This document shows positions 1 to 60,037 of a stretch of DNA of 60,037 nucleotides, piece after piece. This stretch comes from a virus. The stretch is from the IMG/VR virus record IMGVR_UViG_3300025652_000072, positions 1-60,037 of that record. One strand, given 5' to 3'. A program made the position numbers and the translations under genes. Position 1 is the first letter of the stretch. The number at the start of each line of letters is the position of its first letter. Below the pieces are notes generated by a model. It was given only the letters and a program-made list of their open reading frames with translations. It had not been told where the DNA came from and searched no databases.

Positions 1-105
1 TGGGTCACTGTTTGGGCCACCAAGCAGGTTGTCATGGTGGTTGTCAGTGTATGGTGCTAACCCTGCGTCAGTAATAAACTTATCAAAAAGTGGTTGTTGT
101 GTCAT
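1..105 (-). CDS. Partial copy of the hypothetical gene at 59654..60010 (N-terminal 35 codons)
   Basis: This stretch encodes the first 35 residues (MTQQPLFDKF...) of the 118-residue protein whose full reading frame lies at the other end of the window. It runs off the left edge because of the terminal repeat and is not a separate gene. Its ATG at 103-105 follows the hairpin leader at 110-126. Confidence 0.9.
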   Translation of the reverse strand, partial: MTQQPLFDKFITDAGLAPYTDNHHDNLLGGPNSDP

Positions 106-109
106 TTGT

Positions 110-126
110 AAACCCTTTCTCGGTTT
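110..126 (-). promoter_or_regulatory. Hairpin leader with Shine-Dalgarno in the loop (copy 1)
   Basis: Minus-strand AAACCGAGAAAGGGTTT, four bases before the ATG at 105. The arms AAACC and GGTTT are perfectly complementary and the loop GAGAAAG carries the ribosome-binding sequence. The same 17-mer precedes the gene starting at 608, and a variant precedes the gene starting at 58616. Confidence 0.6.
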
Positions 127-141
127 AATTGGTACTACATA

Positions 142-176
142 AATGGTAGCCCAAGCCGTAGTCAAGGGCTACCATT
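142..176 (-). terminator. Intergenic hairpin, possible terminator
   Basis: AATGGTAGCCC (142-152) pairs perfectly with GGGCTACCATT (166-176) around a 13-nt loop, just after the stop of the gene at 198-608 on the minus strand. The following tract is only weakly U-rich, so it may be an attenuator or a processing/stability hairpin rather than a full terminator. Confidence 0.5.
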
Positions 177-197
177 ATTACCTCTTTTGTGTTCGGG

Positions 198-608
198 TTA
201 TTGGGGCAACGGTACGACAAACATTTCTTGTCCTTCTTGGCTTGGTGTTTCGTGTAGCACTAATCTACACATTTTCTGCCCTAGCCCTGCATGATAAGTG
301 ATTACTTTATTAGTCACATTATGGTGCATCAAAGCCCCTGTAAGTTTCACCTTGTTGCGTGGGGTAGTTTCAACCCAGTCGTGCAGTTTTGGGCAGTCGT
401 TGGTTTCAGGGTCGTACAAGGCAAAAATCACATCGCCATGCCCTGAGCATAAATCAAGTAATTGTCTTTTAATAAACGTTTTTGTATCGGGGTCATTGCA
501 TGAAGCACGATTGGCAATTTGGGTAAGGCTTTTGAACTCCCACCCATATGTGGCTACTTGAAACGTAGAGGGGGGCAGGTTGCAGAAGTGAAAAAACTTG
601 TGTGTCAT
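198..608 (-). CDS. Hypothetical protein, 136 aa
   Basis: I do not recognise this protein. It is a soluble-looking 136-residue product without signal peptide or membrane segment, with scattered Cys and His residues (C9, a CSGHGD motif near residue 54). The start is clear: ATG follows the AAACCGAGAAAGGGTTT leader at 612-628. It sits at the distal end of the leftward early operon and is bracketed by hairpins at 142-176 and 648-674, so it is probably expressed as its own small unit. A role in early host takeover would fit the position but is only a guess. Confidence 0.7.
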   Translation of the reverse strand: MTHKFFHFCNLPPSTFQVATYGWEFKSLTQIANRASCNDPDTKTFIKRQLLDLCSGHGDVIFALYDPETNDCPKLHDWVETTPRNKVKLTGALMHHNVTNKVITYHAGLGQKMCRLVLHETPSQEGQEMFVVPLPQ

Positions 609-611
609 GGT

Positions 612-628
612 AAACCCTTTCTCGGTTT
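612..628 (-). promoter_or_regulatory. Hairpin leader with Shine-Dalgarno in the loop (copy 2)
   Basis: Identical 17-mer to the one at 110-126, four bases before the ATG at 608. The sequence further upstream is also shared between the two copies (TAGTAC followed by AANTAAACC), so the whole unit from the preceding hairpin to the start codon looks duplicated. Confidence 0.6.
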
Positions 629-647
629 AGTTAGTACTATATAAATA

Positions 648-674
648 ATAGCCCCTAACAATGTCAGGGGCTAT
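648..674 (-). terminator. Intergenic hairpin after gene 687..1184
   Basis: ATAGCCCCT (648-656) pairs with AGGGGCTAT (666-674) around a 9-nt loop. It lies directly after the stop of the minus-strand gene at 687 and is followed on that strand by TATTTAT, a weak U tract. It resembles the hairpin at 142-176 in position and layout. Confidence 0.5.
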
Positions 675-686
675 ATTTAATTAGTC

Positions 687-1184
687 TTACTTGTTCACAA
701 TTAATTTAACGTATGGCGTCCCCCAATACTTACTGCTAGGAGAGTAACCGCCATTTAACAGGGCGAGCAGAACGTTGGGTTTTTTGCGTGAATGCCCGAG
801 CTTAGCACATTGGTTAAGGATAAACCCTAACCGTTTGTCACCATTTATGCCTGTTAAAAACGAAGATTGAATGAAGTGCCGTACACCTCCTTTTTTACCA
901 CCCCATCCAAAGGGTACATCTTCAGGGCTTGGTACAAGGCATTGTATTTCAACGTTGTTTTCGTTGCCACCTGCTTCGGTTCTCACAAAATTGGTAATAT
1001 CATCGTAAGTAAGTTCTTCGCCGTTAAGTAATAACTCAGCAGGAAAGCCAGAAAGTTTGATCTTAGTTGGTTTTTTCTTGGCAACGGCTTTTACTATTTT
1101 TTTAGAGGATGCCTTAGTAGTTTTAGCGGCATCTTTTTTCAAGAAATCTAAAGTTTCCTTATTAATTTGTACTACTTTTGTCAT
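687..1184 (-). CDS. Conserved hypothetical protein, paralog of 56546..57037
   Basis: A 165-residue protein of unknown function. Its C-terminal half is clearly related to the product at 56546..57037: both carry a KPxVLLALLNGG motif followed by a tryptophan, GxPxVxLxV and a basic tail, and both have a GGNxNNVxI motif in the middle. The N-terminal 40 residues are Lys-rich and differ between the two. I place the start at the ATG at 1184 because AGAAAGG lies eight bases upstream; a GTG three codons earlier overlaps that ribosome-binding site. The basic, Trp-containing composition would suit nucleic-acid binding, but no known domain is visible. Confidence 0.75.
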   Translation of the reverse strand: MTKVVQINKETLDFLKKDAAKTTKASSKKIVKAVAKKKPTKIKLSGFPAELLLNGEELTYDDITNFVRTEAGGNENNVEIQCLVPSPEDVPFGWGGKKGGVRHFIQSSFLTGINGDKRLGFILNQCAKLGHSRKKPNVLLALLNGGYSPSSKYWGTPYVKLIVNK

Positions 1185-1244
1185 AATATCCACCTTTCTA
1201 TGTGGGTTACAATTAAGTTATAGGTACAGTATATAAGTTGACTT

Positions 1245-1565
1245 TTAAGTACGCAACCCTTGTTTTATCCTAATTGTTCGCGCTTCTTGAATATCCTTTA
1301 ACAGTTTAGTCAACACCGCACCTTTCTTGTACTTCTTTCTTGCGAGTCTTTTTAATGCTTCGCGTGTTGTGTAGTTTGGAGGTAACCCATTATGAATCCA
1401 GTTATTTACAGTGACAGGACTTACCTTTGGTATTTCAATTAAATCGGCTACTGCTTTCACACCACCGAGTCTCCTGACGATTGAAAGTGCCATTGGTTGT
1501 CCAATTTCAACTGCTTTTTCTCCGTTCCTTATTAGTTCTTCTTTTAATTCTTTTGTGGTTAACAT
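1245..1565 (-). CDS. Putative HTH transcriptional regulator (Cro/YdaS-like)
   Basis: A 106-residue basic protein. The segment from about residue 33 to 60 (GGVKAVADLI ... VSPVTVNNWI) has the layout of a helix-turn-helix of the Cro/YdaS type, with the second helix containing TVNNWI. The C-terminus is rich in Lys and Arg. The gene has its own unit: a strong terminator lies upstream at 1595-1635 and a GA-rich leader (1566-1594) precedes the ATG. That leader is repeated in the intergenic region at 57.25-57.65 kb, so the regulator may share control with, or act on, that region. Domain assignment is by pattern only; target sites are unknown. Confidence 0.6.
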   Translation of the reverse strand: MLTTKELKEELIRNGEKAVEIGQPMALSIVRRLGGVKAVADLIEIPKVSPVTVNNWIHNGLPPNYTTREALKRLARKKYKKGAVLTKLLKDIQEARTIRIKQGLRT

Positions 1566-1591
1566 CTACGCGCTCTCTCTCGTCGTAATCT
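1562..1591 (-). repeat. GA-rich leader repeat covering the HTH gene start
   Basis: This 30-nt segment, including the HTH gene's ATG, matches 57251-57280 at 28 of 30 positions. On the minus strand its core is AGATTACGACGAGAGA, which supplies the ribosome-binding site. Further core copies lie at 57557, 57575 and 57629. Confidence 0.75.
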
Positions 1592-1594
1592 CAT

Positions 1595-1635
1595 AAAAAA
1601 GCCCCCGACAAGGGAAAAGGAAAACTTGTCGGGGG
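1595..1635 (-). terminator. Strong rho-independent terminator
   Basis: Minus strand: CCCCCGACAAG pairs with CTTGTCGGGGG around a 12-nt loop, followed at once by six U. It closes the early transcript coming from 17.75 kb, after the gene at 1686, and separates it from the HTH regulator. Confidence 0.9.
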
Positions 1636-1685
1636 AGTTCCAGGGAGTGGTAGACTAAGGATGAGGTTAGCCTTACCACACATTA

Positions 1686-1874
1686 TCATTGATAAATAAC
1701 CATGCCAAGCACAATGATACTAAAAATCAAAATGCAACAAACAGTGAACTGCCAAAAATATGAAAGTTCTGTGAATTGATCTTTTAAATGTATAAACATA
1801 TTTTTTATCGTTTTCATATCAGGGGGATGCTCCTTTACTTTAAATTTAATGAGGTAAACCCATAACATCCCCAT
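1686..1874 (-). CDS. Small membrane protein, 62 aa
   Basis: Unknown 62-residue protein with one hydrophobic segment near the C-terminus (about residues 42-60, FTVCCILIFSIIVLGMVI). The ATG at 1874 lies four bases after the stop of the upstream gene. An internal ATG at 1817 follows AAAGGAG but with wide spacing, giving a 43-residue form. Together with the SleB-type hydrolase at 2427 and the membrane protein at 3303, it may belong to an early cell-envelope or lysis cluster. Confidence 0.6.
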   Translation of the reverse strand: MGMLWVYLIKFKVKEHPPDMKTIKNMFIHLKDQFTELSYFWQFTVCCILIFSIIVLGMVIYQ

Positions 1875-1877
1875 ACA

Positions 1878-2123
1878 TTACCGTTTTTTCTGCAATGTCG
1901 CAATGAACTGTTGTTTTTGATTAATCATTTTATCTAACCTGTCCCTTGCCTGTGGGACATGTAAACAGATAGTAGCTAGAGCAAAAGATAAAACACCTAG
2001 TTTGTGACTTTCAGTATACTCTACAGGCTGACCTAGGTTTTGTCTCTTTTCTAAATCATGTTCAGTTTCGGCTAAGTGTAAAAGATCATTTACACTTGCC
2101 CTGACGTTTGCGTAGTTTACCAT
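1878..2123 (-). CDS. Hypothetical protein, 81 aa
   Basis: Unrecognised, mostly helical 81-residue protein. Its ATG overlaps the end of the upstream gene (CCATGGTAA), which points to translational coupling. The C-terminus ends in a basic KKR tail. No motif gives a function. Confidence 0.65.
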   Translation of the reverse strand: MVNYANVRASVNDLLHLAETEHDLEKRQNLGQPVEYTESHKLGVLSFALATICLHVPQARDRLDKMINQKQQFIATLQKKR

Positions 2124-2422
2124 GGATTGTAACCCCTTAACCTTTCCTCAAGTTCTTTTACACGCTTTTCCAGTTTTAATATGAGTCGCGTATTAAACTG
2201 TATATGTTGCGCTTGGGCCTCTACAAATTCCTTTATGTTAAAGTCGTTAAGGCTAGTGTCAGCAGGTACAGTGCTGGAATTATACTTGTTATCACTAAGT
2301 AAGTTACCATTTCTTTCCTCCAATTCTTTTTTGTTTTCCGCTACTTGTTCTTTAAAAACGGCATGAGCTTTTGTTACTCTTAGCTCTTCTTTTTTACGTT
2401 TCATCCACTCCTCGGTCTGCAT
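2117..2422 (-). CDS. Coiled-coil hypothetical protein, 101 aa
   Basis: A charged protein with two heptad-like regions: residues 5-40 (rich in Lys/Glu) and about 75-96 (LILKLEKRVKELEERL). It is probably an oligomeric soluble factor. AGAAAGG lies eight bases before the ATG at 2422. It is coupled to the downstream gene at 2123 by overlap. Function unknown. Confidence 0.65.
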   Translation of the reverse strand: MQTEEWMKRKKEELRVTKAHAVFKEQVAENKKELEERNGNLLSDNKYNSSTVPADTSLNDFNIKEFVEAQAQHIQFNTRLILKLEKRVKELEERLRGYNPW

Positions 2423-2426
2423 ACAC

Positions 2427-2840
2427 TTACCTTTCTACATAAAAAATGTGTTTGTTGATTTTAACGGTTGGCTTCATTTTTGTAGCCCATTGTGGGTAGA
2501 CATATACAGCATGATAGAACAATGCTCCTTTGCTGTAATCTGGTTTACCCATTACGAGTTCTCTCGCAAGAAATACTGCTTTCCTAAACGACGCATCGTT
2601 TTTAGGTTCATCACTTTTGCCATCACAGTAAAAGCTAAACTGACATTTGTGTTTTACTGGATAGGCTTGGTTCCATTTGTGTGTAGGCCCCTGAGTAATA
2701 ACACTACACACATCGTTAGGGAACCGTGGATCTTTGGCCCTGTTGAGTATAACATTGCCAACGGCTATCTGCCCATCTACAGGTTCGCCCCTTGCTTCAA
2801 AATAAATAGCTATTGCTAGACAAGTAATTGTTTCTAACAT
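2427..2840 (-). CDS. Cell-wall hydrolase, SleB/CwlJ (Hydrolase_2) family
   Basis: A 137-residue enzyme matching the Hydrolase_2 family of peptidoglycan lytic enzymes. The hallmark EARGE motif (residues 16-20), the following GQIAVGNVILNR and the CQFSFYCDG segment are all present; the Glu of EARGE is the expected catalytic residue. The length equals an isolated catalytic domain, with no wall-binding part and no signal peptide, so it would need a holin to reach the wall. GAGGAG precedes the ATG. It lies in the early operon, far from the holin/endolysin pair at 50.4-51.3 kb, which makes two separate wall-degrading enzymes in this genome. Confidence 0.85.
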   Translation of the reverse strand: MLETITCLAIAIYFEARGEPVDGQIAVGNVILNRAKDPRFPNDVCSVITQGPTHKWNQAYPVKHKCQFSFYCDGKSDEPKNDASFRKAVFLARELVMGKPDYSKGALFYHAVYVYPQWATKMKPTVKINKHIFYVER

Positions 2841-2842
2841 TA

Positions 2843-2998
2843 CTACTTCTCCTCTTTACGCCTCCACTGGTTACCCTGCTTTTCCCACGCGTGAGGTCTA
2901 AGCAATGCTTCAAAGGGTATACCTTCCTCTGTACCCATATCATCAAGGAGCGTGTCATAAATATCACGCTCGAGTGTTTTACTATCTTTTTTTACCAT
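2843..2998 (-). CDS. Small hypothetical protein, 51 aa
   Basis: A short reading frame (MVKKDSKTLE ... KQGNQWRRKEEK) that exactly fills the space between its neighbours. Its ATG overlaps the stop of the gene at 2992 (ATGGTAA) and its stop is two bases before the SleB-type gene's ATG. The product is highly charged and soluble. It has no recognised domain; tight overlaps on both sides are the main evidence that it is real. Confidence 0.65.
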   Translation of the reverse strand: MVKKDSKTLERDIYDTLLDDMGTEEGIPFEALLRPHAWEKQGNQWRRKEEK

Positions 2999-3219
2999 GC
3001 TCCGTCTCCGTTAAATATGCCGTACTTTTCAACATCATCATCGGTAGGCACATCAGTTTCTCTGCGGGTTAGCTCTTCAGCATAATCTTTAGCAATGCGT
3101 TCATTCATTTCTGCTTTGTTATGCCCTAATGCGCTGAAATATGTTCTGCGAGCATTGCAATAGCACTGGAACAACTTGGCGTTGTCGTGGTGCTTGTATT
3201 CTCTGGGAATAATAATCAT
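2992..3219 (-). CDS. Hypothetical protein, 75 aa
   Basis: Unrecognised 75-residue protein with a CYCNARRTYFSALG segment and an acidic C-terminal half. It is the first gene after a good promoter (3256-3282) and is followed by overlapping small genes. AGAAAGAGG lies upstream of the ATG at normal spacing. Function unknown. Confidence 0.65.
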   Translation of the reverse strand: MIIIPREYKHHDNAKLFQCYCNARRTYFSALGHNKAEMNERIAKDYAEELTRRETDVPTDDDVEKYGIFNGDGAW

Positions 3220-3255
3220 GTGAAATACCTCTTTCTACAGGTTATGTTGTTACTA

Positions 3256-3282
3256 ATTATATTGTACATATAAAAAAGTCAA
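3256..3282 (-). promoter_or_regulatory. Sigma70-type promoter
   Basis: Minus strand: TTGACT (3277-3282) and TATAAT (3256-3261) separated by 15 bases, about 40 bases before the ATG at 3219. Both hexamers are near consensus; the spacing is two bases short of optimal. It would supply an internal start in the early operon for the small-gene/SleB cluster. Confidence 0.6.
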
Positions 3283-3302
3283 TGTTAAGTAAAAAGTATT
3301 CG

Positions 3303-3482
3303 CTACTTATCGCGATCTTTATCACGCATTGTATTGAAAAGAGTAAACAATGTTTCAACTTTTTTAGTGAGATGTTCTACATCTATTTTAGTTTTGATGA
3401 TCGCATAAACAATACCAGAAAGAATCGCAAAAATTGCGATCCCAGTATTAATTAAATCAAATACATCAAACTCACTGCCCAT
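3303..3482 (-). CDS. Small membrane protein with C-terminal coiled coil, 59 aa
   Basis: A 59-residue frame with one membrane segment near the N-terminus (about residues 12-30, TGIAIFAILSGIVYAII), then a charged heptad-like helix and a very basic tail (RDKDRDK). Its ATG overlaps the TGA of the upstream gene. A single membrane anchor plus a cytoplasmic helix, near a wall hydrolase, would suit a holin or other lysis accessory, but similar small proteins have many roles. A related layout with the membrane segment at the other end is found at 45402-45560. Confidence 0.65.
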   Translation of the reverse strand: MGSEFDVFDLINTGIAIFAILSGIVYAIIKTKIDVEHLTKKVETLFTLFNTMRDKDRDK

Positions 3483-3756
3483 CAGGAATAATCCAATGTG
3501 TTGACGTTAAGTACCCACAACTAGAGCATCCTACTGTACGTTTATCATCGTTTACTAGAAAAAACTTATTGCTTTCACATAGAGAGCATACGAGCACATC
3601 TACCTCTGTTTCTAAAAACGTACCTTTTTCTTGCTTTTTTTGTTTAAACGTAGCTTCTGCATATTTTTCTGCGTCACTAATGGTTTGTTTTGACGTAAAT
3701 GGTATGACATTGTTACCTACAGTGTCATGAACGGTGGGGTTTCCCTTTTTTTCCAT
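3472..3756 (-). CDS. Small zinc-ribbon-like protein, 94 aa
   Basis: The C-terminal half carries two CxxC pairs (CSLC ... CSSC, about 24 residues apart), the usual layout of a zinc ribbon, with the sequence GCSSCGYLTSTHW at the second knuckle. The ATG at 3756 is preferred over one two codons upstream because AAGG lies eight bases before it. The 5' end overlaps the upstream gene by about 40 bases in another frame. Probable nucleic-acid- or protein-binding factor; no specific function. Confidence 0.7.
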   Translation of the reverse strand: MEKKGNPTVHDTVGNNVIPFTSKQTISDAEKYAEATFKQKKQEKGTFLETEVDVLVCSLCESNKFFLVNDDKRTVGCSSCGYLTSTHWIIPDGQ

Positions 3757-4199
3757 GAACATATCCTTGCTTTTTCGTTTATGTAATAATCGTGATAAGC
3801 CTGTATAGGATCACTACATTTGTACTCATCTGGCATCGCTTGCGGATGTTTTGTTACGCCCCTTGCTTTCAGCAATATAGGGGGACACCGTAAAATGGCA
3901 AGAACTGTTTCGCAAGCATGGACTTTTTCATACCTGTAAGTATACTCCTTGCACAACGCAATGCCTAACCTCCATAGCCAAATGTAGTTTTCTACTGTTT
4001 GTCCTGCCCATAACGTACATGGGTGTTTTGGATGTACAGGCAGGTAAGGCCCTTCGTTTTCATAACGCCAATGCACAGTAGATAACATTTGTGTGGTTTC
4101 TAGTGGCATCTTTACAACGTGCTTGTCACAATGGTACTTAGCACATTGGGTAACGTTATAATCCAGTAAAAAAATATTAATGTTACGGCCTTTCGTCAA
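3717..4199 (-). CDS. Conserved phage protein with CDKHVVKM motif
   Basis: The sequence pattern (NIFLLDYN ... CDKHVVKMPLETTQML ... HPCTLWA ... NYIWLW ... EYTYRYEKVH) belongs to a family I associate with marine phages, mostly annotated as hypothetical; some features recall pyrimidine-dimer glycosylases, but I would not assign that. The conserved Cys/His and Trp residues suggest an enzyme. There is no ATG near the N-terminus. The listed start is a TTG (4199) without a good ribosome-binding site; an ATT at 4181 lies seven bases after AAAGG and would start the protein as (M)NIFLLDYN, as I recall for its relatives. Confidence 0.7.
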   Translation of the reverse strand: MTKGRNINIFLLDYNVTQCAKYHCDKHVVKMPLETTQMLSTVHWRYENEGPYLPVHPKHPCTLWAGQTVENYIWLWRLGIALCKEYTYRYEKVHACETVLAILRCPPILLKARGVTKHPQAMPDEYKCSDPIQAYHDYYINEKARICSWKKRETPPFMTL

Positions 4200-4347
4200 G
4201 ATGTTCGTGTTCGTTTACTAAATACGCAATAACTTGAGTAAAACTAGGTTTAAACCCAAAGCTAACTTCAAGGTGTTGTTGTAGACGTTGTAACTGTTCA
4301 TACAGTTCAAAACTAACGCCCACGTTTTTGTTTCTTGGCTTTGCCAT
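4183..4347 (-). CDS. Putative ribbon-helix-helix DNA-binding protein, 54 aa
   Basis: A 54-residue frame starting ATG with AGAAAGG eight bases upstream. The sequence NKNVGVSFELYEQLQRLQQH followed by PSFTQVIAYLVNE has the beta-strand/helix/helix layout of Arc/CopG-type repressors. It overlaps the start of the next gene by 17 bases. It probably regulates transcription of phage or host genes. The fold call rests on pattern only. Confidence 0.65.
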   Translation of the reverse strand: MAKPRNKNVGVSFELYEQLQRLQQHLEVSFGFKPSFTQVIAYLVNEHEHLDERP

Positions 4348-4415
4348 AGTAAATCCTTTCTAGGTTGTATTGTTTACTATGGTAAATATACCCTACAAAA
4401 CATAAAGGACCATGT

Positions 4416-4961
4416 TTATTTACTCAAATTATGTAAGCGTATTATCATTTTTAATGCTCTGCTTACTTGTTTCTCGTGAGGGTACTTTTCCTTTAAATAC
4501 CGTATACCTCTATTCATTACATCTTCAGCAGATTTGTTGCCCTGAGTAATCAATTCATAACAATGTAGCACGAGTTCTAATTTATCTGCGGCATCACATG
4601 CTTTTGCCTCTTCTACTGTGATCGGTATAAACAGTTCACCAATACCGATAGAACTTTCAAAATCATTTTCTATACGTTTAAGTAGAGAGTGTACTTCTGA
4701 GTAATTCCATTTAGTTGTAGCAGGTAGATCACCTACCGCTATTTCAGCTACATCATGATACATCATATGTAACAGGCAGTTTTTACTAGCTTCAGGCCAA
4801 AGGGTATGGAGTATCACCATTGCTCGCCAAGTATGAGCAGCTACGTTTTGTCCATTAGTTAACTCTGGTCTTGTATGGTATCGGGTTACATGCCCACCTC
4901 TAATTTTTGCATACAGGTGTTTCAGGTTGGCGTTTTTGTGTGTTTTTCTTCTTTTTTCCAT
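4416..4961 (-). CDS. HD-domain deoxynucleotidase (YfbR-like)
   Basis: A 181-residue HD-domain phosphohydrolase. The metal-binding signature is complete: His in AAHTWR, the HD pair in MMYHDVAEIAVGDLP, and a later Asp in CDAADKLEL. The HDxAExxxGDLPxxxK segment is typical of YfbR-type 5'-deoxynucleotidases, which remove phosphate from dNMPs. I chose ATG 4961 because GGAG lies five bases upstream; an earlier in-frame ATG has no such site. It overlaps the 3' end of the polymerase gene by 40 bases. In a phage with a thymidine-modification locus, it may deplete canonical dNMPs, as in other modified-base phages (inference). Confidence 0.8.
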   Translation of the reverse strand: MEKRRKTHKNANLKHLYAKIRGGHVTRYHTRPELTNGQNVAAHTWRAMVILHTLWPEASKNCLLHMMYHDVAEIAVGDLPATTKWNYSEVHSLLKRIENDFESSIGIGELFIPITVEEAKACDAADKLELVLHCYELITQGNKSAEDVMNRGIRYLKEKYPHEKQVSRALKMIIRLHNLSK

Positions 4962-6832
4962 AAATTCTCCGTTAAGGGTTGTTTTGCTTCCCCCCAATTA
5001 GGCCCAAACTCTGCATCAACTACGGAGGGAACTTCTAGCTTGACGCAGGTTTCCATTATCTCCGTAATTTTCTTAGCTTGGTCTTCACTTTCTACGGAGA
5101 CGTCTAGTTCATCATGTACTTGTATCATAGGCAACATGCCCTCTTCTGCCAAAGCTACCATCGCGGCTTTAGTTTGATCTGCGGCACTGCCCTGAATTAA
5201 CTTGTTTAATGCTTTGTATGTAAACGCCCTACGAATCGCAGGGCCATGTTCATTATATGCTTCTTGGTAGTTCATTGGTTTCCAACTGCCATACTTAGTT
5301 GGTTCCCATTTATCAAAACGGCACCGTCTGCCTAATACAGTACGGATAACACCTTTACTACTTGCACGATTAACAGCATAATTACTGAGTTCTCGTACAA
5401 ACGGTACTGAGCTATGGTACATAGCAAACAGCTCATTAGCATCGTCTATTTCTAAACCTAATGTTGCCGCCAGTTTTTTAGACCCCATACCATAGAATAA
5501 TCCTAGGTTTATGTCTTTAGCCTGTTTGCGTGGAACGCCCACAATGTCAGCCGCCATTTGGTGAAAGTCTGTGCGTGGGTCTTCATTGTACTGTTCAGCA
5601 AACGTATCAGCCCCTTTAAAGCCCATTAGCTTACTGTAATGAACAACTATGCGTGGTTCTTGGCTAGAGTAATCAAATGCCCCCCACAAGGCCCCTTCTT
5701 CGGGTAAAAACAGGCTTCGTATTAACGGCCCTATTTCAGGGTGACGAGCAGGTATTTGTTGCAGGTTCGGGTTACTATAACTGAATCGGCCTGTAACTGT
5801 ACCACCATCATCACTGCGTAGTGGGTGGAGCTCTGCATGTATCCTACCGTTTTGTTGGTGCTTTAAAATAGTTTCAATAAAAGTACCTCTTGCCTTTTGG
5901 TACTCTCTAGCTTCTACTATCATTTGTGGTACTTTGTGGGGGTGGTTAGTAAGGAACCCTTTAGTAAATGATGGAGCACTTGTCTTTTCGGTTTTATTAT
6001 AAGTAAGGTCTAACGCATCAAATGCTTTAGCTACACTTTCTGCGGCCCATATCTCTACGTCAACCCCTGTTTGCTTTTTTACTTCGGCAAGTAATTCTTG
6101 TTCTCTTTTAAGTAAATCGTTTTGTATTACTTCAGCTCTATTTAAATCTACCCTTACACCTCTTTGCCTCATAGGTATTATTGTTTTGAGAACTTTTAAC
6201 TCTAGTTCTACAATATCTTGTATATCCTCTTTTACTATTAACGATTTGAAAAATGTCCATAGTTTTAATGTCAAAGCGGCATCTTGTTCTGCATATGCCC
6301 CTACATAGGTTGCAGGGAGTTTATACATTTCGCTTTTAGCATTGATACCAAACGCATCAGCGGCCTCGCGTAGCTCTTTCTCTGACTTACGCTCTTGCAG
6401 GTAATCACGACCAATAGCATTTAACGCATAGCTAAATCTGTTTTCATCTAACAGGGGCGCAATAACCATTGTGTCAATGATTCGCCCTGAAACAGGCACA
6501 CCTTCTGCGAGCAACCACCCAACATCATAAGGAGCATTATGGAAAATATAATTCCTGTTAACCGAACATACATCTCGCAACCAATTCATTGTCATTTTAG
6601 GGTCTAAGTTAGAACCTATCTCGTGCCGTATGGGAAAGTACCATTGGTCACCCTGTACAGCAACGGCGATACCAATTATATGCCCATCTTTTCTAGGCCA
6701 ACCCGAACCCATTGTTGTAAGGTTTGGGTCTCTTGTTTCTAAATCTATAGCAACTTCTTTTGCTTCACTTAAATCAGGGTAACCATCCGGCACAACCCAT
6801 TCTACAGGTGGTTTAAACAGAGGATACTGCAT
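4922..6832 (-). CDS. DNA polymerase, family A, with 3'-5' exonuclease
   Basis: The phage replicative polymerase, 636 residues, no 5'-nuclease domain. Exonuclease motifs: AIDLE (D30, E32), HNAPYDVGW (D103) and YAEQDAA (D184). Polymerase motif A has GAFDYSSQEPR (D387), motif B RKQAKDINLGLFYG (R435, K439, Y447) and motif C QVHDELD (H573, D574). All catalytic residues are present. The residue equivalent to Phe762 of E. coli Pol I is Leu443, a variant known from marine phage polymerases and linked in the literature to altered speed/fidelity and lifestyle. The start overlaps the end of a small zinc-binding gene. It works with the primase, helicases and SSB-like protein at 12.7-16.7 kb. Confidence 0.97.
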   Translation of the reverse strand: MQYPLFKPPVEWVVPDGYPDLSEAKEVAIDLETRDPNLTTMGSGWPRKDGHIIGIAVAVQGDQWYFPIRHEIGSNLDPKMTMNWLRDVCSVNRNYIFHNAPYDVGWLLAEGVPVSGRIIDTMVIAPLLDENRFSYALNAIGRDYLQERKSEKELREAADAFGINAKSEMYKLPATYVGAYAEQDAALTLKLWTFFKSLIVKEDIQDIVELELKVLKTIIPMRQRGVRVDLNRAEVIQNDLLKREQELLAEVKKQTGVDVEIWAAESVAKAFDALDLTYNKTEKTSAPSFTKGFLTNHPHKVPQMIVEAREYQKARGTFIETILKHQQNGRIHAELHPLRSDDGGTVTGRFSYSNPNLQQIPARHPEIGPLIRSLFLPEEGALWGAFDYSSQEPRIVVHYSKLMGFKGADTFAEQYNEDPRTDFHQMAADIVGVPRKQAKDINLGLFYGMGSKKLAATLGLEIDDANELFAMYHSSVPFVRELSNYAVNRASSKGVIRTVLGRRCRFDKWEPTKYGSWKPMNYQEAYNEHGPAIRRAFTYKALNKLIQGSAADQTKAAMVALAEEGMLPMIQVHDELDVSVESEDQAKKITEIMETCVKLEVPSVVDAEFGPNWGEAKQPLTENLWKKEEKHTKTPT

Positions 6833-6974
6833 TACTTTTCACTTTCATAGATAGTTTACATTTACAGCGAGGCCATTTGTTTTTTAAATTACGGAAAGTA
6901 ATTACTTTTTTATACTTTCCACATTCACAAACAGCTTCTACCTCTTTGTCCATGGGGTCGGGGTTATTTATCAT
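6813..6974 (-). CDS. Small CxC...CxC zinc-binding protein, 53 aa
   Basis: A 53-residue frame with two CxC pairs (CECGKYKK ... RCKCK) 21 residues apart, likely a small zinc knuckle, and a basic composition. Its ATG overlaps the stop of the upstream gene (CATGATAAATAA) and its stop lies 20 bases inside the polymerase gene, so translation of the three is coupled. A replication accessory role is plausible from position only. Confidence 0.7.
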   Translation of the reverse strand: MINNPDPMDKEVEAVCECGKYKKVITFRNLKNKWPRCKCKLSMKVKSNAVSSV

Positions 6975-7266
6975 GCCCTAACATTTCTGCTTCCACTAAT
7001 AATAAGTACCTTCTTAAATCGCGTATGTCGTCTAAAATACCTTCTTCCCTTGGGTCTTTACGAATAGTTTCAAATATATCATAGTTTTCTTTTTTAGCTT
7101 GGTTTTCTATTCTATCCCATTTGCGGGCTAACATCATAAAAGCACCAGTGCCTCCACGTTGTTTCCAACTATTGCCATAACTTTGTTCTGCCACATGCAA
7201 GCCTTCTACATCGGCATGTGCTAAATCGTTTACCTTTGTAAGAATATTACTTAACTCACGTTTCAC
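6964..7266 (-). CDS. Possible nucleotide-modification-associated protein (Nmad1/DUF1599-like)
   Basis: A 100-residue all-helical protein. The segment SYGNSWKQRGG followed by FMMLARKWDRIE and the C-terminal GILDDIRDLRRYLLLVEAEM resemble my recollection of DUF1599, also called nucleotide modification associated domain 1. The start is GTG with GAGGAG eight bases upstream, immediately after the thymidylate synthase-family gene. Its position in the hypermodification block supports the assignment, but it could equally be a MazG-like or unrelated helical protein. Confidence 0.6.
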   Translation of the reverse strand: MKRELSNILTKVNDLAHADVEGLHVAEQSYGNSWKQRGGTGAFMMLARKWDRIENQAKKENYDIFETIRKDPREEGILDDIRDLRRYLLLVEAEMLGHDK

Positions 7267-7267
7267 T

Positions 7268-8236
7268 TTACCATCTCCTCATTAGCCACTCTACACAAGC
7301 CTTACGCCATGCTAGGTCTTCAATGTTTTCGGCATGGCGTACTGCTTCATCTATATTTTTTTCCTTCCAAGCACCCCAAGATAAATCCATAGGTGTAAGC
7401 ACTTGATCAAAGTAAGAGTTAGTATATGTATTGGTTTCATTGTTCATCCACCGTTCTAACTCTTTATCAAAACAAGCAGGTTCATCAACCAATGGTTTAG
7501 GGTTGTAATGCCCACTATCACCTAAATGCAGGTAAGGGTCGTAATCGGGTTCAATATTTTTTACTTTTTCTAACGTATCCACGTAAGCGTGTAAGTTATT
7601 ACTAAATTGATAATATGTACCTACCGCGCAATCTATCCTTGCCGCCATATATTCTAACAGTATAGACATATGAACAGCGTTTGCTCCATACGCCCCCCAT
7701 ATCATATCATTGCTCCTATTACATACAGTCATGTTTAACGTGTCGTCACGAACCCAAAACATAATCTGCGTATTGCAGGGATAATCTTTACCATCGTTAT
7801 CTGTAGAAAAATCTTTTGTAGGATCCCACATACCAATAACTGTACGACGATCGTTTTCATAATGAAGCAGACGGTGGATAGCTACTTCTAGTTGATCAAA
7901 GCCGAACCAGTTTTTCCACCTATGTCCATATGCACCGTGGAAGGTTACGCCATCGTCACTGTAATTATTAATTCTGCCATTATACTTAGAAATCCAATCA
8001 ACATCATTTCTACCTGCTAACATCCAAAACGATTCCATTAAATGGAAATAAGGGTTAGCGTCACGCATAGGGTAAAACAATACTCTTTCCCTGCTATGGC
8101 TGTAAGAAGTTACTACAGGACAAGCAAACTCTAATGCTTTACCATTGCGTGTGTCTACCTCAACACCTTTAGTTTCTAATGCCTGTACTGCTAGGTACAA
8201 TGCTTCACTTACATTTCTTGCACTTATATACTGCAT
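7268..8236 (-). CDS. Thymidylate synthase-family enzyme (probable dUMP hydroxymethylase or thymidylate synthase)
   Basis: A 322-residue member of the ThyA/dCMP-hydroxymethylase superfamily. Visible features: HLMESFWMLAG (E68), the catalytic Cys in YPCNTQIMF (C154; Asn follows instead of the usual His), NRSNDMIWG (R174, D177), the Asn of GAYGANAVH (N186) and LHAYVD (H216, Y218). The retained Asn favours dUMP over dCMP. The protein is related to phage enzymes that make either dTMP or 5-hydroxymethyl-dUMP, and sequence alone cannot decide. The adjacent glycosyltransferase and base-hypermodification gene point to 5-hydroxymethyl-dUMP as precursor of a modified thymine. AGAAAGG precedes the ATG. 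Confidence 0.85.
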   Translation of the reverse strand: MQYISARNVSEALYLAVQALETKGVEVDTRNGKALEFACPVVTSYSHSRERVLFYPMRDANPYFHLMESFWMLAGRNDVDWISKYNGRINNYSDDGVTFHGAYGHRWKNWFGFDQLEVAIHRLLHYENDRRTVIGMWDPTKDFSTDNDGKDYPCNTQIMFWVRDDTLNMTVCNRSNDMIWGAYGANAVHMSILLEYMAARIDCAVGTYYQFSNNLHAYVDTLEKVKNIEPDYDPYLHLGDSGHYNPKPLVDEPACFDKELERWMNNETNTYTNSYFDQVLTPMDLSWGAWKEKNIDEAVRHAENIEDLAWRKACVEWLMRRW

Positions 8237-8282
8237 TTAAAGCCTTTCTGAGCTCTCTAAGGTTTATAGGGGGGGCTAACTA

Positions 8283-9596
8283 CTAAAAACTAAGTTGAGT
8301 GCCTGTATGGGCGTTAAAATGGGGTGGTATATTGAAAAAGTCTAAGTTTTTGTCACAAGAGTTTTTTAACCCCACACTTGGGACACCTATCGGCATTGTC
8401 ACCCACCTATTAGCATCAGCTATTAAATCTATATACTCTTGTGCTACTGTTTTCATTTCAAACATTTTTAGTAAAGAAATGTTATTTGCACGGATACTTT
8501 CCCACTGATAACGGTTGTTCATGCTATCATTAATTATACTTGCAAACTCTTTAGGTGTAGCTGTATGGGGAACCTCTATAAAATTTTCTCCACCATAAAA
8601 TATCTCGCTATTTTTCATACCTAAATCGGTAGCAACTGGTACAGCACCCATCATCATAGCTTCTACAGTTGTTCTATTAAAATGCGCTCCGTACCCAGAA
8701 TATTTTTTAGACCAACTAGGGTCTATCTGTAACTTACGGTCTTTTAGTATTTCAAGTACATGGCTGTTTGGAATAGTGCCTACATACTCCATACCATTTG
8801 CAAGTGCGACATCCCAAATTTTATTACCGTCTGTATCAAAATACTGTGGCTTACACTTTTCTTTACTGGTCATATACCTGTACTCAATACCTGCACCACC
8901 AATACACTTGGTCACTTTTCTAAGAGGGTTTGAATCATACTCGTCGATGTAAGGTATGGCACGAATAAGTGTATCAACTCGTTTCCACGCTTTAAATACT
9001 TGTATCGCGGCAAACCCCTCTCTACGTTCCCAATCTATTTCAGTAACCGTATTGCTAAGATCAAAAGGGTTTACAATCATTTTCCTAGGTATGTCAAGAT
9101 TTACCGCTGAATGAAAAGCACTTTCATGAACACATACAGCCCCATGAAACCATTTAGAAACCAATAACAAATGAGGGTATAGCTTGGGTAAATTACCGTC
9201 ATGTATAATAGCTATGTTTTTAGTACCATTATTATATAACTCTACCCATTCGTCTACCCCTTTATTATCTTTGTTCAGGGTAGGTACAGGGATGTGCCAA
9301 AGTACAGCATCATACTTACTACAGTTCTCCCTAAACCGTTGCCTTACCCTATCATTTAAATAAGGATATTTGCGTAGGTTAGCCCAACCTTTTGCTTGAT
9401 GGTGACTGTAGCCTGTGCCAACTTTATCATAGTCACCCCCTATTAGTTTAAAACGTTCTTTAATTTCGTGTTTGGGAACAAGCATACAAAAGTCTACCTC
9501 ATGCCCTAATTCTTTTAACCCTTTTGCTAAAAACTCAACATGGTTAATGATACCGCCATAATCTTGTATTTGGTACAAGGTCATTAATATTTTCAT
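8283..9596 (-). CDS. Glycosyltransferase, GT-B fold (GT4-like)
   Basis: A 437-residue protein with the N-terminal pattern of GT4 enzymes (MKILMTLYQIQDYGGIINHV, then ELGHEVDFCML) and the C-terminal donor-binding segment FNRTTVEAMMMGAVPVATDLG. No signal peptide or membrane segment, so it acts in the cytoplasm. Its ATG overlaps the stop of the hypermodification gene upstream (ATGA), so the two are translated together. The most likely acceptor is the hydroxymethyl or further-modified pyrimidine of the phage DNA; a protein acceptor is less likely. The donor sugar cannot be read from sequence. Confidence 0.85.
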   Translation of the reverse strand: MKILMTLYQIQDYGGIINHVEFLAKGLKELGHEVDFCMLVPKHEIKERFKLIGGDYDKVGTGYSHHQAKGWANLRKYPYLNDRVRQRFRENCSKYDAVLWHIPVPTLNKDNKGVDEWVELYNNGTKNIAIIHDGNLPKLYPHLLLVSKWFHGAVCVHESAFHSAVNLDIPRKMIVNPFDLSNTVTEIDWERREGFAAIQVFKAWKRVDTLIRAIPYIDEYDSNPLRKVTKCIGGAGIEYRYMTSKEKCKPQYFDTDGNKIWDVALANGMEYVGTIPNSHVLEILKDRKLQIDPSWSKKYSGYGAHFNRTTVEAMMMGAVPVATDLGMKNSEIFYGGENFIEVPHTATPKEFASIINDSMNNRYQWESIRANNISLLKMFEMKTVAQEYIDLIADANRWVTMPIGVPSVGLKNSCDKNLDFFNIPPHFNAHTGTQLSF

Positions 9597-10507
9597 TGTA
9601 CAACTCCTTGCGGTAAGGGCTCACTGCTCTGTGTAAACTTACTGCGAGGTTTACCTTGGCCTAACCTTACTCGTTCGTACTTATCCCATTCACACAAGCT
9701 ATGCTCTATAGTACGCATATCTACTTGCCCAACAGGAACATGGTCATCTACGGAGAAAGCGGCTAAAGCATTCAGTTGTTTCATTTCTTCGTTGGCTACA
9801 TATTGAGTCATGCTTTTTGTTAAGGGCCTGTCCCAAATTCTATTCAACCCACGTTTTGCTCCAGGACCTGCATTGGCCCATGAGAACCTATCTACGGCGT
9901 TGTTCAAAACAGGTGTGTAGTTTAAATCAGTTACAACTTCGTAAGACATAAACCCACCACCTCCCCAACCTCTGTACTGTGATAACTTTCTGTGGGTAGT
10001 TTGCAAAGATTTAGACATACCTGCGGTAGCGGCAATGTCTCCTACATATTTATATATCGGTTTAAGGAAATGGTCAACAACAACATCTGCTTTAGGTAAT
10101 TTCAACCCTTGGTTTGTAATGATATACGCACCAGTGAAAGTACGCTTACCATCAGCTATCCTGTTTTTTATAATGTTTTTGGTACGCTCAGTGTCCCAAT
10201 CAAATTTGGTTGATGAAAGGGTAACCCAACCATGTTCCTCTGCAAATTCAGTTGTGCCTACCATCCTGAACAAACAACAGTTGAAAATTATTTCACTCCA
10301 GTTTTTATTATCGTGAGGTTTAGTCCAGTTGTTACGCATCCAAAGGGTAACCCTATCGTTTTCACGGAAAGGGTTTGTAAACTTATACTCTTGGAGTATG
10401 GGATCTTTTGTCCATTCAGACCTTGGTACACCCATGTTTCTCCGTTGGTATATGGCGTGTCTTTCATTTATCCAATAGAAAAACCTTTCTACGTTTTCCT
10501 TGTTCAT
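9593..10507 (-). CDS. DNA base hypermodification protein (HMUDK_hel / aGPT-PPlase family)
   Basis: A 304-residue protein whose N-terminus (FFYWINERHAIYQRRNMG ... WTKDPILQEYKFTNPFRE, then DRVTLWMRNNW) is the signature of the helical domain found in 5-hydroxymethyl-dU DNA kinases and alpha-glutamyl/putrescinyl-thymine pyrophosphorylases, annotated as putative DNA base hypermodification protein. These act on 5-hydroxymethyluracil in DNA, installing groups displaced later by amines or sugars. No P-loop is visible, so it is the stand-alone form rather than the kinase fusion. GGAG lies before the ATG. It heads a coupled unit with the glycosyltransferase and TS-family enzyme. Confidence 0.8.
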   Translation of the reverse strand: MNKENVERFFYWINERHAIYQRRNMGVPRSEWTKDPILQEYKFTNPFRENDRVTLWMRNNWTKPHDNKNWSEIIFNCCLFRMVGTTEFAEEHGWVTLSSTKFDWDTERTKNIIKNRIADGKRTFTGAYIITNQGLKLPKADVVVDHFLKPIYKYVGDIAATAGMSKSLQTTHRKLSQYRGWGGGGFMSYEVVTDLNYTPVLNNAVDRFSWANAGPGAKRGLNRIWDRPLTKSMTQYVANEEMKQLNALAAFSVDDHVPVGQVDMRTIEHSLCEWDKYERVRLGQGKPRSKFTQSSEPLPQGVVQ

Positions 10508-11191
10508 TTACTTTTCTCCTAGTGGTTGGAAGTGTGGGTTATCAACTTTTATAGCTCCGGCTTTTACAGCTATCCTAATATCTGTTTTGCCTCCTGGAGC
10601 AGGGTCTAACTTACGCAGGGCAGTTATCGCTTCGCCTACTGTTTGGGAAGCTAGAACAACCTGCATATTACGATAACGGTTTGTGCCTTGTTTAATAGGA
10701 GGCTCGTCCATTAACTTAATAATTTTGCATTCATTGCCCCACCCTTGTTTCACATCTACTATTTTTCTAATGGCATCAAAAGCTTGCCCTACAGTGGGTT
10801 CATCTTTTTCCATTTCATCTAGCTCTAATGTTATTCTAGTATGTGGGTCTACATCTGGTTGCTCTGTAACTACCCCAACGCTTGAAGTACTGCCTTTAAC
10901 AAACCTATTCATTTTTGTTTCCTCTTCTGGTTTCCAATATTTAGCTTTATCATGGGTAAGAACCCAAAAATTTTCTGCAGAACTATGTTTACCAAATGGT
11001 TCACAAACAGAAGCTATTTCCTCTTTTGTAAACAAATGGTTTAAACGGTCTACTGTTTCTTTACCATCAAACACATAAGAACATTCATTAACAGCCTTAC
11101 ATGATTTTACAGCTTTTAAGGTTTTAAATTTATAAAACAAAAACGGAGGCCCATCACTTCCAGGAACTCCGTCACATATTGCATAAAACAT
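10508..11191 (-). CDS. Hypothetical protein in the hypermodification block, 227 aa
   Basis: I do not recognise this protein. It has no signal peptide or membrane segment; the first 60 residues form a small domain (MFYAICDGVPGSDGPPFLFY...), residues 80-130 are charged, and the last 90 contain two similar segments (PTVGQAFDAIRKI and QTVGEAITALRKL), suggesting an internal duplication. I start it at ATG 11191, where AGAAAGGA lies at normal spacing, rather than 21 codons upstream. It ends against the start of the base-hypermodification gene and may supply an accessory or regulatory function to that locus. Confidence 0.7.
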   Translation of the reverse strand: MFYAICDGVPGSDGPPFLFYKFKTLKAVKSCKAVNECSYVFDGKETVDRLNHLFTKEEIASVCEPFGKHSSAENFWVLTHDKAKYWKPEEETKMNRFVKGSTSSVGVVTEQPDVDPHTRITLELDEMEKDEPTVGQAFDAIRKIVDVKQGWGNECKIIKLMDEPPIKQGTNRYRNMQVVLASQTVGEAITALRKLDPAPGGKTDIRIAVKAGAIKVDNPHFQPLGEK

Positions 11192-11216
11192 TTTTCTTCC
11201 TTTCTTAGAAGAAGTA

Positions 11217-11246
11217 CCAGTGTGTACATTAACGTATACACACTGG
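11217..11246 (-). promoter_or_regulatory. Dyad symmetry element between two genes
   Basis: CCAGTGTGTA (11217-11226) pairs with TACACACTGG (11237-11246) around a 10-nt spacer that is itself nearly palindromic. It lies between the stop of the DUF932 gene and the start at 11191. No U tract follows, so an operator or an RNA stability hairpin is more likely than a terminator. Confidence 0.45.
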
Positions 11247-11265
11247 TTAGACAACGGCTACTTTA

Positions 11266-12291
11266 TCAACTTCCTGCGTATTCCAACGCTTTGGTCAGAG
11301 CTTTGCGCTTGGTTTGCGCTCCTGAACCAAACCATGCCGAGTGCAAAGCATTACCCTCTATTTGGGAACGCTTTTGGTGGTCAACAACATGGGTAACTGC
11401 ATTCAATGCTCCCCACCATGTACCCTTGGCAGAAGACATGTCATGTCCAGGACTCGTTTCTACTGCTTGGTACACTAGGTCTGCGGTATTGCTAAACTCT
11501 TGGTGCAGAGGAGGTAGCGTATCAAGGTCGTCTGCTTTAGCCCTTTCTATTAACAGGTTAGGTTGGAACAGTTCGGCAATCCAATTATCTAGGTCAAACG
11601 ACTTAGCAGTTTTGCTTGCCAAAAATTCAGCTTGCTCCTTAAACAGTTTCATTTGGTTACCACTCAGCCCTAGCGCAAGCTCTGCGGCCTTGTGTATTTC
11701 CTCATCAAACATTTGTAGGTGCAACACTCTAAACCTGTTGTGTGCATCATTTAAAGCCATTGTAAGGGTGTTGTTACAAACAACTCGTATAGGCGTAAAC
11801 ATAATTGTCATTGCCTTGCCTACCTGATGGCTGTTGTTCAGTAACAAGTAACCTTTAATATGGTCACCACCAGTAAGACTAAACTCATCGGTAAGTTTTG
11901 CTAACCCCCAAATGTCTTTACCCTCTTTTAAACTACCTGCGGTTTCCATGGTCATTTTACCTGCGTCGGTAAACTTTTTAAAGAAGTGCATTACCTCTGA
12001 GTTTTGGAAGGGTACATAACTATCCCCACACTTGCCCATTACCTTGTTGTCGCTGTCGCGTACAAGGTGGTAATCACCTTCGCACCGTATAAAAGATGCT
12101 TCGCCTGTGGGGTCGATAATGTTCCAAACATCTGGTTTATCTACCGTGTAATCAGGCCGTTTGCTAACCGTCCAATCTAACTTGGCGGCTTCTAACATTT
12201 GTTCAGGAGACATAGTGTTGTCTACCTGTACGCCTAACCCATGCCAAGGAACTTGTCCTGCATAAGCCATTGTTTCTACTTGGTGTGCCAT
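11266..12291 (-). CDS. DUF932 phage/plasmid-like protein
   Basis: A 341-residue protein with the N-terminal signature of the DUF932/TIGR03299 family (MAHQVETMAYAGQVPWHGLG, then SPEQMLEAAKLDWTV) and the central QVGKAMTIMFTPIRVVCNNTL segment. These proteins are common on phages and plasmids, often near replication genes, and their biochemical function is not established. Length is normal for the family. The start is supported by AGAAAGGG upstream. Confidence 0.9.
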   Translation of the reverse strand: MAHQVETMAYAGQVPWHGLGVQVDNTMSPEQMLEAAKLDWTVSKRPDYTVDKPDVWNIIDPTGEASFIRCEGDYHLVRDSDNKVMGKCGDSYVPFQNSEVMHFFKKFTDAGKMTMETAGSLKEGKDIWGLAKLTDEFSLTGGDHIKGYLLLNNSHQVGKAMTIMFTPIRVVCNNTLTMALNDAHNRFRVLHLQMFDEEIHKAAELALGLSGNQMKLFKEQAEFLASKTAKSFDLDNWIAELFQPNLLIERAKADDLDTLPPLHQEFSNTADLVYQAVETSPGHDMSSAKGTWWGALNAVTHVVDHQKRSQIEGNALHSAWFGSGAQTKRKALTKALEYAGS

Positions 12292-12313
12292 AATTAATTA
12301 CCCTTTCTATGGT

Positions 12314-12613
12314 TTAATGTAATGAAGGTTCAGCGGGTATTTCGCTGTCTGGTATTTCTTGGCTAGGCAAAGCATTAAACTCATCAAAACTAATGTCTAC
12401 CCAACCAACGTGCATTGGACTAAATGCCACTTGTACACGCATCTCTACGTCATTGTGCGGCATACTAAAACAAACAGGTAGCATTGCTTCATCTGGTATT
12501 GTGTTCAACGCATCCTGCAACATGTCACGGTTCAGTGACCTGTTCCTGTTAGCTTGTATTGCGCTTTCGTTGCTCGCAATAAGCTGTTCTTTGGTAAAGT
12601 ACCTTACTATCAT
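12314..12613 (-). CDS. Hypothetical protein, 99 aa
   Basis: A soluble acidic 99-residue protein, unrecognised. AGAAAGG lies eight bases before the ATG at 12613. It is followed at once by the DUF932 gene and probably shares its transcript. The 87-bp gap upstream (12614-12700) holds an AT-rich stretch with a weak promoter-like TATAGT but nothing convincing. Confidence 0.6.
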   Translation of the reverse strand: MIVRYFTKEQLIASNESAIQANRNRSLNRDMLQDALNTIPDEAMLPVCFSMPHNDVEMRVQVAFSPMHVGWVDISFDEFNALPSQEIPDSEIPAEPSLH

Positions 12614-12700
12614 TTAGCTTACCTTTCTATTTAAGCTGTTAATACAATTACTATATGGTAACCATTTATCTTGATAAAGCGTTAGTTTATCTTTTGTGTT

Positions 12701-14218
12701 CTAGTAAGGCAAAGCATACCCTTGACTAAACATTGGGTGTACTAGATGCAATTTTTCTTTAGCCCTTGTCAACCCTACATAAAATACTCTTGCTTCGTCT
12801 TCTTCATAAGTATTTATTTTTCGCCACATAGAATATGGCCTACGCATTACATCAGTTAAAAGCATAACATTAGTGGCTTCCGCGCCTTTAGCAGAGTGTA
12901 TGGTAGAAATCCTAAGTCTTGGTGTTTGGTTCAGCTTTTCACCCTTCCGCAAACAGGCTTTTAGATATACCTTATCACGTTCAGCTATTTTTCCTAACCC
13001 TTGATCCCAAGGTTGTGTATGCAATAACCCATGTGACTGTAGTAAATCTTCAATGCTGTACAGTACACCATCCTTACCATCGGGCATTGTTTTACACCCA
13101 TATGCAATCTGTTTATTCAACAACATGTATTTGTATATTAATCTTACTTGATCGGAGGTTATGCGTTCTCCATTTCTAACTGATTCCCAGAACCGTACCG
13201 CATCTATTACCTTACTGTCAATACTTCTTGAACCATTATAAATGTATAGGTGTCCTCTTTTTCTTACCTCTTCTTCTATTTGCTCTGCTCCTCTTGTTGT
13301 TCTGCTTAACAACAACCAATCGCCTTGTGAAAGATTAACCTCCTCAGAGTGCCTATGCCAAAAAATATCCCCCTTTTCAGTCTTAGGCGTGAACGATTTT
13401 TTCCTACGCCCAACAATTTTATGTATCACCTGTTTACTCAGTTCATGGTGTAATGATGGTATGCGGTAGCTTTTATCTAACAATGTTACTTCACCTTCTA
13501 ACCCTACAAAGTGTTCTACATCTGCTCCTGCATATCTAAATATTGCTTGGTCATCATCTCCTGCAACATAACAAATTTTACTTCGCTGTTCTAACCTCTG
13601 TACCATTTCCCACTGAATAGGTGATAAATCTTGTGCTTCATCTATAAATACAACTTCTAATTTAGGGCATAAGTCTCTATCTAAAAACGACTCTAACATG
13701 CCAGTATAATCAAACAGGCCGTATGCTCTTTTCCAATGCTCTAATCCTCTCCCAACATAATCTACTCTAGCCCAATCTGTTTTAAGTGGTACGACGCTTT
13801 GGTTATATATCTTTTGTAATGGTTGCCGTAAAATTCTAGCTATATTTATTATTTCTAAAAACTTATCCCCATAACCAAAATCTTTATACGGCCCCTGCTC
13901 TGTAACACCGCTAATGAAAAACTTACCTATTTTCAACCACTCTGCTATCTCTTGGTACTTTTCTGGTGTAATTACTTGAGAGTGTGTCAGCCCTGCCTGT
14001 TGGAAAGCTAAACTGTGTAGAGTGCGGAAGTAGGGCAGTTCCTTTTTGTTAAAGTTAAATTTGAAACAAGCCCTATCTATCGCCTCTTGTGCGGCTCTTC
14101 TTGTAAACGCAAAGTATCCTATACGATCAGGGGGTACACCTGATTCAAGGTAAGACTCTACCAAGCTAAGTAACTTAGTTGTCTTACCAGTTCCAGGAGG
14201 CCCCAGCACGATACGCAT
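12701..14218 (-). CDS. UvrD/Rep-like superfamily 1 DNA helicase
   Basis: A 505-residue SF1 helicase, shorter than UvrD (about 720). Motifs in order: Walker A GPPGTGKT (residues 6-13), Ia YFAFTRRAA, Walker B FIDEAQD (191-197), III GDDDQAIFRYAGAD (220-233), then DKSYRIP, STIHSAKGAEATNVML and VFYVGLTRAKEKL near the C-terminus. The enzyme should translocate 3'-5' on ssDNA and unwind the fork or recombination intermediates. Its ATG overlaps the stop of the primase gene (TAATG), so the two are coupled and probably act together. Confidence 0.95.
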   Translation of the reverse strand: MRIVLGPPGTGKTTKLLSLVESYLESGVPPDRIGYFAFTRRAAQEAIDRACFKFNFNKKELPYFRTLHSLAFQQAGLTHSQVITPEKYQEIAEWLKIGKFFISGVTEQGPYKDFGYGDKFLEIINIARILRQPLQKIYNQSVVPLKTDWARVDYVGRGLEHWKRAYGLFDYTGMLESFLDRDLCPKLEVVFIDEAQDLSPIQWEMVQRLEQRSKICYVAGDDDQAIFRYAGADVEHFVGLEGEVTLLDKSYRIPSLHHELSKQVIHKIVGRRKKSFTPKTEKGDIFWHRHSEEVNLSQGDWLLLSRTTRGAEQIEEEVRKRGHLYIYNGSRSIDSKVIDAVRFWESVRNGERITSDQVRLIYKYMLLNKQIAYGCKTMPDGKDGVLYSIEDLLQSHGLLHTQPWDQGLGKIAERDKVYLKACLRKGEKLNQTPRLRISTIHSAKGAEATNVMLLTDVMRRPYSMWRKINTYEEDEARVFYVGLTRAKEKLHLVHPMFSQGYALPY

Positions 14219-15741
14219 TACAAAATTTCTTGTGATGCAGGTAAAGGAGGCAGATCAATTTCTGACTCATCTGTTTCAAAGTAAGCCTGTTCTAAAGACC
14301 ACACATGAACACCCTTACCCCTCACTCGCCAAAACATTTTTTCAGCATTTAAGTCGCGCAACCGCAACGTAACACGGTTGGAAGTGTAATGGTTGAAATC
14401 GTTTACAGACAAGTGCTTTTTTAAATCTTTAACTTGGAAGTAAACCCTGTCATCTAACCAAACAGCAACCCCTTGTAGTATGTCTTCGCGTTCTTCACCT
14501 TTAGCTCTTTCACAGGCAAACGCATGTAACAGGTCTTCAAACTCTCCTTTGAACGTAGCATCCGGTGGTACTTCTACAATGGTAACATTATCTAACAATG
14601 TTTGTATTCTCGTTTGCCAAGAGCGTTGATTAATAGCTACAGGAAACATGTTAATTTGCGATACACATTCTTTTTGAAACTGCGCTTGGCTAGTTAATCC
14701 TGTTGTAGTTAACTCTAACCTTTTGTTATCTACATTCAATATCCATATAGGTGGGTCACCATCTATTTTAGTGAGGCTAGACATATCGTTTGCAACACCA
14801 CTAGGCCCAACACCAAACTTCCTTGTTTTACATAGTTCTTTATCACAAAAAGGTTTTATTGGTTGGTCTTCGCATTTGTAAAAGTAATCTTTCTTTTTTA
14901 ACTGGCGAATAGTATTACCCACTTCGCTATGACTAAGGGGCGGTGACAGGTAATCTATATTGTATCTTTGTACTAACTGTTCCCAATTATCTTCATCAAA
15001 CAACCGCGCATACACACCAAGGTTGAAAAGGGCATTGTTTCTAGAACCTTCACTAAACCCCTTACTGCATAGGTGTTGTAAACAGGGAGGCCCTTCTTCT
15101 ATAACACCGTCTTCCGTACCAAAGCTGAGATTTAGTTTACGGAACTTAGCAGGGGTCAGTATAAATGTTTTAGCGTACTCTATAAAAGCAATAGGGTTTA
15201 ACGCTTCACCGTTTTGATCAAACGCATACCGTGTCGTTTTGTTTCCTGCATGATACGGCATGTTTAAAAAGTTACCTGTATCACCCCTGTCTTTTAAAAT
15301 AGTTGTCTGTTTAGGAAATATTTCACTACCAGAAAACCCTAGAGCCGCGCTTAGTTCTGTGATCCTACGTTGCATTTCTTCTGCTTCTATCGGTTCAGAT
15401 AAAAACATCCATACATGCGCTCCACCACTTTTAGTCCTACCAACAACCGCAGGTATTTTATTTTCGTTCAATACGTCTATTAATTTTTTATGGCTAACAT
15501 CGTATTGGTCTATATCTATTGCTCCCCACTGACACATATTGTCACTTTTTATAGGGATAATACCTAAACCTATACCTCCATTTAAATGCTCTTCCCACAT
15601 TTCTACTCTAGTGGGTTCTTTTATAACCTTTGCTATTCCTTGCTTCTTACCATCATTAGCTCTATTACCCTTTACCTCATACGTTCCGTGGGCAATATCA
15701 CTACCTTTAAATAAACTGTAAAATTCTTGGGCTAAATCCAT
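14218..15741 (-). CDS. Archaeo-eukaryotic-type primase (TOTE family)
   Basis: A 507-residue DNA primase. The catalytic AEP core has the DxD motif in WGAIDIDQYD (D76, D78), the SGGAHVWMF motif II (H109) and the later GNFLNMPYH segment. A C-terminal region with spaced cysteines (CLQHLC, and CEDQPIKPFCDKELC about 100 residues later) resembles the zinc-binding and helical parts of TOTE-type primases. I start at ATG 15741, where GGAGAAAG precedes it; the frame extends 30 codons further upstream but that part overlaps a hairpin leader and has no homology-like features. It replaces a DnaG-type primase and primes synthesis for the family A polymerase. Confidence 0.9.
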   Translation of the reverse strand: MDLAQEFYSLFKGSDIAHGTYEVKGNRANDGKKQGIAKVIKEPTRVEMWEEHLNGGIGLGIIPIKSDNMCQWGAIDIDQYDVSHKKLIDVLNENKIPAVVGRTKSGGAHVWMFLSEPIEAEEMQRRITELSAALGFSGSEIFPKQTTILKDRGDTGNFLNMPYHAGNKTTRYAFDQNGEALNPIAFIEYAKTFILTPAKFRKLNLSFGTEDGVIEEGPPCLQHLCSKGFSEGSRNNALFNLGVYARLFDEDNWEQLVQRYNIDYLSPPLSHSEVGNTIRQLKKKDYFYKCEDQPIKPFCDKELCKTRKFGVGPSGVANDMSSLTKIDGDPPIWILNVDNKRLELTTTGLTSQAQFQKECVSQINMFPVAINQRSWQTRIQTLLDNVTIVEVPPDATFKGEFEDLLHAFACERAKGEEREDILQGVAVWLDDRVYFQVKDLKKHLSVNDFNHYTSNRVTLRLRDLNAEKMFWRVRGKGVHVWSLEQAYFETDESEIDLPPLPASQEIL

Positions 15742-15762
15742 AACTTTCTCCAATAAAAGGGT

Positions 15763-15812
15763 GGAGGCTACGCATTCAAATAAAGGGTTAAGAAATTTAA
15801 ATGGTAGCCTCC
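15763..15812 (-). promoter_or_regulatory. Long hairpin in the primase leader
   Basis: GGAGGCTAC (15763-15771) pairs with GTAGCCTCC (15804-15812); CATT and AATG extend the stem inside. A second, imperfect stem (AGAAC ... GGAG with CTCC ... GTTCT) follows at about 15815-15842. Both lie in the 121-bp gap between the SSB-like gene and the primase and may attenuate the transcript or stabilise the messages. Confidence 0.5.
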
Positions 15813-15862
15813 GCAGAACAAAGGAGATCAACCCTCCGTTCTGAACTGGGTTAAGCTATGAA

Positions 15863-16660
15863 CTAAAACGGTACTTGGTCGTCAGGATCTGACCCCATAC
15901 TACTAGAGCCATCGTTTACTTGCACATCACCTGCTTTTACTGATTTAGCAAAAGCAACTGCCATTTCAAAGAACCCCTTATCCATATCGTCAGATAGGTT
16001 TAAGGCACGTTCCCTAGCTATTTCCCAACCATACCAACTACCTTTATCGTTTTGCTCTGGTACGCTTGTAATTTTGTATATCTGGGACATTAACGGCAAT
16101 GTATACAATCCGTTCTTGCCTTGGGCAGTTAGCGATTGTGCTTGCGTCAACCACTTACGGCCCTTCTTTAATTGTGTAGAAGCCATCGTTACCAATGCTT
16201 TTTGTGGGCCTAACTCAGGATGTAACATTAACACGTAGAACTGTGCAGTGTTGGTCAACTGGTTGCCGTTTGGTAGTAGGTCTTGCCCTTGGTCACTACG
16301 CACCACAGTTTTTACAATAGGGTCATCTGGGGTGTATGAACCTACATATCCACCACCTTCTTCCCTACCGCGCCACTCTACAAAGCGACGATTGTAATGG
16401 CAGGGTATCACATAAATACCTTCCTTTTCTGCTTCGTACACTTCGTTCAGTACAGTATTAAATATCATACCTGCTTCCGCACCTTCCACATACGCACCAT
16501 CACGTTTTTTAACTTGTGGGCTAACATCGGCAAGCACTCGTAAGAACGGAATAGCTAGGTCTTCTGTTTTTACCTCGCTGAAACCCTCACCTTGGAACTG
16601 CTCAAAACCTTCGTACATTGCAACTTCATTATTTGCTTTCTTAGCTACTTCTTGTGCCAT
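15863..16660 (-). CDS. Putative phage ssDNA-binding protein
   Basis: A 265-residue protein with a Ser/Gly/Asp-rich linker ending in the acidic tail SDPDDQVPF, the arrangement used by SSB proteins to contact partner enzymes. The central part (residues 35-210) is beta-rich with many aromatics (NRRFVEWRGREEGGGYVG, NTAQFYVLML). It sits directly upstream of the primase, helicase and polymerase. I have seen similar proteins annotated only as hypothetical or SSB in marine phages, so the role is inferred from tail and context. Confidence 0.65.
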   Translation of the reverse strand: MAQEVAKKANNEVAMYEGFEQFQGEGFSEVKTEDLAIPFLRVLADVSPQVKKRDGAYVEGAEAGMIFNTVLNEVYEAEKEGIYVIPCHYNRRFVEWRGREEGGGYVGSYTPDDPIVKTVVRSDQGQDLLPNGNQLTNTAQFYVLMLHPELGPQKALVTMASTQLKKGRKWLTQAQSLTAQGKNGLYTLPLMSQIYKITSVPEQNDKGSWYGWEIARERALNLSDDMDKGFFEMAVAFAKSVKAGDVQVNDGSSSMGSDPDDQVPF

Positions 16661-16664
16661 CTTT

Positions 16665-17219
16665 CTATCCTTTTTTCGGTTTAGTTATTTTGGTTTTTTC
16701 ACCTATATACAACCCAAACAAATCAGCAGGGACATTGTTGCCTTGTTCAAATTGGTCTTTTACAAATGCCTTTAAGGTCATTGGCTCTACCCACTTTTTA
16801 GTGTTCACCGCCATACCCTTATGTATCAAGTCATCTGCAAACTGTTTAGCTTGTTCTTCTTGTCCGCGAACAAAGGTCGTTGCTACTTGGTTCTTTATTA
16901 AATCACCAAAATCATTTGCAACTAACCAACCAAATGCTTCATCTGATTTATCTTTACTTATTGAAGCACTGTAAAATTTACCAACGCTTACACGAGAACC
17001 ATCTTCTAATACAAGCTCACTTATACTATGTTCTGCCATAGCTGAAGGTAACTGTTCTTCCGCTATTTCACGCAGACTTCGTTTAGCTTGTTTTAGCTCA
17101 TCCTCTAACTGTGCTACTCGTTGTTCTAATGTAAGTTGTACATTGGCAAGTTTACTCACTAAACTTAACCCTTGTTCGTCCACCGTTTTAAGATCGGTGG
17201 CGGCATCTTCAAAATCCAT
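16665..17219 (-). CDS. Coiled-coil hypothetical protein, 184 aa
   Basis: The N-terminal third (about residues 15-60) is a predicted coiled coil (LTLEQRVAQLEDELKQAKR), followed by a compact domain with LVLEDGSRVSVG and WLVANDFGDLIKNQV. The protein is conserved in my memory next to phage SSB-like genes, but without a known function. Start: AGAAAGGGTTAACA before ATG. It precedes the SSB-like gene by four bases and is probably its partner. Confidence 0.7.
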   Translation of the reverse strand: MDFEDAATDLKTVDEQGLSLVSKLANVQLTLEQRVAQLEDELKQAKRSLREIAEEQLPSAMAEHSISELVLEDGSRVSVGKFYSASISKDKSDEAFGWLVANDFGDLIKNQVATTFVRGQEEQAKQFADDLIHKGMAVNTKKWVEPMTLKAFVKDQFEQGNNVPADLFGLYIGEKTKITKPKKG

Positions 17220-17231
17220 TGTTAACCCTTT

Positions 17232-17426
17232 CTATTGGAATAATGTGTTGTATTCGTGGTCATATAAAAATTCTCCGAAACTGGAGCCATATGAACTAGC
17301 TATTTTCCACTCTTGACGAAAATGGTCTGCATCATCACCTTGCAGTAAAAAGCTCCAACCTGCTTCTCGTTCTGCAACTTCTATTGCAAACCCTTTATCT
17401 TCCATTGTGTATCCACCTATAATCAT
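17232..17426 (-). CDS. Hypothetical protein, 64 aa
   Basis: A short acidic protein (EVAEREAGWSFLLQGDDADHF) of unknown function. AGAAAGGG lies nine bases before the ATG. Second gene of the early leftward operon. Confidence 0.6.
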   Translation of the reverse strand: MIIGGYTMEDKGFAIEVAEREAGWSFLLQGDDADHFRQEWKIASSYGSSFGEFLYDHEYNTLFQ

Positions 17427-17444
17427 AACTATTAACCCTTTCTA

Positions 17445-17750
17445 TTAGTTAAAGTTTGCTTCAAGGGGGTAGTACTTGTTTTCTAGCCTATCCCATTTAA
17501 GCATTTTGTAACGGCCCATATTCTGCCGTGATGCAACGCTCGCAGCTAATGCAATAATTACAGGATCACCAGAAAGTAATAGGTAATCGTCATCTGTAAA
17601 CTTGCTCAACTTACGAGTTAGTTGTTTTATTAATGGCTGAGTAGAATAACTCGCCTGTTCAGAAGCAGGAACAAGTATTTCTATATCACCGAAGGTAACG
17701 GCATCGCTCAAATCGCGACCTCGCATTTCTTGAACTATGTACACTGTCAT
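17445..17750 (-). CDS. Hypothetical protein, 101 aa; first gene of the early operon
   Basis: An unrecognised protein with MTVYIVQEMRGRDLSDA at the N-terminus. I place the start at ATG 17750, with GGAG six bases upstream, rather than six codons earlier where the ribosome-binding site would be inside the gene. It is the first gene transcribed from the control region at 17.86-18.02 kb and has a long (about 250-nt) leader. Confidence 0.65.
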   Translation of the reverse strand: MTVYIVQEMRGRDLSDAVTFGDIEILVPASEQASYSTQPLIKQLTRKLSKFTDDDYLLLSGDPVIIALAASVASRQNMGRYKMLKWDRLENKYYPLEANFN

Positions 17751-17857
17751 GCCTTTCTCCACATGCAAAAGTTAATTATTTAGTATAGTAGCATATATTT
17801 TATATGTAACTAGCGTTTTTATGTCAAGAAAAAAATAAATATCTCAAGCTTACACCG

Positions 17858-17876
17858 ACTTTGCTATAATAGGGGC
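17858..17876 (+). promoter_or_regulatory. Rightward extended -10 promoter motif (control region A)
   Basis: The sequence ACTTTGCTATAATAGG with a perfect TATAAT at 17865-17870 occurs about 220 bases before the SNF2 helicase gene. The same 16-mer occurs at 59263-59278. No good -35 box lies at 17 bases, so activity may depend on the extended -10 or an activator. Confidence 0.6.
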
Positions 17877-17916
17877 AAAACCCAAACAAACCCTAGAAAA
17901 AATAATTCCAAAAACG

Positions 17917-17936
17917 TCGCGCGTACCGAGAAAGTT
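17917..17936. repeat. 20-bp perfect repeat, shared by both control regions (copy A)
   Basis: TCGCGCGTACCGAGAAAGTT is repeated exactly at 59322-59341. In both places it lies between two inward-facing -10 motifs and is followed by AT-rich sequence with a common ATATCGTATAT core. It may be the binding site of a phage regulator. Confidence 0.85.
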
Positions 17937-17996
17937 GTATATTGTATATCGTATATCGGAAAATGTTAGAATTTAAATTCATCTTAATTCGTTTTT

Positions 17997-18018
17997 CCCC
18001 CCTATATAGTAAAGTTGT
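17997..18018 (-). promoter_or_regulatory. Leftward extended -10 promoter motif (control region A)
   Basis: Minus strand AACTTTACTATATAGGGG, a variant of the ACTTTGCTATAATAGG motif, with TATATA at 18003-18008. It faces the rightward motif at 17858 and would start the early operon beginning at 17750. Confidence 0.55.
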
Positions 18019-18091
18019 TTGATAAACCTTTTATTGCTCGTTGTTTTGTTTAGGTTTAAAATATAAATATTCCCAATAGAAAGAGGGTAAA

Positions 18092-19531
18092 ATGCGTTAC
18101 AAATTTAAATACCAACCATATAAGCATCAGCTAGATGCTTTAGAAAAGTCGTGGGATAAAACCTTTTTTGCCTTGTTTATGGACATGGGTACAGGCAAAT
18201 CTAAAGTATTAATAGATACGATTTCTATGCTTTACGATAAAGGTAAAATAGATTCTGCTCTGATTATCGCACCCAAAGGTGTGTACCGTAACTGGGAAAG
18301 AAAAGAACTGCCCACCCATTTACCCGATCATATACAGGCAAACATTGTTGTATGGTCGCCAGAAAAAACAAAAAAGAAACAAGCAGAGTTAGCTACGTTA
18401 AATGAACCGTCAGATAAACTGCAAATATTTTTAATGAATGTAGAAGCATTGTCCAGTAGCAGAGGAGTATGGTCTGCCTCACAATTTATACTGTGCCATA
18501 AAACAATGCTTGCTGTAGATGAAAGTACAACCATTAAATCTAGAACAGCGAACAGAACAAAAAGCCTTATAAAAATATCAAGAAACGCCCCTTACCGTAG
18601 GATACTTACAGGGTCACCTGTTACTAAATCACCGTTAGACCTATACACACAATGCGAGTTTTTAGAAGAGTATGTATTAGGGCATTCTTCGTTCTGGACG
18701 TTCCAAAACCGTTATGCAAAATTGATACGCAAAACAATGGGAGCGCATTCATTTAACCATATTGTAGGATACCAAAACTTAGAAGAGTTAAATGGTATAA
18801 TAGAACCGTTTTCATTTAGAGTGCGTAAAGAAGATTGTTTAGACCTACCTGACAAAGTGTATACAAAGCGCAGTGTAGAGTTAACTAAAGAACAACGTGT
18901 TCTGTACGATCAAATGAAACGTAATGCTGTATCCTTTATAGAAAACGAAGGCATTATGTCTGCCTCTACCGTGCTAACTCAAATACTAAGGTTGCAACAA
19001 GTATGTTCTGGTTTTGCTAAACTGGAAGATGGGCGAATGATAAAAGTTCCCAACAACAAGTTGCCTGAGTTACTATCTGTATTAGAGGAAACAGATGGTA
19101 AGGTAATAATTTGGGGTAACTTTACACATGACCTAGAATTGATACAGGAAGCTCTTATAAAAACATATGGGGCAGAAACAGTAGAGCTGTTCTATGGTAA
19201 AACTCCGGCAGAAGAACGGCAGTTAATTGTAGAGCGGTTCCAAGACCCTAACGACCCATTGCGGTTTTTTGTAGGGCAACCCCGAACAGGGGGCTACGGA
19301 CTTACTCTTACAGAAGCGCATACAGTTATATACTACAGCAACGGCTATGACCTTGAAATAAGGTTACAGAGCGAAGATAGAGCGCATCGTATAGGACAAA
19401 CAAATAAAGTTACTTATATAGATATAACAGCAGAAAATACTGTAGACCAAAAAGTTATCCAAGCCCTGCGAAGCAAAATAGATATAAGTACAAAGGTACT
19501 AGCTGAAGGGTACAAAGAGTGGATAATCTAA
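18092..19531 (+). CDS. SNF2-family (SF2) helicase/translocase
   Basis: A 479-residue superfamily 2 ATPase. Walker A MGTGKSK (residues 32-38), DEST box in LAVDESTTIKSR (D144-T147; DExx with ST), RILTGSPVTKSP (motif III), and the C-terminal motifs IIWGNFTHDL, QPRTGGYGLTLTEA and EDRAHRIGQTNKVTYI. The RIGQ motif is typical of SNF2 proteins, which translocate on dsDNA and remodel protein-DNA complexes. With the overlapping methyltransferase it forms the only rightward operon in the genome. It could be a replication accessory, a recombination factor, or part of an anti-defence pair. Confidence 0.93.
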   Translation: MRYKFKYQPYKHQLDALEKSWDKTFFALFMDMGTGKSKVLIDTISMLYDKGKIDSALIIAPKGVYRNWERKELPTHLPDHIQANIVVWSPEKTKKKQAELATLNEPSDKLQIFLMNVEALSSSRGVWSASQFILCHKTMLAVDESTTIKSRTANRTKSLIKISRNAPYRRILTGSPVTKSPLDLYTQCEFLEEYVLGHSSFWTFQNRYAKLIRKTMGAHSFNHIVGYQNLEELNGIIEPFSFRVRKEDCLDLPDKVYTKRSVELTKEQRVLYDQMKRNAVSFIENEGIMSASTVLTQILRLQQVCSGFAKLEDGRMIKVPNNKLPELLSVLEETDGKVIIWGNFTHDLELIQEALIKTYGAETVELFYGKTPAEERQLIVERFQDPNDPLRFFVGQPRTGGYGLTLTEAHTVIYYSNGYDLEIRLQSEDRAHRIGQTNKVTYIDITAENTVDQKVIQALRSKIDISTKVLAEGYKEWII

Positions 19532-20166
19532 TACTTGGGGATAGCTCTGTTGTAATTAAAACATTTGCAGATGAGCAGTTTGATACAGTGTTTACCTCAC
19601 CCCCATACAATAGAAAAAGGAACGATAAGTATGAAGATTTTACTGATATTTCTGATAATTATTTCAATTTTCTTGTTGAATCGATAGAACAATGTCTACG
19701 AGTATGTAAGGGTAATGTGTTTTATAACCTTCAAAAAAACTTTTACAATCGAGTAGAAATATATAAAGTTTTTGGACATTTTGCAGAACGTATAATAGAA
19801 ACAATCGTTTGGCATAAATCAAACCCCATGCCAAACCCCCATGTCATTAACTCTTATGAATACATTTTAGTATTGAGTAATAAAAACAAATCATTAAAAG
19901 CAAACAAAACATATACAAAGAACCATTTTTCAACAGCCGTTTACTCAGAGAACCCATACAAAAAACAGCATAGAGCAGTCATGAACCCTAAAGCTGTAGA
20001 GTATATACTGAAGTCTTTTTGTAAACCAAACGAAAGTGTGCTTGACCCTTTTATGGGGACAGGAACGACAGGTGTTGTTTGTAAACAGTTTGGTATGACA
20101 TTTACAGGTATTGAGTTAGTAGAAGAGTATTACAACTTATCTAAACAACGGTTACTAACCCATTAA
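19519..20166 (+). CDS. DNA methyltransferase, beta-class (N4-cytosine or N6-adenine)
   Basis: A 215-residue solitary methyltransferase. The catalytic motif TSPPY (residues 26-30) comes before the SAM-binding motif LDPFMGTGTTG near residue 175, the permuted order of the beta class; FTGIELVEEYY follows. The short length is typical of phage solitary enzymes. GTG start with GAAGGG upstream, overlapping the helicase gene by 13 bases. It probably protects phage DNA from host restriction or marks origins; the target is unknown. The 3' end overlaps the convergent late operon by 12 bases. Confidence 0.92.
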   Translation: MDNLILGDSSVVIKTFADEQFDTVFTSPPYNRKRNDKYEDFTDISDNYFNFLVESIEQCLRVCKGNVFYNLQKNFYNRVEIYKVFGHFAERIIETIVWHKSNPMPNPHVINSYEYILVLSNKNKSLKANKTYTKNHFSTAVYSENPYKKQHRAVMNPKAVEYILKSFCKPNESVLDPFMGTGTTGVVCKQFGMTFTGIELVEEYYNLSKQRLLTH

Positions 20167-23100
20167 CGAACCGATACCTTGCCCTTGCTTTTGTTGCTGT
20201 CGTTTTTGTATAGCCGCAGATGTTGTATCAAACGGAAACAATGAAGCAATATCCATTTGCCCCCCACCTGTAGGTGCAGGGTTGGGAGGAGGAGCTACTT
20301 GTGTAAAATTCATTGGTGGTGGTGGAGCATTATCAATACGTCTACGCTCTTCTATTACTTCCGGAACAGGAGAACCACCTTGATCTATGAAATTGCGTAG
20401 CTGTTCTTCTGAAGCGGGAAAATTTAAAAATTTGTTTGTTTCTTCTTTTATTTCTTCACCTGCTTCTATACCTGACCCCACTAAATAGTTATTTACCTTC
20501 CTGCTTATAGGTCCTGGAATACGGCCTACAGGGTTTGTTTCAGGTAACTCTGTTGTAAGCATTTTAGCTAACTGTGGGTCTGTTATTGCTTCACGCATTA
20601 ACGCATTCATTCGTATTTCGTTTTGCGCTCCTATAGCTCTACTTGCCAAATAAATAAACGCTGTTCTAGGTGATATTCTGTTTTCTTTAACAGCAAGTAC
20701 CCTTGTAGAAACAGCCGCAGTAGAAGTACCGAGAGCTTCTGCTAAACGGCTTACAATTCCAGCAGAGCTTAAACTTTGTAGCTCTAAACGAGGAACGGTG
20801 TTTATTCTTTCTGAAGCATCAGCTAACAAGTACAGGTCTTTCATATGTGATTCAGAAAAACCTGCGTCTTTTAACAACTGGGTATTTTTGTCTTCTTGTA
20901 ACCATGCTTTGAATAATGCAGGGTCTGCCATGATATCCTGTTGTTGATCTAACTTTTCAAAAATAGTTCTTCTAAAAACGTTTTCTGCGTTTGTTTTCCC
21001 CATTGCTTTTGCTTCGTCGGAATTTAAAAAATCTCTTTTAGTTTTTACCATAGTACGTTCCCCACCTTCTTTTGTAGGTTTCGTAACTAATTGTGTGAGA
21101 AAATCTTCTTCTGGTTCTAAAGTGCCTTTTCTTGTTTGTGCTTGCAAAAACTTACCCAGTAATGTTCCTTCTATTTCTTTTTTACGAGCTGTAGCTTCTT
21201 TCCTACGTTGCAAAGATTTTTGAAGCAACGCTTGTGTGTTTGTTAATTCGTCTAAAAAAGTTTTTCCTTCTTGTCCAGGAAGAAGTTCTAAATAATTTCT
21301 GTTATCACCCATCCATTTATTCAGAGCTGTTTCATCCCAAGTTCCTTTATCTATTTTGTATGCTTTATCATACAAAGAATCTAACAAAACATTTTTCAAA
21401 TCATTTATTTCAGGAGCTTCATTAGTTACTGTATCTACAAACCTTCTTAGTATTTCAGGTTCATTGTCTAAAAATGTTTTAGTTACTTGCTCTCCTTGTG
21501 TTAAATAACGATCTATCGTTTTGTCTTTTGCAGCAACACCCATAATTAAAGAACGTTCAAAAGGGTCGTATAATGTCTTTTTTGCAAAATCTATAAATTC
21601 TCTATACTTAGGCCCAAGATTTTTAAACGCACCTACAGAAAAATCATCAAGCATATCTCTATACTGCATTAACGTAGGAACTTCAGGGCTACCAAACGCA
21701 GAGCCTTTGCTTATAGCAGCACTTACCTCTTCCCTTGCTAACAACCAATCTCGGAAACTATACGGTTTACTTGAATCCCATTCTACTAAATCTCTTATAC
21801 TAGGAGGAAGTTTTTTAAATCCAGCTGATTCAACTCCTGCTGCGGGTACAATTTCATTCAAAACTCTTTTTTGTAAAGCTAATACAGTTTCAGGTTCAAC
21901 TAAATCATCTGCTCTAACTAATGTCTTTTCACGCTTACCTGTCGCTTGTTTTATTGGTCTTTTCTCTTTTACAATGCCTAATGTTACTTTCTTTTCATCT
22001 ACTAATTTTTTAGCGTCTTCTACTCTTTTATTTAAACCTGCTTGAAATTTTTCTCTATCTGTTTGCCGCACACTACCTTCTCTTGCAATTTGAGAACCCT
22101 GTTGTTGTAAAAAATCATCTGCTGCTGTTATTTCTTTAGCTTGTTGTTCTACACTTAAATCAAATGTTTTTCTAGCATTATCTAAAATTAACAGGTTATT
22201 TCCTGTTACTCCTGTATCAGCACCTTCTATACCTATCGTTCCTTTGAACCGTGTAGCACCTGTTAAAAAACCATCTAACAAAGCATTCATGGCAGGTATT
22301 TGATCATTAGGGGTAGTTTCTAACGCTTCGTCAAACGTTTTTATTAACGCTTGGTTATTAAACACTTGTCCAGGAGCCATGTTTTCTAACTCAGGTATTT
22401 TAGCTACGATTTGTTGAAACCTATCAGCAGCTTCTTTTGCTTTTTCCGGTTCTATGTTTAACTGTCTTTGTATCATTGTTTGTGCTTTGTTAGTTAAAAA
22501 CGCACCTTCTTTTCCTTCAACAGCACTTTTTGTTCCTAAAGCAACATCTTTAACGTCACTCGTTGCAAGACCTTTCAACCATTTTACTCCCTGTACAACA
22601 GGTAATTTACTAACAATAGCAGGGAGAGCAGCAGGGGCAAAAGCAGATGCAATACCTAATGTAGGACTATCTGTTGTTTCTGTAACACCACCTGCTAATC
22701 CACTAATCCCTGCTTCTAAGGCAGCCATTTGTCCAGGATTAGATGCCTGAGTTCTTATTATATCGTCTACAACATTAGTTGTTGTTTGTCCAGGAGTGAT
22801 AGTTTCATCAATAAATTGTTTTGCTTTTTGTAAAGGTGTTCCTACTCCTTGCGTAAATGCAGACGGCCCCTGTAACGCTTTAGAAGATTCACTAACTACT
22901 CTCGTAGGCCCTGCTATAGGAGCTCCTTGTATTGGGGCTTGATATGTGGAAGGAGCAGTAGCAGGTGCAATTTTAGGGCCTAATACATTTGCCCCATATG
23001 GACCTATTCCTTTTGTAGCCAAATTAGCCGCGAGTTGTGTTCCCCCTGCTATGGGAGCTCCTTCTCCAATAAATTTACCTGCCCCATATACAAATTCGCT

Positions 23101-23577
23101 TGCTAAACCTTCTTCTGGCGTTACACCAATATCAGTACCTTCACCATAATTTAGTGGTATACCTAATACATTACTCATTATATTTTGTGTTTCAAAATCA
23201 CCCGATGCAAATATACGAGCCATTTCATTTCTGTCTGGTTTTATATTGGCTAAAAAAGGAAGACCTGCTTGTTCACCTATTTTTCTAAAAGCAACAGCAG
23301 CATTGTATATGACAGGGTCAACTAAACCCGCTAATCCTCTATTAAACCCTGTTATCGCTGTTGTTAAAATACTATCGCCAAACACAGGTTCTAATCCGTC
23401 ACCTATACCTGTAACACGAGCAGGTTGCGCTTTACCTTCAAAGCCAAGTGATGCACCTTCTACAGGATCACCAACTCTAGTCATATCCTGTGCAGATTTT
23501 AAAATTTCTACTTCGTCTATTTCAGGTCCAGAAACAGCTTGGAGCATTCGCTCATCTAATGAATCATCAAGGGACAT
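20155..23577 (-). CDS. Very large virion (ejection/internal) protein, 1140 aa
   Basis: Last gene of the late operon. Ala/Gly/Pro-rich N-terminal half with hydrophobic stretches (ITGFNRGLAGLVDPV, GISGLAGGVTETT), then long charged helical regions (residues 480-760, 840-960). The C-terminus is Pro/Gln-rich. Size, composition and position after the tail genes match internal core or ejection proteins of podovirus-like phages, which enter the cell with the DNA. No peptidase or transglycosylase motif is evident. Its 3' end overlaps the methyltransferase gene, with no room for a terminator between. Confidence 0.7.
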   Translation of the reverse strand: MSLDDSLDERMLQAVSGPEIDEVEILKSAQDMTRVGDPVEGASLGFEGKAQPARVTGIGDGLEPVFGDSILTTAITGFNRGLAGLVDPVIYNAAVAFRKIGEQAGLPFLANIKPDRNEMARIFASGDFETQNIMSNVLGIPLNYGEGTDIGVTPEEGLASEFVYGAGKFIGEGAPIAGGTQLAANLATKGIGPYGANVLGPKIAPATAPSTYQAPIQGAPIAGPTRVVSESSKALQGPSAFTQGVGTPLQKAKQFIDETITPGQTTTNVVDDIIRTQASNPGQMAALEAGISGLAGGVTETTDSPTLGIASAFAPAALPAIVSKLPVVQGVKWLKGLATSDVKDVALGTKSAVEGKEGAFLTNKAQTMIQRQLNIEPEKAKEAADRFQQIVAKIPELENMAPGQVFNNQALIKTFDEALETTPNDQIPAMNALLDGFLTGATRFKGTIGIEGADTGVTGNNLLILDNARKTFDLSVEQQAKEITAADDFLQQQGSQIAREGSVRQTDREKFQAGLNKRVEDAKKLVDEKKVTLGIVKEKRPIKQATGKREKTLVRADDLVEPETVLALQKRVLNEIVPAAGVESAGFKKLPPSIRDLVEWDSSKPYSFRDWLLAREEVSAAISKGSAFGSPEVPTLMQYRDMLDDFSVGAFKNLGPKYREFIDFAKKTLYDPFERSLIMGVAAKDKTIDRYLTQGEQVTKTFLDNEPEILRRFVDTVTNEAPEINDLKNVLLDSLYDKAYKIDKGTWDETALNKWMGDNRNYLELLPGQEGKTFLDELTNTQALLQKSLQRRKEATARKKEIEGTLLGKFLQAQTRKGTLEPEEDFLTQLVTKPTKEGGERTMVKTKRDFLNSDEAKAMGKTNAENVFRRTIFEKLDQQQDIMADPALFKAWLQEDKNTQLLKDAGFSESHMKDLYLLADASERINTVPRLELQSLSSAGIVSRLAEALGTSTAAVSTRVLAVKENRISPRTAFIYLASRAIGAQNEIRMNALMREAITDPQLAKMLTTELPETNPVGRIPGPISRKVNNYLVGSGIEAGEEIKEETNKFLNFPASEEQLRNFIDQGGSPVPEVIEERRRIDNAPPPPMNFTQVAPPPNPAPTGGGQMDIASLFPFDTTSAAIQKRQQQKQGQGIGSLMG

Positions 23578-26500
23578 TTATCTGTTTCTCCTTTCTCTTC
23601 GAGTAAGGTTTGTTGTACTAGATCCGCTTATTGTAGTTCGTCCGTTTTGCCTAATTGTTTTTAATTTAACCGTTATTAGTTCCTGCGGATTAGCTTGTTT
23701 ACGTTTCCAAACATTTTCTGGTAACCCTAGTGCTTCAGCTTGTTTAACAGTCATTGTAGCAAATTGGTTTTGCAAGTCTCTACCACTTTCAGCTAACCTT
23801 TTAGCAAAATCAAAAGCAGGAAGATAACTCATTTGTTTTCCATCTGAGTTTGTAGTGGTAACAATTTCGTCAAACCTTAATGGGTCTTCTTTTGTGCCTC
23901 CCTGTATTTGATACACTCTTGCCGAAGGATTATCTACAGGGTTTAATAAATGTAAATCACCCAGTTGTTCATTCGTAACACGATTCATAAATGTTTGTAT
24001 CTGTTTAAGAGCTACCATAGGTTGTGTTAAAATTTCACCTGATTTTGGTAATAACTCTTGGAGTTGTTCTAATTCTCTTACAGGGAACCTTGGAGATAAG
24101 GCTAAAGATCGTTTAACCAATCTATCAAGTAACTGGCTTGTAGTTCTGTACTCTTCAGAATTTGCATCGGCTAATTTTCTACCTAACGCAGTATCACCAA
24201 AAACACCTGCAATATTACCAGAGATAAATGCAGTCATACCACCTTTAATGCCAAGAGTTTTTAAGAACTTTTTATTTATTACATTATCTTGTATTTCTCT
24301 AATCAATTCAGCTCTAGCCCCTGTTTTAGCTTGTAGTTCAGCCCTTTTAGGGTCAGGTAATCTGTACTGTCCGTCTTTGTTTACCTCATATGTAGCAGAA
24401 GGAGCTACTCTGTAAATTGTTGGGTTACCTAATTTAACACTATCGCCAACAGTTAATGATTTTCCATATGTGTTTTCTAGTTTAGCTTTGTTTTCTTCGG
24501 TAACTGTATATGTGCCATAAGGAGAGTTACCACCAGTAGCAGCACCAAAAGCATTCGGTGTGCGTGAATCTATAGGTGTGCGTGAAATTATAGAGTTATC
24601 GGATAGGTTTCTAACAACTTTAAATCTAATACCCTGTTCATCTTCTACAGAATAAATTTTTTCGCCATCATCCCTAAAATATTCTCCAGGATTTAATGCT
24701 GTAAACCCTCCTGTTGCATTGGGTATGTAATCTTTACCGTTAACGAAAAACCCTTCTACCCTTTTAAAACCAGTCGGTTTACCACTTGCATCTTTTTGCA
24801 TAAGTTGAAGAGTTTTAGGCTTTGCACTTTTGAGCGCACTTTTCAATGCTCCTGAGTTAGGCCCAAGAATTAAATCATCTACATCTATAGGTTTTACAGG
24901 GCGGTAGTCATTAGGGGGAGCTCCATCAACAAATTTGTTTGTTTTAGGATCTAAATATTTTCCGGCCTTATCATAAAAAACAAGGGTTTCCATTTCGCCT
25001 GTTGTTGGGTTTTTCCTTGCGTAAATTACTTGGTCACTTAGAGTATTATTGGATTTATCAATTGTATATCCAGCAGTTATTGCTTTAATTGCAGCATCTC
25101 TTGTTTTACCTGCTTCTTGTAATCCTTCGCTAACAAGGCGTGCAGTTTGATCATTAATTGTTTTAGCATTTGATCTTTTATTTGTAAGGGCTTCTTCAAT
25201 AGCTTTATTAGCAGTTGTTTCCCCAAAAGCCCTAACCTGCTCTTCTTGTTTTACTGATAAATCAAAAGCCGCACCTTTTGCTTCTCGTTCTTGTTGGCTT
25301 TTCTTAGCTTGTATTTTACTGAGGTTAGCAGCTAGAGGTCCTGCGGCTTGGGTTAAACCTGTAAGTAATGATCCTGGAGTAGAAGCGAGCCGTGACCCTG
25401 CATCAGCTAATGCTAAGTACCCTTGTATTGCTGTATCATCTGTATCTGTATCTCCCATAAACTCTTTGCGCCTAGCAAGAAGTTCTTCTGCGGTTTCTGC
25501 TTTAGGTGCAAACTTAGAACGTAACGCTTCTAGTTCTTCAAAAGTTTTTGTTGGGTCTGTTTCACCTTTTTGTAAATCAAGACTATCTAAAAGACCTCTA
25601 TAACCTTTTACAGTAGATTTTATTTCATCCATATCTATTTTAGGGTATTGAGGTATAGCTACAGGGGATAATGTTCTGCCACCTTGTAATTGACTCAATA
25701 GTCCTGGAGTATTTGGGTTTTGCTGTAAAGTAGCAGCAGTTATATCTTGAGCTCGTTGCGATGGAAACCCATAATTCTGTGCAAAAGGCATCGGCATACC
25801 ACCTAACGCCATACCCACTGGCATTTCCCCACGAGACATCGCTAGGACAGCCTCTGCCTGATCAGAAGGTTCTGTGGCAGAGGGCTGACTAAAATTTCCC
25901 TCGGATCCTTCCACACCCCCCATCGGGGCTTCTGCAATACCACCATCAGGAACAGCTTCTAATGTTTGGAATACAGGTTGCAATACTGTTAAAACAGACT
26001 CAGGTGTTTTCTTTGCATCAGCAGGGCCAACTAACTCAGCCAACTCACTATATCGCTCTGACAATGGTAAGTCGTTTCCTCGCATTGCATTAATAACATC
26101 TTCTATATTTTCCGCGTTATCTAAACCACTGTACACTTGCTCCATTTGCCCTGCCATTTGTTGCATCATTTGCATCCCTTCGGGTGGGGGTGGTTCCGGC
26201 ATCATACCTGAAGCAATACCTGAATTTTCAGAAGCAGGGGTCATTGGTTGCATACCCCCCATTACTTGTCCACCTTCTGCAAATTGTTGAGCACCTAATG
26301 GGTTCCGCGCTTGCCGACCTTCTGCTTTACCGTAATCTATAAAATGTTGGTATAAATCAAAAGGGGAAGTACCAAGTGCCTGTCTAACATCTGGGTTAGA
26401 AGTAGCATAAAATTCAGCATCAAAACTGTTAGGAACGTACCCATAATTTTGCATAGTATATTCTCTAGGAGTAAAATTGAGAACAGATCTATCTAACTCT

Positions 26501-26880
26501 CCTCGACCAACAGTAGGAAGACTTGCTATACCTCTGCCTTCTTTGCGACCAAAGTCTATATAATGTTGCCTAGCAAAATCATCTAAAATATTTTGGTATT
26601 CATTACTTATACCACCAGTAAATCGTGACCCCTGTTTAGGTACACCTGATTGTATAGCGGCATCAGTAGCTGCGCGGAACACATCTGGGTTAGATTCTAG
26701 ATACTGTTGCAAAATAGGGTCAGCTTGGTATCTACCTTGCGCTTGTTCTGTTTGTCTTTGTATATCTCGGTAAGCTTCTGCTTGCCTTTGAGCTTTCATC
26801 CGTTGTACAGCCATCGCATTATCATAAACACGTTGTTGATCTAATGCTTCTTGCTCAGGTGTTTGTTTTTGGTTCATCAT
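23578..26880 (-). CDS. Large virion protein with NPDV/EGR repeats, 1100 aa
   Basis: Ejection- or tail-associated protein. Near the N-terminus it has two copies of a roughly 45-residue module: SNPDV ... HYIDFGRKEGRG and TSNPDV ... HFIDYGKAEGRQ, and a related pair lies in the adjacent gene. A Met/Gln/Pro/Gly-rich linker (residues 200-350) follows, then a long alpha-helical region and a beta-rich part with KDGQYRLPDP. The NPDV-EGR module is known from surface and S-layer-like proteins. Starts two bases from the upstream gene's stop, so the operon is continuous. Confidence 0.7.
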   Translation of the reverse strand: MMNQKQTPEQEALDQQRVYDNAMAVQRMKAQRQAEAYRDIQRQTEQAQGRYQADPILQQYLESNPDVFRAATDAAIQSGVPKQGSRFTGGISNEYQNILDDFARQHYIDFGRKEGRGIASLPTVGRGELDRSVLNFTPREYTMQNYGYVPNSFDAEFYATSNPDVRQALGTSPFDLYQHFIDYGKAEGRQARNPLGAQQFAEGGQVMGGMQPMTPASENSGIASGMMPEPPPPEGMQMMQQMAGQMEQVYSGLDNAENIEDVINAMRGNDLPLSERYSELAELVGPADAKKTPESVLTVLQPVFQTLEAVPDGGIAEAPMGGVEGSEGNFSQPSATEPSDQAEAVLAMSRGEMPVGMALGGMPMPFAQNYGFPSQRAQDITAATLQQNPNTPGLLSQLQGGRTLSPVAIPQYPKIDMDEIKSTVKGYRGLLDSLDLQKGETDPTKTFEELEALRSKFAPKAETAEELLARRKEFMGDTDTDDTAIQGYLALADAGSRLASTPGSLLTGLTQAAGPLAANLSKIQAKKSQQEREAKGAAFDLSVKQEEQVRAFGETTANKAIEEALTNKRSNAKTINDQTARLVSEGLQEAGKTRDAAIKAITAGYTIDKSNNTLSDQVIYARKNPTTGEMETLVFYDKAGKYLDPKTNKFVDGAPPNDYRPVKPIDVDDLILGPNSGALKSALKSAKPKTLQLMQKDASGKPTGFKRVEGFFVNGKDYIPNATGGFTALNPGEYFRDDGEKIYSVEDEQGIRFKVVRNLSDNSIISRTPIDSRTPNAFGAATGGNSPYGTYTVTEENKAKLENTYGKSLTVGDSVKLGNPTIYRVAPSATYEVNKDGQYRLPDPKRAELQAKTGARAELIREIQDNVINKKFLKTLGIKGGMTAFISGNIAGVFGDTALGRKLADANSEEYRTTSQLLDRLVKRSLALSPRFPVRELEQLQELLPKSGEILTQPMVALKQIQTFMNRVTNEQLGDLHLLNPVDNPSARVYQIQGGTKEDPLRFDEIVTTTNSDGKQMSYLPAFDFAKRLAESGRDLQNQFATMTVKQAEALGLPENVWKRKQANPQELITVKLKTIRQNGRTTISGSSTTNLTRRERRNR

Positions 26881-26881
26881 G

Positions 26882-28636
26882 TTAACCTACTAAGCTCCTA
26901 TCAAATTCTCCTAAAGTTGTATAGCCCTCTTGAGGACTTTGGTCACCAAACGGAGCAAACCCACTAAAACCCATGTTATTAGGCAACGGGTCTATCATCT
27001 GAGTAAGAATGTTTGTGCCTGATAATGCCCTAGATTGATCTTGGTTAAAAGGGTTTGTACCAAAAGCAGGGTTTAAATCAGTGCCTCTTGAAGCAGTAAT
27101 TCCTGCATTTATGGTTCCTGCTCCTCCGAAAAGAGCTCCAATAGGTTCAAATTGTTCTGCTATTTCAGGAAGTTGATCCAAAACTTCTCCTAAACTTCCG
27201 AACCCTGTTTGAAATTCAACAGGGTTTCCTGTTCCAGGAATCAAAGCAGGAGCCATACTTCCATCAGGTAAAATAGAACCTGCTTCTGGGTTTATTTGTG
27301 CTGTATCATCATACCGAACAAAAGTAGCTCCTCCAGGACCTATATCATCTTCTTCATATGGCTCACGAGAGCTACCTGAATTAAATCTTGAATTTATGTC
27401 CCTTAATATATTTGCTTCAGATATATCCGCTAAACTAATAGGTCTTCCTCCAATAGTTTTGTATTGCATATTTTGACCATAAGTACCACTACCCATTATT
27501 CCTGTTGGGTCTATATCATACCCGCCTAATTCACCTAAAGCTCTTGTCAGCTCTGGTGTTCCCCCTGCACGGTCATATATAGAAGGTATTTCTCCTAAAT
27601 GTCCTCTGCGTACAAACAACCCTTTTAACGCATTGTCCATTTCTCTAGCAACCATGTCTTCATTGCTATCTCCTGACGTAGCTCCAATAATTCCTCTCCT
27701 GTAAACAGGATTAATTCTACCAAGGATATCATCTATTTGTCTTGTTGTTTGTTGGTATTCTGGTTCATAGTAACCCCCTTGTGGGTTTGTTCCAAAAAAG
27801 GCTGTACTATAAAGGTTTTCTGGGTCATTATATACTCTTCTAGTCCCCTTCAGTAACTCAGCAATAGCTAACATATGTGGGTTTACAGGGTTTGCAAAGA
27901 TACCTGTTTGCTCCATAGGCTCTGTAGGAGCAGGGGTAGGTAGCCTTTTGACTTCATCTAATAACAATGTTTTACCTAATTCAGGAAACCCTGCTATGTC
28001 CCTATTTTCGCGTATGCCAAAATCACGGAAATGTTCCCTAGCTGTATTTTCTACAATTCTTTGAAACTCTGATCCAGGAGCTACTCCTTGCGATTGTGCG
28101 ACTCGAGTAGCGTGAGCTAATATATCTGGGTTTGACCTAAGATATCCTTGTACAACAGAACTTGATTGATATTCATTGTTTGAATTTACCTCACCACCTT
28201 CAGCTAAAGAAACAATGCCACCTTCTGCAAAATTTGGTCCTCCTGCTTCAATTTCATCAATAGGAACAAGACCTACTAACCCTTCCGCAGGTTCTTCTGC
28301 TACTGGTGGGTTATCAATACCATCGCGTTCGTCTTCTAACTCTTTTTTACGCTCTGGGCTTAAACCAAAAGTATCACCTAACCTTGGCTCTAATAAACCA
28401 CCAAGGAACGTTCGCCCACCATACTCTCTGCCTTCACCTTGCCCATGGAAAGCATAATGTAAAGCAGCATCACGTTCAATTTGCCCTTGCATGTTTTGTC
28501 CTGAAAGCCCTCTTGCAGTCGCATTTGCAACAGAAGCATTAAACACATCAGGGTTTGATGCCATGTATCGCAATGCAGGAGGTATATATACCGAACCACC
28601 GTTAGCGAACATTGGTCTGTTTAAAGGGTTAGTCAT
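26882..28636 (-). CDS. Virion protein with NPDV/EGR repeats, 584 aa
   Basis: Carries two NPDV-EGR modules: MASNPDVFNASVANATARG ... FHGQGEGREYG at residues 28-77, and SNPDILAHATRVAQSQGV ... FRDFGIRENRD near 165-215. The rest is Gly/Pro/Asn-rich and probably extended. The repeats are shared with the next gene, indicating that the two arose by duplication or exchange. Likely an internal virion or tail-tip component. Confidence 0.65.
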   Translation of the reverse strand: MTNPLNRPMFANGGSVYIPPALRYMASNPDVFNASVANATARGLSGQNMQGQIERDAALHYAFHGQGEGREYGGRTFLGGLLEPRLGDTFGLSPERKKELEDERDGIDNPPVAEEPAEGLVGLVPIDEIEAGGPNFAEGGIVSLAEGGEVNSNNEYQSSSVVQGYLRSNPDILAHATRVAQSQGVAPGSEFQRIVENTAREHFRDFGIRENRDIAGFPELGKTLLLDEVKRLPTPAPTEPMEQTGIFANPVNPHMLAIAELLKGTRRVYNDPENLYSTAFFGTNPQGGYYEPEYQQTTRQIDDILGRINPVYRRGIIGATSGDSNEDMVAREMDNALKGLFVRRGHLGEIPSIYDRAGGTPELTRALGELGGYDIDPTGIMGSGTYGQNMQYKTIGGRPISLADISEANILRDINSRFNSGSSREPYEEDDIGPGGATFVRYDDTAQINPEAGSILPDGSMAPALIPGTGNPVEFQTGFGSLGEVLDQLPEIAEQFEPIGALFGGAGTINAGITASRGTDLNPAFGTNPFNQDQSRALSGTNILTQMIDPLPNNMGFSGFAPFGDQSPQEGYTTLGEFDRSLVG

Positions 28637-28644
28637 AACCGCTC

Positions 28645-30270
28645 CTAAAATATTTTGCTTGCTGCACCTGCAATGCCTAGACCACTTGCCGCGCCACCGA
28701 CAACTTGGTTAAGTAAAGAAGGATTAGGTGTAGAAGATTGAGATATACTCATCTGTGTAGTGGGTGCGCCTCGTAATATATCACTGTAAAAGCCTAACCG
28801 TTGGTAAGGCTCGTATACTTCGGCTAACTGGTCTTGTTGTTGTGCATCTAATCTTGCTTGCTCTGTTTGGAATCGTTGTCCACCCAACTGGTTCATCATA
28901 CTAATATCATTAGACTGTAGCCCAGATTGTAACTCAGCCATAGCTGCACGTTGCGCGGCTTGCGCTCCTATATCATTAGCAACACTTTGTAACCCTTGCG
29001 CTCCCTGTAAATCAAGTTGCGCTCCTTGCAAACCAACATTTGCTCGTAACTCAGCTTCACTTAAACCTAACCTAGCTGCCTCACTAGCAAGGGAGCCTTG
29101 TTGCGCTGCTTCTCGCAATGCTAATTCTTCTGCACTTAACCCTAACTGTCCTCCCCTAAGAGCAAGGTCTGCAGCCGCTTGTGATGCACTTAATCCTAAT
29201 TGTCCAGAACCCAATGCTCCCTGTTGCGCTAACTGCTCCGCACTTAATTGTGTTCCTGCTCCTGCTTGCCCTAACTGTCCTGTTAACTGTGCTAAGTTTT
29301 GTTGTCTACCTTGCCCTGCTTCAAATGCTTGTTGGGCTTGTGTTAGAGCTTGCCCATAACCTTGTTGCCTGAGTTGTGCAGCAATCCTTGCTTGGGCGTC
29401 TAACAAGTTTCTATCGCGTTCTGCTTGTACAATACCTGCTCGTGAACCACCAAATGCTCCTGCTTGTGCCGCATTTGCATCTTCTTGCAACGCCGCAATA
29501 TCGCTTGCCCTTTTTAAATCAGCTAAACTTCTATCTACAACATTTGTTTCGTATGGGTTAAAAAACTTAGAAACTGTTGCACTAGGGTCAAAAACCCCAC
29601 CTATACCTTCAGCAGTAGGGCTAAAACCTGTTCCTGCTAATGCTGCTATTGCGTCTGTTGCTCTATCCTTACCAAAATCTCCTGCTGCACGAGCTTTTCT
29701 AACAGCCTCTACTTGGGCTAACCTTGCTCGCTCTGCATCAGCAGTACTAGCACGAGTAACCCCTTGGTCTATACCTAGCCGTTGTGCATCTATTGCACTT
29801 AAAGCACCTGTTCCAGCTTGTCCTGGAAGACCAAATATATTTTCACGAGCGTTTCCTGTAGCGGTATTTCCCCTAGCAATAGCACCAAGTATCCCTGTTA
29901 GATCAGCAGCGCTTCCTATGCCCGTTTCAATTCTAGTTCTTGCATTATTTAACAGGGTGTTTCTATCAGCATCTTCATAACCTGCAAGTGCATTTCTATA
30001 AGCGTCTGAAACTTCATTTCCAAGCATATTTGCTGCTTTTTGATTTCCTGCAAAAGCATCTGTTAAAAATGGAGCAAAAGAACCAATAGCCGAACTAGCC
30101 ATTGTCCTTGCTTGGTCTTGGAATGGGTCATATCCTGCGAACTGTGTTTGAGGTAACCCACCAACGGGGGCTGTTTCAGCAAGCCCTTTAGCGGCTCTTA
30201 TTAAACCTAGTTTAAGGGCTTCTACCTCAGGGGCTTCTCTTTGGATAATGGTTTGTTCTTCTACTGCCAT
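28645..30270 (-). CDS. Ala/Gln-rich helical virion protein, 541 aa
   Basis: Strikingly rich in Ala, Gln, Leu and Gly, with repetitive segments such as GQLGQAGAGTQLSAEQLAQQ and LGLSASQAAADLALRGGQLG, giving long amphipathic helices. The C-terminus ends in a hydrophobic glycine-rich tail (GGAASGLGIAGAASKIF). This matches internal core/ejection proteins of podovirus-like marine phages. No catalytic motif seen. Confidence 0.7.
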   Translation of the reverse strand: MAVEEQTIIQREAPEVEALKLGLIRAAKGLAETAPVGGLPQTQFAGYDPFQDQARTMASSAIGSFAPFLTDAFAGNQKAANMLGNEVSDAYRNALAGYEDADRNTLLNNARTRIETGIGSAADLTGILGAIARGNTATGNARENIFGLPGQAGTGALSAIDAQRLGIDQGVTRASTADAERARLAQVEAVRKARAAGDFGKDRATDAIAALAGTGFSPTAEGIGGVFDPSATVSKFFNPYETNVVDRSLADLKRASDIAALQEDANAAQAGAFGGSRAGIVQAERDRNLLDAQARIAAQLRQQGYGQALTQAQQAFEAGQGRQQNLAQLTGQLGQAGAGTQLSAEQLAQQGALGSGQLGLSASQAAADLALRGGQLGLSAEELALREAAQQGSLASEAARLGLSEAELRANVGLQGAQLDLQGAQGLQSVANDIGAQAAQRAAMAELQSGLQSNDISMMNQLGGQRFQTEQARLDAQQQDQLAEVYEPYQRLGFYSDILRGAPTTQMSISQSSTPNPSLLNQVVGGAASGLGIAGAASKIF

Positions 30271-30272
30271 GA

Positions 30273-31922
30273 TTATGCCGCCGCTTCGTTTTCAAATTTT
30301 CGCATCATTGCATACATTTTCCTAGCACCTTCTTTACGGTCATTCCCACCTGCTCCTCGTACAGCTTTTGCTGTCATAACAAATTCACCATCACTTAACA
30401 TAGCAGGTATTGAATCACTTGTCCCTGTTCCAGGACCATCTATTTCCCCACCTTGCCTAGCTCGGGTAAACTGCCCTCGTTGGTAGTAAGGGTTGTTACC
30501 GTAAAAGTCCCTAGGATTAAACCCATATTGGAATGTACCAGAGCGGATATCTTCATCTAACAGATCTTGCCCTGTTCTGCCATCACCTAATTTCAACCGT
30601 TCTTGCTCTTCGGGCGGGAATAACGCATCTGCAGCTAGTATTCCTGCTCCACCAACCGCTAATAATGGCCCATACTTAGTTAATACTCCTGCATCCTCAC
30701 CTACTCCAGGACGGTTTGGCGATAAGTAGGTACTAAACAAATCGCCACCTTTATCAATTATATCGCTAATATACGAAGACTCCCCTGTACCCATACTAGG
30801 GCCTTGAGCAATTACTCCTGCTTTTCTAGCAGCATCTGCTACTTCATTTGAAGATAAGTTTCCAGTCGACATTTCCGCTATTGATCCTACATTGTTGTTA
30901 ACCATTTGAGGAGACATAGGAGCTTGGAAATTAGGATTAAACAACTCAGGAGGAGCTCCTGCTAACTGTCCACTTGGCATCGTTTGGTTAAGGGTTACTC
31001 CAGCAGGAGGAGGAGCCATACTTGCCTCAAACCCACTGAGGTTATCAGTACCTGCTCGCATATCTCCAAAACCAGTGCCTGTCCTTGCGGCTGCTTGCCC
31101 TGCTTCAGTCCCTGCAACAATAGGTCCTGCTAATTGATTATTAGCGATTCCTCCTGTACTTGTAGCAAAATCTAAACCAATATCTTCTACACCTAATCCA
31201 GCAAACACTTCCTTTGTAATAGGAGCAACATCAGCTGACACACCAAAAGCAGAACCGCCAAACTCTCCTGTTGCAGTAGCTAGGTTAGGACTTACTGGAG
31301 CAGGAGCTTGACCAAAAAACTCCCCTAGTTTAGAAGTGATACCTGTAGCATCATTTGTAAATCCACTCAAACTACCTGCAGATAAAGCAGAACCAATCCC
31401 TGCCATACCACCTGCAAGAACAGCATTTTTCAATGACGTTTTAAAATCATTACCTGCAATCAAATTACCTGCTAAACTTCCTAACCCTGCGGTAAGAAAC
31501 AACGGTGCAGCAGGTAAAAGAATTGGAGCAATAAGAGGTAGCACAATAGGAGCAACCTTCTTTGCTACATTAATGATTTTTTTACCGACCTTTTTAATTT
31601 TCTTAAATAGCTTTTTGAAAAAGAACTCTGGCTGTCCTGTTACAGGGTTCAAAGAGTTTAACTCATTACCAATAACATAACGCTCTGGCTGTAAACCAAG
31701 CTCTTCCATCTGAGCGTAAATCATTTTTTTAAGTTTAGGGCTACTTTCCAATACTTCCATTGGAAGAACTGTTTCACCTTCAGCGGCATGAACAACGTAA
31801 GTATCGCCATTCCTACCAAACTCAGCAAGTAAATCAGCCGCACCCTTTAGCTGTTGCATACCACCATCAGGGACTAATGGTTGGTCTCTTACCTCATATC
31901 CTAAAGATTCAATTCCTTGCAT
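30273..31922 (-). CDS. Membrane-active virion protein, 549 aa
   Basis: The N-terminal part has HAAEGETVLPMEVL, a segment common in marine phage tail/ejection proteins. Residues 100-125 form a cationic amphipathic helix (FFKKLFKKIKKVGKK), followed by a long hydrophobic stretch (VAPIVLPLIAPILLPAAPLF): together a likely membrane-penetrating element. The middle is Gly/Ala/Pro-rich, and the C-terminus carries SDGEFVMTAKAVRGAGG, a motif I know from the same class of proteins. Probable role: channel formation during DNA injection. Upstream 100 bases (31923-32022) hold no gene. Confidence 0.72.
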   Translation of the reverse strand: MQGIESLGYEVRDQPLVPDGGMQQLKGAADLLAEFGRNGDTYVVHAAEGETVLPMEVLESSPKLKKMIYAQMEELGLQPERYVIGNELNSLNPVTGQPEFFFKKLFKKIKKVGKKIINVAKKVAPIVLPLIAPILLPAAPLFLTAGLGSLAGNLIAGNDFKTSLKNAVLAGGMAGIGSALSAGSLSGFTNDATGITSKLGEFFGQAPAPVSPNLATATGEFGGSAFGVSADVAPITKEVFAGLGVEDIGLDFATSTGGIANNQLAGPIVAGTEAGQAAARTGTGFGDMRAGTDNLSGFEASMAPPPAGVTLNQTMPSGQLAGAPPELFNPNFQAPMSPQMVNNNVGSIAEMSTGNLSSNEVADAARKAGVIAQGPSMGTGESSYISDIIDKGGDLFSTYLSPNRPGVGEDAGVLTKYGPLLAVGGAGILAADALFPPEEQERLKLGDGRTGQDLLDEDIRSGTFQYGFNPRDFYGNNPYYQRGQFTRARQGGEIDGPGTGTSDSIPAMLSDGEFVMTAKAVRGAGGNDRKEGARKMYAMMRKFENEAAA

Positions 31923-32022
31923 ATTGCGATACCCTATATCGTTTATATCTATGCAGGGAGCGATTCCTGACTACGCTAAAAGAAGCATACAATCAAGATA
32001 AACTTTTCGCAACCTACTTTCA

Positions 32023-32316
32023 TCACACCGTTACCGTAACCGAGCCTACGCCCCCTGTTGCAGAAACACCTCTAACATCAGAATGGTCAATTGTTACTAT
32101 TTTAACAAACCCATCCCTTTGAAAAAGAGCTCCTGTTTCTAAACCAAACCCATCTTGTTGTAACGTAGTAAGGGTTAGGTTCGTATTCCTGCCTTCTCCT
32201 GGACTCAAAAACTGTTGGAGAAATACACTAAACGTTCTGACTACAGTAGCTAAATATTGTTGGTCGTACTCTTTTGGAGCAACAGGAAATTGTGGTGGGG
32301 GTAATATTCTAGCCAT
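32023..32316 (-). CDS. Small conserved virion protein, 97 aa
   Basis: A 97-residue protein starting MARILPPPQFPVAPKEYDQQ, with a beta-rich C-terminus. It overlaps the stop of the tail-stabilisation gene by one base. Similar short proteins follow gp10-like proteins in marine phages; the role is not known to me. Confidence 0.65.
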   Translation of the reverse strand: MARILPPPQFPVAPKEYDQQYLATVVRTFSVFLQQFLSPGEGRNTNLTLTTLQQDGFGLETGALFQRDGFVKIVTIDHSDVRGVSATGGVGSVTVTV

Positions 32317-34241
32317 TATCTACGACCATCTGGTCTTACATCTACCCTAGGAGACCCTAACCTCCATCCTGCTGCTGTATCAGAAGACGACACTTTTAAC
32401 GCAAAAGACCTGCCTCTTAAACGAACATGCACTAAATCTGTAAATTGTTCTACGGTAGTAGTTGTTTCTGCAACGGTTTGTGTAATCGTTTTTGGGTTGT
32501 TTTGTGAATACGGGCTTCCAGGACCTTCTCTAGTTTGCAAAGTAAAAGAAGCAGAAGGTGAAGTATTGGTAGAGTTTCTAAACGTAATATCAGGAATCAA
32601 CCGTTGTATAAACGTAAACTGGTCGCCATCACCTATATCAAACTGGCTTGATTCAATATGTGCAGGGAGTGCAGAAGGAGGCTCTGTGCTACCATCATCA
32701 AACCCATTTTCGTGGTCATATACATAATGGTCTGTACCTACACTTACAGGGTATTGCTCTATACCTCTATCTATCCAAGCTGTTCTAGACAACGAACCTG
32801 TATACCAAACTTGTTGTTCATAATTATACACAACATATTTATCATTTTCTGTACTAGCTTCAGAAGGGTAGAACCACCATATTTCAGCAAACGAAGAGTT
32901 TAAACCAGAAACTATTTTCCTGCCTTGATTCCAGTTTAAGTCAGAAAACACATGGTCTCTTACCGAACAGGGCATTCTTTGCACTTGTCCTGTATACATA
33001 TAAAACTCATTTTTACCCATCCAAAAAACAGTATCTTGTACAGAAGTTACTGCTAACGGCCCTGCGATAGTTGTATTATCAGCTACCGTGCTTAACCCAA
33101 AAGTAAACGGAGGCCCTATAAACTGCATGGCATGGACACTAGTATCTGTAAACACAAGAATCTGTTGTCTAGTTTCAACCGCAGTTACAATTTCAGAACC
33201 AACACCTAGTTTTAAATCTCCTGCTGTATTTGTAGCGGTAGAGTTCCACTCTGTTAAACTTCCTTGGTCTGCAAAACGAATAAGCAAAGGGTCTTGTGTA
33301 CCAATATTATCAGCAGGATCACACCCAAATGCAATAACATGTCTATCTACATCTGAAACTAAAACCTGTTTAGCAATAGTAGGAGCTGATGTAGAACCAG
33401 ATAAACTGTTTAGTAAAACAGCTCTATTGTTTGTGCCTCCTGAACGATCCCAATAAGCAATTTGCCCATCTCTTACGTTTATTAACAGGTCTTCACCAAA
33501 ATTATCATGTGTCCATATTCGCAGGTTATTGATACTGATCGCAGTATCTGCATCTGAGTTCCATGTGCCTCTACCCCATGATCCTGCATTCCATCCTGTT
33601 CCTGGAACAGCTACGTCTAAACCAATGTTTACTTGATATGCGGCAACAGTAGAACCCCCACCATTACCTGAATCACTTCCACTAGCTGTTACAAGAGTAG
33701 GGTTTAAACCGCTCGTTGTTGTAATAGATGATATAGAAGTTCCTGCTGTTCTTGCTTGTATAGTAAAAGTAGAAGTAGAAGGAACAGAGGTTATTTGGTA
33801 TTCTTGGTTTAAAACTCCTGCCGTAATATTTCCCCCCAAAGAAGCCGCAGAGGTAAAAGTAACAAAATCGTTTAATACTGCTCCATGATCAATATCTGTA
33901 ACTGTTATTGTAGATGAACCATTAGTAGCCGCAAAAGTAGCTTGCCCTGTAACAGTAGAGCGAACAGGGGTTATATCAAAAAAAGTACCACCGATTAAAA
34001 TGTAATACTTTAAGTGAGTACCTAACCCTATCAACCTAGTATTATCTAATGCTACCCAATTATGTAATGCTCTTCCAGAACCTAAAAAAGCTTCTGTACT
34101 TCTTTTTAGCCAACCCCCTATTTTTTCAGGGTATCCTGCTCTAAAACGCACTTTGTCTGAATCAAACCAACCTCCTTCATTACTATATGAAGTTGTTTCC
34201 TTGTTGATTCCAGGACGAAAAGTTAGTTTGGTCAATGGCAT
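32316..34241 (-). CDS. Tail stabilisation/hub protein, P22 gp10-like
   Basis: A 641-residue beta-rich protein. The N-terminus (LTFRPGINKETTSYSNEGGW, then DKVRFRAGYPEKIGGW) and the middle segment EFYMYTGQVQRMPCSVRD are characteristic of the gp10-type tail stabilisation family, which plugs the P22 tail and anchors the fibres/needle. Residues 100-180 hold an inserted Ser/Thr-rich beta domain. It follows the propeller adhesins in the operon and probably joins them to the tail. Confidence 0.82.
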   Translation of the reverse strand: MPLTKLTFRPGINKETTSYSNEGGWFDSDKVRFRAGYPEKIGGWLKRSTEAFLGSGRALHNWVALDNTRLIGLGTHLKYYILIGGTFFDITPVRSTVTGQATFAATNGSSTITVTDIDHGAVLNDFVTFTSAASLGGNITAGVLNQEYQITSVPSTSTFTIQARTAGTSISSITTTSGLNPTLVTASGSDSGNGGGSTVAAYQVNIGLDVAVPGTGWNAGSWGRGTWNSDADTAISINNLRIWTHDNFGEDLLINVRDGQIAYWDRSGGTNNRAVLLNSLSGSTSAPTIAKQVLVSDVDRHVIAFGCDPADNIGTQDPLLIRFADQGSLTEWNSTATNTAGDLKLGVGSEIVTAVETRQQILVFTDTSVHAMQFIGPPFTFGLSTVADNTTIAGPLAVTSVQDTVFWMGKNEFYMYTGQVQRMPCSVRDHVFSDLNWNQGRKIVSGLNSSFAEIWWFYPSEASTENDKYVVYNYEQQVWYTGSLSRTAWIDRGIEQYPVSVGTDHYVYDHENGFDDGSTEPPSALPAHIESSQFDIGDGDQFTFIQRLIPDITFRNSTNTSPSASFTLQTREGPGSPYSQNNPKTITQTVAETTTTVEQFTDLVHVRLRGRSFALKVSSSDTAAGWRLGSPRVDVRPDGRR

Positions 34242-34255
34242 AAAAACACACCTTT

Positions 34256-35728
34256 CTATCCTTTTACTATAAGTTCTGTTGCAGATATTGCCGTACCAGC
34301 TACTACACTAGGATCATCTGCACTAGTTCCTAATGTACCGTCAGTTTGCACAAAGTATGTCTGACCTGCTGTTAGTGATGTTTGGTCTTTGTTTACTGTT
34401 CCTACTACATCTATTGTAGCTTCTGCTGTATCAGCGTAAGTACCACCAGATGCTATGCCTATGTAGTTTTCTGAGGTTAGGTTGGTAGAAAGATTTGAAG
34501 AACTAAAGACGATACCAGTGCCGTAATTAGAGTTACCACCATCTTTATACGCAATGACTATTTTGTTAGCGTTGGAGTCAAAATCAGTTGATACGTCAAA
34601 ACTACTAGCACTTTCAAAAACTAATGCTGAACTAAAACTTATAGAAGTTCCAGATACTGTACCTTCAATGGCAGTGCCGTACTGACTGTTACCTTGATCT
34701 TGATAAGCAATAACAACTTTATTAGAGTTAGGGTCAAAAGTAGCTGAAGTGTAGATGGTAGCTCCAGTATTATTAAAAACCGTTGGAGAGCCAAAACTTA
34801 TAGATGTACTAGATACGGTTCCTACAATAGCTGTTCCATAGCTAGAGTTACCTTGATCGTCATAAGATATAACTACTTTATTGTTGCTAGAGTCAAAAGT
34901 AGCTGAAGTGTATTCAACTGAAGCACTTTCAAACACAACTGGTGTTCCAAAACTTATAGACGTACTAGATACGGTTCCTACAACGGCAGTGCCATATCTA
35001 GAGTTATCAAAATCTGAATATGTAATAACAACTTTATTGTTGCTAGAGTCAAAAGTAGCTGACCCTGCACTGATAAATTTGCTACTGGCACTTTCAAAAA
35101 CTGCTTCACTCCCAAAACTTATCCCTGTACCACTAACCGTTCCTACAATTGCAGTGCCGTAAGAAGAGTTACCTTGATCTGAATATGCAATAACAACTTT
35201 ATTAGAATTAGAGTCGAAAGTAGCTGATGTGTATTCAGTAGAGCCACTATTAAAAACCGTTGGTGATCCAAAACTTATACCTGTACCACTAACCGTTCCT
35301 ACAATGGCAGTACCATGACTACTATTACCATTATCTCGATAAGAAATAACTATTTTATTGTTGCTAGAGTCGAAAGTAGCTGACGTATAAAAAGTACTGG
35401 CACTTTCAAACACAACTGGTGTTCCAAAACTTATAGATGTATCACTTATTGTTCCTACTACAGCAGTGCCATATCCGCTGTTTCCCCCATCTCGATAAGC
35501 TATAACTACTTTATTAGAATTAGAGTCAAAAGTAGCTGATATGTAAGTGCTACCAGCACTTTCAAAAACCGTTGGAGAGCCAACTGAAGCATCCACTGCA
35601 TTAGCAGTTGAGCTAATCTCACTAACAGTACCAGTGCTATTAACAATTACAGGCTTACCATTTGTAATTGCACCAGATGCAACAGCTTTATATTTACCTG
35701 CTTGTTTCGGGGGAATAAATGCTACCAT
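34256..35728 (-). CDS. Seven-bladed beta-propeller tail adhesin, 490 aa
   Basis: Contains seven tandem repeats of about 50 residues, each with the core FDSNSNKVVIAY.D.GNS.YGTAIVGT and ISFG.P.VFESA. Seven repeats of this size are what a closed seven-bladed propeller needs; the N-terminal strand (GSPTVFESA) before repeat 1 can complete the last blade (velcro closure). A short N-terminal domain (GAITNGKPVIVNSTGTV) and a C-terminal domain (NLTSENYIG ... YFVQTDGTLG) flank it and are shared with two neighbouring proteins. Probable receptor-binding protein on the virion surface. Confidence 0.8.
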   Translation of the reverse strand: MVAFIPPKQAGKYKAVASGAITNGKPVIVNSTGTVSEISSTANAVDASVGSPTVFESAGSTYISATFDSNSNKVVIAYRDGGNSGYGTAVVGTISDTSISFGTPVVFESASTFYTSATFDSSNNKIVISYRDNGNSSHGTAIVGTVSGTGISFGSPTVFNSGSTEYTSATFDSNSNKVVIAYSDQGNSSYGTAIVGTVSGTGISFGSEAVFESASSKFISAGSATFDSSNNKVVITYSDFDNSRYGTAVVGTVSSTSISFGTPVVFESASVEYTSATFDSSNNKVVISYDDQGNSSYGTAIVGTVSSTSISFGSPTVFNNTGATIYTSATFDPNSNKVVIAYQDQGNSQYGTAIEGTVSGTSISFSSALVFESASSFDVSTDFDSNANKIVIAYKDGGNSNYGTGIVFSSSNLSTNLTSENYIGIASGGTYADTAEATIDVVGTVNKDQTSLTAGQTYFVQTDGTLGTSADDPSVVAGTAISATELIVKG

Positions 35729-35731
35729 GTC

Positions 35732-37201
35732 TTACCCTTTCACAATCAGTTTAGTTGCAGTTACAGCAGTACCAGCTACGACTGAAGGGCTATCTGCCGA
35801 TGTGCCTATTGTACCATCTGTTTGTACAAAATACTGTTGTCCTGGAGTTAAACTCGTTTGATTTTCATCTACAGTGCCTTTAGTATTTACTGTAACAGGT
35901 TGCCCAGTAGCTACTGTATCTTCTGCAAAGCCTATGAAGTTTTCTGAGGTGAGGTTTGCTGTTGGCCCTGAAGTAAAAGCAACGTACAAACCATAACTAT
36001 TAGAACCACCTCTAAAGCTAAAAAACATTTGATCTGTATCAGGATCATAATCCATTCCGGGATAAACAAACGAAGTTGTTTCAAACTCGTATCCACTGCC
36101 AAAAGTTATTGATGTACCCGATATTGTTCCTTCGTAAGCAAAACCATCATCACCACCAGCAGCAGAAGCATTTCTGCAAATAATTATTGTTTTATTAGTA
36201 TCAGGATTATAATGTGCATCAATTATATTAGTACTTGCATTTTGAAAAACCGTTTCTGATCCAAAACTAATTCCTGTTCCAGAAACCGTTCCTACAATCG
36301 CTGTTCCAACACTTGAATTACCATTATCACAATAAGCTATAACAACTTTATTAGCAGTAGAATCAAAAGCAAGAGTTTGCCATGTTGCTACAGCACTTTG
36401 AAAAACTACCTCTGTTCCAAAACTTATATCTGTACCACTAACCGTTGCGACAACAGCAGTGCCGTAATTACTATTGTTTCCATCATAATATGCAAAAACA
36501 ACTTTATTATTACTACTGTCAAAAACAGATGCACATCCATAAGCAGATGCACCTGCAAATTGCACTGCCGTACCAAATGATATTGACGTTCCGCTAACTG
36601 TACCTACCCTTGCTTTAGAAACATTATTAGTTTGATCATCAGCAGAAACAACTACCTTGTTTGAATTTGAATCAAAAACACAAGTTTCAAAACCTGCTGT
36701 TTGACTGTCACTATATTGAACAGCAGTACCAAAAGTTATACTGTTATCAGAAGGATCAACATTTCCTACAATAGCTTTTGCGTAATTACTATCCCCACCA
36801 TCGTGATAAGCAATTACAACTTTATTACTATTACTATCAAAACAACCTCTTATATTAGTTGAACTATCAAGAGTAGTTACATCACCTTCTTCAAAAATTA
36901 CTGGCGTACCAAAAGATAAAGATGTTCCACTGACTGTTCCAACAATCGCTGTTCCTTTTCCTGAGTTACCTTCATCTCCATATACAATAACTACTCTATC
37001 AGAATTAGTATCATAAATAACATCACTATGCGTTATATTAGCACTTTCAAATACAGCAGGAGTACCTGCATCGGCAGCAACAAATGATGCACTTACAGTA
37101 CCGTCAGTATTTACAATTACAGGCTTACCTCCGGTAATAGCACCAGAGGCTGTACCTTGTGTCTGCCTAGATAGTTGTGGGTTATTACCGACTATACGCA
37201 T
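35732..37201 (-). CDS. Seven-bladed beta-propeller tail adhesin, diverged paralog, 489 aa
   Basis: Again seven repeats, with cores such as FDSNSNKVVIAYHDGGDSNY and FDSTANKVVIAYCDNGNSSV. Repeats 6 and 7 are more diverged than in the neighbouring paralog (YNPDTNKTIII, YDPDTDQMFFSF). N- and C-terminal domains match those of the 490-residue and 865-residue proteins. It lies three bases from the next gene. Variation between paralogs is concentrated in the loops, as expected for adhesins under selection by hosts. Confidence 0.8.
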   Translation of the reverse strand: MRIVGNNPQLSRQTQGTASGAITGGKPVIVNTDGTVSASFVAADAGTPAVFESANITHSDVIYDTNSDRVVIVYGDEGNSGKGTAIVGTVSGTSLSFGTPVIFEEGDVTTLDSSTNIRGCFDSNSNKVVIAYHDGGDSNYAKAIVGNVDPSDNSITFGTAVQYSDSQTAGFETCVFDSNSNKVVVSADDQTNNVSKARVGTVSGTSISFGTAVQFAGASAYGCASVFDSSNNKVVFAYYDGNNSNYGTAVVATVSGTDISFGTEVVFQSAVATWQTLAFDSTANKVVIAYCDNGNSSVGTAIVGTVSGTGISFGSETVFQNASTNIIDAHYNPDTNKTIIICRNASAAGGDDGFAYEGTISGTSITFGSGYEFETTSFVYPGMDYDPDTDQMFFSFRGGSNSYGLYVAFTSGPTANLTSENFIGFAEDTVATGQPVTVNTKGTVDENQTSLTPGQQYFVQTDGTIGTSADSPSVVAGTAVTATKLIVKG

Positions 37202-37209
37202 AACTGTCC

Positions 37210-37467
37210 TTACTCAGCAGTAGGGTCTACCCAATCAGGGTTATTTGTCCAACTGGTTCCATCAAAAAAATGTTTGTTACCTGACCATCCATCAGGTGCA
37301 GTTACATCTTCATACATTGTTGCATTGCTACTGTTTAAATCAGCAACGTAGAAATCTACTGGATCACTACCTACAGTGATCATGTCGGATCCTATAGTCA
37401 CTGGTTTATCATCATCAAATACATATTTACTTAGTTTAGTTGAGTTTTCTACTATTGTTTTAGCCAT
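37210..37467 (-). CDS. Small tail-associated protein, 85 aa
   Basis: An 85-residue acidic protein between two adhesin genes. The C-terminal segment PDGWSGNKHFFDGTSWTNNP has the Trp/Gly pattern of small tail-fibre assembly or capping domains. No firm family. Confidence 0.6.
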   Translation of the reverse strand: MAKTIVENSTKLSKYVFDDDKPVTIGSDMITVGSDPVDFYVADLNSSNATMYEDVTAPDGWSGNKHFFDGTSWTNNPDWVDPTAE

Positions 37468-37472
37468 GTGTA

Positions 37473-40070
37473 TTATCCTTTCACAATTATATCACTAGCA
37501 CCTATTGCAGTTCCTGCGATTACCGATGGACTATCTGCGCTAGTACCCAATGTTCCATCTGTTTGTACGAAATATTGTTGTCCTATGGTGAGGTCTTCTA
37601 GTGTTCCAGTAGGAGCTAGAACTATTGCTTTTCCCTTACTACTATCTCCATCATCTCTATAGAAAATAACAGCTTTATTTTCATTGCTGTCAAATGTAGT
37701 TGATGTATATTTAGTAGTTGCTGCATTAAAAGTTGCAGCAGTTGCAAAACTTATAGATGTACCTGATACAGTTCCTATAGCATATTTTCCATAATCACTG
37801 TCTGCATCATCATAGTAAGAAACAATTACTTTATTTAAATTGCTGTCAAATGCAATTCCTATAACTGCGGTAGTTCTACTTGTATCACCTGTTTCAAAAA
37901 CAGTAGCAGATCCAAAACTAATTCCAGTACCACTAACTGTTCCTACAATCGCTGTACCATCTCCACTGTTACCATTATCTTGATAAACAACAACTACTTT
38001 ATTATTACTACTATCAAAAGTTACATTTACCTCTCTTGTAGTAGCAGACTCAAATACAACAGCCGATCCAAAACTAATAGAAGTTCCAGAAATTGTACCT
38101 ACAATAGCTGTACCATAATTGCTATTTCCATTATCTTGATAAGCAACAACTATTTTGTTGTTACTACTATCAAATGTACAATTAATGTACTGAGTATCAC
38201 CACTTTCAAATACAGTTGCCGACCCAAAAGTTATATCTGTTCCTGATATAGTACCTACTTTAGCAGTACCGTACTGGCTATTTCCCCAATCTCTATAAAA
38301 TATTCCTACTTTGTTACTGTTAGAGTCAAAAACGACCTTATTATTACTATTATTAGCACTAGAATTAAATGTAGCAGGAGTACCAAAACTAATTGAATTA
38401 TCGGATGAATCTATAGTTCCTACAATAGCTTTACCAGTTTCACTAGTAGGTTGATGAGTATATACAATAACTACTTTATTTACATTGCTGTCAAAAGTTA
38501 TACCAAAGTTAAAAAGAAATGCACTCTCAATAACAGTTGGAGTACCAAATGTAATCGTTGTTCCGCTTACAGTACCCACACAAACTGTTCCGTAAGAAGA
38601 GTTACCTTGATCTGTATATGCTACAATTACTCTATTGTTAGAACTATCAAATGTTGATACTAATGATCCTTGCCCACTACCATCAGCTAATGCACCACTT
38701 TCAAAAACTGTTGCTGATCCAAGTGAGTCAGAAGCAGATGGTTGTTGCGGTATATTCCTAGCAATCGATCCAGTAGTTTTTACAGTAGCTTTTTGTCCAT
38801 CTGCATATGCTGCGTGTGCAAATCCTATGAAGTTTTCGGTTGTTATATTTGTTGTTATTGCAGGAGATAAAACTATTCCTGTACCATGCCCACTGTTTGC
38901 ACCATCTTGAAAGGTAAACAAAGCCCTTTTACTGTTACTATCGTATGCGTTTCCTTTTGGGGTAGTTGTAGTACTGTTCTCAAAAACAACAGCAGAACCG
39001 AAACTAATACTCGTACCTGATATTGTTCCTATACAAGTACTTCCTTTACTGTTTGTATCTTTATAAGAAAGAATTATTTTATTATTTGTAGAATCAAAAG
39101 AATTATTAAATGGGCTTTTAGCAGTAGGAACTACGGAAGCAGAGCCAAAACTAACACTAGTTCCACTTATAGTTGCTACTTTTGCTGTACCCACATCAGA
39201 GCCACTTGAAGAGTCATTATAAGTTATAACAAACTTATTGCTATTCGTATCAAAAACAGTGCCTTTATTAAATGAATCGGTAGCAGCAGCATGAAAAACA
39301 GCAGCGGAACCGTAGGATATAGAAGTGCCAGACACCGTTCCTACAATAGCCGTACCATGACTGCTGTTGTCTGAATCTTTATAAACAATTAACATTTTAT
39401 TTACATTGCTATCAAAAGCAATATCCATTTCCCCTGTTTCTGCACTTTCAAATACAGACTCTGAACCGAATGAAATAGAAGTACTAGACACCGTTCCTAC
39501 AATAGCAGTGCCATGTTTAGAATTACTGAAATCTTCATACGCTATGACTACTTTGTTACTATTGCTATCGAAAGCAATTGCAAGTTTTGAAGTTCTTGCA
39601 TTAAATGTTTCAGCAGAACCGAAACTAATAGACGTACCCGATACCGTGCCTACGATTGCTTGAGCATTTGATGTACCATTTGCCCATGCAATAACAACTT
39701 TGTTAGAGTTAGTATCGTATGTAATATCAGTTTCACTAGAAGCGGCTGAATTAAAAACAACTTTTGACCCAAAACTTACACTGTTATCAGAAGGATCAAT
39801 TGTTGCAACTATAGCTGTACCGTAATTAGAGTTTCCCTCATCTCTACCTGCCCAAATAATTTTATTTGTATCTGGATCGAATACAGAATTTCCATCTGTT
39901 GTATCTGCTTCATTAAAAACTACAGCAGTTCCTAATGCTTGGGATGATGGTGTAATAATACCACTAACAGTACCAGTAGAGTTTACGATAACAGGTTCAC
40001 CATCTGTTATTGCACCACTAGCAAGAGCTCGTACTTCAGCGTCTTCTGCTATGTCACCGACAAATCTCAT
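37473..40070 (-). CDS. Double seven-bladed beta-propeller tail adhesin, 865 aa
   Basis: Fourteen repeats of the same 50-residue unit, arranged 7 + 7 with a linker (NITTENFIGFAHAAYADGQK) that repeats the terminal domain of the single-propeller paralogs. This looks like a fusion of two propeller proteins after loss of the stop between them. The second propeller has more uniform repeats, e.g. FDSSNNKVVVVYQDNGNSGD. The first has some irregular blades (ITYDTNSNKVVIAWANGTS). Ends with YFVQTDGTLGTSADSPS like the others. Likely the main receptor-binding spike or an extended fibre. Confidence 0.8.
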   Translation of the reverse strand: MRFVGDIAEDAEVRALASGAITDGEPVIVNSTGTVSGIITPSSQALGTAVVFNEADTTDGNSVFDPDTNKIIWAGRDEGNSNYGTAIVATIDPSDNSVSFGSKVVFNSAASSETDITYDTNSNKVVIAWANGTSNAQAIVGTVSGTSISFGSAETFNARTSKLAIAFDSNSNKVVIAYEDFSNSKHGTAIVGTVSSTSISFGSESVFESAETGEMDIAFDSNVNKMLIVYKDSDNSSHGTAIVGTVSGTSISYGSAAVFHAAATDSFNKGTVFDTNSNKFVITYNDSSSGSDVGTAKVATISGTSVSFGSASVVPTAKSPFNNSFDSTNNKIILSYKDTNSKGSTCIGTISGTSISFGSAVVFENSTTTTPKGNAYDSNSKRALFTFQDGANSGHGTGIVLSPAITTNITTENFIGFAHAAYADGQKATVKTTGSIARNIPQQPSASDSLGSATVFESGALADGSGQGSLVSTFDSSNNRVIVAYTDQGNSSYGTVCVGTVSGTTITFGTPTVIESAFLFNFGITFDSNVNKVVIVYTHQPTSETGKAIVGTIDSSDNSISFGTPATFNSSANNSNNKVVFDSNSNKVGIFYRDWGNSQYGTAKVGTISGTDITFGSATVFESGDTQYINCTFDSSNNKIVVAYQDNGNSNYGTAIVGTISGTSISFGSAVVFESATTREVNVTFDSSNNKVVVVYQDNGNSGDGTAIVGTVSGTGISFGSATVFETGDTSRTTAVIGIAFDSNLNKVIVSYYDDADSDYGKYAIGTVSGTSISFATAATFNAATTKYTSTTFDSNENKAVIFYRDDGDSSKGKAIVLAPTGTLEDLTIGQQYFVQTDGTLGTSADSPSVIAGTAIGASDIIVKG

Positions 40071-40078
40071 TTAACTTC

Positions 40079-40453
40079 CTATGAAAGCTCTTCATAAGTA
40101 ACTGTATATGTTAAATCGTTAGCTGCACTTGCTGTAACACCAAGGGATTTATCTTCTTCTAAATACAACCCTTGATTTTTATCTATAATAACTACAAATG
40201 AATCTGCGGGTACTGCTATAGTAGAAGCAATAACTACTGCTGTTCCTGCTAAATCGTCATTCGGATATATTGCTACAGTTATGGTAGCTGAGTTTGTACC
40301 ATCTACGTTAGATATAATCAAGCTATTAACTTTCATTACCTTGCCAGATGATGCAGGGTTATTCAAAGCATTTACTGCTCCTGTTCCTGCTAATAATGCT
40401 GTTGCTGTCTTTGCCGTGATCGTAGCGACATTGACAATATTAGGTGCTGCCAT
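40079..40453 (-). CDS. Small beta-rich structural protein, 124 aa
   Basis: Ala/Thr/Val-rich 124-residue protein with alternating beta-strand pattern (SATITVAIYPNDD, FVVIIDKNQGLYLEED). Similar small proteins sit next to tail-fibre genes of marine phages. AAAAGGAG precedes the ATG. Probably a fibre or spike component. Confidence 0.65.
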   Translation of the reverse strand: MAAPNIVNVATITAKTATALLAGTGAVNALNNPASSGKVMKVNSLIISNVDGTNSATITVAIYPNDDLAGTAVVIASTIAVPADSFVVIIDKNQGLYLEEDKSLGVTASAANDLTYTVTYEELS

Positions 40454-40466
40454 CTTTTATCTCCTT

Positions 40467-41303
40467 TTAACCAAAAACCATTGCCATTGCGATCGCTTTT
40501 CCTGTACTTGCTTTACTAGTTACAGAATTTATTTCTGCTCCTGTGACAGTAACTAGAGTAGAACCTAATACTAATCCATTACTACCATCATGGGACGCAA
40601 CTGTAAAATTATTAGTTCCATCTGCTATAGTTGCATTCCCATTTATAGTTGTTGCTCCTGTTATAAGTAAGGTATCTGTCCCATCTTCATCATATTCCAT
40701 AGTGACATCTTGACCACTACCAAATTTGATTTGTTTATCATCAGCTATATAAACATCACCCCACTCTAAAGAAGCTGTTCCTATATCAGCTCCCCCAGAA
40801 GTATCAGGGACAATAGCTGTGGAAGCACTTAATGTAGATGCTTTAGTCGTTCCTGCTAAACTTACATCAGTAAAAGCATCATAAACAATAGCACCAGAAC
40901 CTCCACCATCTGTAACAATTACCTTTACATTGCCGTTTGGAATCGTAACTGAAGCACCGCCGCCACTTCCTTGTTTAATAATAGTAGAGTAAGGGCCACT
41001 AGAACCTGAATCTGTAGTAGCGTTTTCAATTATCCATATTTTAGAAACAGTATCAGGAGCTAACGTAACGGTACAGTTTTGTCCTAACGCCCCTGTAAGT
41101 TTAAGATAAAAAGATCTTACACCATCAGAAGTTGCATCTGCCATTGTAATCGTAGCTGTAGACGCATTACTTAATGCCTCTGTACCATAACCAAAAGCCT
41201 CACCTATCAGCTCTAAATTAGTGTTTGTTGCTGTTCCCCACGTTCCAGAACGCTCTCCTGAGCCTATTTCTTCTAATCTTAAATTGTTTACATATGTGCT
41301 CAT
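40467..41303 (-). CDS. Tail fibre-like protein, 278 aa
   Basis: N-terminal attachment-like part (MSTYVNNLRLEEIGSGERSG) followed by beta-rich repeats. The segment GTASLEWGDVYIADDKQIKF is a motif I have seen in many marine phage tail fibres. Ser/Thr/Gly-rich and without membrane segments. AAGGAG precedes the ATG. Confidence 0.75.
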   Translation of the reverse strand: MSTYVNNLRLEEIGSGERSGTWGTATNTNLELIGEAFGYGTEALSNASTATITMADATSDGVRSFYLKLTGALGQNCTVTLAPDTVSKIWIIENATTDSGSSGPYSTIIKQGSGGGASVTIPNGNVKVIVTDGGGSGAIVYDAFTDVSLAGTTKASTLSASTAIVPDTSGGADIGTASLEWGDVYIADDKQIKFGSGQDVTMEYDEDGTDTLLITGATTINGNATIADGTNNFTVASHDGSNGLVLGSTLVTVTGAEINSVTSKASTGKAIAMAMVFG

Positions 41304-41312
41304 ATTAACTCC

Positions 41313-42116
41313 TTATGCTGCAATTTCTTTCCAATTAGGTTCTTGGTCAGGTACATTTAATCCCCAAACAAACCCTACTCCCACAATACCAACCGCACCT
41401 GATCCTGTGACATCAATAGGAATATTTGCATCTCCTGTTACATTAACACTATTAACTGCTCCGGTAGCAAAGAGACTAGCAACGTTTATAGAAAAGTTTG
41501 CATCTCCTTCTACACTAACTGCAGACAACCCTCCTGTACCTGCAACACCTGAAACAGTGACTGTAGCTGTTCCATCTAAATTAGCAGTACCTACTCCTCC
41601 TGTACCAACAATATCTGTGGTGGTTATGGTAACCGTACTTGCACCTGAAACAGAACCTGCACCCCCTGTTGCCATTCTTCCTACAGGCACTACAGATATA
41701 TTATACATCGTTACTGAACCGCCCATACCACTATGATTAGTGCAATAATAATAGAGCGTATTGGGAGCATCATGTGGAACAGCAAAGGTAACATTTGCCC
41801 CTGATTGTCCTGCGGTTCCGTTAACAGTTACCCCTGATGTATAAGCTGACCCACCTCCATGTGTACCATCAGAAGTAGTAGAAAATCGGAATGGATGACC
41901 ACTAACAGAGGAGTCAGATACATCAAATACATACGTTTTTTCTCTTGCTAAAACAAGAGTGATTTGTTGAACGCCTCCTATAAAATATTTATTTCCGCTT
42001 CCCGTAGAAACTACGGTAACCGTTTTATTTAGAACTATTTCCGTATTCCACGACTGCGTGTTCCACGCTTGACTAAGGCTCCCCCAACCTAGATATGGAA
42101 CAACTGCATCGGCCAT
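41313..42116 (-). CDS. Tail protein with a cupredoxin-like domain, 267 aa
   Basis: Residues 30-140 resemble a plastocyanin/cupredoxin fold. The full type 1 copper ligand set is present: His74 in SGHPFRF, then Cys125, His128 and Met131 in YYYCTNHSGMGG, spaced C-x2-H-x2-M as in amicyanin. The remaining half is a Gly/Val/Thr-rich repeat region (GVGTANLDGTATVTVSG). Located among tail fibre genes and with no signal peptide, so it is a virion part rather than a periplasmic electron carrier. Copper binding, adhesion or host mimicry are possible. The ligands are seen; the function is inferred. Confidence 0.75.
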   Translation of the reverse strand: MADAVVPYLGWGSLSQAWNTQSWNTEIVLNKTVTVVSTGSGNKYFIGGVQQITLVLAREKTYVFDVSDSSVSGHPFRFSTTSDGTHGGGSAYTSGVTVNGTAGQSGANVTFAVPHDAPNTLYYYCTNHSGMGGSVTMYNISVVPVGRMATGGAGSVSGASTVTITTTDIVGTGGVGTANLDGTATVTVSGVAGTGGLSAVSVEGDANFSINVASLFATGAVNSVNVTGDANIPIDVTGSGAVGIVGVGFVWGLNVPDQEPNWKEIAA

Positions 42117-42575
42117 TTAAGCAATCCGAATAATCGCATTTGAAGCATCAGCGGTAGGAAAAACAATGGTAAAATCGCCAGAACTTGCCGCTTTATCTGC
42201 ACTAAAATCTAAAACTAATACGGTAGGGTTAGTAACAGAAATAGAAGTAGTATCAGGGCTAGTATTATAAACTAATGCACCCCTAACAGCAGAAAGAGTA
42301 ACGTTTGAAAAAACTAAATCATCAAAATCTACTAACGCTGTTGTTCCAGAAGTAGTAGGGTCTACTGAGTTAAGCGTTCCTCCCCCTGCACTGTAGTTTG
42401 TGCCAGATACTTCATTACCTGTAGTATATGCAGTCGTAGCTGCGTTGAAAGAAGCACTATTTGTATACAATGCGAGTTTGAATGTATCTCCTGAAGCAGA
42501 GGTATCAAAATCATGTACGCCAAAAAGTAGCTCTTTTTTAAAAGAGGTACACATAAAATTCCCACTAAACGCCAT
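42117..42575 (-). CDS. Structural protein of the tail region, 152 aa
   Basis: A beta-rich, Thr/Ser/Ala-rich protein (FKLALYTNSASFNAATTAY ... VLVLDFSADKAASSGDFTI). Similar sequences follow fibre genes in uncultured marine phages. The next gene starts two bases away. AAGGAG precedes the ATG. Function unknown, probably virion surface. Confidence 0.7.
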   Translation of the reverse strand: MAFSGNFMCTSFKKELLFGVHDFDTSASGDTFKLALYTNSASFNAATTAYTTGNEVSGTNYSAGGGTLNSVDPTTSGTTALVDFDDLVFSNVTLSAVRGALVYNTSPDTTSISVTNPTVLVLDFSADKAASSGDFTIVFPTADASNAIIRIA

Positions 42576-42576
42576 A

Positions 42577-42870
42577 TTAAAGTCTCCTTATAAGTTCCGC
42601 TAGTTCTGGGTGTCCTGCGTCTACTAAAGCGTTAAAAACAGTTGTTCTATCACTTTGTACCGCCTGTTTCATGTAAGAAGCAATCACTTTCTCAATATGA
42701 ACACTAAATGCACGAGCTTGCTCTCTTATCGCAGGTTCTGCTTTGTCAGAAACAAAAACTAGTTTTTTAACACATCGAGAAGCTACCTCTTCAGGAGAAG
42801 CCCCCCTATTATTAGTTGTATGCACCTCTACCGCAAAATCATCAGGTAGTTTTAAACTATCTGTAAACAT
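42577..42870 (-). CDS. Conserved hypothetical protein, 97 aa
   Basis: A helical 97-residue protein (VASRCVKKLVFVSDKAEPAIREQA) located between neck and tail genes, overlapping its neighbours by a base or spaced by a few. Possibly a tail assembly or chaperone factor. No family identified. Confidence 0.65.
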   Translation of the reverse strand: MFTDSLKLPDDFAVEVHTTNNRGASPEEVASRCVKKLVFVSDKAEPAIREQARAFSVHIEKVIASYMKQAVQSDRTTVFNALVDAGHPELAELIRRL

Positions 42871-43724
42871 TATGTCCTAGCTTTCTTTATATATCCTGCA
42901 GAATAATCATCAGTAACTTCTAACGCTTCACCCATGTTTTTCAACCGACTAATTGCTTCTGCGTATCTTTGATTATACATAGTCATTATATCCTGTTCGC
43001 CTTTCATGAAAAGGTAACACTCAGAAAGAGAAGCATACAACAATGCTATTTCTCCGTTTTCACTAAGCCAACTATTAGTAGTATCTGCACCCAATGAAGT
43101 TATCACACCAGTTGCGCCACTTGTACCTCCTGTTACAGTTTCACCCACTGTATAGTTCTGGCTCGGTATCCTAACAGTGATACTTGTAGCTGTATCTACA
43201 ACCGATATAGGTGAGCTTTGTCCACTTGTACCTCCCGTTATTGTTTCGCCTATAACAAAAGTACCTGAAACATCGCTCATGCTTACCAAGTAAGAGCTTT
43301 CAGTTAAACTGAGAGGTCTGTAAAAATAACTCAAATTAGCCGTAAAAGTATCATTCGGTGTAGGGGCTAAAACAAAATAATTTACATCAAACTGTCCATA
43401 ATATTTAGGAACACCTGTTGTTGCCGCATTAGGGTTGTAAGACTGAACAAACTCTAACTCTTTAAACTGTAAATATTCATATGAGCTACTGTTCGTAATG
43501 CTCAAAGAATGTGGGGATAAAAAATCGCTAGGAACAGCTAGATACGCATTACCTGTAGATAAATCCCCTGTTACATTTTTTTGAAAAACATTTAACTGAG
43601 TAGATTTTAATATCCGCTCTTCTGCTAAACGAATAAACATATCCATAGAATTAAGGAACGTACTTTCCGTATTTTGCGTATAGTTTTGTAACGTTTCTTT
43701 TAATGTTGTGTAGGTAAAACTCAT
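42870..43724 (-). CDS. Neck/tail adaptor protein, 284 aa
   Basis: The N-terminal half has the pattern of tail-tube or adaptor proteins of podovirus-like phages (FIRLAEERILKSTQLNVFQ, then NAYLAVPSDFLSPHSL). Two copies of a GETITGGTSGQS-like module (around residues 155-210) are inserted; the same module is found in the gene at 44020. The C-terminal helical part ends in LKNMGEALEV. Probably joins portal and tail. Confidence 0.72.
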   Translation of the reverse strand: MSFTYTTLKETLQNYTQNTESTFLNSMDMFIRLAEERILKSTQLNVFQKNVTGDLSTGNAYLAVPSDFLSPHSLSITNSSSYEYLQFKELEFVQSYNPNAATTGVPKYYGQFDVNYFVLAPTPNDTFTANLSYFYRPLSLTESSYLVSMSDVSGTFVIGETITGGTSGQSSPISVVDTATSITVRIPSQNYTVGETVTGGTSGATGVITSLGADTTNSWLSENGEIALLYASLSECYLFMKGEQDIMTMYNQRYAEAISRLKNMGEALEVTDDYSAGYIKKART

Positions 43725-44023
43725 GAAATAACAACCTCCACTTTACCAATAGAAGTAATTGCATGTGTGGAAGCAATTTTCAAAGGTGGAAATATTTCCT
43801 GCCCAACAAAAACATCTAACCCTTCAGCCCTATCTGGTCTAGGGTCATACAATGCCTCTGGTTCAAAAGGAGGTGGGGGTGGTTCTAATTGTGGGTGTTT
43901 AGGTTCAAAACACTCAGGACATACTTTCAAATTGTTCCACTCTTTTTGCAAAGAAGTATATGGGTACTCAAACCCACAACGATCACAAATTGCTTTTGCG
44001 TATTTTCCAGATACATACTTCAT
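43721..44023 (-). CDS. Zinc-ribbon virion-region protein, 100 aa
   Basis: The N-terminal third carries a four-cysteine zinc ribbon (C13xxC16 ... C35xxC38: AICDRCGF and KVCPECFEPKHPQ), followed by a Pro-rich linker (PPPPPFEP). This family is widespread in marine phages next to neck genes, but has no assigned function that I know. Overlaps both neighbours by four bases. Confidence 0.8.
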   Translation of the reverse strand: MKYVSGKYAKAICDRCGFEYPYTSLQKEWNNLKVCPECFEPKHPQLEPPPPPFEPEALYDPRPDRAEGLDVFVGQEIFPPLKIASTHAITSIGKVEVVIS

Positions 44024-44922
44024 CGTATAAACGTATAGTAGTCGCGACTAGGGGTTAAACTTAGGCTTGCTCTATCTCTATCTTCAGCGGCTGCTCTTTC
44101 AAACTCTTCTTCATATACTGCTTTTAAAATTTGAGTTCGTTGCGGAGCGCGTTTAAGAGAAATGTAATAAGCTAATCCTGCAGACAAACAGGGGTAAAAC
44201 CTAAAAGGTACATCTACCGTATTTTGTGGGTTATCTACATCATCTATTCTAGTTAATTTATCATATACTAATGTGTAAGTATTATTATCTGGAGTAGGCC
44301 ACAGTTTTATAGAGGGAGTAATTAACCTATCCACATAAAATTGTGTGGGTCGTGAGGTACTGTTTTTAGTAGCAATGTTGATGTAAGCATCTCTACTAAT
44401 TCTACTTATAGCAACATCTGTTTGGCCTGAACCTGTTCCTGTTCTAATAACAGCAGACAATACATCAATAGTTGACTGTATGGGTGTTAAAGAAATAGCA
44501 GCGGAAACGGTGGTGGTTGCCCCACTTGTTGCACCTGTTATCGTTTCCGCTGCAACAAATGTTCCTTCAGGTATTGTAATATCTATAGCAGTAGAAGAGC
44601 GAATACTCGTAATACTTGCTGTAGCTCCACTAGTACCCCCTGTTATTGTTTCTGCTACTGAAAAAGAGCCACTAGCTGCAACGGTCATAGTAAGCGTTCC
44701 GGCAGGGTAAATAGCAATTCCTGATGCAAGAGGCAAAGTAGCTTGCTCTATTGTCCATCTGTTTAAGCCTCTATTAGCCCAATCAGCAAACAATAAATTT
44801 AAAGACCTACGCGCACTCGTGAGGTCCCAACCTGTACGCACTTCGAGGCCGCATCTTTCAAATGCTTCCTCGACGTACTCAGCTACATCAAGCTCAAAAT
44901 CAGTAGAACCAGAAACTGCCAT
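44020..44922 (-). CDS. Head-tail connector protein, P22 gp4-like, 300 aa
   Basis: N-terminus EYVEEAFERCGLEVRTGWDL followed by ARRSLNLLFADWANRGLNRW is the signature of gp4-type tail accessory proteins that bind the portal in P22-like phages. Residues 80-145 contain two GGTSGAT modules (SVAETITGGTSGATASI and AAETITGATSGAT), also present in the gene at 42870, perhaps surface decoration. C-terminal part is a helical adaptor domain. The ribosome-binding site is weak. Confidence 0.8.
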   Translation of the reverse strand: MAVSGSTDFELDVAEYVEEAFERCGLEVRTGWDLTSARRSLNLLFADWANRGLNRWTIEQATLPLASGIAIYPAGTLTMTVAASGSFSVAETITGGTSGATASITSIRSSTAIDITIPEGTFVAAETITGATSGATTTVSAAISLTPIQSTIDVLSAVIRTGTGSGQTDVAISRISRDAYINIATKNSTSRPTQFYVDRLITPSIKLWPTPDNNTYTLVYDKLTRIDDVDNPQNTVDVPFRFYPCLSAGLAYYISLKRAPQRTQILKAVYEEEFERAAAEDRDRASLSLTPSRDYYTFIR

Positions 44923-44932
44923 AAACTACACC

Positions 44933-45190
44933 TTAACTGTAAGGGCCTTTGACCATACCGCCACGGGCCATTTTCTTAACCTTGCCTCCGCGAGCCATTT
45001 TCTTAACGCTACCGCCATATCGTTTTTTCATTGGTTCTTTTTTATCTTTCTTTTTAGGCATTTTGCCTGTTTTAGGATCTCTCAAATCATCTGCATTGTC
45101 TTGAGACATTTGATCCATCTTTTTTTGTTTTAAAGCATCTGCTCTTGATCTAGGTACTGGTGGGCTTTTCTTCTTAGTTTTAGCAGCCAT
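44933..45190 (-). CDS. Lys/Arg-rich small protein, 85 aa
   Basis: Extremely basic, with a repeated tail (KKMARGGKVKKMARGGMVKG). Such proteins lie near capsid genes in marine phages and probably bind DNA or scaffold inside the head. Overlaps the stop of the next gene. Confidence 0.65.
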   Translation of the reverse strand: MAAKTKKKSPPVPRSRADALKQKKMDQMSQDNADDLRDPKTGKMPKKKDKKEPMKKRYGGSVKKMARGGKVKKMARGGMVKGPYS

Positions 45191-45381
45191 TATGCTCTCC
45201 TTTTTTTGCGGTTTTCTGATTGTCTAATTTTTGCAAACGCATCTCTTGCAGGAGCTCCAGGAGCTCCTTTTTTACGCATTTTTTCACCGCTTCCTGCAGC
45301 TATCCTTTTTCTTTTTGCATTGATATTAGCATAAAGTCCAGGAGGTTTTTTGCGTCCAGATTTTTTAATTTGTTGTGCCAT
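45190..45381 (-). CDS. Basic small protein with GLYANINAKRKR motif, 63 aa
   Basis: 63 residues, very basic, with the motif KKPPGLYANINAKRKRIAAG, a family I know from marine phages with no defined role. I start at ATG 45381 because GAGG lies six bases upstream; an in-frame TTG/ATG pair earlier lacks a site. Possibly a head-internal DNA-binding protein. Confidence 0.7.
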   Translation of the reverse strand: MAQQIKKSGRKKPPGLYANINAKRKRIAAGSGEKMRKKGAPGAPARDAFAKIRQSENRKKRRA

Positions 45382-45401
45382 TTGTTTCCTCGAAATAGTC
45401 A

Positions 45402-45560
45402 TCAAACTAATTTATCTAAAGCAGCCGCACCGATAATTAAAATAACGATACCCCACATTCTTAAATCTAACTTATCTAAAACTTTTTCTATATGAGAGTA
45501 TCTTCTGTTGCATTCTGCTTCATGCTTTTCTAGCAATTTCAACACTTCTTTTGCATCCAT
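45402..45560 (-). CDS. Small C-terminal-anchored membrane protein, 52 aa
   Basis: N-terminal helix of charged heptads (LLEKHEAECNRRYSHIEKVL) followed by one membrane segment (WGIVILIIGAAA). Frame lies exactly between its neighbours; the ATG is two bases after the stop of the upstream gene, and an in-frame ATG nine bases upstream is also possible. Resembles XhlA-type haemolysin-like phage proteins in layout (coil, then anchor). Confidence 0.6.
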   Translation of the reverse strand: MDAKEVLKLLEKHEAECNRRYSHIEKVLDKLDLRMWGIVILIIGAAALDKLV

Positions 45561-45562
45561 AG

Positions 45563-45847
45563 CTACCATGCCTTACACGACCAATATCGCGCACTGAATT
45601 TATCTTTTGCAGTAGCGCAATTATGCCTTGCTCTAAATGATTTTCTTCTAGCAGGTTGTTCTTTTTTAATAGACATATTAGGGTCTCCAAACCGCACTAA
45701 CTTTATCTCGTTACCTTTTTTAGCTAGAACAGCTGACTTCTTTGGCCCATCTGGTGTTCTTTTCGGTTTATTAAAACCTGAAAAAGACATTCCACGGTAA
45801 GTAATTCTACCAGACGGGCTTCTTTTGACATCTTTCGTAGTAGCCAT
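45563..45847 (-). CDS. Conserved phage protein with RHNC...RYWSC motif, 94 aa
   Basis: C-terminal motif SFRARHNCATAKDKFSARYW followed by SCKAW, known in many cyanophage and marine phage proteins near capsid genes; conserved Cys/His suggests metal or covalent chemistry. N-terminus basic. Function not established. Confidence 0.75.
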   Translation of the reverse strand: MATTKDVKRSPSGRITYRGMSFSGFNKPKRTPDGPKKSAVLAKKGNEIKLVRFGDPNMSIKKEQPARRKSFRARHNCATAKDKFSARYWSCKAW

Positions 45848-45855
45848 AGGGTTCC

Positions 45856-46131
45856 TTACGCATAAAATATAGTCATAGCAGTAATGTTTGTCGCCGTAGC
45901 AACATACACATCTGAGGTAAACAACACCCCTTCATCTGGAATGTTTACAGAGTGTGTTTGACTTGCTGTGAAATCTAAATCTAAAAGGGTTGAACCTCCA
46001 TTGCCATCAGAAAAAGTTAAACGACCTGCTCCTGCGGCTACCAAAACTTGTACCTGACGTAGCCGAGCACGACCAGTAGAGGCCGCACCCGTCCCTGTCA
46101 GACGTTTAGCTTGTACATCTGAGTTTGCCAT
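45856..46131 (-). CDS. Small structural protein, 91 aa
   Basis: A 91-residue beta-rich protein (LLDLDFTASQTHSVNIPDEG) between capsid and neck genes, probably a minor head protein or capsid decoration. AAGGAG before ATG. Confidence 0.65.
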   Translation of the reverse strand: MANSDVQAKRLTGTGAASTGRARLRQVQVLVAAGAGRLTFSDGNGGSTLLDLDFTASQTHSVNIPDEGVLFTSDVYVATATNITAMTIFYA

Positions 46132-46143
46132 TTAGACCTCTCC

Positions 46144-46626
46144 TTATGAAGCATCAGACGAGCTAGAAATCCCGAAAAATTTCAAAACAATTACTGTATC
46201 ACTTCCAGGATCACCAGAAACAACTAACTCAACTTCATCTGCTGTAGCACCACTAGCCGCAGTAGTATAACCAGACATGCCAAGAACACCATTACACCCA
46301 AAAAATCCTTTAAACCCAACCGAATTAACAGCGGCAGAAATACCATCTACATAACCGTCTGTATCTGCATCTGTACCAATATCATTTAGATTAACAGCGT
46401 TTGTTGATGCAGTAGTTACTGCTACAGTGACGCCCATCGGTATAAAGTTAGAAGGAATACCAATAGCCGCTTCTTTACCCGTAGTAGCACCATTTGCAAC
46501 GGTGATTGTTGCTTCATATGTTTGTAGAGTCATAGTGCTTGTGACAGCACCTGTTGTTGTATTTTTAGTTATATCTGAAAAACCGTTTTCAGAACGCACT
46601 GGTCCTGAGAAAGTAGTATTAGCCAT
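46144..46626 (-). CDS. Putative capsid decoration/head fibre protein, 160 aa
   Basis: Thr/Ser/Ala/Gly-rich, beta-strand pattern (GAVTSTMTLQTYEATITVAN). First gene after the double terminator behind the major capsid gene, with AGGAG nine bases before the ATG, so it must be made by read-through or from its own promoter. Family not recognised with certainty. Confidence 0.65.
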   Translation of the reverse strand: MANTTFSGPVRSENGFSDITKNTTTGAVTSTMTLQTYEATITVANGATTGKEAAIGIPSNFIPMGVTVAVTTASTNAVNLNDIGTDADTDGYVDGISAAVNSVGFKGFFGCNGVLGMSGYTTAASGATADEVELVVSGDPGSDTVIVLKFFGISSSSDAS

Positions 46627-46694
46627 ATGTGTTTCTCCTGTCTTGGCTAGTGTCAGTTACACGATGCAACTGTCAGGGATAAGTTACCGTACAC

Positions 46695-46721
46695 AAAAAA
46701 ACCCCCTTGCACAAGGGGGTT
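46695..46721 (-). terminator. Rho-independent terminator T2 behind the capsid gene
   Basis: Minus strand: AACCCCCTTG pairs with CAAGGGGGTT and is followed by a run of seven U. Second of two terminators after the capsid gene. Confidence 0.9.
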
Positions 46722-46723
46722 GA

Positions 46724-46739
46724 TGTTTCACGTGAAACA
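46724..46739. promoter_or_regulatory. parS-like site, perfect consensus
   Basis: TGTTTCACGTGAAACA, a perfect 16-bp palindrome identical to the bacterial chromosomal parS consensus bound by ParB. It lies in the 159-bp gap between the major capsid gene and the next gene, enclosed by terminators T1 and T2. A partial extra half-site (TTTCACGT inverted, 46743-46750) flanks it. No parA or parB was found in the window, so host ParB would be the natural ligand. That binding is inferred, not shown. Confidence 0.85.
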
Positions 46740-46755
46740 ATTTTCACGTTTAAAT

Positions 46756-46781
46756 AAAAAAGGGGGGAATAATCCCCCCTT
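46756..46781 (-). terminator. Rho-independent terminator T1 behind the capsid gene
   Basis: Minus strand: GGGGGG, short loop GATTATT, CCCCCC, then TTTTTTATTT. Immediately after the stop of the major capsid gene (46786). It should cap the high capsid transcript level. Confidence 0.9.
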
Positions 46782-46785
46782 AATA

Positions 46786-47697
46786 TTAAGCGGCTCCTGG
46801 AGAACCAAACACACACCTAGGGTCTGAAACCCCAAAACTGTATCTTTCACGAGCTTTATAACGAGCATTACCTGTATCAAAATCACCTTCCATAGAAGTT
46901 TTGATTGCGCTACGCTCAAAATGTTTAAAGCCGTTAGGAGCATCTGTTTTAATGAAAAACGCATCCGTATCGGTTAGGAAGTGGTTTACCACATAACCTT
47001 CTGGGAGCATTCCCATATTACGAACAGCGTTTATATCATTGTCTGCTGTTCCCGTACGAAGATTAGAAGCCATCAACCTTTCAGCTACGAACTGAAGTGC
47101 AGGTGGAATAATCATCTTACGGCCTTGCAGAGCAATTTTCAACCCACGCTCATCAATGAAAGCAGAAATGTCTATAAGAGACTGCTCTAGTGATGTTTCG
47201 TTAAGGTCAGCTGCTGTCGCTAACTCGTTAGCAAAGTTACCACCACCTACAGTTGGATGGTCTGTAGCACAAAGCTCTTTTCCATCACCATAAGTAGTAC
47301 CACTGTCAAACGCATTGTTTAGAACAGCGGCTGCTTTAACTTGCTTCGTGTTTGCCATGGAACGAGCTAATGCCTTTGTGTAACGAGAGCTAAGTCGGTC
47401 ATAGAGGTTATCCTCTACAGCTTCTTCAGTTATCGCAAACGCAAGGGAAATTGTTTCATGGGTGTAACGAGCAGTGTAAGCTTCGTTGGCAGTATCAAAA
47501 GAAACTGCTTGTCCTTCGCCTTTCACTGGTGCGCTACCAAACCCTGATAACATTACCTCTTCTTCAAACGCTCTGTCTGAAGATTCCGTTTCAAAAATTT
47601 CAGCATGTTCATTGTCATACCGATCGTATTCCAATCCAAAAAGCGCATGAAGTCCGGGTTCAAGCTCTTTAAGGAGTTGAGATCTTGCTATAGCCAT
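46786..47697 (-). CDS. Major capsid protein, Mu gpT-like
   Basis: 303 residues. The sequence (RSQLLKELEPGLHALFGLEY, EEEVMLSGFGSAPVKGEG, ARYTHETISLAFAITEEA, ALARSMANTKQVKAAAVLN) is the pattern of the Mu-like major head subunit family found in uncultured marine phages. No prohead protease is obvious nearby. AAGGAGGA precedes the ATG. Expressed from the late operon and closed by two terminators, consistent with a high-abundance protein. Confidence 0.88.
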   Translation of the reverse strand: MAIARSQLLKELEPGLHALFGLEYDRYDNEHAEIFETESSDRAFEEEVMLSGFGSAPVKGEGQAVSFDTANEAYTARYTHETISLAFAITEEAVEDNLYDRLSSRYTKALARSMANTKQVKAAAVLNNAFDSGTTYGDGKELCATDHPTVGGGNFANELATAADLNETSLEQSLIDISAFIDERGLKIALQGRKMIIPPALQFVAERLMASNLRTGTADNDINAVRNMGMLPEGYVVNHFLTDTDAFFIKTDAPNGFKHFERSAIKTSMEGDFDTGNARYKARERYSFGVSDPRCVFGSPGAA

Positions 47698-47709
47698 ATC
47701 ATATCCTCC

Positions 47710-48324
47710 TTAGATTCCGGTTGTAGCTACATGGAAGGGAAGGTTCAACTTAACTAAAGCAATAACACCTGCTGCCGCATAATCAATACCTTCTACGTCT
47801 TTAAATCCGACGATTCTGAAGTTATCTGTTGCAGTAGTAGCTCCTGCTGTAGCTACAGAAAGCTCGCCAATAGAAATATTAGCACTCCCTGTTGTAGAAC
47901 CAAAACCTGCACCCTCAGCATTAGAATGAATTAGTGCTGTTGCAGTTGCTAGATTAGTTAGCGTTGCATCACACGATATTTCAAACACTTGCATAGGATC
48001 ATCATAAATAAACACAGTCGCTTCTGTGCCTGATTTAAGAGATGCTGTTCCAGGATAGTAGTTATTAAAAGTAGGCGTTCCGTCTAAAGCAGTATACTGA
48101 CAACCGCCCATAACACCAAGAATCGCTACCGAACCACCGTCTGCCGCACTTACATCTACAAGACCGTTTGTAAGAGGAATCACCATATCGCCTTGATATA
48201 TTGCGCTTGATGAACCTGCTACTCCAGGAATTTGTACTTTATAAGGCGTCAATCCATTGCCGTTCGGTGTAGACCCTATCTTGTTATGTGGACGAAGACC
48301 AAATGGGGAATCAATGTTCGCCAT
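47710..48324 (-). CDS. Structural protein upstream of the capsid gene (decoration-like), 204 aa
   Basis: The N-terminus SPFGLRPHNKIGSTPNG and the beta-rich remainder with YYPGTASLKSG are typical of a phage structural protein that sits next to the capsid gene. It may decorate the head or be a minor head protein. AGGAG before ATG. Confidence 0.72.
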   Translation of the reverse strand: MANIDSPFGLRPHNKIGSTPNGNGLTPYKVQIPGVAGSSSAIYQGDMVIPLTNGLVDVSAADGGSVAILGVMGGCQYTALDGTPTFNNYYPGTASLKSGTEATVFIYDDPMQVFEISCDATLTNLATATALIHSNAEGAGFGSTTGSANISIGELSVATAGATTATDNFRIVGFKDVEGIDYAAAGVIALVKLNLPFHVATTGI

Positions 48325-48345
48325 GAGTTTTTCTCCTATAAAAGA

Positions 48346-48810
48346 TTAAGAATCGGATCCATTATCGGATCCACCAAAGGTTACACGAGACTGCCTATCA
48401 GGTTTACTAATAGGCATTGATGGATGTTGTTCCCTTAACAAATCATTATCAACGGCTTTCATTTGATCATCTGTTTTGTTTTTGAAATAATCGTTCCGTT
48501 GTTTATTTGTTTCAACAGGAAACCTTGCAAGTATCAGACCGCCAACCCCTATTACTCCGGCATGTTTGCCATCTTGTACTGTAGGGGCTTCAAAATCTGG
48601 ATACTCATCAGCGCGAACAAGTTCAAAGCCTTCGCGAAGGCGGGCAGAAAGGTTTTTTCTATCGTCGTAACCCATAACAGTTTCACGGATCCAACGATGA
48701 TGATAGCCTTCTGGGGGTGGTGGTGCGTCTAATTGAGACGGGGGTCGCCAAGGTTTAATTCGGCTTTCTTTTTCCCTTGATTGGGAAGAGCGTGGGCTTC
48801 TTTCAGACAT
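48346..48810 (-). CDS. Hypothetical head-region protein, 154 aa
   Basis: Pro/Arg-rich, disordered N-terminus (RIKPWRPPSQLDAPPPPEGY), then a folded middle with GVIGVGGLILARFPVETNK. A GAGG lies six bases before ATG 48810, which is preferred to the GTG four codons upstream. Located between scaffold and decoration-like gene; similar proteins are common in marine phage head modules. Confidence 0.65.
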   Translation of the reverse strand: MSERSPRSSQSREKESRIKPWRPPSQLDAPPPPEGYHHRWIRETVMGYDDRKNLSARLREGFELVRADEYPDFEAPTVQDGKHAGVIGVGGLILARFPVETNKQRNDYFKNKTDDQMKAVDNDLLREQHPSMPISKPDRQSRVTFGGSDNGSDS

Positions 48811-48818
48811 AGTTATCC

Positions 48819-49724
48819 TCACGATGTTTGGAGGCGTTGCTTTTGCCTCGCATATTGTTCATAACTTACACCGAGTTTGTCAGCAATAGCAACCTCAGAT
48901 TTTGTAAGTTTGATTTTTTGTTGCTTTGATCTGGTCGAACCACGGTTTGCACTAGCAACCGCAGGACCAGAATTACGGTTACGAGCAGGGGCGGTTCCAA
49001 ACTTATGTGGGAACTCTGTTCGCATTCTTCTATCAACTTCATTATAATACTCATCGCTCTGTGGGTCATACCCTTCAGTATCAACCAACGTTTTATGAAT
49101 ACTAAATGCTGTTAATGTCATAGGCTCATCCGTACCAAACCATTCGTTTTTAGATGCCCAATCAGAGGCTTTAGGGTCTGGTGGGGGAGGCGTTTTTGCT
49201 AACTGTTGTTGGTATGGAGTAAGTTGTTGTGGCTGTTGTGGCTGTTGTGCCTGTCGCTCTCTTTGTGTTTTTACTTGAGCTAATCGTTCAGTGTGTACAC
49301 CAAGCTCGCCAAGTTTACCTTGAGCTTCAACCTGTGCATCAATATCTCCACGATCTATAGCCTCTTTCAGTGTGCTTTTCCAAAGTTCTTTTTCAGCCGT
49401 TACTCTGTTTTCAAACTCTGCTACATAAGAATTATCTAATGTACTTGTTTTTCTACGAACATCATCAAGTTCTTGTTTTGTTGCTTGAGCAAATGTTAAC
49501 GCTGCTTTTTCACGACGTTCTGCTTCTCGCATTTTTGCCGTCAGTTTGCTTATACGTTTTTGTACCCCTTCACTATACTGTTCTAACTCAGAAGAATCTT
49601 TTTCTTCAGGTGCGTCATCAACAACTTCAACATCAGATTGCTCCTGTTTTTCTGAAAGGTCTACTTCAACATTTTCTTCGTTTTCAGATTCTTCAAATTC
49701 TATTTCTTGTTGTGCTTCAGCCAT
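48819..49724 (-). CDS. Putative capsid scaffold protein, 301 aa
   Basis: Acidic N-terminus (EFEESENEENVEVDLSEKQE), long central coiled coil (residues 50-165, rich in Glu/Lys/Arg/Gln), Gln/Pro linker, C-terminal basic segment (QQKIKLTKSEVAIADKLGVS) likely to bind the capsid. Composition, size and location between portal/lysis and capsid genes are those of a scaffold. Confidence 0.8.
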   Translation of the reverse strand: MAEAQQEIEFEESENEENVEVDLSEKQEQSDVEVVDDAPEEKDSSELEQYSEGVQKRISKLTAKMREAERREKAALTFAQATKQELDDVRRKTSTLDNSYVAEFENRVTAEKELWKSTLKEAIDRGDIDAQVEAQGKLGELGVHTERLAQVKTQRERQAQQPQQPQQLTPYQQQLAKTPPPPDPKASDWASKNEWFGTDEPMTLTAFSIHKTLVDTEGYDPQSDEYYNEVDRRMRTEFPHKFGTAPARNRNSGPAVASANRGSTRSKQQKIKLTKSEVAIADKLGVSYEQYARQKQRLQTS

Positions 49725-49737
49725 TTTCTACTCCGTC

Positions 49738-50229
49738 CTAAAAATGCAGTATGTCGTCAGGGTCAGTTATACGAGCAATGATTTCATCATCGTTAAGAAG
49801 ACGAACTTCACCCCCTTCTATTTTAAACCGACTTCCTGCATACCTTCCAAAAATAACCCAATCACCTTCTTTGCACCAAGGCTCTGAGTTTTCACCAAAC
49901 TTATCTGTATCTAAATAAGCTAAAGGGCCAACTTTAAGTACATATCCACAAACAGTACCTAATGCTTCTCTTTCTCTAACTTCTGTTGGTACGATAATGC
50001 CTCCATCAGTTTGCTTTTTACCTTGGTAGGGGAGTAACAATACTCGCCATCCTGTAGGTTGAGGCAATCTTCCTAATGCGCTACCAGATATTTTTGAAGG
50101 GTCTAAAAAACGGTCTTCCGCGCGAACATACGCTTGTTCTAAAGCTCCAACTTTTTTCTTTTCTTTTGGGGGGGCTTTTGGCTTTTTGTCCACATAATGA
50201 TCGGGAACAAGTAGTGTCTTAGTCATCAT
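49738..50229 (-). CDS. GroES-like co-chaperonin
   Basis: 163 residues, longer than bacterial GroES (about 95) because of a basic, Pro-rich 55-residue N-terminal extension. The GroES core is clear: GWRVLLLPYQGKKQTDGGII with the mobile loop region, GTVCGYVLKVGP, WCKEGDWVIFGRYAGSRFKI and LLNDDEIIARI at the C-terminus. Function: works with host GroEL in folding capsid protein, like T4 gp31. Its place beside the scaffold and capsid genes supports that. Confidence 0.88.
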   Translation of the reverse strand: MMTKTLLVPDHYVDKKPKAPPKEKKKVGALEQAYVRAEDRFLDPSKISGSALGRLPQPTGWRVLLLPYQGKKQTDGGIIVPTEVREREALGTVCGYVLKVGPLAYLDTDKFGENSEPWCKEGDWVIFGRYAGSRFKIEGGEVRLLNDDEIIARITDPDDILHF

Positions 50230-50413
50230 CAGTTACCTTTTCTAGCAGGTCTTTAAGATCCTGTTCAGTTATAGCAAGTTCCCCAAGCCTCGCTCGGAGT
50301 TCCTTGAATGCAGTAAAATCTGGTACAGGCCCAAAACAAAGAGCATCTTGTACTACATTTTGCCGTTCACGGACATTCTTCAACATTTTTTCGTAGATGT
50401 AAAGGTCCGACAT
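50219..50413 (-). CDS. Small helical protein, 64 aa
   Basis: A 64-residue helical protein (FKELRARLGELAITEQDLKD) overlapping both neighbours. Unknown function; between endolysin and GroES. Confidence 0.6.
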   Translation of the reverse strand: MSDLYIYEKMLKNVRERQNVVQDALCFGPVPDFTAFKELRARLGELAITEQDLKDLLEKVTDDD

Positions 50414-50862
50414 TACATTAACTCAAAATGAGGGCCATCTATAAACGGCCTTTTGCCTTCTCCCCTACGAATGTCTATATAGTTCATCATAGCTTCTTCC
50501 ATTGTACCTTCCCATGCAGCAATATTTGCTGTAGTCCATGCACCGCCCCAACGGACGACGACGTTAAGTTCACGACATGCCTCTGCCATAGCATCAGCAA
50601 TTTCATCGTAAACGCTTAACTCCCAAGAAGCACGTCCATCAATATAAGCCATAAGGTCTACTGCTCTGCCGTCTAAATGTTTAGACTTCATCGTTTTTGT
50701 TGCACCTTTAGCAAATAAAGACTCTTGCTCTTCTATTGTTCGTTTACCACAAATAACACCAAAATCTACTGTAGTTACTGTAATTGCTTTTTTCACAACT
50801 TTGACTAAAGTGCTGTTTACACCCTCTAATCGTTCATTGCTTCTTGTTGATAGCATAAACAT
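50413..50862 (-). CDS. Endolysin, M15 family (L-alanyl-D-glutamate peptidase-like)
   Basis: 149 residues, the size of T5-type endopeptidase endolysins. Zinc ligands His62 and Asp69 in SKHLDGRAVDL, and His145 in DGPHFEL; RWGGAW (W105) is the typical substrate-side motif. No signal peptide, so release needs the holin encoded just upstream (50862-51263, stop/start overlap TAATG). It cuts peptide stems of peptidoglycan and would act with the SleB-type enzyme at 2427. Confidence 0.92.
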   Translation of the reverse strand: MFMLSTRSNERLEGVNSTLVKVVKKAITVTTVDFGVICGKRTIEEQESLFAKGATKTMKSKHLDGRAVDLMAYIDGRASWELSVYDEIADAMAEACRELNVVVRWGGAWTTANIAAWEGTMEEAMMNYIDIRRGEGKRPFIDGPHFELM

Positions 50863-51263
50863 TATTTAGAAATCCCCTTGTATTTCTCAAAACTTCTCAA
50901 ACCACCTAACCCTAACATTCCCATCAACACAGGCATCATTTCACTTAGGTCTAACGCAGGGATAGCAACTAAGTAATTAAATTGTGCTAATGTAAACATC
51001 AGTATGGGGTGGATTACATAGTTGTAAGCCATTGCAACACCACATGTCCAACCAATAAATGGACGCCATCCTGCTATAAAAACATTCCTGCTTTGTGCCT
51101 CTGCCTTGTTTATTTCAAGCTGACCTTTGGCAAGCTCTTGGGCATGGCGTTCTGCCATTGTAGATATTTCATGGGCAAGTTGGTTCTTTTGATCTTTATC
51201 TTCTATAAATTTATCAAGCAGTCCTGTAACTGGTTGGACTAAAGAGCCTAATAAATTTATCAT
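50862..51263 (-). CDS. Holin, GTA 3TM family
   Basis: 133 residues. N-terminal amphipathic region and charged helix, then FIAGWRPFIGWTCGVAMAYN and two further hydrophobic segments (PILMFTLAQF, MMPVLMGMLGLGGLRSFEKY). The GWRPFIGW motif and the C-terminal LGGLRSFEKYKG are characteristic of the 3TM holin family of gene-transfer agents and marine phages. It forms lesions that release the adjacent endolysin. Confidence 0.9.
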   Translation of the reverse strand: MINLLGSLVQPVTGLLDKFIEDKDQKNQLAHEISTMAERHAQELAKGQLEINKAEAQSRNVFIAGWRPFIGWTCGVAMAYNYVIHPILMFTLAQFNYLVAIPALDLSEMMPVLMGMLGLGGLRSFEKYKGISK

Positions 51264-51538
51264 TTTTTATTCGCCCATGTTGTAAATCCCATATATGCTC
51301 CGCAAAGACTAGCGAGAGCAAAATACATAGAACTAATCAGCCCACTTAGCGCAGTTACTCTTGCTTCAGGAACAATAGGCGTACACATGAGGATTGTAAT
51401 ACAAACCATCAATACAAAAGCGCAAATAGCCATGTACCTCTGCGTTTCTTGTTTATCATGAGCATCGCTTGCCTCTTGTAAAGCGATATCATCTGCATCG
51501 ATGTTACCATCGCCATCCATATCTTTTATAGGGGTCAT
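51260..51538 (-). CDS. Membrane protein with N-terminal EF-hand loop, 92 aa
   Basis: Residues 6-17 (DMDGDGNIDADD) form a classic EF-hand/dockerin calcium loop with acidic residues at positions 1, 3, 5 and 12. Two membrane segments follow (MAICAFVLMVCITILM and SMYFALASLCGAYMG). It overlaps the holin gene by four bases. Likely a second holin, anti-holin or pinholin-like regulator that senses calcium; that function is inferred. Confidence 0.75.
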   Translation of the reverse strand: MTPIKDMDGDGNIDADDIALQEASDAHDKQETQRYMAICAFVLMVCITILMCTPIVPEARVTALSGLISSMYFALASLCGAYMGFTTWANKK

Positions 51539-52233
51539 TTTTTCTTCCCTTTCTTTTTACCTTCTGAATATAAATTATTAAAAGTAGTAATAGGGTCTAA
51601 GTAAGAATCATGCCCTTCTGCAGAATGCACCCATTGTGAAGGAGCAAAATCTGGCGCACCTTCCCCTGTTCTCCACAAAGCAGGACTCGTAGCTCGCACT
51701 CTATTATTGGGCAATGCTACAAAATTACCTGTCCAACTACCTGCATCGGTAAGGTAAATTACATGAGATTGTTTATGTTGTGCAGGGTCATCTGCTATAT
51801 CGTTTCCTGTATAATCTACCGTAAACATATACTTACCTGTGTAAAATTCACCATCTATTTTACAAAGCCAAGGCGAAGAACTCACTCTATCCATAACAAC
51901 TACACTATGCTCTCTAGATTCGCAATCCCAAGGTTGACACAAATGGTCTAACATAGGTTCAGGCCACTCTTCTACAGGTATATCGGCAACTAAACCTTCT
52001 ATTGGCATCCTTGCCCACATAGCTCCACCATGTAAGTTTTGCCCCATATCATTACCTTCAAGCTCTTCACAACCTGTAAAAACAACCTGAAAACTTAACG
52101 ACCTATCGGGTATTGTATTTACAGCAATAGCAATAGCATGAAGAAACTCACCATGATAATTGGTATGGTTGCAAGTAAATTCTTTCCGCACCCAACAATT
52201 AAAGTGCGGAATATTACTAATAAGATAGGACAT
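51535..52233 (-). CDS. Conserved structural protein next to portal, 232 aa
   Basis: An unusual mixture of Cys/Trp/His (FNCWVRKEFTCNHTNYHGEF, CQPWDC) and beta-rich segments, ending in a Lys tail (GKKKGKKK). Proteins like this lie beside the portal gene in marine phages, without assigned function. Its start is close to the portal stop, in the same operon. Confidence 0.65.
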   Translation of the reverse strand: MSYLISNIPHFNCWVRKEFTCNHTNYHGEFLHAIAIAVNTIPDRSLSFQVVFTGCEELEGNDMGQNLHGGAMWARMPIEGLVADIPVEEWPEPMLDHLCQPWDCESREHSVVVMDRVSSSPWLCKIDGEFYTGKYMFTVDYTGNDIADDPAQHKQSHVIYLTDAGSWTGNFVALPNNRVRATSPALWRTGEGAPDFAPSQWVHSAEGHDSYLDPITTFNNLYSEGKKKGKKK

Positions 52234-52239
52234 TACCTA

Positions 52240-54615
52240 TCAACCTCTAGTATTTGCATTTTTCTGTTGTGCTATCCTCGCTCGCATTTGAGCAATATCT
52301 TCTGTACTGTTAATTCTATCTTGACCTAACTGGAACTGTTGCTGTTGCCGTTGTTGGTCAAGTGCTAATTTCCTTTGATCTATTTGTTGGTCTGCCATCA
52401 TTTCCTGTTCACGCAACTGCAACTCTTGCTGTTTTATCTGCACTAATGGGTCTTGGTCTTGTGCAGGTGGTTGTGATTGTTGAAACTGAGCAAATAACTG
52501 TGCTTGCATCTGGGCAACCATAGCTTCCTGTTGCTCTGGCGGTACTTGTTGCCCCTGCATTTGTTGTTGAACAGCAACTTTCGCTTTTAACCCTAAATGC
52601 TCGTATATATGTTTTTCTAACAATATCGCAACAGGTGGTTGTATCTGCGCTACTTTACTATTCATGTATGCTAGATGCACCGCAATATGAGCATCGTGGT
52701 CCTGTTCTGGAAACGCCTGTAATGTACCCTGTCCATTTGCAACATTACTTGTTTCCATGTTTTCCATAGCAGGATCCATGGGACGTTGTTCAGGTTCCGG
52801 TTTTAGTATTTGGTCTATATTATTCACACCTAACGCTTCATACACACGGTGGTATGCCTCATACAAATTGTGCATATCGGGGGCCGCTACCGCTAATTTT
52901 AACTGCTCTTGAGCTAAAACAACCCTTTGTGACATACTAAAGATGTTCGGGTCACTTACTGGTAGTATATCTATCCTACCATCAAAATCTTGGCTTTTTA
53001 TCTGCCCATCTACACCTGTATCGTAAGGGTAAGGCCGTGGATCTTGGGCAAATAACGCTCCTAACATCTTTAATTCATGTTTTAATGACGCATGTAGCCG
53101 TTTATGCACCGCTGAAACTATACGGCTTCCTCGCTCAAGTAACGCAATGGTCGTACCAACTGGCATTTCTTGGTTACCCTGACCAACACCCATATCAGTC
53201 GTACCAATAAAGCGTTGCGCGGCCTCAACAACAAAACCCATAAGCTGAAACAGGGTAGCACTCGGCTCTTTATACGGTAATGGCATCAAAGACGCCTTTA
53301 AATCTCCTCCAGGAACATCAACATCCCTAAATTCTCCAGGACTCAACGGGTTTTGCTCATCTGCAATCCGCAAACCGCGAGCTTTAAACCCTGCGGGCAT
53401 ATTTGCCAACGTTCCTGAGTCAATTAACTGGCGTAAATTAGCCGTTGCCGTACGAGACAAGTTGCCAAGCAAATGTATCAGCCCAAAACCATAAAAACCA
53501 AGTCCTGGAGTAAATTTATACTGCACGAAATGTTGAATTTTATCTTTATTTGGGTCATCTTGTAGGTAATTACGCCTAATTGACAATACATCCCCTGTAT
53601 CTTTACATACAGTTACGATATAAGGCAGTTTTAAACCTGTTTCTTCGTCATTTTCTCCCTTATCTGCATATTCTTCTAGGTCTAAGAAACAATGACATTC
53701 GTACAAAGTAAACTGTTCATCATTATATGTAGGGCTTATGCCTTCTATATCATCATAAGCTGATTGAACTTCATCCGTAGAGGAAGAAGCACTGCTTTCC
53801 CCCTCCATATCCATGTAAAAACCAGAAAGTTGTAACTTCTTCAACTCATTTTGTGAGATTTTTATAACATGTGTTATACGTTCTGCCGACTGTAAGTCCG
53901 TAGCAATGTATGGAACAATCACTTCTTCAGCAGGAACAAACTTACTTACTGGCCTATCTAGCATTTCATCACGATAAACCTTCTTAAACGCACTTCCTGC
54001 CAAACCTAAGTAATAAAGCATCTGGTCAAACTCAGGCTCGTACTCTTCCATTTCATACATTATCTGGTAATTCATGTATTCCTGCACACGTTGAGCCTGT
54101 TGCTCTATCGCAGGAGTAGGCATACCAATAATATTCGCGCGGACAGGGCCTCCACTTGGCAACATCTCCTTATAAGCAGATGCCTGAAACTGTGTAATAG
54201 CCTCGTTCAGTAATGGGTGGATAACACCAGTTGCACCTTCAAACGGTTCCGTACGAGTTTCGTACCGCATACCCAGTAAATCCAAACCCTTTACATAAGT
54301 ATCTTCCCAATCACTACGGCTGTTTTTATCCTCCTCTACAGAAGACGTAACATAACTCGCAACCTCACCTAATGTAGTATCTTTTAAATTTTCCGCTAAA
54401 TTATCGTAAAAGTTTTCTGGCTCCTCACCAAAAACAACCTCTTCCATACCTGTAGTTATTTCTACCCCACCATCATCATCTTCTACAATTTCAACCTCGC
54501 CATCAAAAAACATATCCTGCTGAGCTTGTAGATCCTCCTCTTCAAAACTCATATCCTCTACAGGAGCCTGTATCAACGCCCGATCTACATTATTTACCTT
54601 AGGAGACAATGCCAT
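52240..54615 (-). CDS. Portal protein, P22-like
   Basis: 791 residues, long as in P22-type portals (about 725). Acidic N-terminus (EEEDLQAQQDMFFDGEVEIV), core with EDTYVKGLDLLGMRYETRTE and a long alpha-helical, Gln-rich C-terminal tail (AQFQQSQPPAQDQDPLVQ...), comparable to the barrel helix of P22. Forms the dodecameric ring through which DNA is packaged by the terminase. Its ATG overlaps the end of the terminase gene by one base. Confidence 0.9.
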   Translation of the reverse strand: MALSPKVNNVDRALIQAPVEDMSFEEEDLQAQQDMFFDGEVEIVEDDDGGVEITTGMEEVVFGEEPENFYDNLAENLKDTTLGEVASYVTSSVEEDKNSRSDWEDTYVKGLDLLGMRYETRTEPFEGATGVIHPLLNEAITQFQASAYKEMLPSGGPVRANIIGMPTPAIEQQAQRVQEYMNYQIMYEMEEYEPEFDQMLYYLGLAGSAFKKVYRDEMLDRPVSKFVPAEEVIVPYIATDLQSAERITHVIKISQNELKKLQLSGFYMDMEGESSASSSTDEVQSAYDDIEGISPTYNDEQFTLYECHCFLDLEEYADKGENDEETGLKLPYIVTVCKDTGDVLSIRRNYLQDDPNKDKIQHFVQYKFTPGLGFYGFGLIHLLGNLSRTATANLRQLIDSGTLANMPAGFKARGLRIADEQNPLSPGEFRDVDVPGGDLKASLMPLPYKEPSATLFQLMGFVVEAAQRFIGTTDMGVGQGNQEMPVGTTIALLERGSRIVSAVHKRLHASLKHELKMLGALFAQDPRPYPYDTGVDGQIKSQDFDGRIDILPVSDPNIFSMSQRVVLAQEQLKLAVAAPDMHNLYEAYHRVYEALGVNNIDQILKPEPEQRPMDPAMENMETSNVANGQGTLQAFPEQDHDAHIAVHLAYMNSKVAQIQPPVAILLEKHIYEHLGLKAKVAVQQQMQGQQVPPEQQEAMVAQMQAQLFAQFQQSQPPAQDQDPLVQIKQQELQLREQEMMADQQIDQRKLALDQQRQQQQFQLGQDRINSTEDIAQMRARIAQQKNANTRG

Positions 54616-56081
54616 TAATAGTAACTCCTCATTCTAGGGGCAGACTCTTCATCCTCATAATCTTCCGGATGTTGAATAAAACCGCCCTCTCTAAATCTTC
54701 GCAACGCCTGTGTCACCGTATCAACATAATCATCATGCTCTCCGGCAGGAAACGCCGCACACTCCTCAATAACTTCTTCCGACCAACGTGTATCTGGAGC
54801 CCATACTAATCCTGATTCTAGTAAAGGTGCAATAGAATTCACTCTCGTATGTTTATCATTTCCTCTCGACGGGCTGTAATTCTGTACCGGAATGCCCATG
54901 TTCCGCAACTCCTGAGTCAACGGCATACCCGACGCTTTCGCCTCAATCAACACACACTCGGGGTCCCAATACTTATACTCCTCTAACGCCTTACGACGCA
55001 AGTCCGGAAAATCCCATCTGCCTCTCTGCGCATCAACCAATAATATATTCGCAGGAGCACCATCATATGGATAAAAAACACCCCACGTTGTTATAGCACT
55101 AAAATCCGCAGACTCCTTCTTACTATACGCTGTATCATAAGACTGCATCACATAATCTAAATTAGGCAAATCCTCCTTCTTCCACTCCTGCCACCACTCA
55201 CGTTTAAGTATCGCGGCTCCCTCACTCGTCGGGTTCTGCTGCCACTGCGCTTCCCACTTACCTACAGACAAACTTCCCTTAACCGCTAATAAATCTTCTT
55301 GCTTCCAATACTCAGGCCACAACGGTTTATTTGTCTCGGGCATCAAAGCAGGGAACTCCACAACCTCCCACTTATCAGCCAATATATCTCGCGCTTGCTG
55401 TCGCAACAACTTCCCCGTCAAATCGTTTTCTGCCCAACGAGTCATTATAATTACTATACTCCCTCCGGGCTGTAACCTTTGACGTGGCCCAGAAGTATAC
55501 CACTCATACGCATGTTCCAACGCAGTAGGGGACAAAGCATCTTGCTCGGAATGGGGGTCATCGATAATTAACAAATCCGCACCACGGCCCGTCACCGCTC
55601 CACCAACTCCAGCCGCAAAATATTCACCACCCTTAGAAGTTTCCCATCTTCCAGCAGCTTGGCTATCCGCTCGCAACTCCACATCAAATATTCCACGGTA
55701 CTCCTGCGAATTCATCAGGTTTCTCGTCTTACGTCCAAACCTAAACGCCAACTCCGCAGTATGCGTAGTCTGCATTATCTTCAACGTAGGCCTCTTACCC
55801 ATCAACCACGAAGGCAGCAAATAACTTCCAAACTCACTCTTCGTATGTCGGGGGGGCATATTCACAATTAAACGCTTTAAATCACCAGTAGCCAAACGAT
55901 TAAACTTCTCAGCCATAATTCCATGGTGGCGACCATTCACAAACTCAGGCCAAACCATTTTACAATACGTCATAAAATCATTCTGCGCAGCTTCAGTCTT
56001 ACTCAAATAACTCGCACGGTCCAATAACGTAGCAAACTTCTTCAAATGTTCCTCAGGAACATACTCTAAACCACTATCCAT
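54615..56081 (-). CDS. Terminase large subunit (TIGR01630-like)
   Basis: 488 residues. ATPase domain: Walker A-like PPRHTKSE (residues 76-83), Walker B LLIIDDPH near 170, and IIMTRWAENDLTG (coupling motif). Nuclease domain: SYDTAYSKKESAD, LIEAKASG and GEHDDYVDT carry the acidic residues of an RNase H-fold nuclease. Packaging motor and headful or site-specific cutting enzyme; partner small subunit is at 58697. Confidence 0.94.
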   Translation of the reverse strand: MDSGLEYVPEEHLKKFATLLDRASYLSKTEAAQNDFMTYCKMVWPEFVNGRHHGIMAEKFNRLATGDLKRLIVNMPPRHTKSEFGSYLLPSWLMGKRPTLKIMQTTHTAELAFRFGRKTRNLMNSQEYRGIFDVELRADSQAAGRWETSKGGEYFAAGVGGAVTGRGADLLIIDDPHSEQDALSPTALEHAYEWYTSGPRQRLQPGGSIVIIMTRWAENDLTGKLLRQQARDILADKWEVVEFPALMPETNKPLWPEYWKQEDLLAVKGSLSVGKWEAQWQQNPTSEGAAILKREWWQEWKKEDLPNLDYVMQSYDTAYSKKESADFSAITTWGVFYPYDGAPANILLVDAQRGRWDFPDLRRKALEEYKYWDPECVLIEAKASGMPLTQELRNMGIPVQNYSPSRGNDKHTRVNSIAPLLESGLVWAPDTRWSEEVIEECAAFPAGEHDDYVDTVTQALRRFREGGFIQHPEDYEDEESAPRMRSYY

Positions 56082-56087
56082 TATAAA

Positions 56088-56243
56088 CTAATCACTCAAC
56101 TCATTAGCAACCTCTCCTTGGCAACACTCATCTATGTTTTTTCCACAAGCACACTGCAAATGTCCTCCTACATAATGGTTTCCCAAAGGGTTCTTTTCAC
56201 AACCACACTTTTCACAAATTTCAAAATCATTTTCAACCAACAA
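56088..56243 (-). CDS. Small Cys-rich zinc-binding protein, TTG start, 51 aa
   Basis: A frame with TTG start, GAGGAG seven bases upstream, and the pattern CEKCGCEKN ... LQCACGKNIDECC: eight cysteines in small knots, likely one or two zinc sites. It ends seven bases before the terminase large-subunit gene. An overlapping ATG in another frame is too close to the ribosome-binding site and encodes no plausible protein. Role unknown; possibly a packaging co-factor. Confidence 0.6.
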   Translation of the reverse strand: MLVENDFEICEKCGCEKNPLGNHYVGGHLQCACGKNIDECCQGEVANELSD

Positions 56244-56337
56244 AACATTTCTCCTCAATATTCAATAATTTCTTATATATCGAAAATTTTTCAAGGACAA
56301 TGAACCTATAATCAATAACAACAATAAAGGGGGGTAG

Positions 56338-56367
56338 GTCAACTGTTTAAGGACTCATATAGTTGAC
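56338..56367. promoter_or_regulatory. Spaced inverted repeat upstream of terminase
   Basis: GTCAACT (56338-56344) and AGTTGAC (56361-56367), 16 bases apart, in the 300-bp leader before the small zinc gene and terminase. On the minus strand the right arm reads AAAAAGTCAACTATATGAG, close to AAAAGTCAACTTATATACT before the gene at 1184. Possibly an operator or promoter element. Confidence 0.4.
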
Positions 56368-56414
56368 TTTTTGTGAAATGTTTTTGGATCATGTAGAAAT
56401 GTTCAGAACAGGGT

Positions 56415-56440
56415 AAAGGGTGCTACTAATACCACCCTTT
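56415..56440 (+). terminator. Hairpin with U tract on the plus strand
   Basis: AAAGGGTG pairs with CACCCTTT around a 10-nt loop. The plus strand then reads TTTTTGC, so it could stop rightward transcription or act in both directions. It lies between the 163-residue protein gene and the terminase leader. Confidence 0.5.
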
Positions 56441-56505
56441 TTGCTCAGGGGGGGCGGGCAAAAACCGTGCCAGTTTTACCGCACCAAATTTTAGGGGTAC
56501 CTTAT

Positions 56506-56535
56506 AAAAAAGGGGCGGGTAAAAAACCCGCCCCA
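56506..56535 (-). terminator. Strong rho-independent terminator
   Basis: Minus strand: GGGGCGGG, loop TTTTTTA, CCCGCCCC, then TTTTTTATAAGG. Directly after the stop of the gene at 56546. The terminase/portal genes beyond it therefore need another promoter. Confidence 0.9.
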
Positions 56536-56545
56536 AATTAAAACC

Positions 56546-57037
56546 CTACTTTTTAGGGGCCTTGGTTTGTGGCTTAACTACTAGCTGTACTTGTGGTACG
56601 CCCCATGTACTTGCGCTACGGCTAAACCCGCCGTTAAGCAATGCCAGTAAAACAATAGGTTTTACCGCACTTTGGCCGCCGCTTGGTATACCCAACGCGC
56701 CCTTGCTTTTACAGGCGTTTAACCAAGCACCTAATGTTAGCTGGCCATTAAGTGCGTGCCATAACATAGTTTGGCGCACGCCGTATTGCTTGGCATTAAA
56801 ACCACCTAGCGTTTTACTAGGGGCCTTGCCGCCTTTGCCCATTGTAAAACTAGCAAAGGTAACGCCGTTGCATGGTACTATTGCAACGTTGTTAGGGTTG
56901 CCGCCAGCGTGGGTAGCTAGCCATTGGTTTACAGCTGCATAATTAAATGCCCCTGTTTTGGTAAGTAGTGGGCCTTTAAGTGTAGCACCTGTAACAACCG
57001 TGTTACTTGGTGCAGTAGTGGTATTTGCTTGTGCCAT
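56546..57037 (-). CDS. Conserved hypothetical protein, paralog of 687..1184
   Basis: 163 residues with the KPIVLLALLNGGFSRSASTW motif, then GVPQVQLVVK and a basic tail, plus GGNPNNVAIVPC in the middle; both are shared with the product at 687..1184. The DNA is visibly richer in G+C than its neighbours, suggesting separate acquisition or strong codon selection. It has its own strong terminator and an AAAGGG site before the ATG, so it is an independent transcription unit inside the late region. Not a known virion protein; function unknown. Confidence 0.75.
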   Translation of the reverse strand: MAQANTTTAPSNTVVTGATLKGPLLTKTGAFNYAAVNQWLATHAGGNPNNVAIVPCNGVTFASFTMGKGGKAPSKTLGGFNAKQYGVRQTMLWHALNGQLTLGAWLNACKSKGALGIPSGGQSAVKPIVLLALLNGGFSRSASTWGVPQVQLVVKPQTKAPKK

Positions 57038-57190
57038 TTTTTTAACCCTTTAAATGGTGGGGCCTTGCCCCGTTAACCGCCAGCGGTTGCTGGCATGCCT
57101 ATTATATAACACCCCATTAAATGTAATACAACCCCATACATGCACTTTTTTTAATTTATTTTATCACGGTATTTTTGGGCCTTGCCCGCG

Positions 57191-57210
57191 ACTTGACTTG
57201 ACTTGACTTG
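57191..57210. repeat. Tandem (ACTTG)4
   Basis: Four perfect copies of the 5-mer ACTTG in the 600-bp non-coding region between VRR-NUC and the paralog gene. Part of an origin- or pac-like repeat region. Confidence 0.85.
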
Positions 57211-57234
57211 ACGTGATATATGTATATACACGCA

Positions 57235-57248
57235 GATCAGTGACGATC
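57235..57248. repeat. GATC pair at 10-bp spacing
   Basis: GATC at 57235 and 57245, exactly 10 bp apart, upstream of the larger GATC array and with the same phase. Confidence 0.7.
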
Positions 57249-57250
57249 AT

Positions 57251-57289
57251 ACATGTACACGCTCTCTCTCGTCGTAATCTTAATCTCAG
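57251..57289. repeat. GA-rich leader repeat, copy with a 5-codon frame
   Basis: 57251-57280 matches the HTH gene leader (1562-1591) at 28 of 30 positions. On the minus strand it supplies a ribosome-binding site followed by ATG and a stop after four more codons (MYDRH). Confidence 0.7.
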
Positions 57290-57453
57290 TATGGGTCGCT
57301 GTAAAACGCCAGTAAACAAACGACAACAAGACAAATCACAAATACCATTGGTCTATACCTTTGCTAGTTAACAATGGCTATTGTATACCCTAGTGCAATG
57401 GTCAGTTGTTGTCTTATGTTGTACTTTTTGCTCTCCTCAATTATTAGTCGTCC

Positions 57454-57503
57454 CCGATCAAGGCCGATCAACGTTGATCAAAGCCGATCGTTATTGATCA
57501 ATA
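57454..57503. repeat. Five GATC decamers in exact 10-bp phase
   Basis: GATC occurs at 57456, 57466, 57476, 57486 and 57496, each time within a CC/TT-GATCAA decamer (e.g. GCCGATCAAC, GTTGATCAAA). An AT tract (ATATATATAG) follows. The phase of one helical turn suggests cooperative protein binding on one face, as at iteron origins or packaging sites. Confidence 0.8.
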
Positions 57504-57530
57504 TATATAGGACTATCGGTATATTAATCC

Positions 57531-57645
57531 TCAATCATCATCAATCATTCTCTCTCCGTCGTAATCTTAATCTCCGTCGTAATCTCAGTGTGTGTTCGAC
57601 CTGAATCAATCATCATCAATCATTCTCTCGTCGTAATCTTAATCT
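57531..57645. repeat. Duplicated 24-bp element plus GA-rich leader cores
   Basis: A 24-bp direct repeat begins TCAATCATCATCAATCATTC and lies at 57531-57554 and 57606-57629. Each copy is followed by the core CGTCGTAATCTTAATCT (57557 and 57629); a shorter core (CGTCGTAATCTCAG) lies at 57575. On the minus strand both units read as GA-rich leader, ATG and stop after four more codons (MIDDD). Confidence 0.8.
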
Positions 57646-58073
57646 TTGTCAGGATCGTCCGAGGATGATAGAATGTGATTGATAACCCCATGCCAATCAA
57701 AAGGGGACTCGCAACTCCAGTCCGGTATCAATGGTTCACTGACCTTGGATTCTCCCATTTTAATCGCACGACCACCCCCAAATATATTTAGGGTAGAGGA
57801 AGAAGGATGATGAACCAAGTTGTAGACTTTGCCTTTATTCATAAAATATCTGGTTTGCCACGCAATTTGGTGAGGGCGTAGCGCGATGTTTTTTAATGAC
57901 TTTAACCTGTGGACCTTCAATTCTAGCCAAAATGCCTGACCATTCAGTATGCCATGCAGGTCAGGGATTCCTGGAGTCGCCCAAGACTCTAAGCGTGTCC
58001 AAAACACGCCTAGGTCTTGCGTTCCTTCTCTTAGTTTATACCAAAGTTTGCTCTCAGGCTTACTTGTTGCGAT
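57639..58073 (-). CDS. VRR-NUC nuclease
   Basis: A VRR-NUC-type PD-(D/E)xK nuclease: PGIPDLHGIL (the PD), WLELKV (ExK) and the following LRPHQIAWQTRY. Holliday-junction or flap cleavage is the usual role of the family; in phages it may act in recombination and DNA maturation. The frame is open for 22 codons upstream of the first GTG (58007), encoding SKLWYKLREGTQDLG, which is the usual N-terminal helix of the family. No ATG, GTG or TTG is available there; an ATC at 58071-58073 lies eight bases after AGGGGG, just past the upstream stop. The given start is that ATC. The 3' end overlaps the leader-repeat array. Confidence 0.8.
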   Translation of the reverse strand: MATSKPESKLWYKLREGTQDLGVFWTRLESWATPGIPDLHGILNGQAFWLELKVHRLKSLKNIALRPHQIAWQTRYFMNKGKVYNLVHHPSSSTLNIFGGGRAIKMGESKVSEPLIPDWSCESPFDWHGVINHILSSSDDPDKD

Positions 58074-58076
58074 ATT

Positions 58077-58616
58077 TCAAACCCCCTGCCAAGCTGACTC
58101 TAACATTGCATAAGGGTTATCATCTATGCCCTTTAACCCAAGCTCGGGCATGTATTGGTTAAAGCTATCGCGGTCATACTCACTTATGGCACAAACCTTG
58201 TGATATGTTTTATCAATGGTAATAACGTATAGGTAATCAATGTCACCATGTATGCCGTTGGTTACCTCATACTTGCCCTCTAACTGCATAGGCTCGTAAT
58301 GTGTGTGGGCGTCCCGTGTTTTGGGCGCAACTAACAAAGTCTGCAACATTTCGTCCCATGCTTTATGTTTAACTAACACGTCAGCATACAAACCTAGTAA
58401 CAGCTTCGGGTCATTTTGCAGTGCTTCAGCTCCTGCTTTGGCCTTGCTTCCTGCAAGCTCTTGGCAAAACGTGGTGTAGTTGTCTGCATACCAACGTATA
58501 GCCTCAGCATATTTTTTTAGCTCAGGCCCCACACTACTAGGGTAACCATCGTAATGTCTGTAAATATACTTAACTTGGTCACCGCACTCTAAAACTATGT
58601 TACATCTTGTACCCAT
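58077..58616 (-). CDS. Conserved phage protein with YRHYDGYP motif, 179 aa
   Basis: N-terminus MGTRCNIVLECG followed by YIYRHYDGYPSSVGPEL is a signature of a phage protein family I have seen in many genomes, unnamed and of unknown function. It lies between the terminase small subunit and VRR-NUC. The start codon follows the SD-in-loop hairpin at 58622-58638. Confidence 0.75.
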   Translation of the reverse strand: MGTRCNIVLECGDQVKYIYRHYDGYPSSVGPELKKYAEAIRWYADNYTTFCQELAGSKAKAGAEALQNDPKLLLGLYADVLVKHKAWDEMLQTLLVAPKTRDAHTHYEPMQLEGKYEVTNGIHGDIDYLYVITIDKTYHKVCAISEYDRDSFNQYMPELGLKGIDDNPYAMLESAWQGV

Positions 58617-58621
58617 TTGTC

Positions 58622-58638
58622 TAACCCTTTCTCGGTTA
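58622..58638 (-). promoter_or_regulatory. Hairpin leader with Shine-Dalgarno in the loop (variant copy)
   Basis: TAACCGAGAAAGGGTTA: the same element as at 110-126 and 612-628, but with the outer pair changed from A-U to U-A, a compensating change that keeps the stem. Upstream GCTATACTAATTATAG is a weak promoter candidate. Confidence 0.6.
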
Positions 58639-58696
58639 TTTATTAACTATAATTAGTATAGCAACAGCATTTACATTGAGTAACCTTTTTTATGTC

Positions 58697-59239
58697 TTAT
58701 TTTGTCTTGTCATCCGCTTGGTTTTCTATCAGTACATTGCCGTCAGCAACAGCGGCAAGTGCAGGGAACTCCTTTTGGAGTTTCTGTATTTCTTTCATCA
58801 CTTGCTCCCTGTCCATCTGGTCTATTTTTCCATGCAGTATTTCCTTACGATCAATGTAGAGACCTGCGGCTTGTCCTCGTGATTTTTCAGCGGCAACAGC
58901 TGCGGCGAAGTTACCACCTGTCATTGCTTGGTCTCTTATTTCAGCTAACTTTTTTACATGGCTTTCAAAGCTGACTTCATACTTTTTGGCTAACTCAGCT
59001 TTTAGTTCACCTATTCTCGCTACTACGTTGGGGTAGCGTTGACCATTTAATAATTGTGATGCAATGGCGTGTGCAGATTTTACTGAGTATCCTGCCCTGA
59101 CTGCGGCCTCTGTTTGGCTGATGTCCTCACAAACATACAGTCTTGCAAACTCTTCTTGCTTGGGTGTTATGTTCTTTTCTGTTCGTGGGTTGGCTACAAT
59201 TTCAAGCGTTGGCTTGTGAGTAGCTTTGGCTAAAACCAT
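58697..59239 (-). CDS. Terminase small subunit (Terminase_2-like)
   Basis: 180 residues. The segment ITPKQEEFARLYVCEDISQT followed by EAAVRAGYSVKSAHAIASQ is the HTH-containing part of the Terminase_2 family, which recognises the packaging start site. The C-terminal half is helical (oligomerisation). First gene of the late leftward operon, with about 230 bases of leader from the control region at 59.47 kb. Four genes separate it from the large subunit, which is unusual. Confidence 0.85.
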   Translation of the reverse strand: MVLAKATHKPTLEIVANPRTEKNITPKQEEFARLYVCEDISQTEAAVRAGYSVKSAHAIASQLLNGQRYPNVVARIGELKAELAKKYEVSFESHVKKLAEIRDQAMTGGNFAAAVAAEKSRGQAAGLYIDRKEILHGKIDQMDREQVMKEIQKLQKEFPALAAVADGNVLIENQADDKTK

Positions 59240-59262
59240 GTTGATGTCCTCTTTGTTTTGCT

Positions 59263-59278
59263 ACTTTGCTATAATAGG
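59263..59278 (+). promoter_or_regulatory. Rightward extended -10 promoter motif (control region B)
   Basis: ACTTTGCTATAATAGG, identical to the motif at 17.86 kb, with TATAAT at 59270-59275. No rightward gene lies beyond, so it may make a regulatory or primer RNA or be one arm of a symmetric binding region. Confidence 0.5.
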
Positions 59279-59321
59279 AAGAATTACGAAAAGTTACTAG
59301 TCTTAAAAAATTCCAAATTAA

Positions 59322-59341
59322 TCGCGCGTACCGAGAAAGTT
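59322..59341. repeat. 20-bp perfect repeat, shared by both control regions (copy B)
   Basis: Exact copy of 17917-17936 (TCGCGCGTACCGAGAAAGTT), placed the same way between two facing -10 motifs. Confidence 0.85.
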
Positions 59342-59470
59342 ACTGATTAATTGAACCATTGACCATGTACAATATCTCAATACCCCTGCTAACTCATTGT
59401 TTATATGTGTATAGTCATATATCGTATATTTTCAAATGTTAAAAAACCATTTCATCGTAAATCGTATTTA

Positions 59471-59490
59471 CCCCTATTATACAAAGTTGC
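59471..59490 (-). promoter_or_regulatory. Leftward extended -10 promoter for the late operon (control region B)
   Basis: Minus strand GCAACTTTGTATAATAGGGG with TATAAT at 59476-59481. It faces the motif at 59263 and would start the transcript for terminase small subunit and the late genes. No canonical -35 is seen. Confidence 0.6.
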
Positions 59491-59508
59491 CTTTATTGAG
59501 GGTTTTTG

Positions 59509-59536
59509 TTGACTATTTTAAGGCCTTTGTGATAAT
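59509..59536 (+). promoter_or_regulatory. Sigma70-type promoter on the plus strand
   Basis: TTGACT (59509-59514), 16-base spacer, GATAAT (59531-59536). It points into a gap that contains a perfect short hairpin (AGGGGT acat ACCCCT, 59553-59568) and then the antisense of the gene at 59654. Possibly a small RNA or antisense transcript. Confidence 0.45.
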
Positions 59537-59616
59537 CTCAAAGTATTTATGTAGGGGTACATACCCCTTGGTAGTTTGAGTGTTACTGGTGCGTCGTTAA
59601 GTTGAGATGTGCGGGT

Positions 59617-59641
59617 AAAAAGTGAGGGGCAATAAGCCCCC
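59617..59641 (-). terminator. Terminator at the end of the early leftward operon
   Basis: Minus strand: GGGGC TTATT GCCCC, then TCACTTTTTA. It follows the stop of the gene at 59654 and ends leftward early transcription before control region B. Confidence 0.8.
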
Positions 59642-59653
59642 CACCTTCAAGGG

Positions 59654-60010
59654 TTATAGGTTCAGTATTGGTTTTACTGCGTCAACGGCGACAGCGCATT
59701 GGTAAGGCGTCGTTATAATGTGCATTTGGCTGATGTAGTCACGGCTTGGTATATTTTTTGCGTCAAGCACTAGTGTAACTGGGGTGTCAACACGTTGGTA
59801 TACCATCACGGTAACAATGCCCCCAAAAGCGTGGCTCGTTATTACTAGCCTTGTGTCATTGTCAATATGGTGTATGTATGCGTCCATACCCTCGTGTGCT
59901 GGTACTGGGTCACTGTTTGGGCCACCAAGCAGGTTGTCATGGTGGTTGTCAGTGTATGGTGCTAACCCTGCGTCAGTAATAAACTTATCAAAAAGTGGTT
60001 GTTGTGTCAT
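59654..60010 (-). CDS. Hypothetical protein, 118 aa; last gene of the early operon
   Basis: A soluble 118-residue protein (MTQQPLFDKF ... NHHDNLLGGPNSDPVPAH), beta-rich in the second half. Not recognised. On the circular map it follows the gene at 198-608 and is closed by the terminator at 59617. Its 5' part is repeated at the left end of the window. Starts after the SD-in-loop hairpin leader. Confidence 0.7.
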   Translation of the reverse strand: MTQQPLFDKFITDAGLAPYTDNHHDNLLGGPNSDPVPAHEGMDAYIHHIDNDTRLVITSHAFGGIVTVMVYQRVDTPVTLVLDAKNIPSRDYISQMHIITTPYQCAVAVDAVKPILNL

Positions 60011-60031
60011 TTGTAAACCCTTTCTCGGTTT
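59906..60031. repeat. Right copy of 126-bp terminal direct repeat
   Basis: Identical to 1-126; the remaining six bases of the window differ from 127-132. Confidence 0.95.
60015..60031 (-). promoter_or_regulatory. Hairpin leader with Shine-Dalgarno in the loop (copy in right repeat)
   Basis: Same 17-mer as at 110-126, as part of the terminal repeat; it precedes the ATG at 60010. Confidence 0.6.
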
Positions 60032-60037
60032 GTTGTG

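What the first reader, a model, noticed from the sequence alone, without database searches (positions are those of the whole stretch)
46695..46781. Perfect bacterial parS site insulated between two strong terminators in a phage without visible ParA/ParB
TGTTTCACGTGAAACA (46724-46739) equals the chromosomal parS consensus at all 16 positions; a chance match in 60 kb is very unlikely. It sits in the only gap of the head/tail gene run that holds two rho-independent terminators, so ParB loading there would be shielded from transcription. I found no ParA- or ParB-like gene. The phage may recruit host ParB, for plasmid-like partition, for positioning its replicating DNA, or as a decoy that disturbs host segregation. 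A partial extra half-site beside it suggests a larger binding region.
Basis: partly seen in the sequence, partly recalled or inferred. Interest (0 to 1): 0.85.

Follow-up and report, generated by a model that had tools for sequence, protein, structure and literature searches.

The report
Host centromere sites in ParB-less phages
This marine phage, and many of its relatives, carries a perfect copy of the bacterial chromosome's centromere-like site (parS) but no detectable partition genes, and in one related group the site is kept letter for letter while the DNA around it changes, which suggests that these phages borrow the host's chromosome-segregation protein.

Summary
TGTTTCACGTGAAACA lies at 46724-46739, between two strong minus-strand terminators downstream of the major capsid gene. 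The record has no detectable ParB, ParA or tyrosine integrase.

Relatives show it is not an accident. IMG/VR holds at least 120 stretches with the exact 16-mer, against 1 and 5 for two control palindromes. Of those 120, 37-45 carry head genes of this phage family (relatives of Pelagibacter phages HTVC027P/HTVC023P), against 1-5 of 120 control contigs. In a sister clade sampled by terminase protein, 57 of 79 loci have the exact site 84-152 bp upstream of terL, while third codon positions are only 56% identical. All 11 sister-clade records of at least 25 kb carry exactly one site, sometimes elsewhere. At the window's own locus two capsid clades keep the site; one close relative (L209) keeps both terminators but has lost it.

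Best reading: an orphan cis-acting parS loaded by host ParB, most likely for SMC- or ParA-based handling of replicating phage DNA. One site per genome speaks against a decoy, and changing position against local gene control. Binding and function are inferred. I found no report of it in the open-access library; preprints were not searchable.

The parts
46724..46739 (.). parS: TGTTTCACGTGAAACA, perfect palindrome identical to the chromosomal consensus
   Evidence: consensus as used in PMC10197239 and given as TGTTNCACGTGAAACA for B. subtilis in PMC7022226
46741..46750 (+). adjacent half-site TTTTCACGTT; present in the near-identical L206, absent in L215, L219 and the second clade, so probably incidental
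46760..46781 (-). intrinsic terminator directly after the capsid gene (AAGGGGGGATTATTCCCCCCTT TTTT)
   Evidence: conserved in L206, L209, L215, L219
46700..46721 (-). second intrinsic terminator in tandem (AACCCCCTTGTGCAAGGGGGTT TTTTT)
   Evidence: conserved in L206, L209, L215, L219
46786..47697 (-). major capsid protein gene (phrog_371), just upstream of the site in the direction of transcription
46144..46626 (-). next gene downstream, unknown function (phrog_36974)
54615..56081 (-). terminase large subunit gene; in the sister clade the parS lies 84-152 bp upstream of this gene instead

Best explanation
The 16-mer is a genuine parS site that works in trans with the host's ParB. After injection, host ParB loads at the phage parS as a CTP-dependent clamp and slides onto neighbouring phage DNA. 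The ParB-coated phage replicon then acts in cis as a small chromosome: it recruits host SMC-ScpAB and/or ParA, so replicating or concatemeric phage DNA is compacted, untangled and placed for packaging. Shown here: the site, its letter-for-letter conservation in a sister clade, its re-use at other positions, one copy per genome in that clade, absence of detectable ParA/ParB genes in the records tested, and the same 16-mer beside rsmG/parA in Pelagibacteraceae single-cell genomes that also hold family phage contigs. Inferred: ParB binding, spreading, and the SMC/ParA consequence.
For: Family head genes on 37 (>=40% identity) to 45 (any) of the 120 parS contigs, against 1 to 5 of 120 control contigs. 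In the sister clade sampled by TerL protein, 57 of 79 loci have the exact site and 2 a one-mismatch site upstream of terL, with a two-peaked distribution (0-1 or at least 5 mismatches; the control is never below 5). Twenty-one of 27 TerL-dereplicated representatives have the exact upstream site at 56% third-position identity. Among 19 flank-dereplicated sites, parS columns are 99.7% conserved and flanks about 70%. All 11 sister-clade records of at least 25 kb have exactly one site, including G060 where it lies about 6.6 kb upstream of terL. Two capsid clades keep the site after the capsid gene; 3 changes on the tree against 8.8 for shuffled labels. Departures include the known parS variant GTTCCACGTGAAAC. 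No ParB_N match over the cut-off in 25 + 16 records, no HTH_ParB and no ParA in 25. Pelagibacteraceae single-cell genomes with family phage contigs carry TGTTTCACGTGAAACA in rsmG next to parA.
Against: No binding data. In the window's own clade the site is not universal: 9 of 155 capsid rows have it after the capsid gene, and 7 of 29 larger records not chosen for parS have a core site anywhere. Close relative L209 has lost it, so it cannot be strictly essential there. HTVC023P, 023Pt_psg01 and DSL-LC04 have none, and the single HTVC027P site lies in what looks like a coding frame. The family phage contigs in the two single-cell genomes whose chromosomal parS was read do not themselves carry parS. 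The window encodes a likely thymine-hypermodification cassette, which could alter ParB binding to a T-rich site. The sister-clade sample is centred on a phage first found by its parS.
Confidence: 0.55

Rival explanations
1. Decoy: amplified phage genomes titrate host ParB (and SMC) away from the chromosome, stalling host segregation and division to the phage's benefit.
For: Host-identical site without phage ParB; some relatives carry 2-3 sites and distant ones up to five (L127, L100).
Against: Titration should favour many sites per genome, yet 11 of 11 sister-clade records of at least 25 kb have exactly one; a single-copy conserved site looks like a cis element.
Confidence: 0.15
2. Local transcription control: host ParB bound at parS represses, roadblocks or insulates neighbouring late genes (terL, or the gene after the capsid gene).
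For: Sites are mostly intergenic: 17-26 of 60 family sites fall inside ORFs against 82-92% ORF coverage. In the sister clade most sites sit about 110 bp upstream of terL. ParB can repress promoters next to parS in P. aeruginosa (PMC5521831, title).
Against: The neighbouring gene changes while the site persists: terL -84 to -152, about -1,060, about -6,600, or after the capsid gene. In the window the site lies between two terminators.
Confidence: 0.12
3. Plasmid-like carrier state: parS lets an extrachromosomal prophage be partitioned by the host ParABS.
For: Phage-plasmids with partition systems exist (PMC11652158, PMC7157519).
Against: No tyrosine integrase or ParA in the record; replication genes are of lytic type (DNA polymerase A, primase, helicase); family member HTVC027P is described as obligately lytic (PMC12753301).
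Confidence: 0.06
4. The palindrome is the binding site of an unrecognised phage-encoded regulator that happens to share parS specificity.
For: Many genes of the record have no assigned function, so such a protein could be missed.
Against: The site equals the chromosomal 16-mer and varies as chromosomal parS does (GTTCCACGTGAAAC); no HTH_ParB match in 25 records; parS without ParB also occurs in unrelated viral contigs (46 of 50 without a ParB_N match).
Confidence: 0.07
5. Chance palindrome, or an RNA hairpin that is part of the terminator region.
For: Many relatives have other short inverted repeats right after the capsid stop codon.
Against: Expected 1.4e-5 per 60 kb; control palindromes give 1 and 5 hits in IMG/VR against at least 120; in the sister clade the exact sequence, not just pairing, is kept.
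Confidence: 0.02

Closest known systems
Chromosomal parS of the ParABS system (consensus TGTTTCACGTGAAACA)
   Same: All 16 positions; exact or near-exact conservation; the same variant position (T/C); mostly intergenic.
   Different: On phage genomes of about 60 kb without detectable parA/parB, usually one copy, not near a bacterial origin.
Partition systems of phage-plasmids (P1, N15, extrachromosomal mycobacteriophages)
   Same: A centromere-like site on a phage genome.
   Different: Those encode their own ParA/ParB and use their own sites for prophage maintenance (own knowledge; PMC7157519 for mycobacteriophages); in this family no such genes were detected, an integrase is absent from nearly all records tested, and a relative is lytic.
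Lambda-parS / CFP-ParB imaging constructs (PMC13190303)
   Same: Show that a parS placed on an infecting phage genome is found and coated by ParB in the cell, with replication and lysis still occurring.
   Different: Artificial parS and artificial ParB; here the pairing would be natural, with the host's own ParB.
ParB-only Staphylococcus phages such as Lacachita (PMC10286716)
   Same: An incomplete partition set on a phage.
   Different: The mirror case: a parB gene without a ParA; here a site without ParB.

Membership tests
chromosomal-type parS site | 16-bp palindrome matching TGTTTCACGTGAAACA with at most 1-2 mismatches | tested here: met
   16 of 16
chromosomal-type parS site | sequence conserved beyond its surroundings | tested here: met
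   strong in the sister clade; conserved within two capsid clades with one loss at the window's locus
chromosomal-type parS site | bound by ParB with CTP-dependent clamp loading | not testable with these tools
   needs a ParB binding assay or ChIP-seq
complete ParABS partition system | parA and parB encoded on the same replicon | tested here: not met
   no PF13614, PF02195 or PF17762 match in the record
phage-plasmid / temperate phage | integrase or plasmid maintenance genes | tested here: not met
   no PF00589 in the record, no ParA; serine recombinases and RepA were not searched specifically
HTVC023P-type pelagiphage relatives | TerL and capsid homology to HTVC027P/HTVC023P | tested here: met
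   TerL 62% and 59% identity, capsid 71% to HTVC027P
HTVC023P-type pelagiphage relatives | host is SAR11 | tested here: inconclusive
   relatives occur in Pelagibacteraceae single-cell genomes and in many other MAGs; the window's host is unknown; window GC is 40%

The most novel reading that the evidence does not exclude
A large group of ParB-less, apparently lytic phages depends on the host's centromere machinery: an orphan parS makes host ParB and SMC treat replicating phage DNA as chromosome, to organise it for packaging or to shield it from DNA-sensing defences.
Probability: 0.45. Interest if true: 0.9.

Novelty: new variant of a known kind. Interest (0 to 1): 0.8.

Why it matters
ParB-parS is the nearly universal bacterial chromosome-segregation system. 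A conserved host-type parS on phages without partition genes would mean that abundant marine viruses use, or subvert, the host centromere machinery during infection. It gives natural parS-plus and parS-minus relatives (window/L206 against L209) and a directly testable prediction: host ParB foci on infecting phage DNA. It also suggests scanning all viral genomes for orphan host-centromere sites; 46 of 50 parS-bearing viral records outside this family had no ParB_N match either.

Tried and rejected
Chance: rejected by two control palindromes and a control-contig sample. Hidden ParB: ParB_N, HTH_ParB and ParA profiles negative. RNA hairpin: exact sequence rather than pairing is conserved. Enlarged site with a half-site: not conserved. 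Insulation by two terminators as a general rule: not conserved. HTVC027P as a cultured example: its site (CGTTTCACGTGAAACA, 16412-16427) sits in what reads as a nuclease-like coding frame (FHVKH), so I treat it as weak. Single-cell hosts: the family phage contigs in AG-404-L13 and AG-919-D18 lack parS although the host chromosomes have it, so no infected cell with both sites was found. Prior art: open-access searches for phage-borne or orphan parS found none; preprints and subscription papers are not covered.

Full report
Observation. The window is a 60,037-bp virus record in the local collection. The 16-mer TGTTTCACGTGAAACA is at 46724-46739 and nothing else in the window comes within three mismatches. 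It follows the major capsid gene (46786-47697, minus strand; phrog_371) and lies between two minus-strand terminators (46781-46760 and 46721-46700). Head genes are related to Pelagibacter phages HTVC027P and HTVC023P, phage 023Pt_psg01 and phage DSL-LC04 (TerL 59-62%). HTVC027P is described as an obligately lytic HTVC023P-type pelagiphage (PMC12753301). The window encodes a family A DNA polymerase, primase, helicase and thymidylate synthase. It has no ParB_N, HTH_ParB, ParA or tyrosine integrase match.

Is it more than chance? A scan of IMG/VR for the exact 16-mer stopped at 120 stretches. The reversed palindrome gives 1 and a permuted palindrome that keeps CACGTG gives 5. Of the 120 parS stretches, 37 carry a head gene of this phage family at 40% identity or more and 45 at any identity; of 120 stretches drawn with an arbitrary 14-mer, 1 and 5 do. 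So parS is over-represented in viral contigs, and this family is over-represented among the carriers. Six of seven longer records found through one exact site carry two or three core sites. Between 17 and 26 of 60 family sites fall inside ORFs, whereas ORFs cover 82-92% of that DNA.

The window's own locus. Around the capsid gene, parS occurs in two clades: {window, L206, L215, L219} and {L010, L012, L015, L259, L263}, with 3 changes on the capsid tree against 8.8 for shuffled labels. L206 is 99.8% identical to the window over 12.6 kb and is close to the same phage. L215 and L219 (about 83% identity) keep both terminators and have TGTTCCACGTGAAACA, a known kind of parS variant. L209 (about 92% over its aligned parts) keeps both terminators but lacks the site and the neighbouring half-site by a 23-column gap, and has no site with up to two mismatches anywhere in its 60,299 bp. 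The second clade has GTTTCACGTGAAAC a few bases after the capsid stop, before a single terminator. Most capsid relatives have no site there (9 of 155 rows do). Of 29 larger records not chosen by parS, 7 have a core site somewhere. The site is therefore kept within lineages but is not universal in this part of the family.

The sister clade. Many parS carriers have the site shortly upstream of terL. To sample this group by protein instead of by the site, I searched with one such TerL (L110, itself found through its parS, so the sample is centred on a carrier). Of 79 loci, 57 have the exact 16-mer and 2 a one-mismatch version 84-152 bp upstream of terL; the rest have nothing closer than 5 mismatches there, and some of these have too little upstream sequence. 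The control palindrome never comes closer than 5. After dereplication on TerL DNA, 21 of 27 representatives have the exact upstream site, although their third codon positions are on average only 56% identical. Over 19 flank-dereplicated sites, parS columns average 99.7% conservation and 60 bp on either side about 70%. All 11 records of at least 25 kb have exactly one core site. In G060 it is about 6.6 kb upstream of terL, and four loci (L650, L653, L654, L657) have it about 1,060 bp upstream. No ParB_N match occurs in 16 records of this clade.

Hosts. Family capsid genes are found in Pelagibacteraceae single-cell genomes and in many MAGs. Two of the single-cell genomes (AG-404-L13 and AG-919-D18) carry TGTTTCACGTGAAACA in rsmG next to parA, and a SAR116 MAG has it just downstream of a GTPase gene that I read as mnmE (gene names read from the translations, not by a family search). 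This is the same 16-mer as in the window. The family phage contigs in those two single-cell genomes have no core site themselves, and the window's host is unknown.

Mechanism. The exact sequence, the known variant, the absence of detectable ParA and ParB, and identity with chromosomal sites make host ParB the most economical reader of the site. ParB loads at parS, spreads, recruits SMC-ScpAB and interacts with ParA (established; reviewed in PMC7022226 and PMC7333895). Lambda engineered with parS is coated by ParB after injection and still replicates and lyses (PMC13190303), so the step is physically possible. One site per genome argues for a cis function over titration, and turnover of position argues against control of one neighbouring gene. 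The most likely use is organisation of replicating or concatemeric phage DNA through SMC and/or ParA. That last step is inference. Loss in L209 shows that the site is dispensable in at least one lineage. The window's likely thymine-modification genes add a real uncertainty about binding to native phage DNA.

Novelty. Phage-plasmids encode their own ParA/ParB and their own sites, and Staphylococcus phages with a lone parB are known (PMC10286716). I found no open-access report of host-type orphan parS in lytic phages, nor any mention of parS in the paper on 80 uncultured relatives (PMC9599517). Preprints and most subscription papers were not searchable, so priority is not established.

Noticed in passing
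window 7268-10507 (-): Thymidylate synthase homologue, a glycosyltransferase-like protein (scores near the Pfam cut-offs) and a 5-hmdU DNA kinase helical-domain protein (PF18723) in a row: a likely thymine-hypermodification cassette.
   Followed up: partly
L034, L036, L038, L040, L044, L057 just after the capsid stop: A different perfect palindrome, CGAACAATTGTTCG, occupies the same slot before the terminator; from memory it resembles a GAACN4GTTC LexA-type box.
   Followed up: no
L100 (2657-3444), L127 (10535-11462), L136 (240-961): Arrays of three to five exact parS sites upstream of terL in distant relatives (TerL about 30% identity); no ParB_N match in these partial contigs.
   Followed up: partly
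non-family parS contigs among L085-L199 (50 records tested): 46 of 50 viral records outside this family that carry an exact parS have no ParB_N match at E <= 0.001, so orphan parS may be widespread in viruses.
   Followed up: partly
L166, L176, L203, L180, L112, L110 upstream of terL: A GGGGNCCC(C)-type motif recurs between parS and the terL start codon.
   Followed up: no
L180, about 20 bp beside its exact site: A second site, TGTTCCACGTGGAACA, next to TGTTTCACGTGAAACA.
   Followed up: no
L466 (CP070693.1, 1081055-1101963): A family capsid gene inside a MAG record labelled as a Dehalococcoidia chromosome; likely misassembly or contamination, or an unusual host.
   Followed up: no
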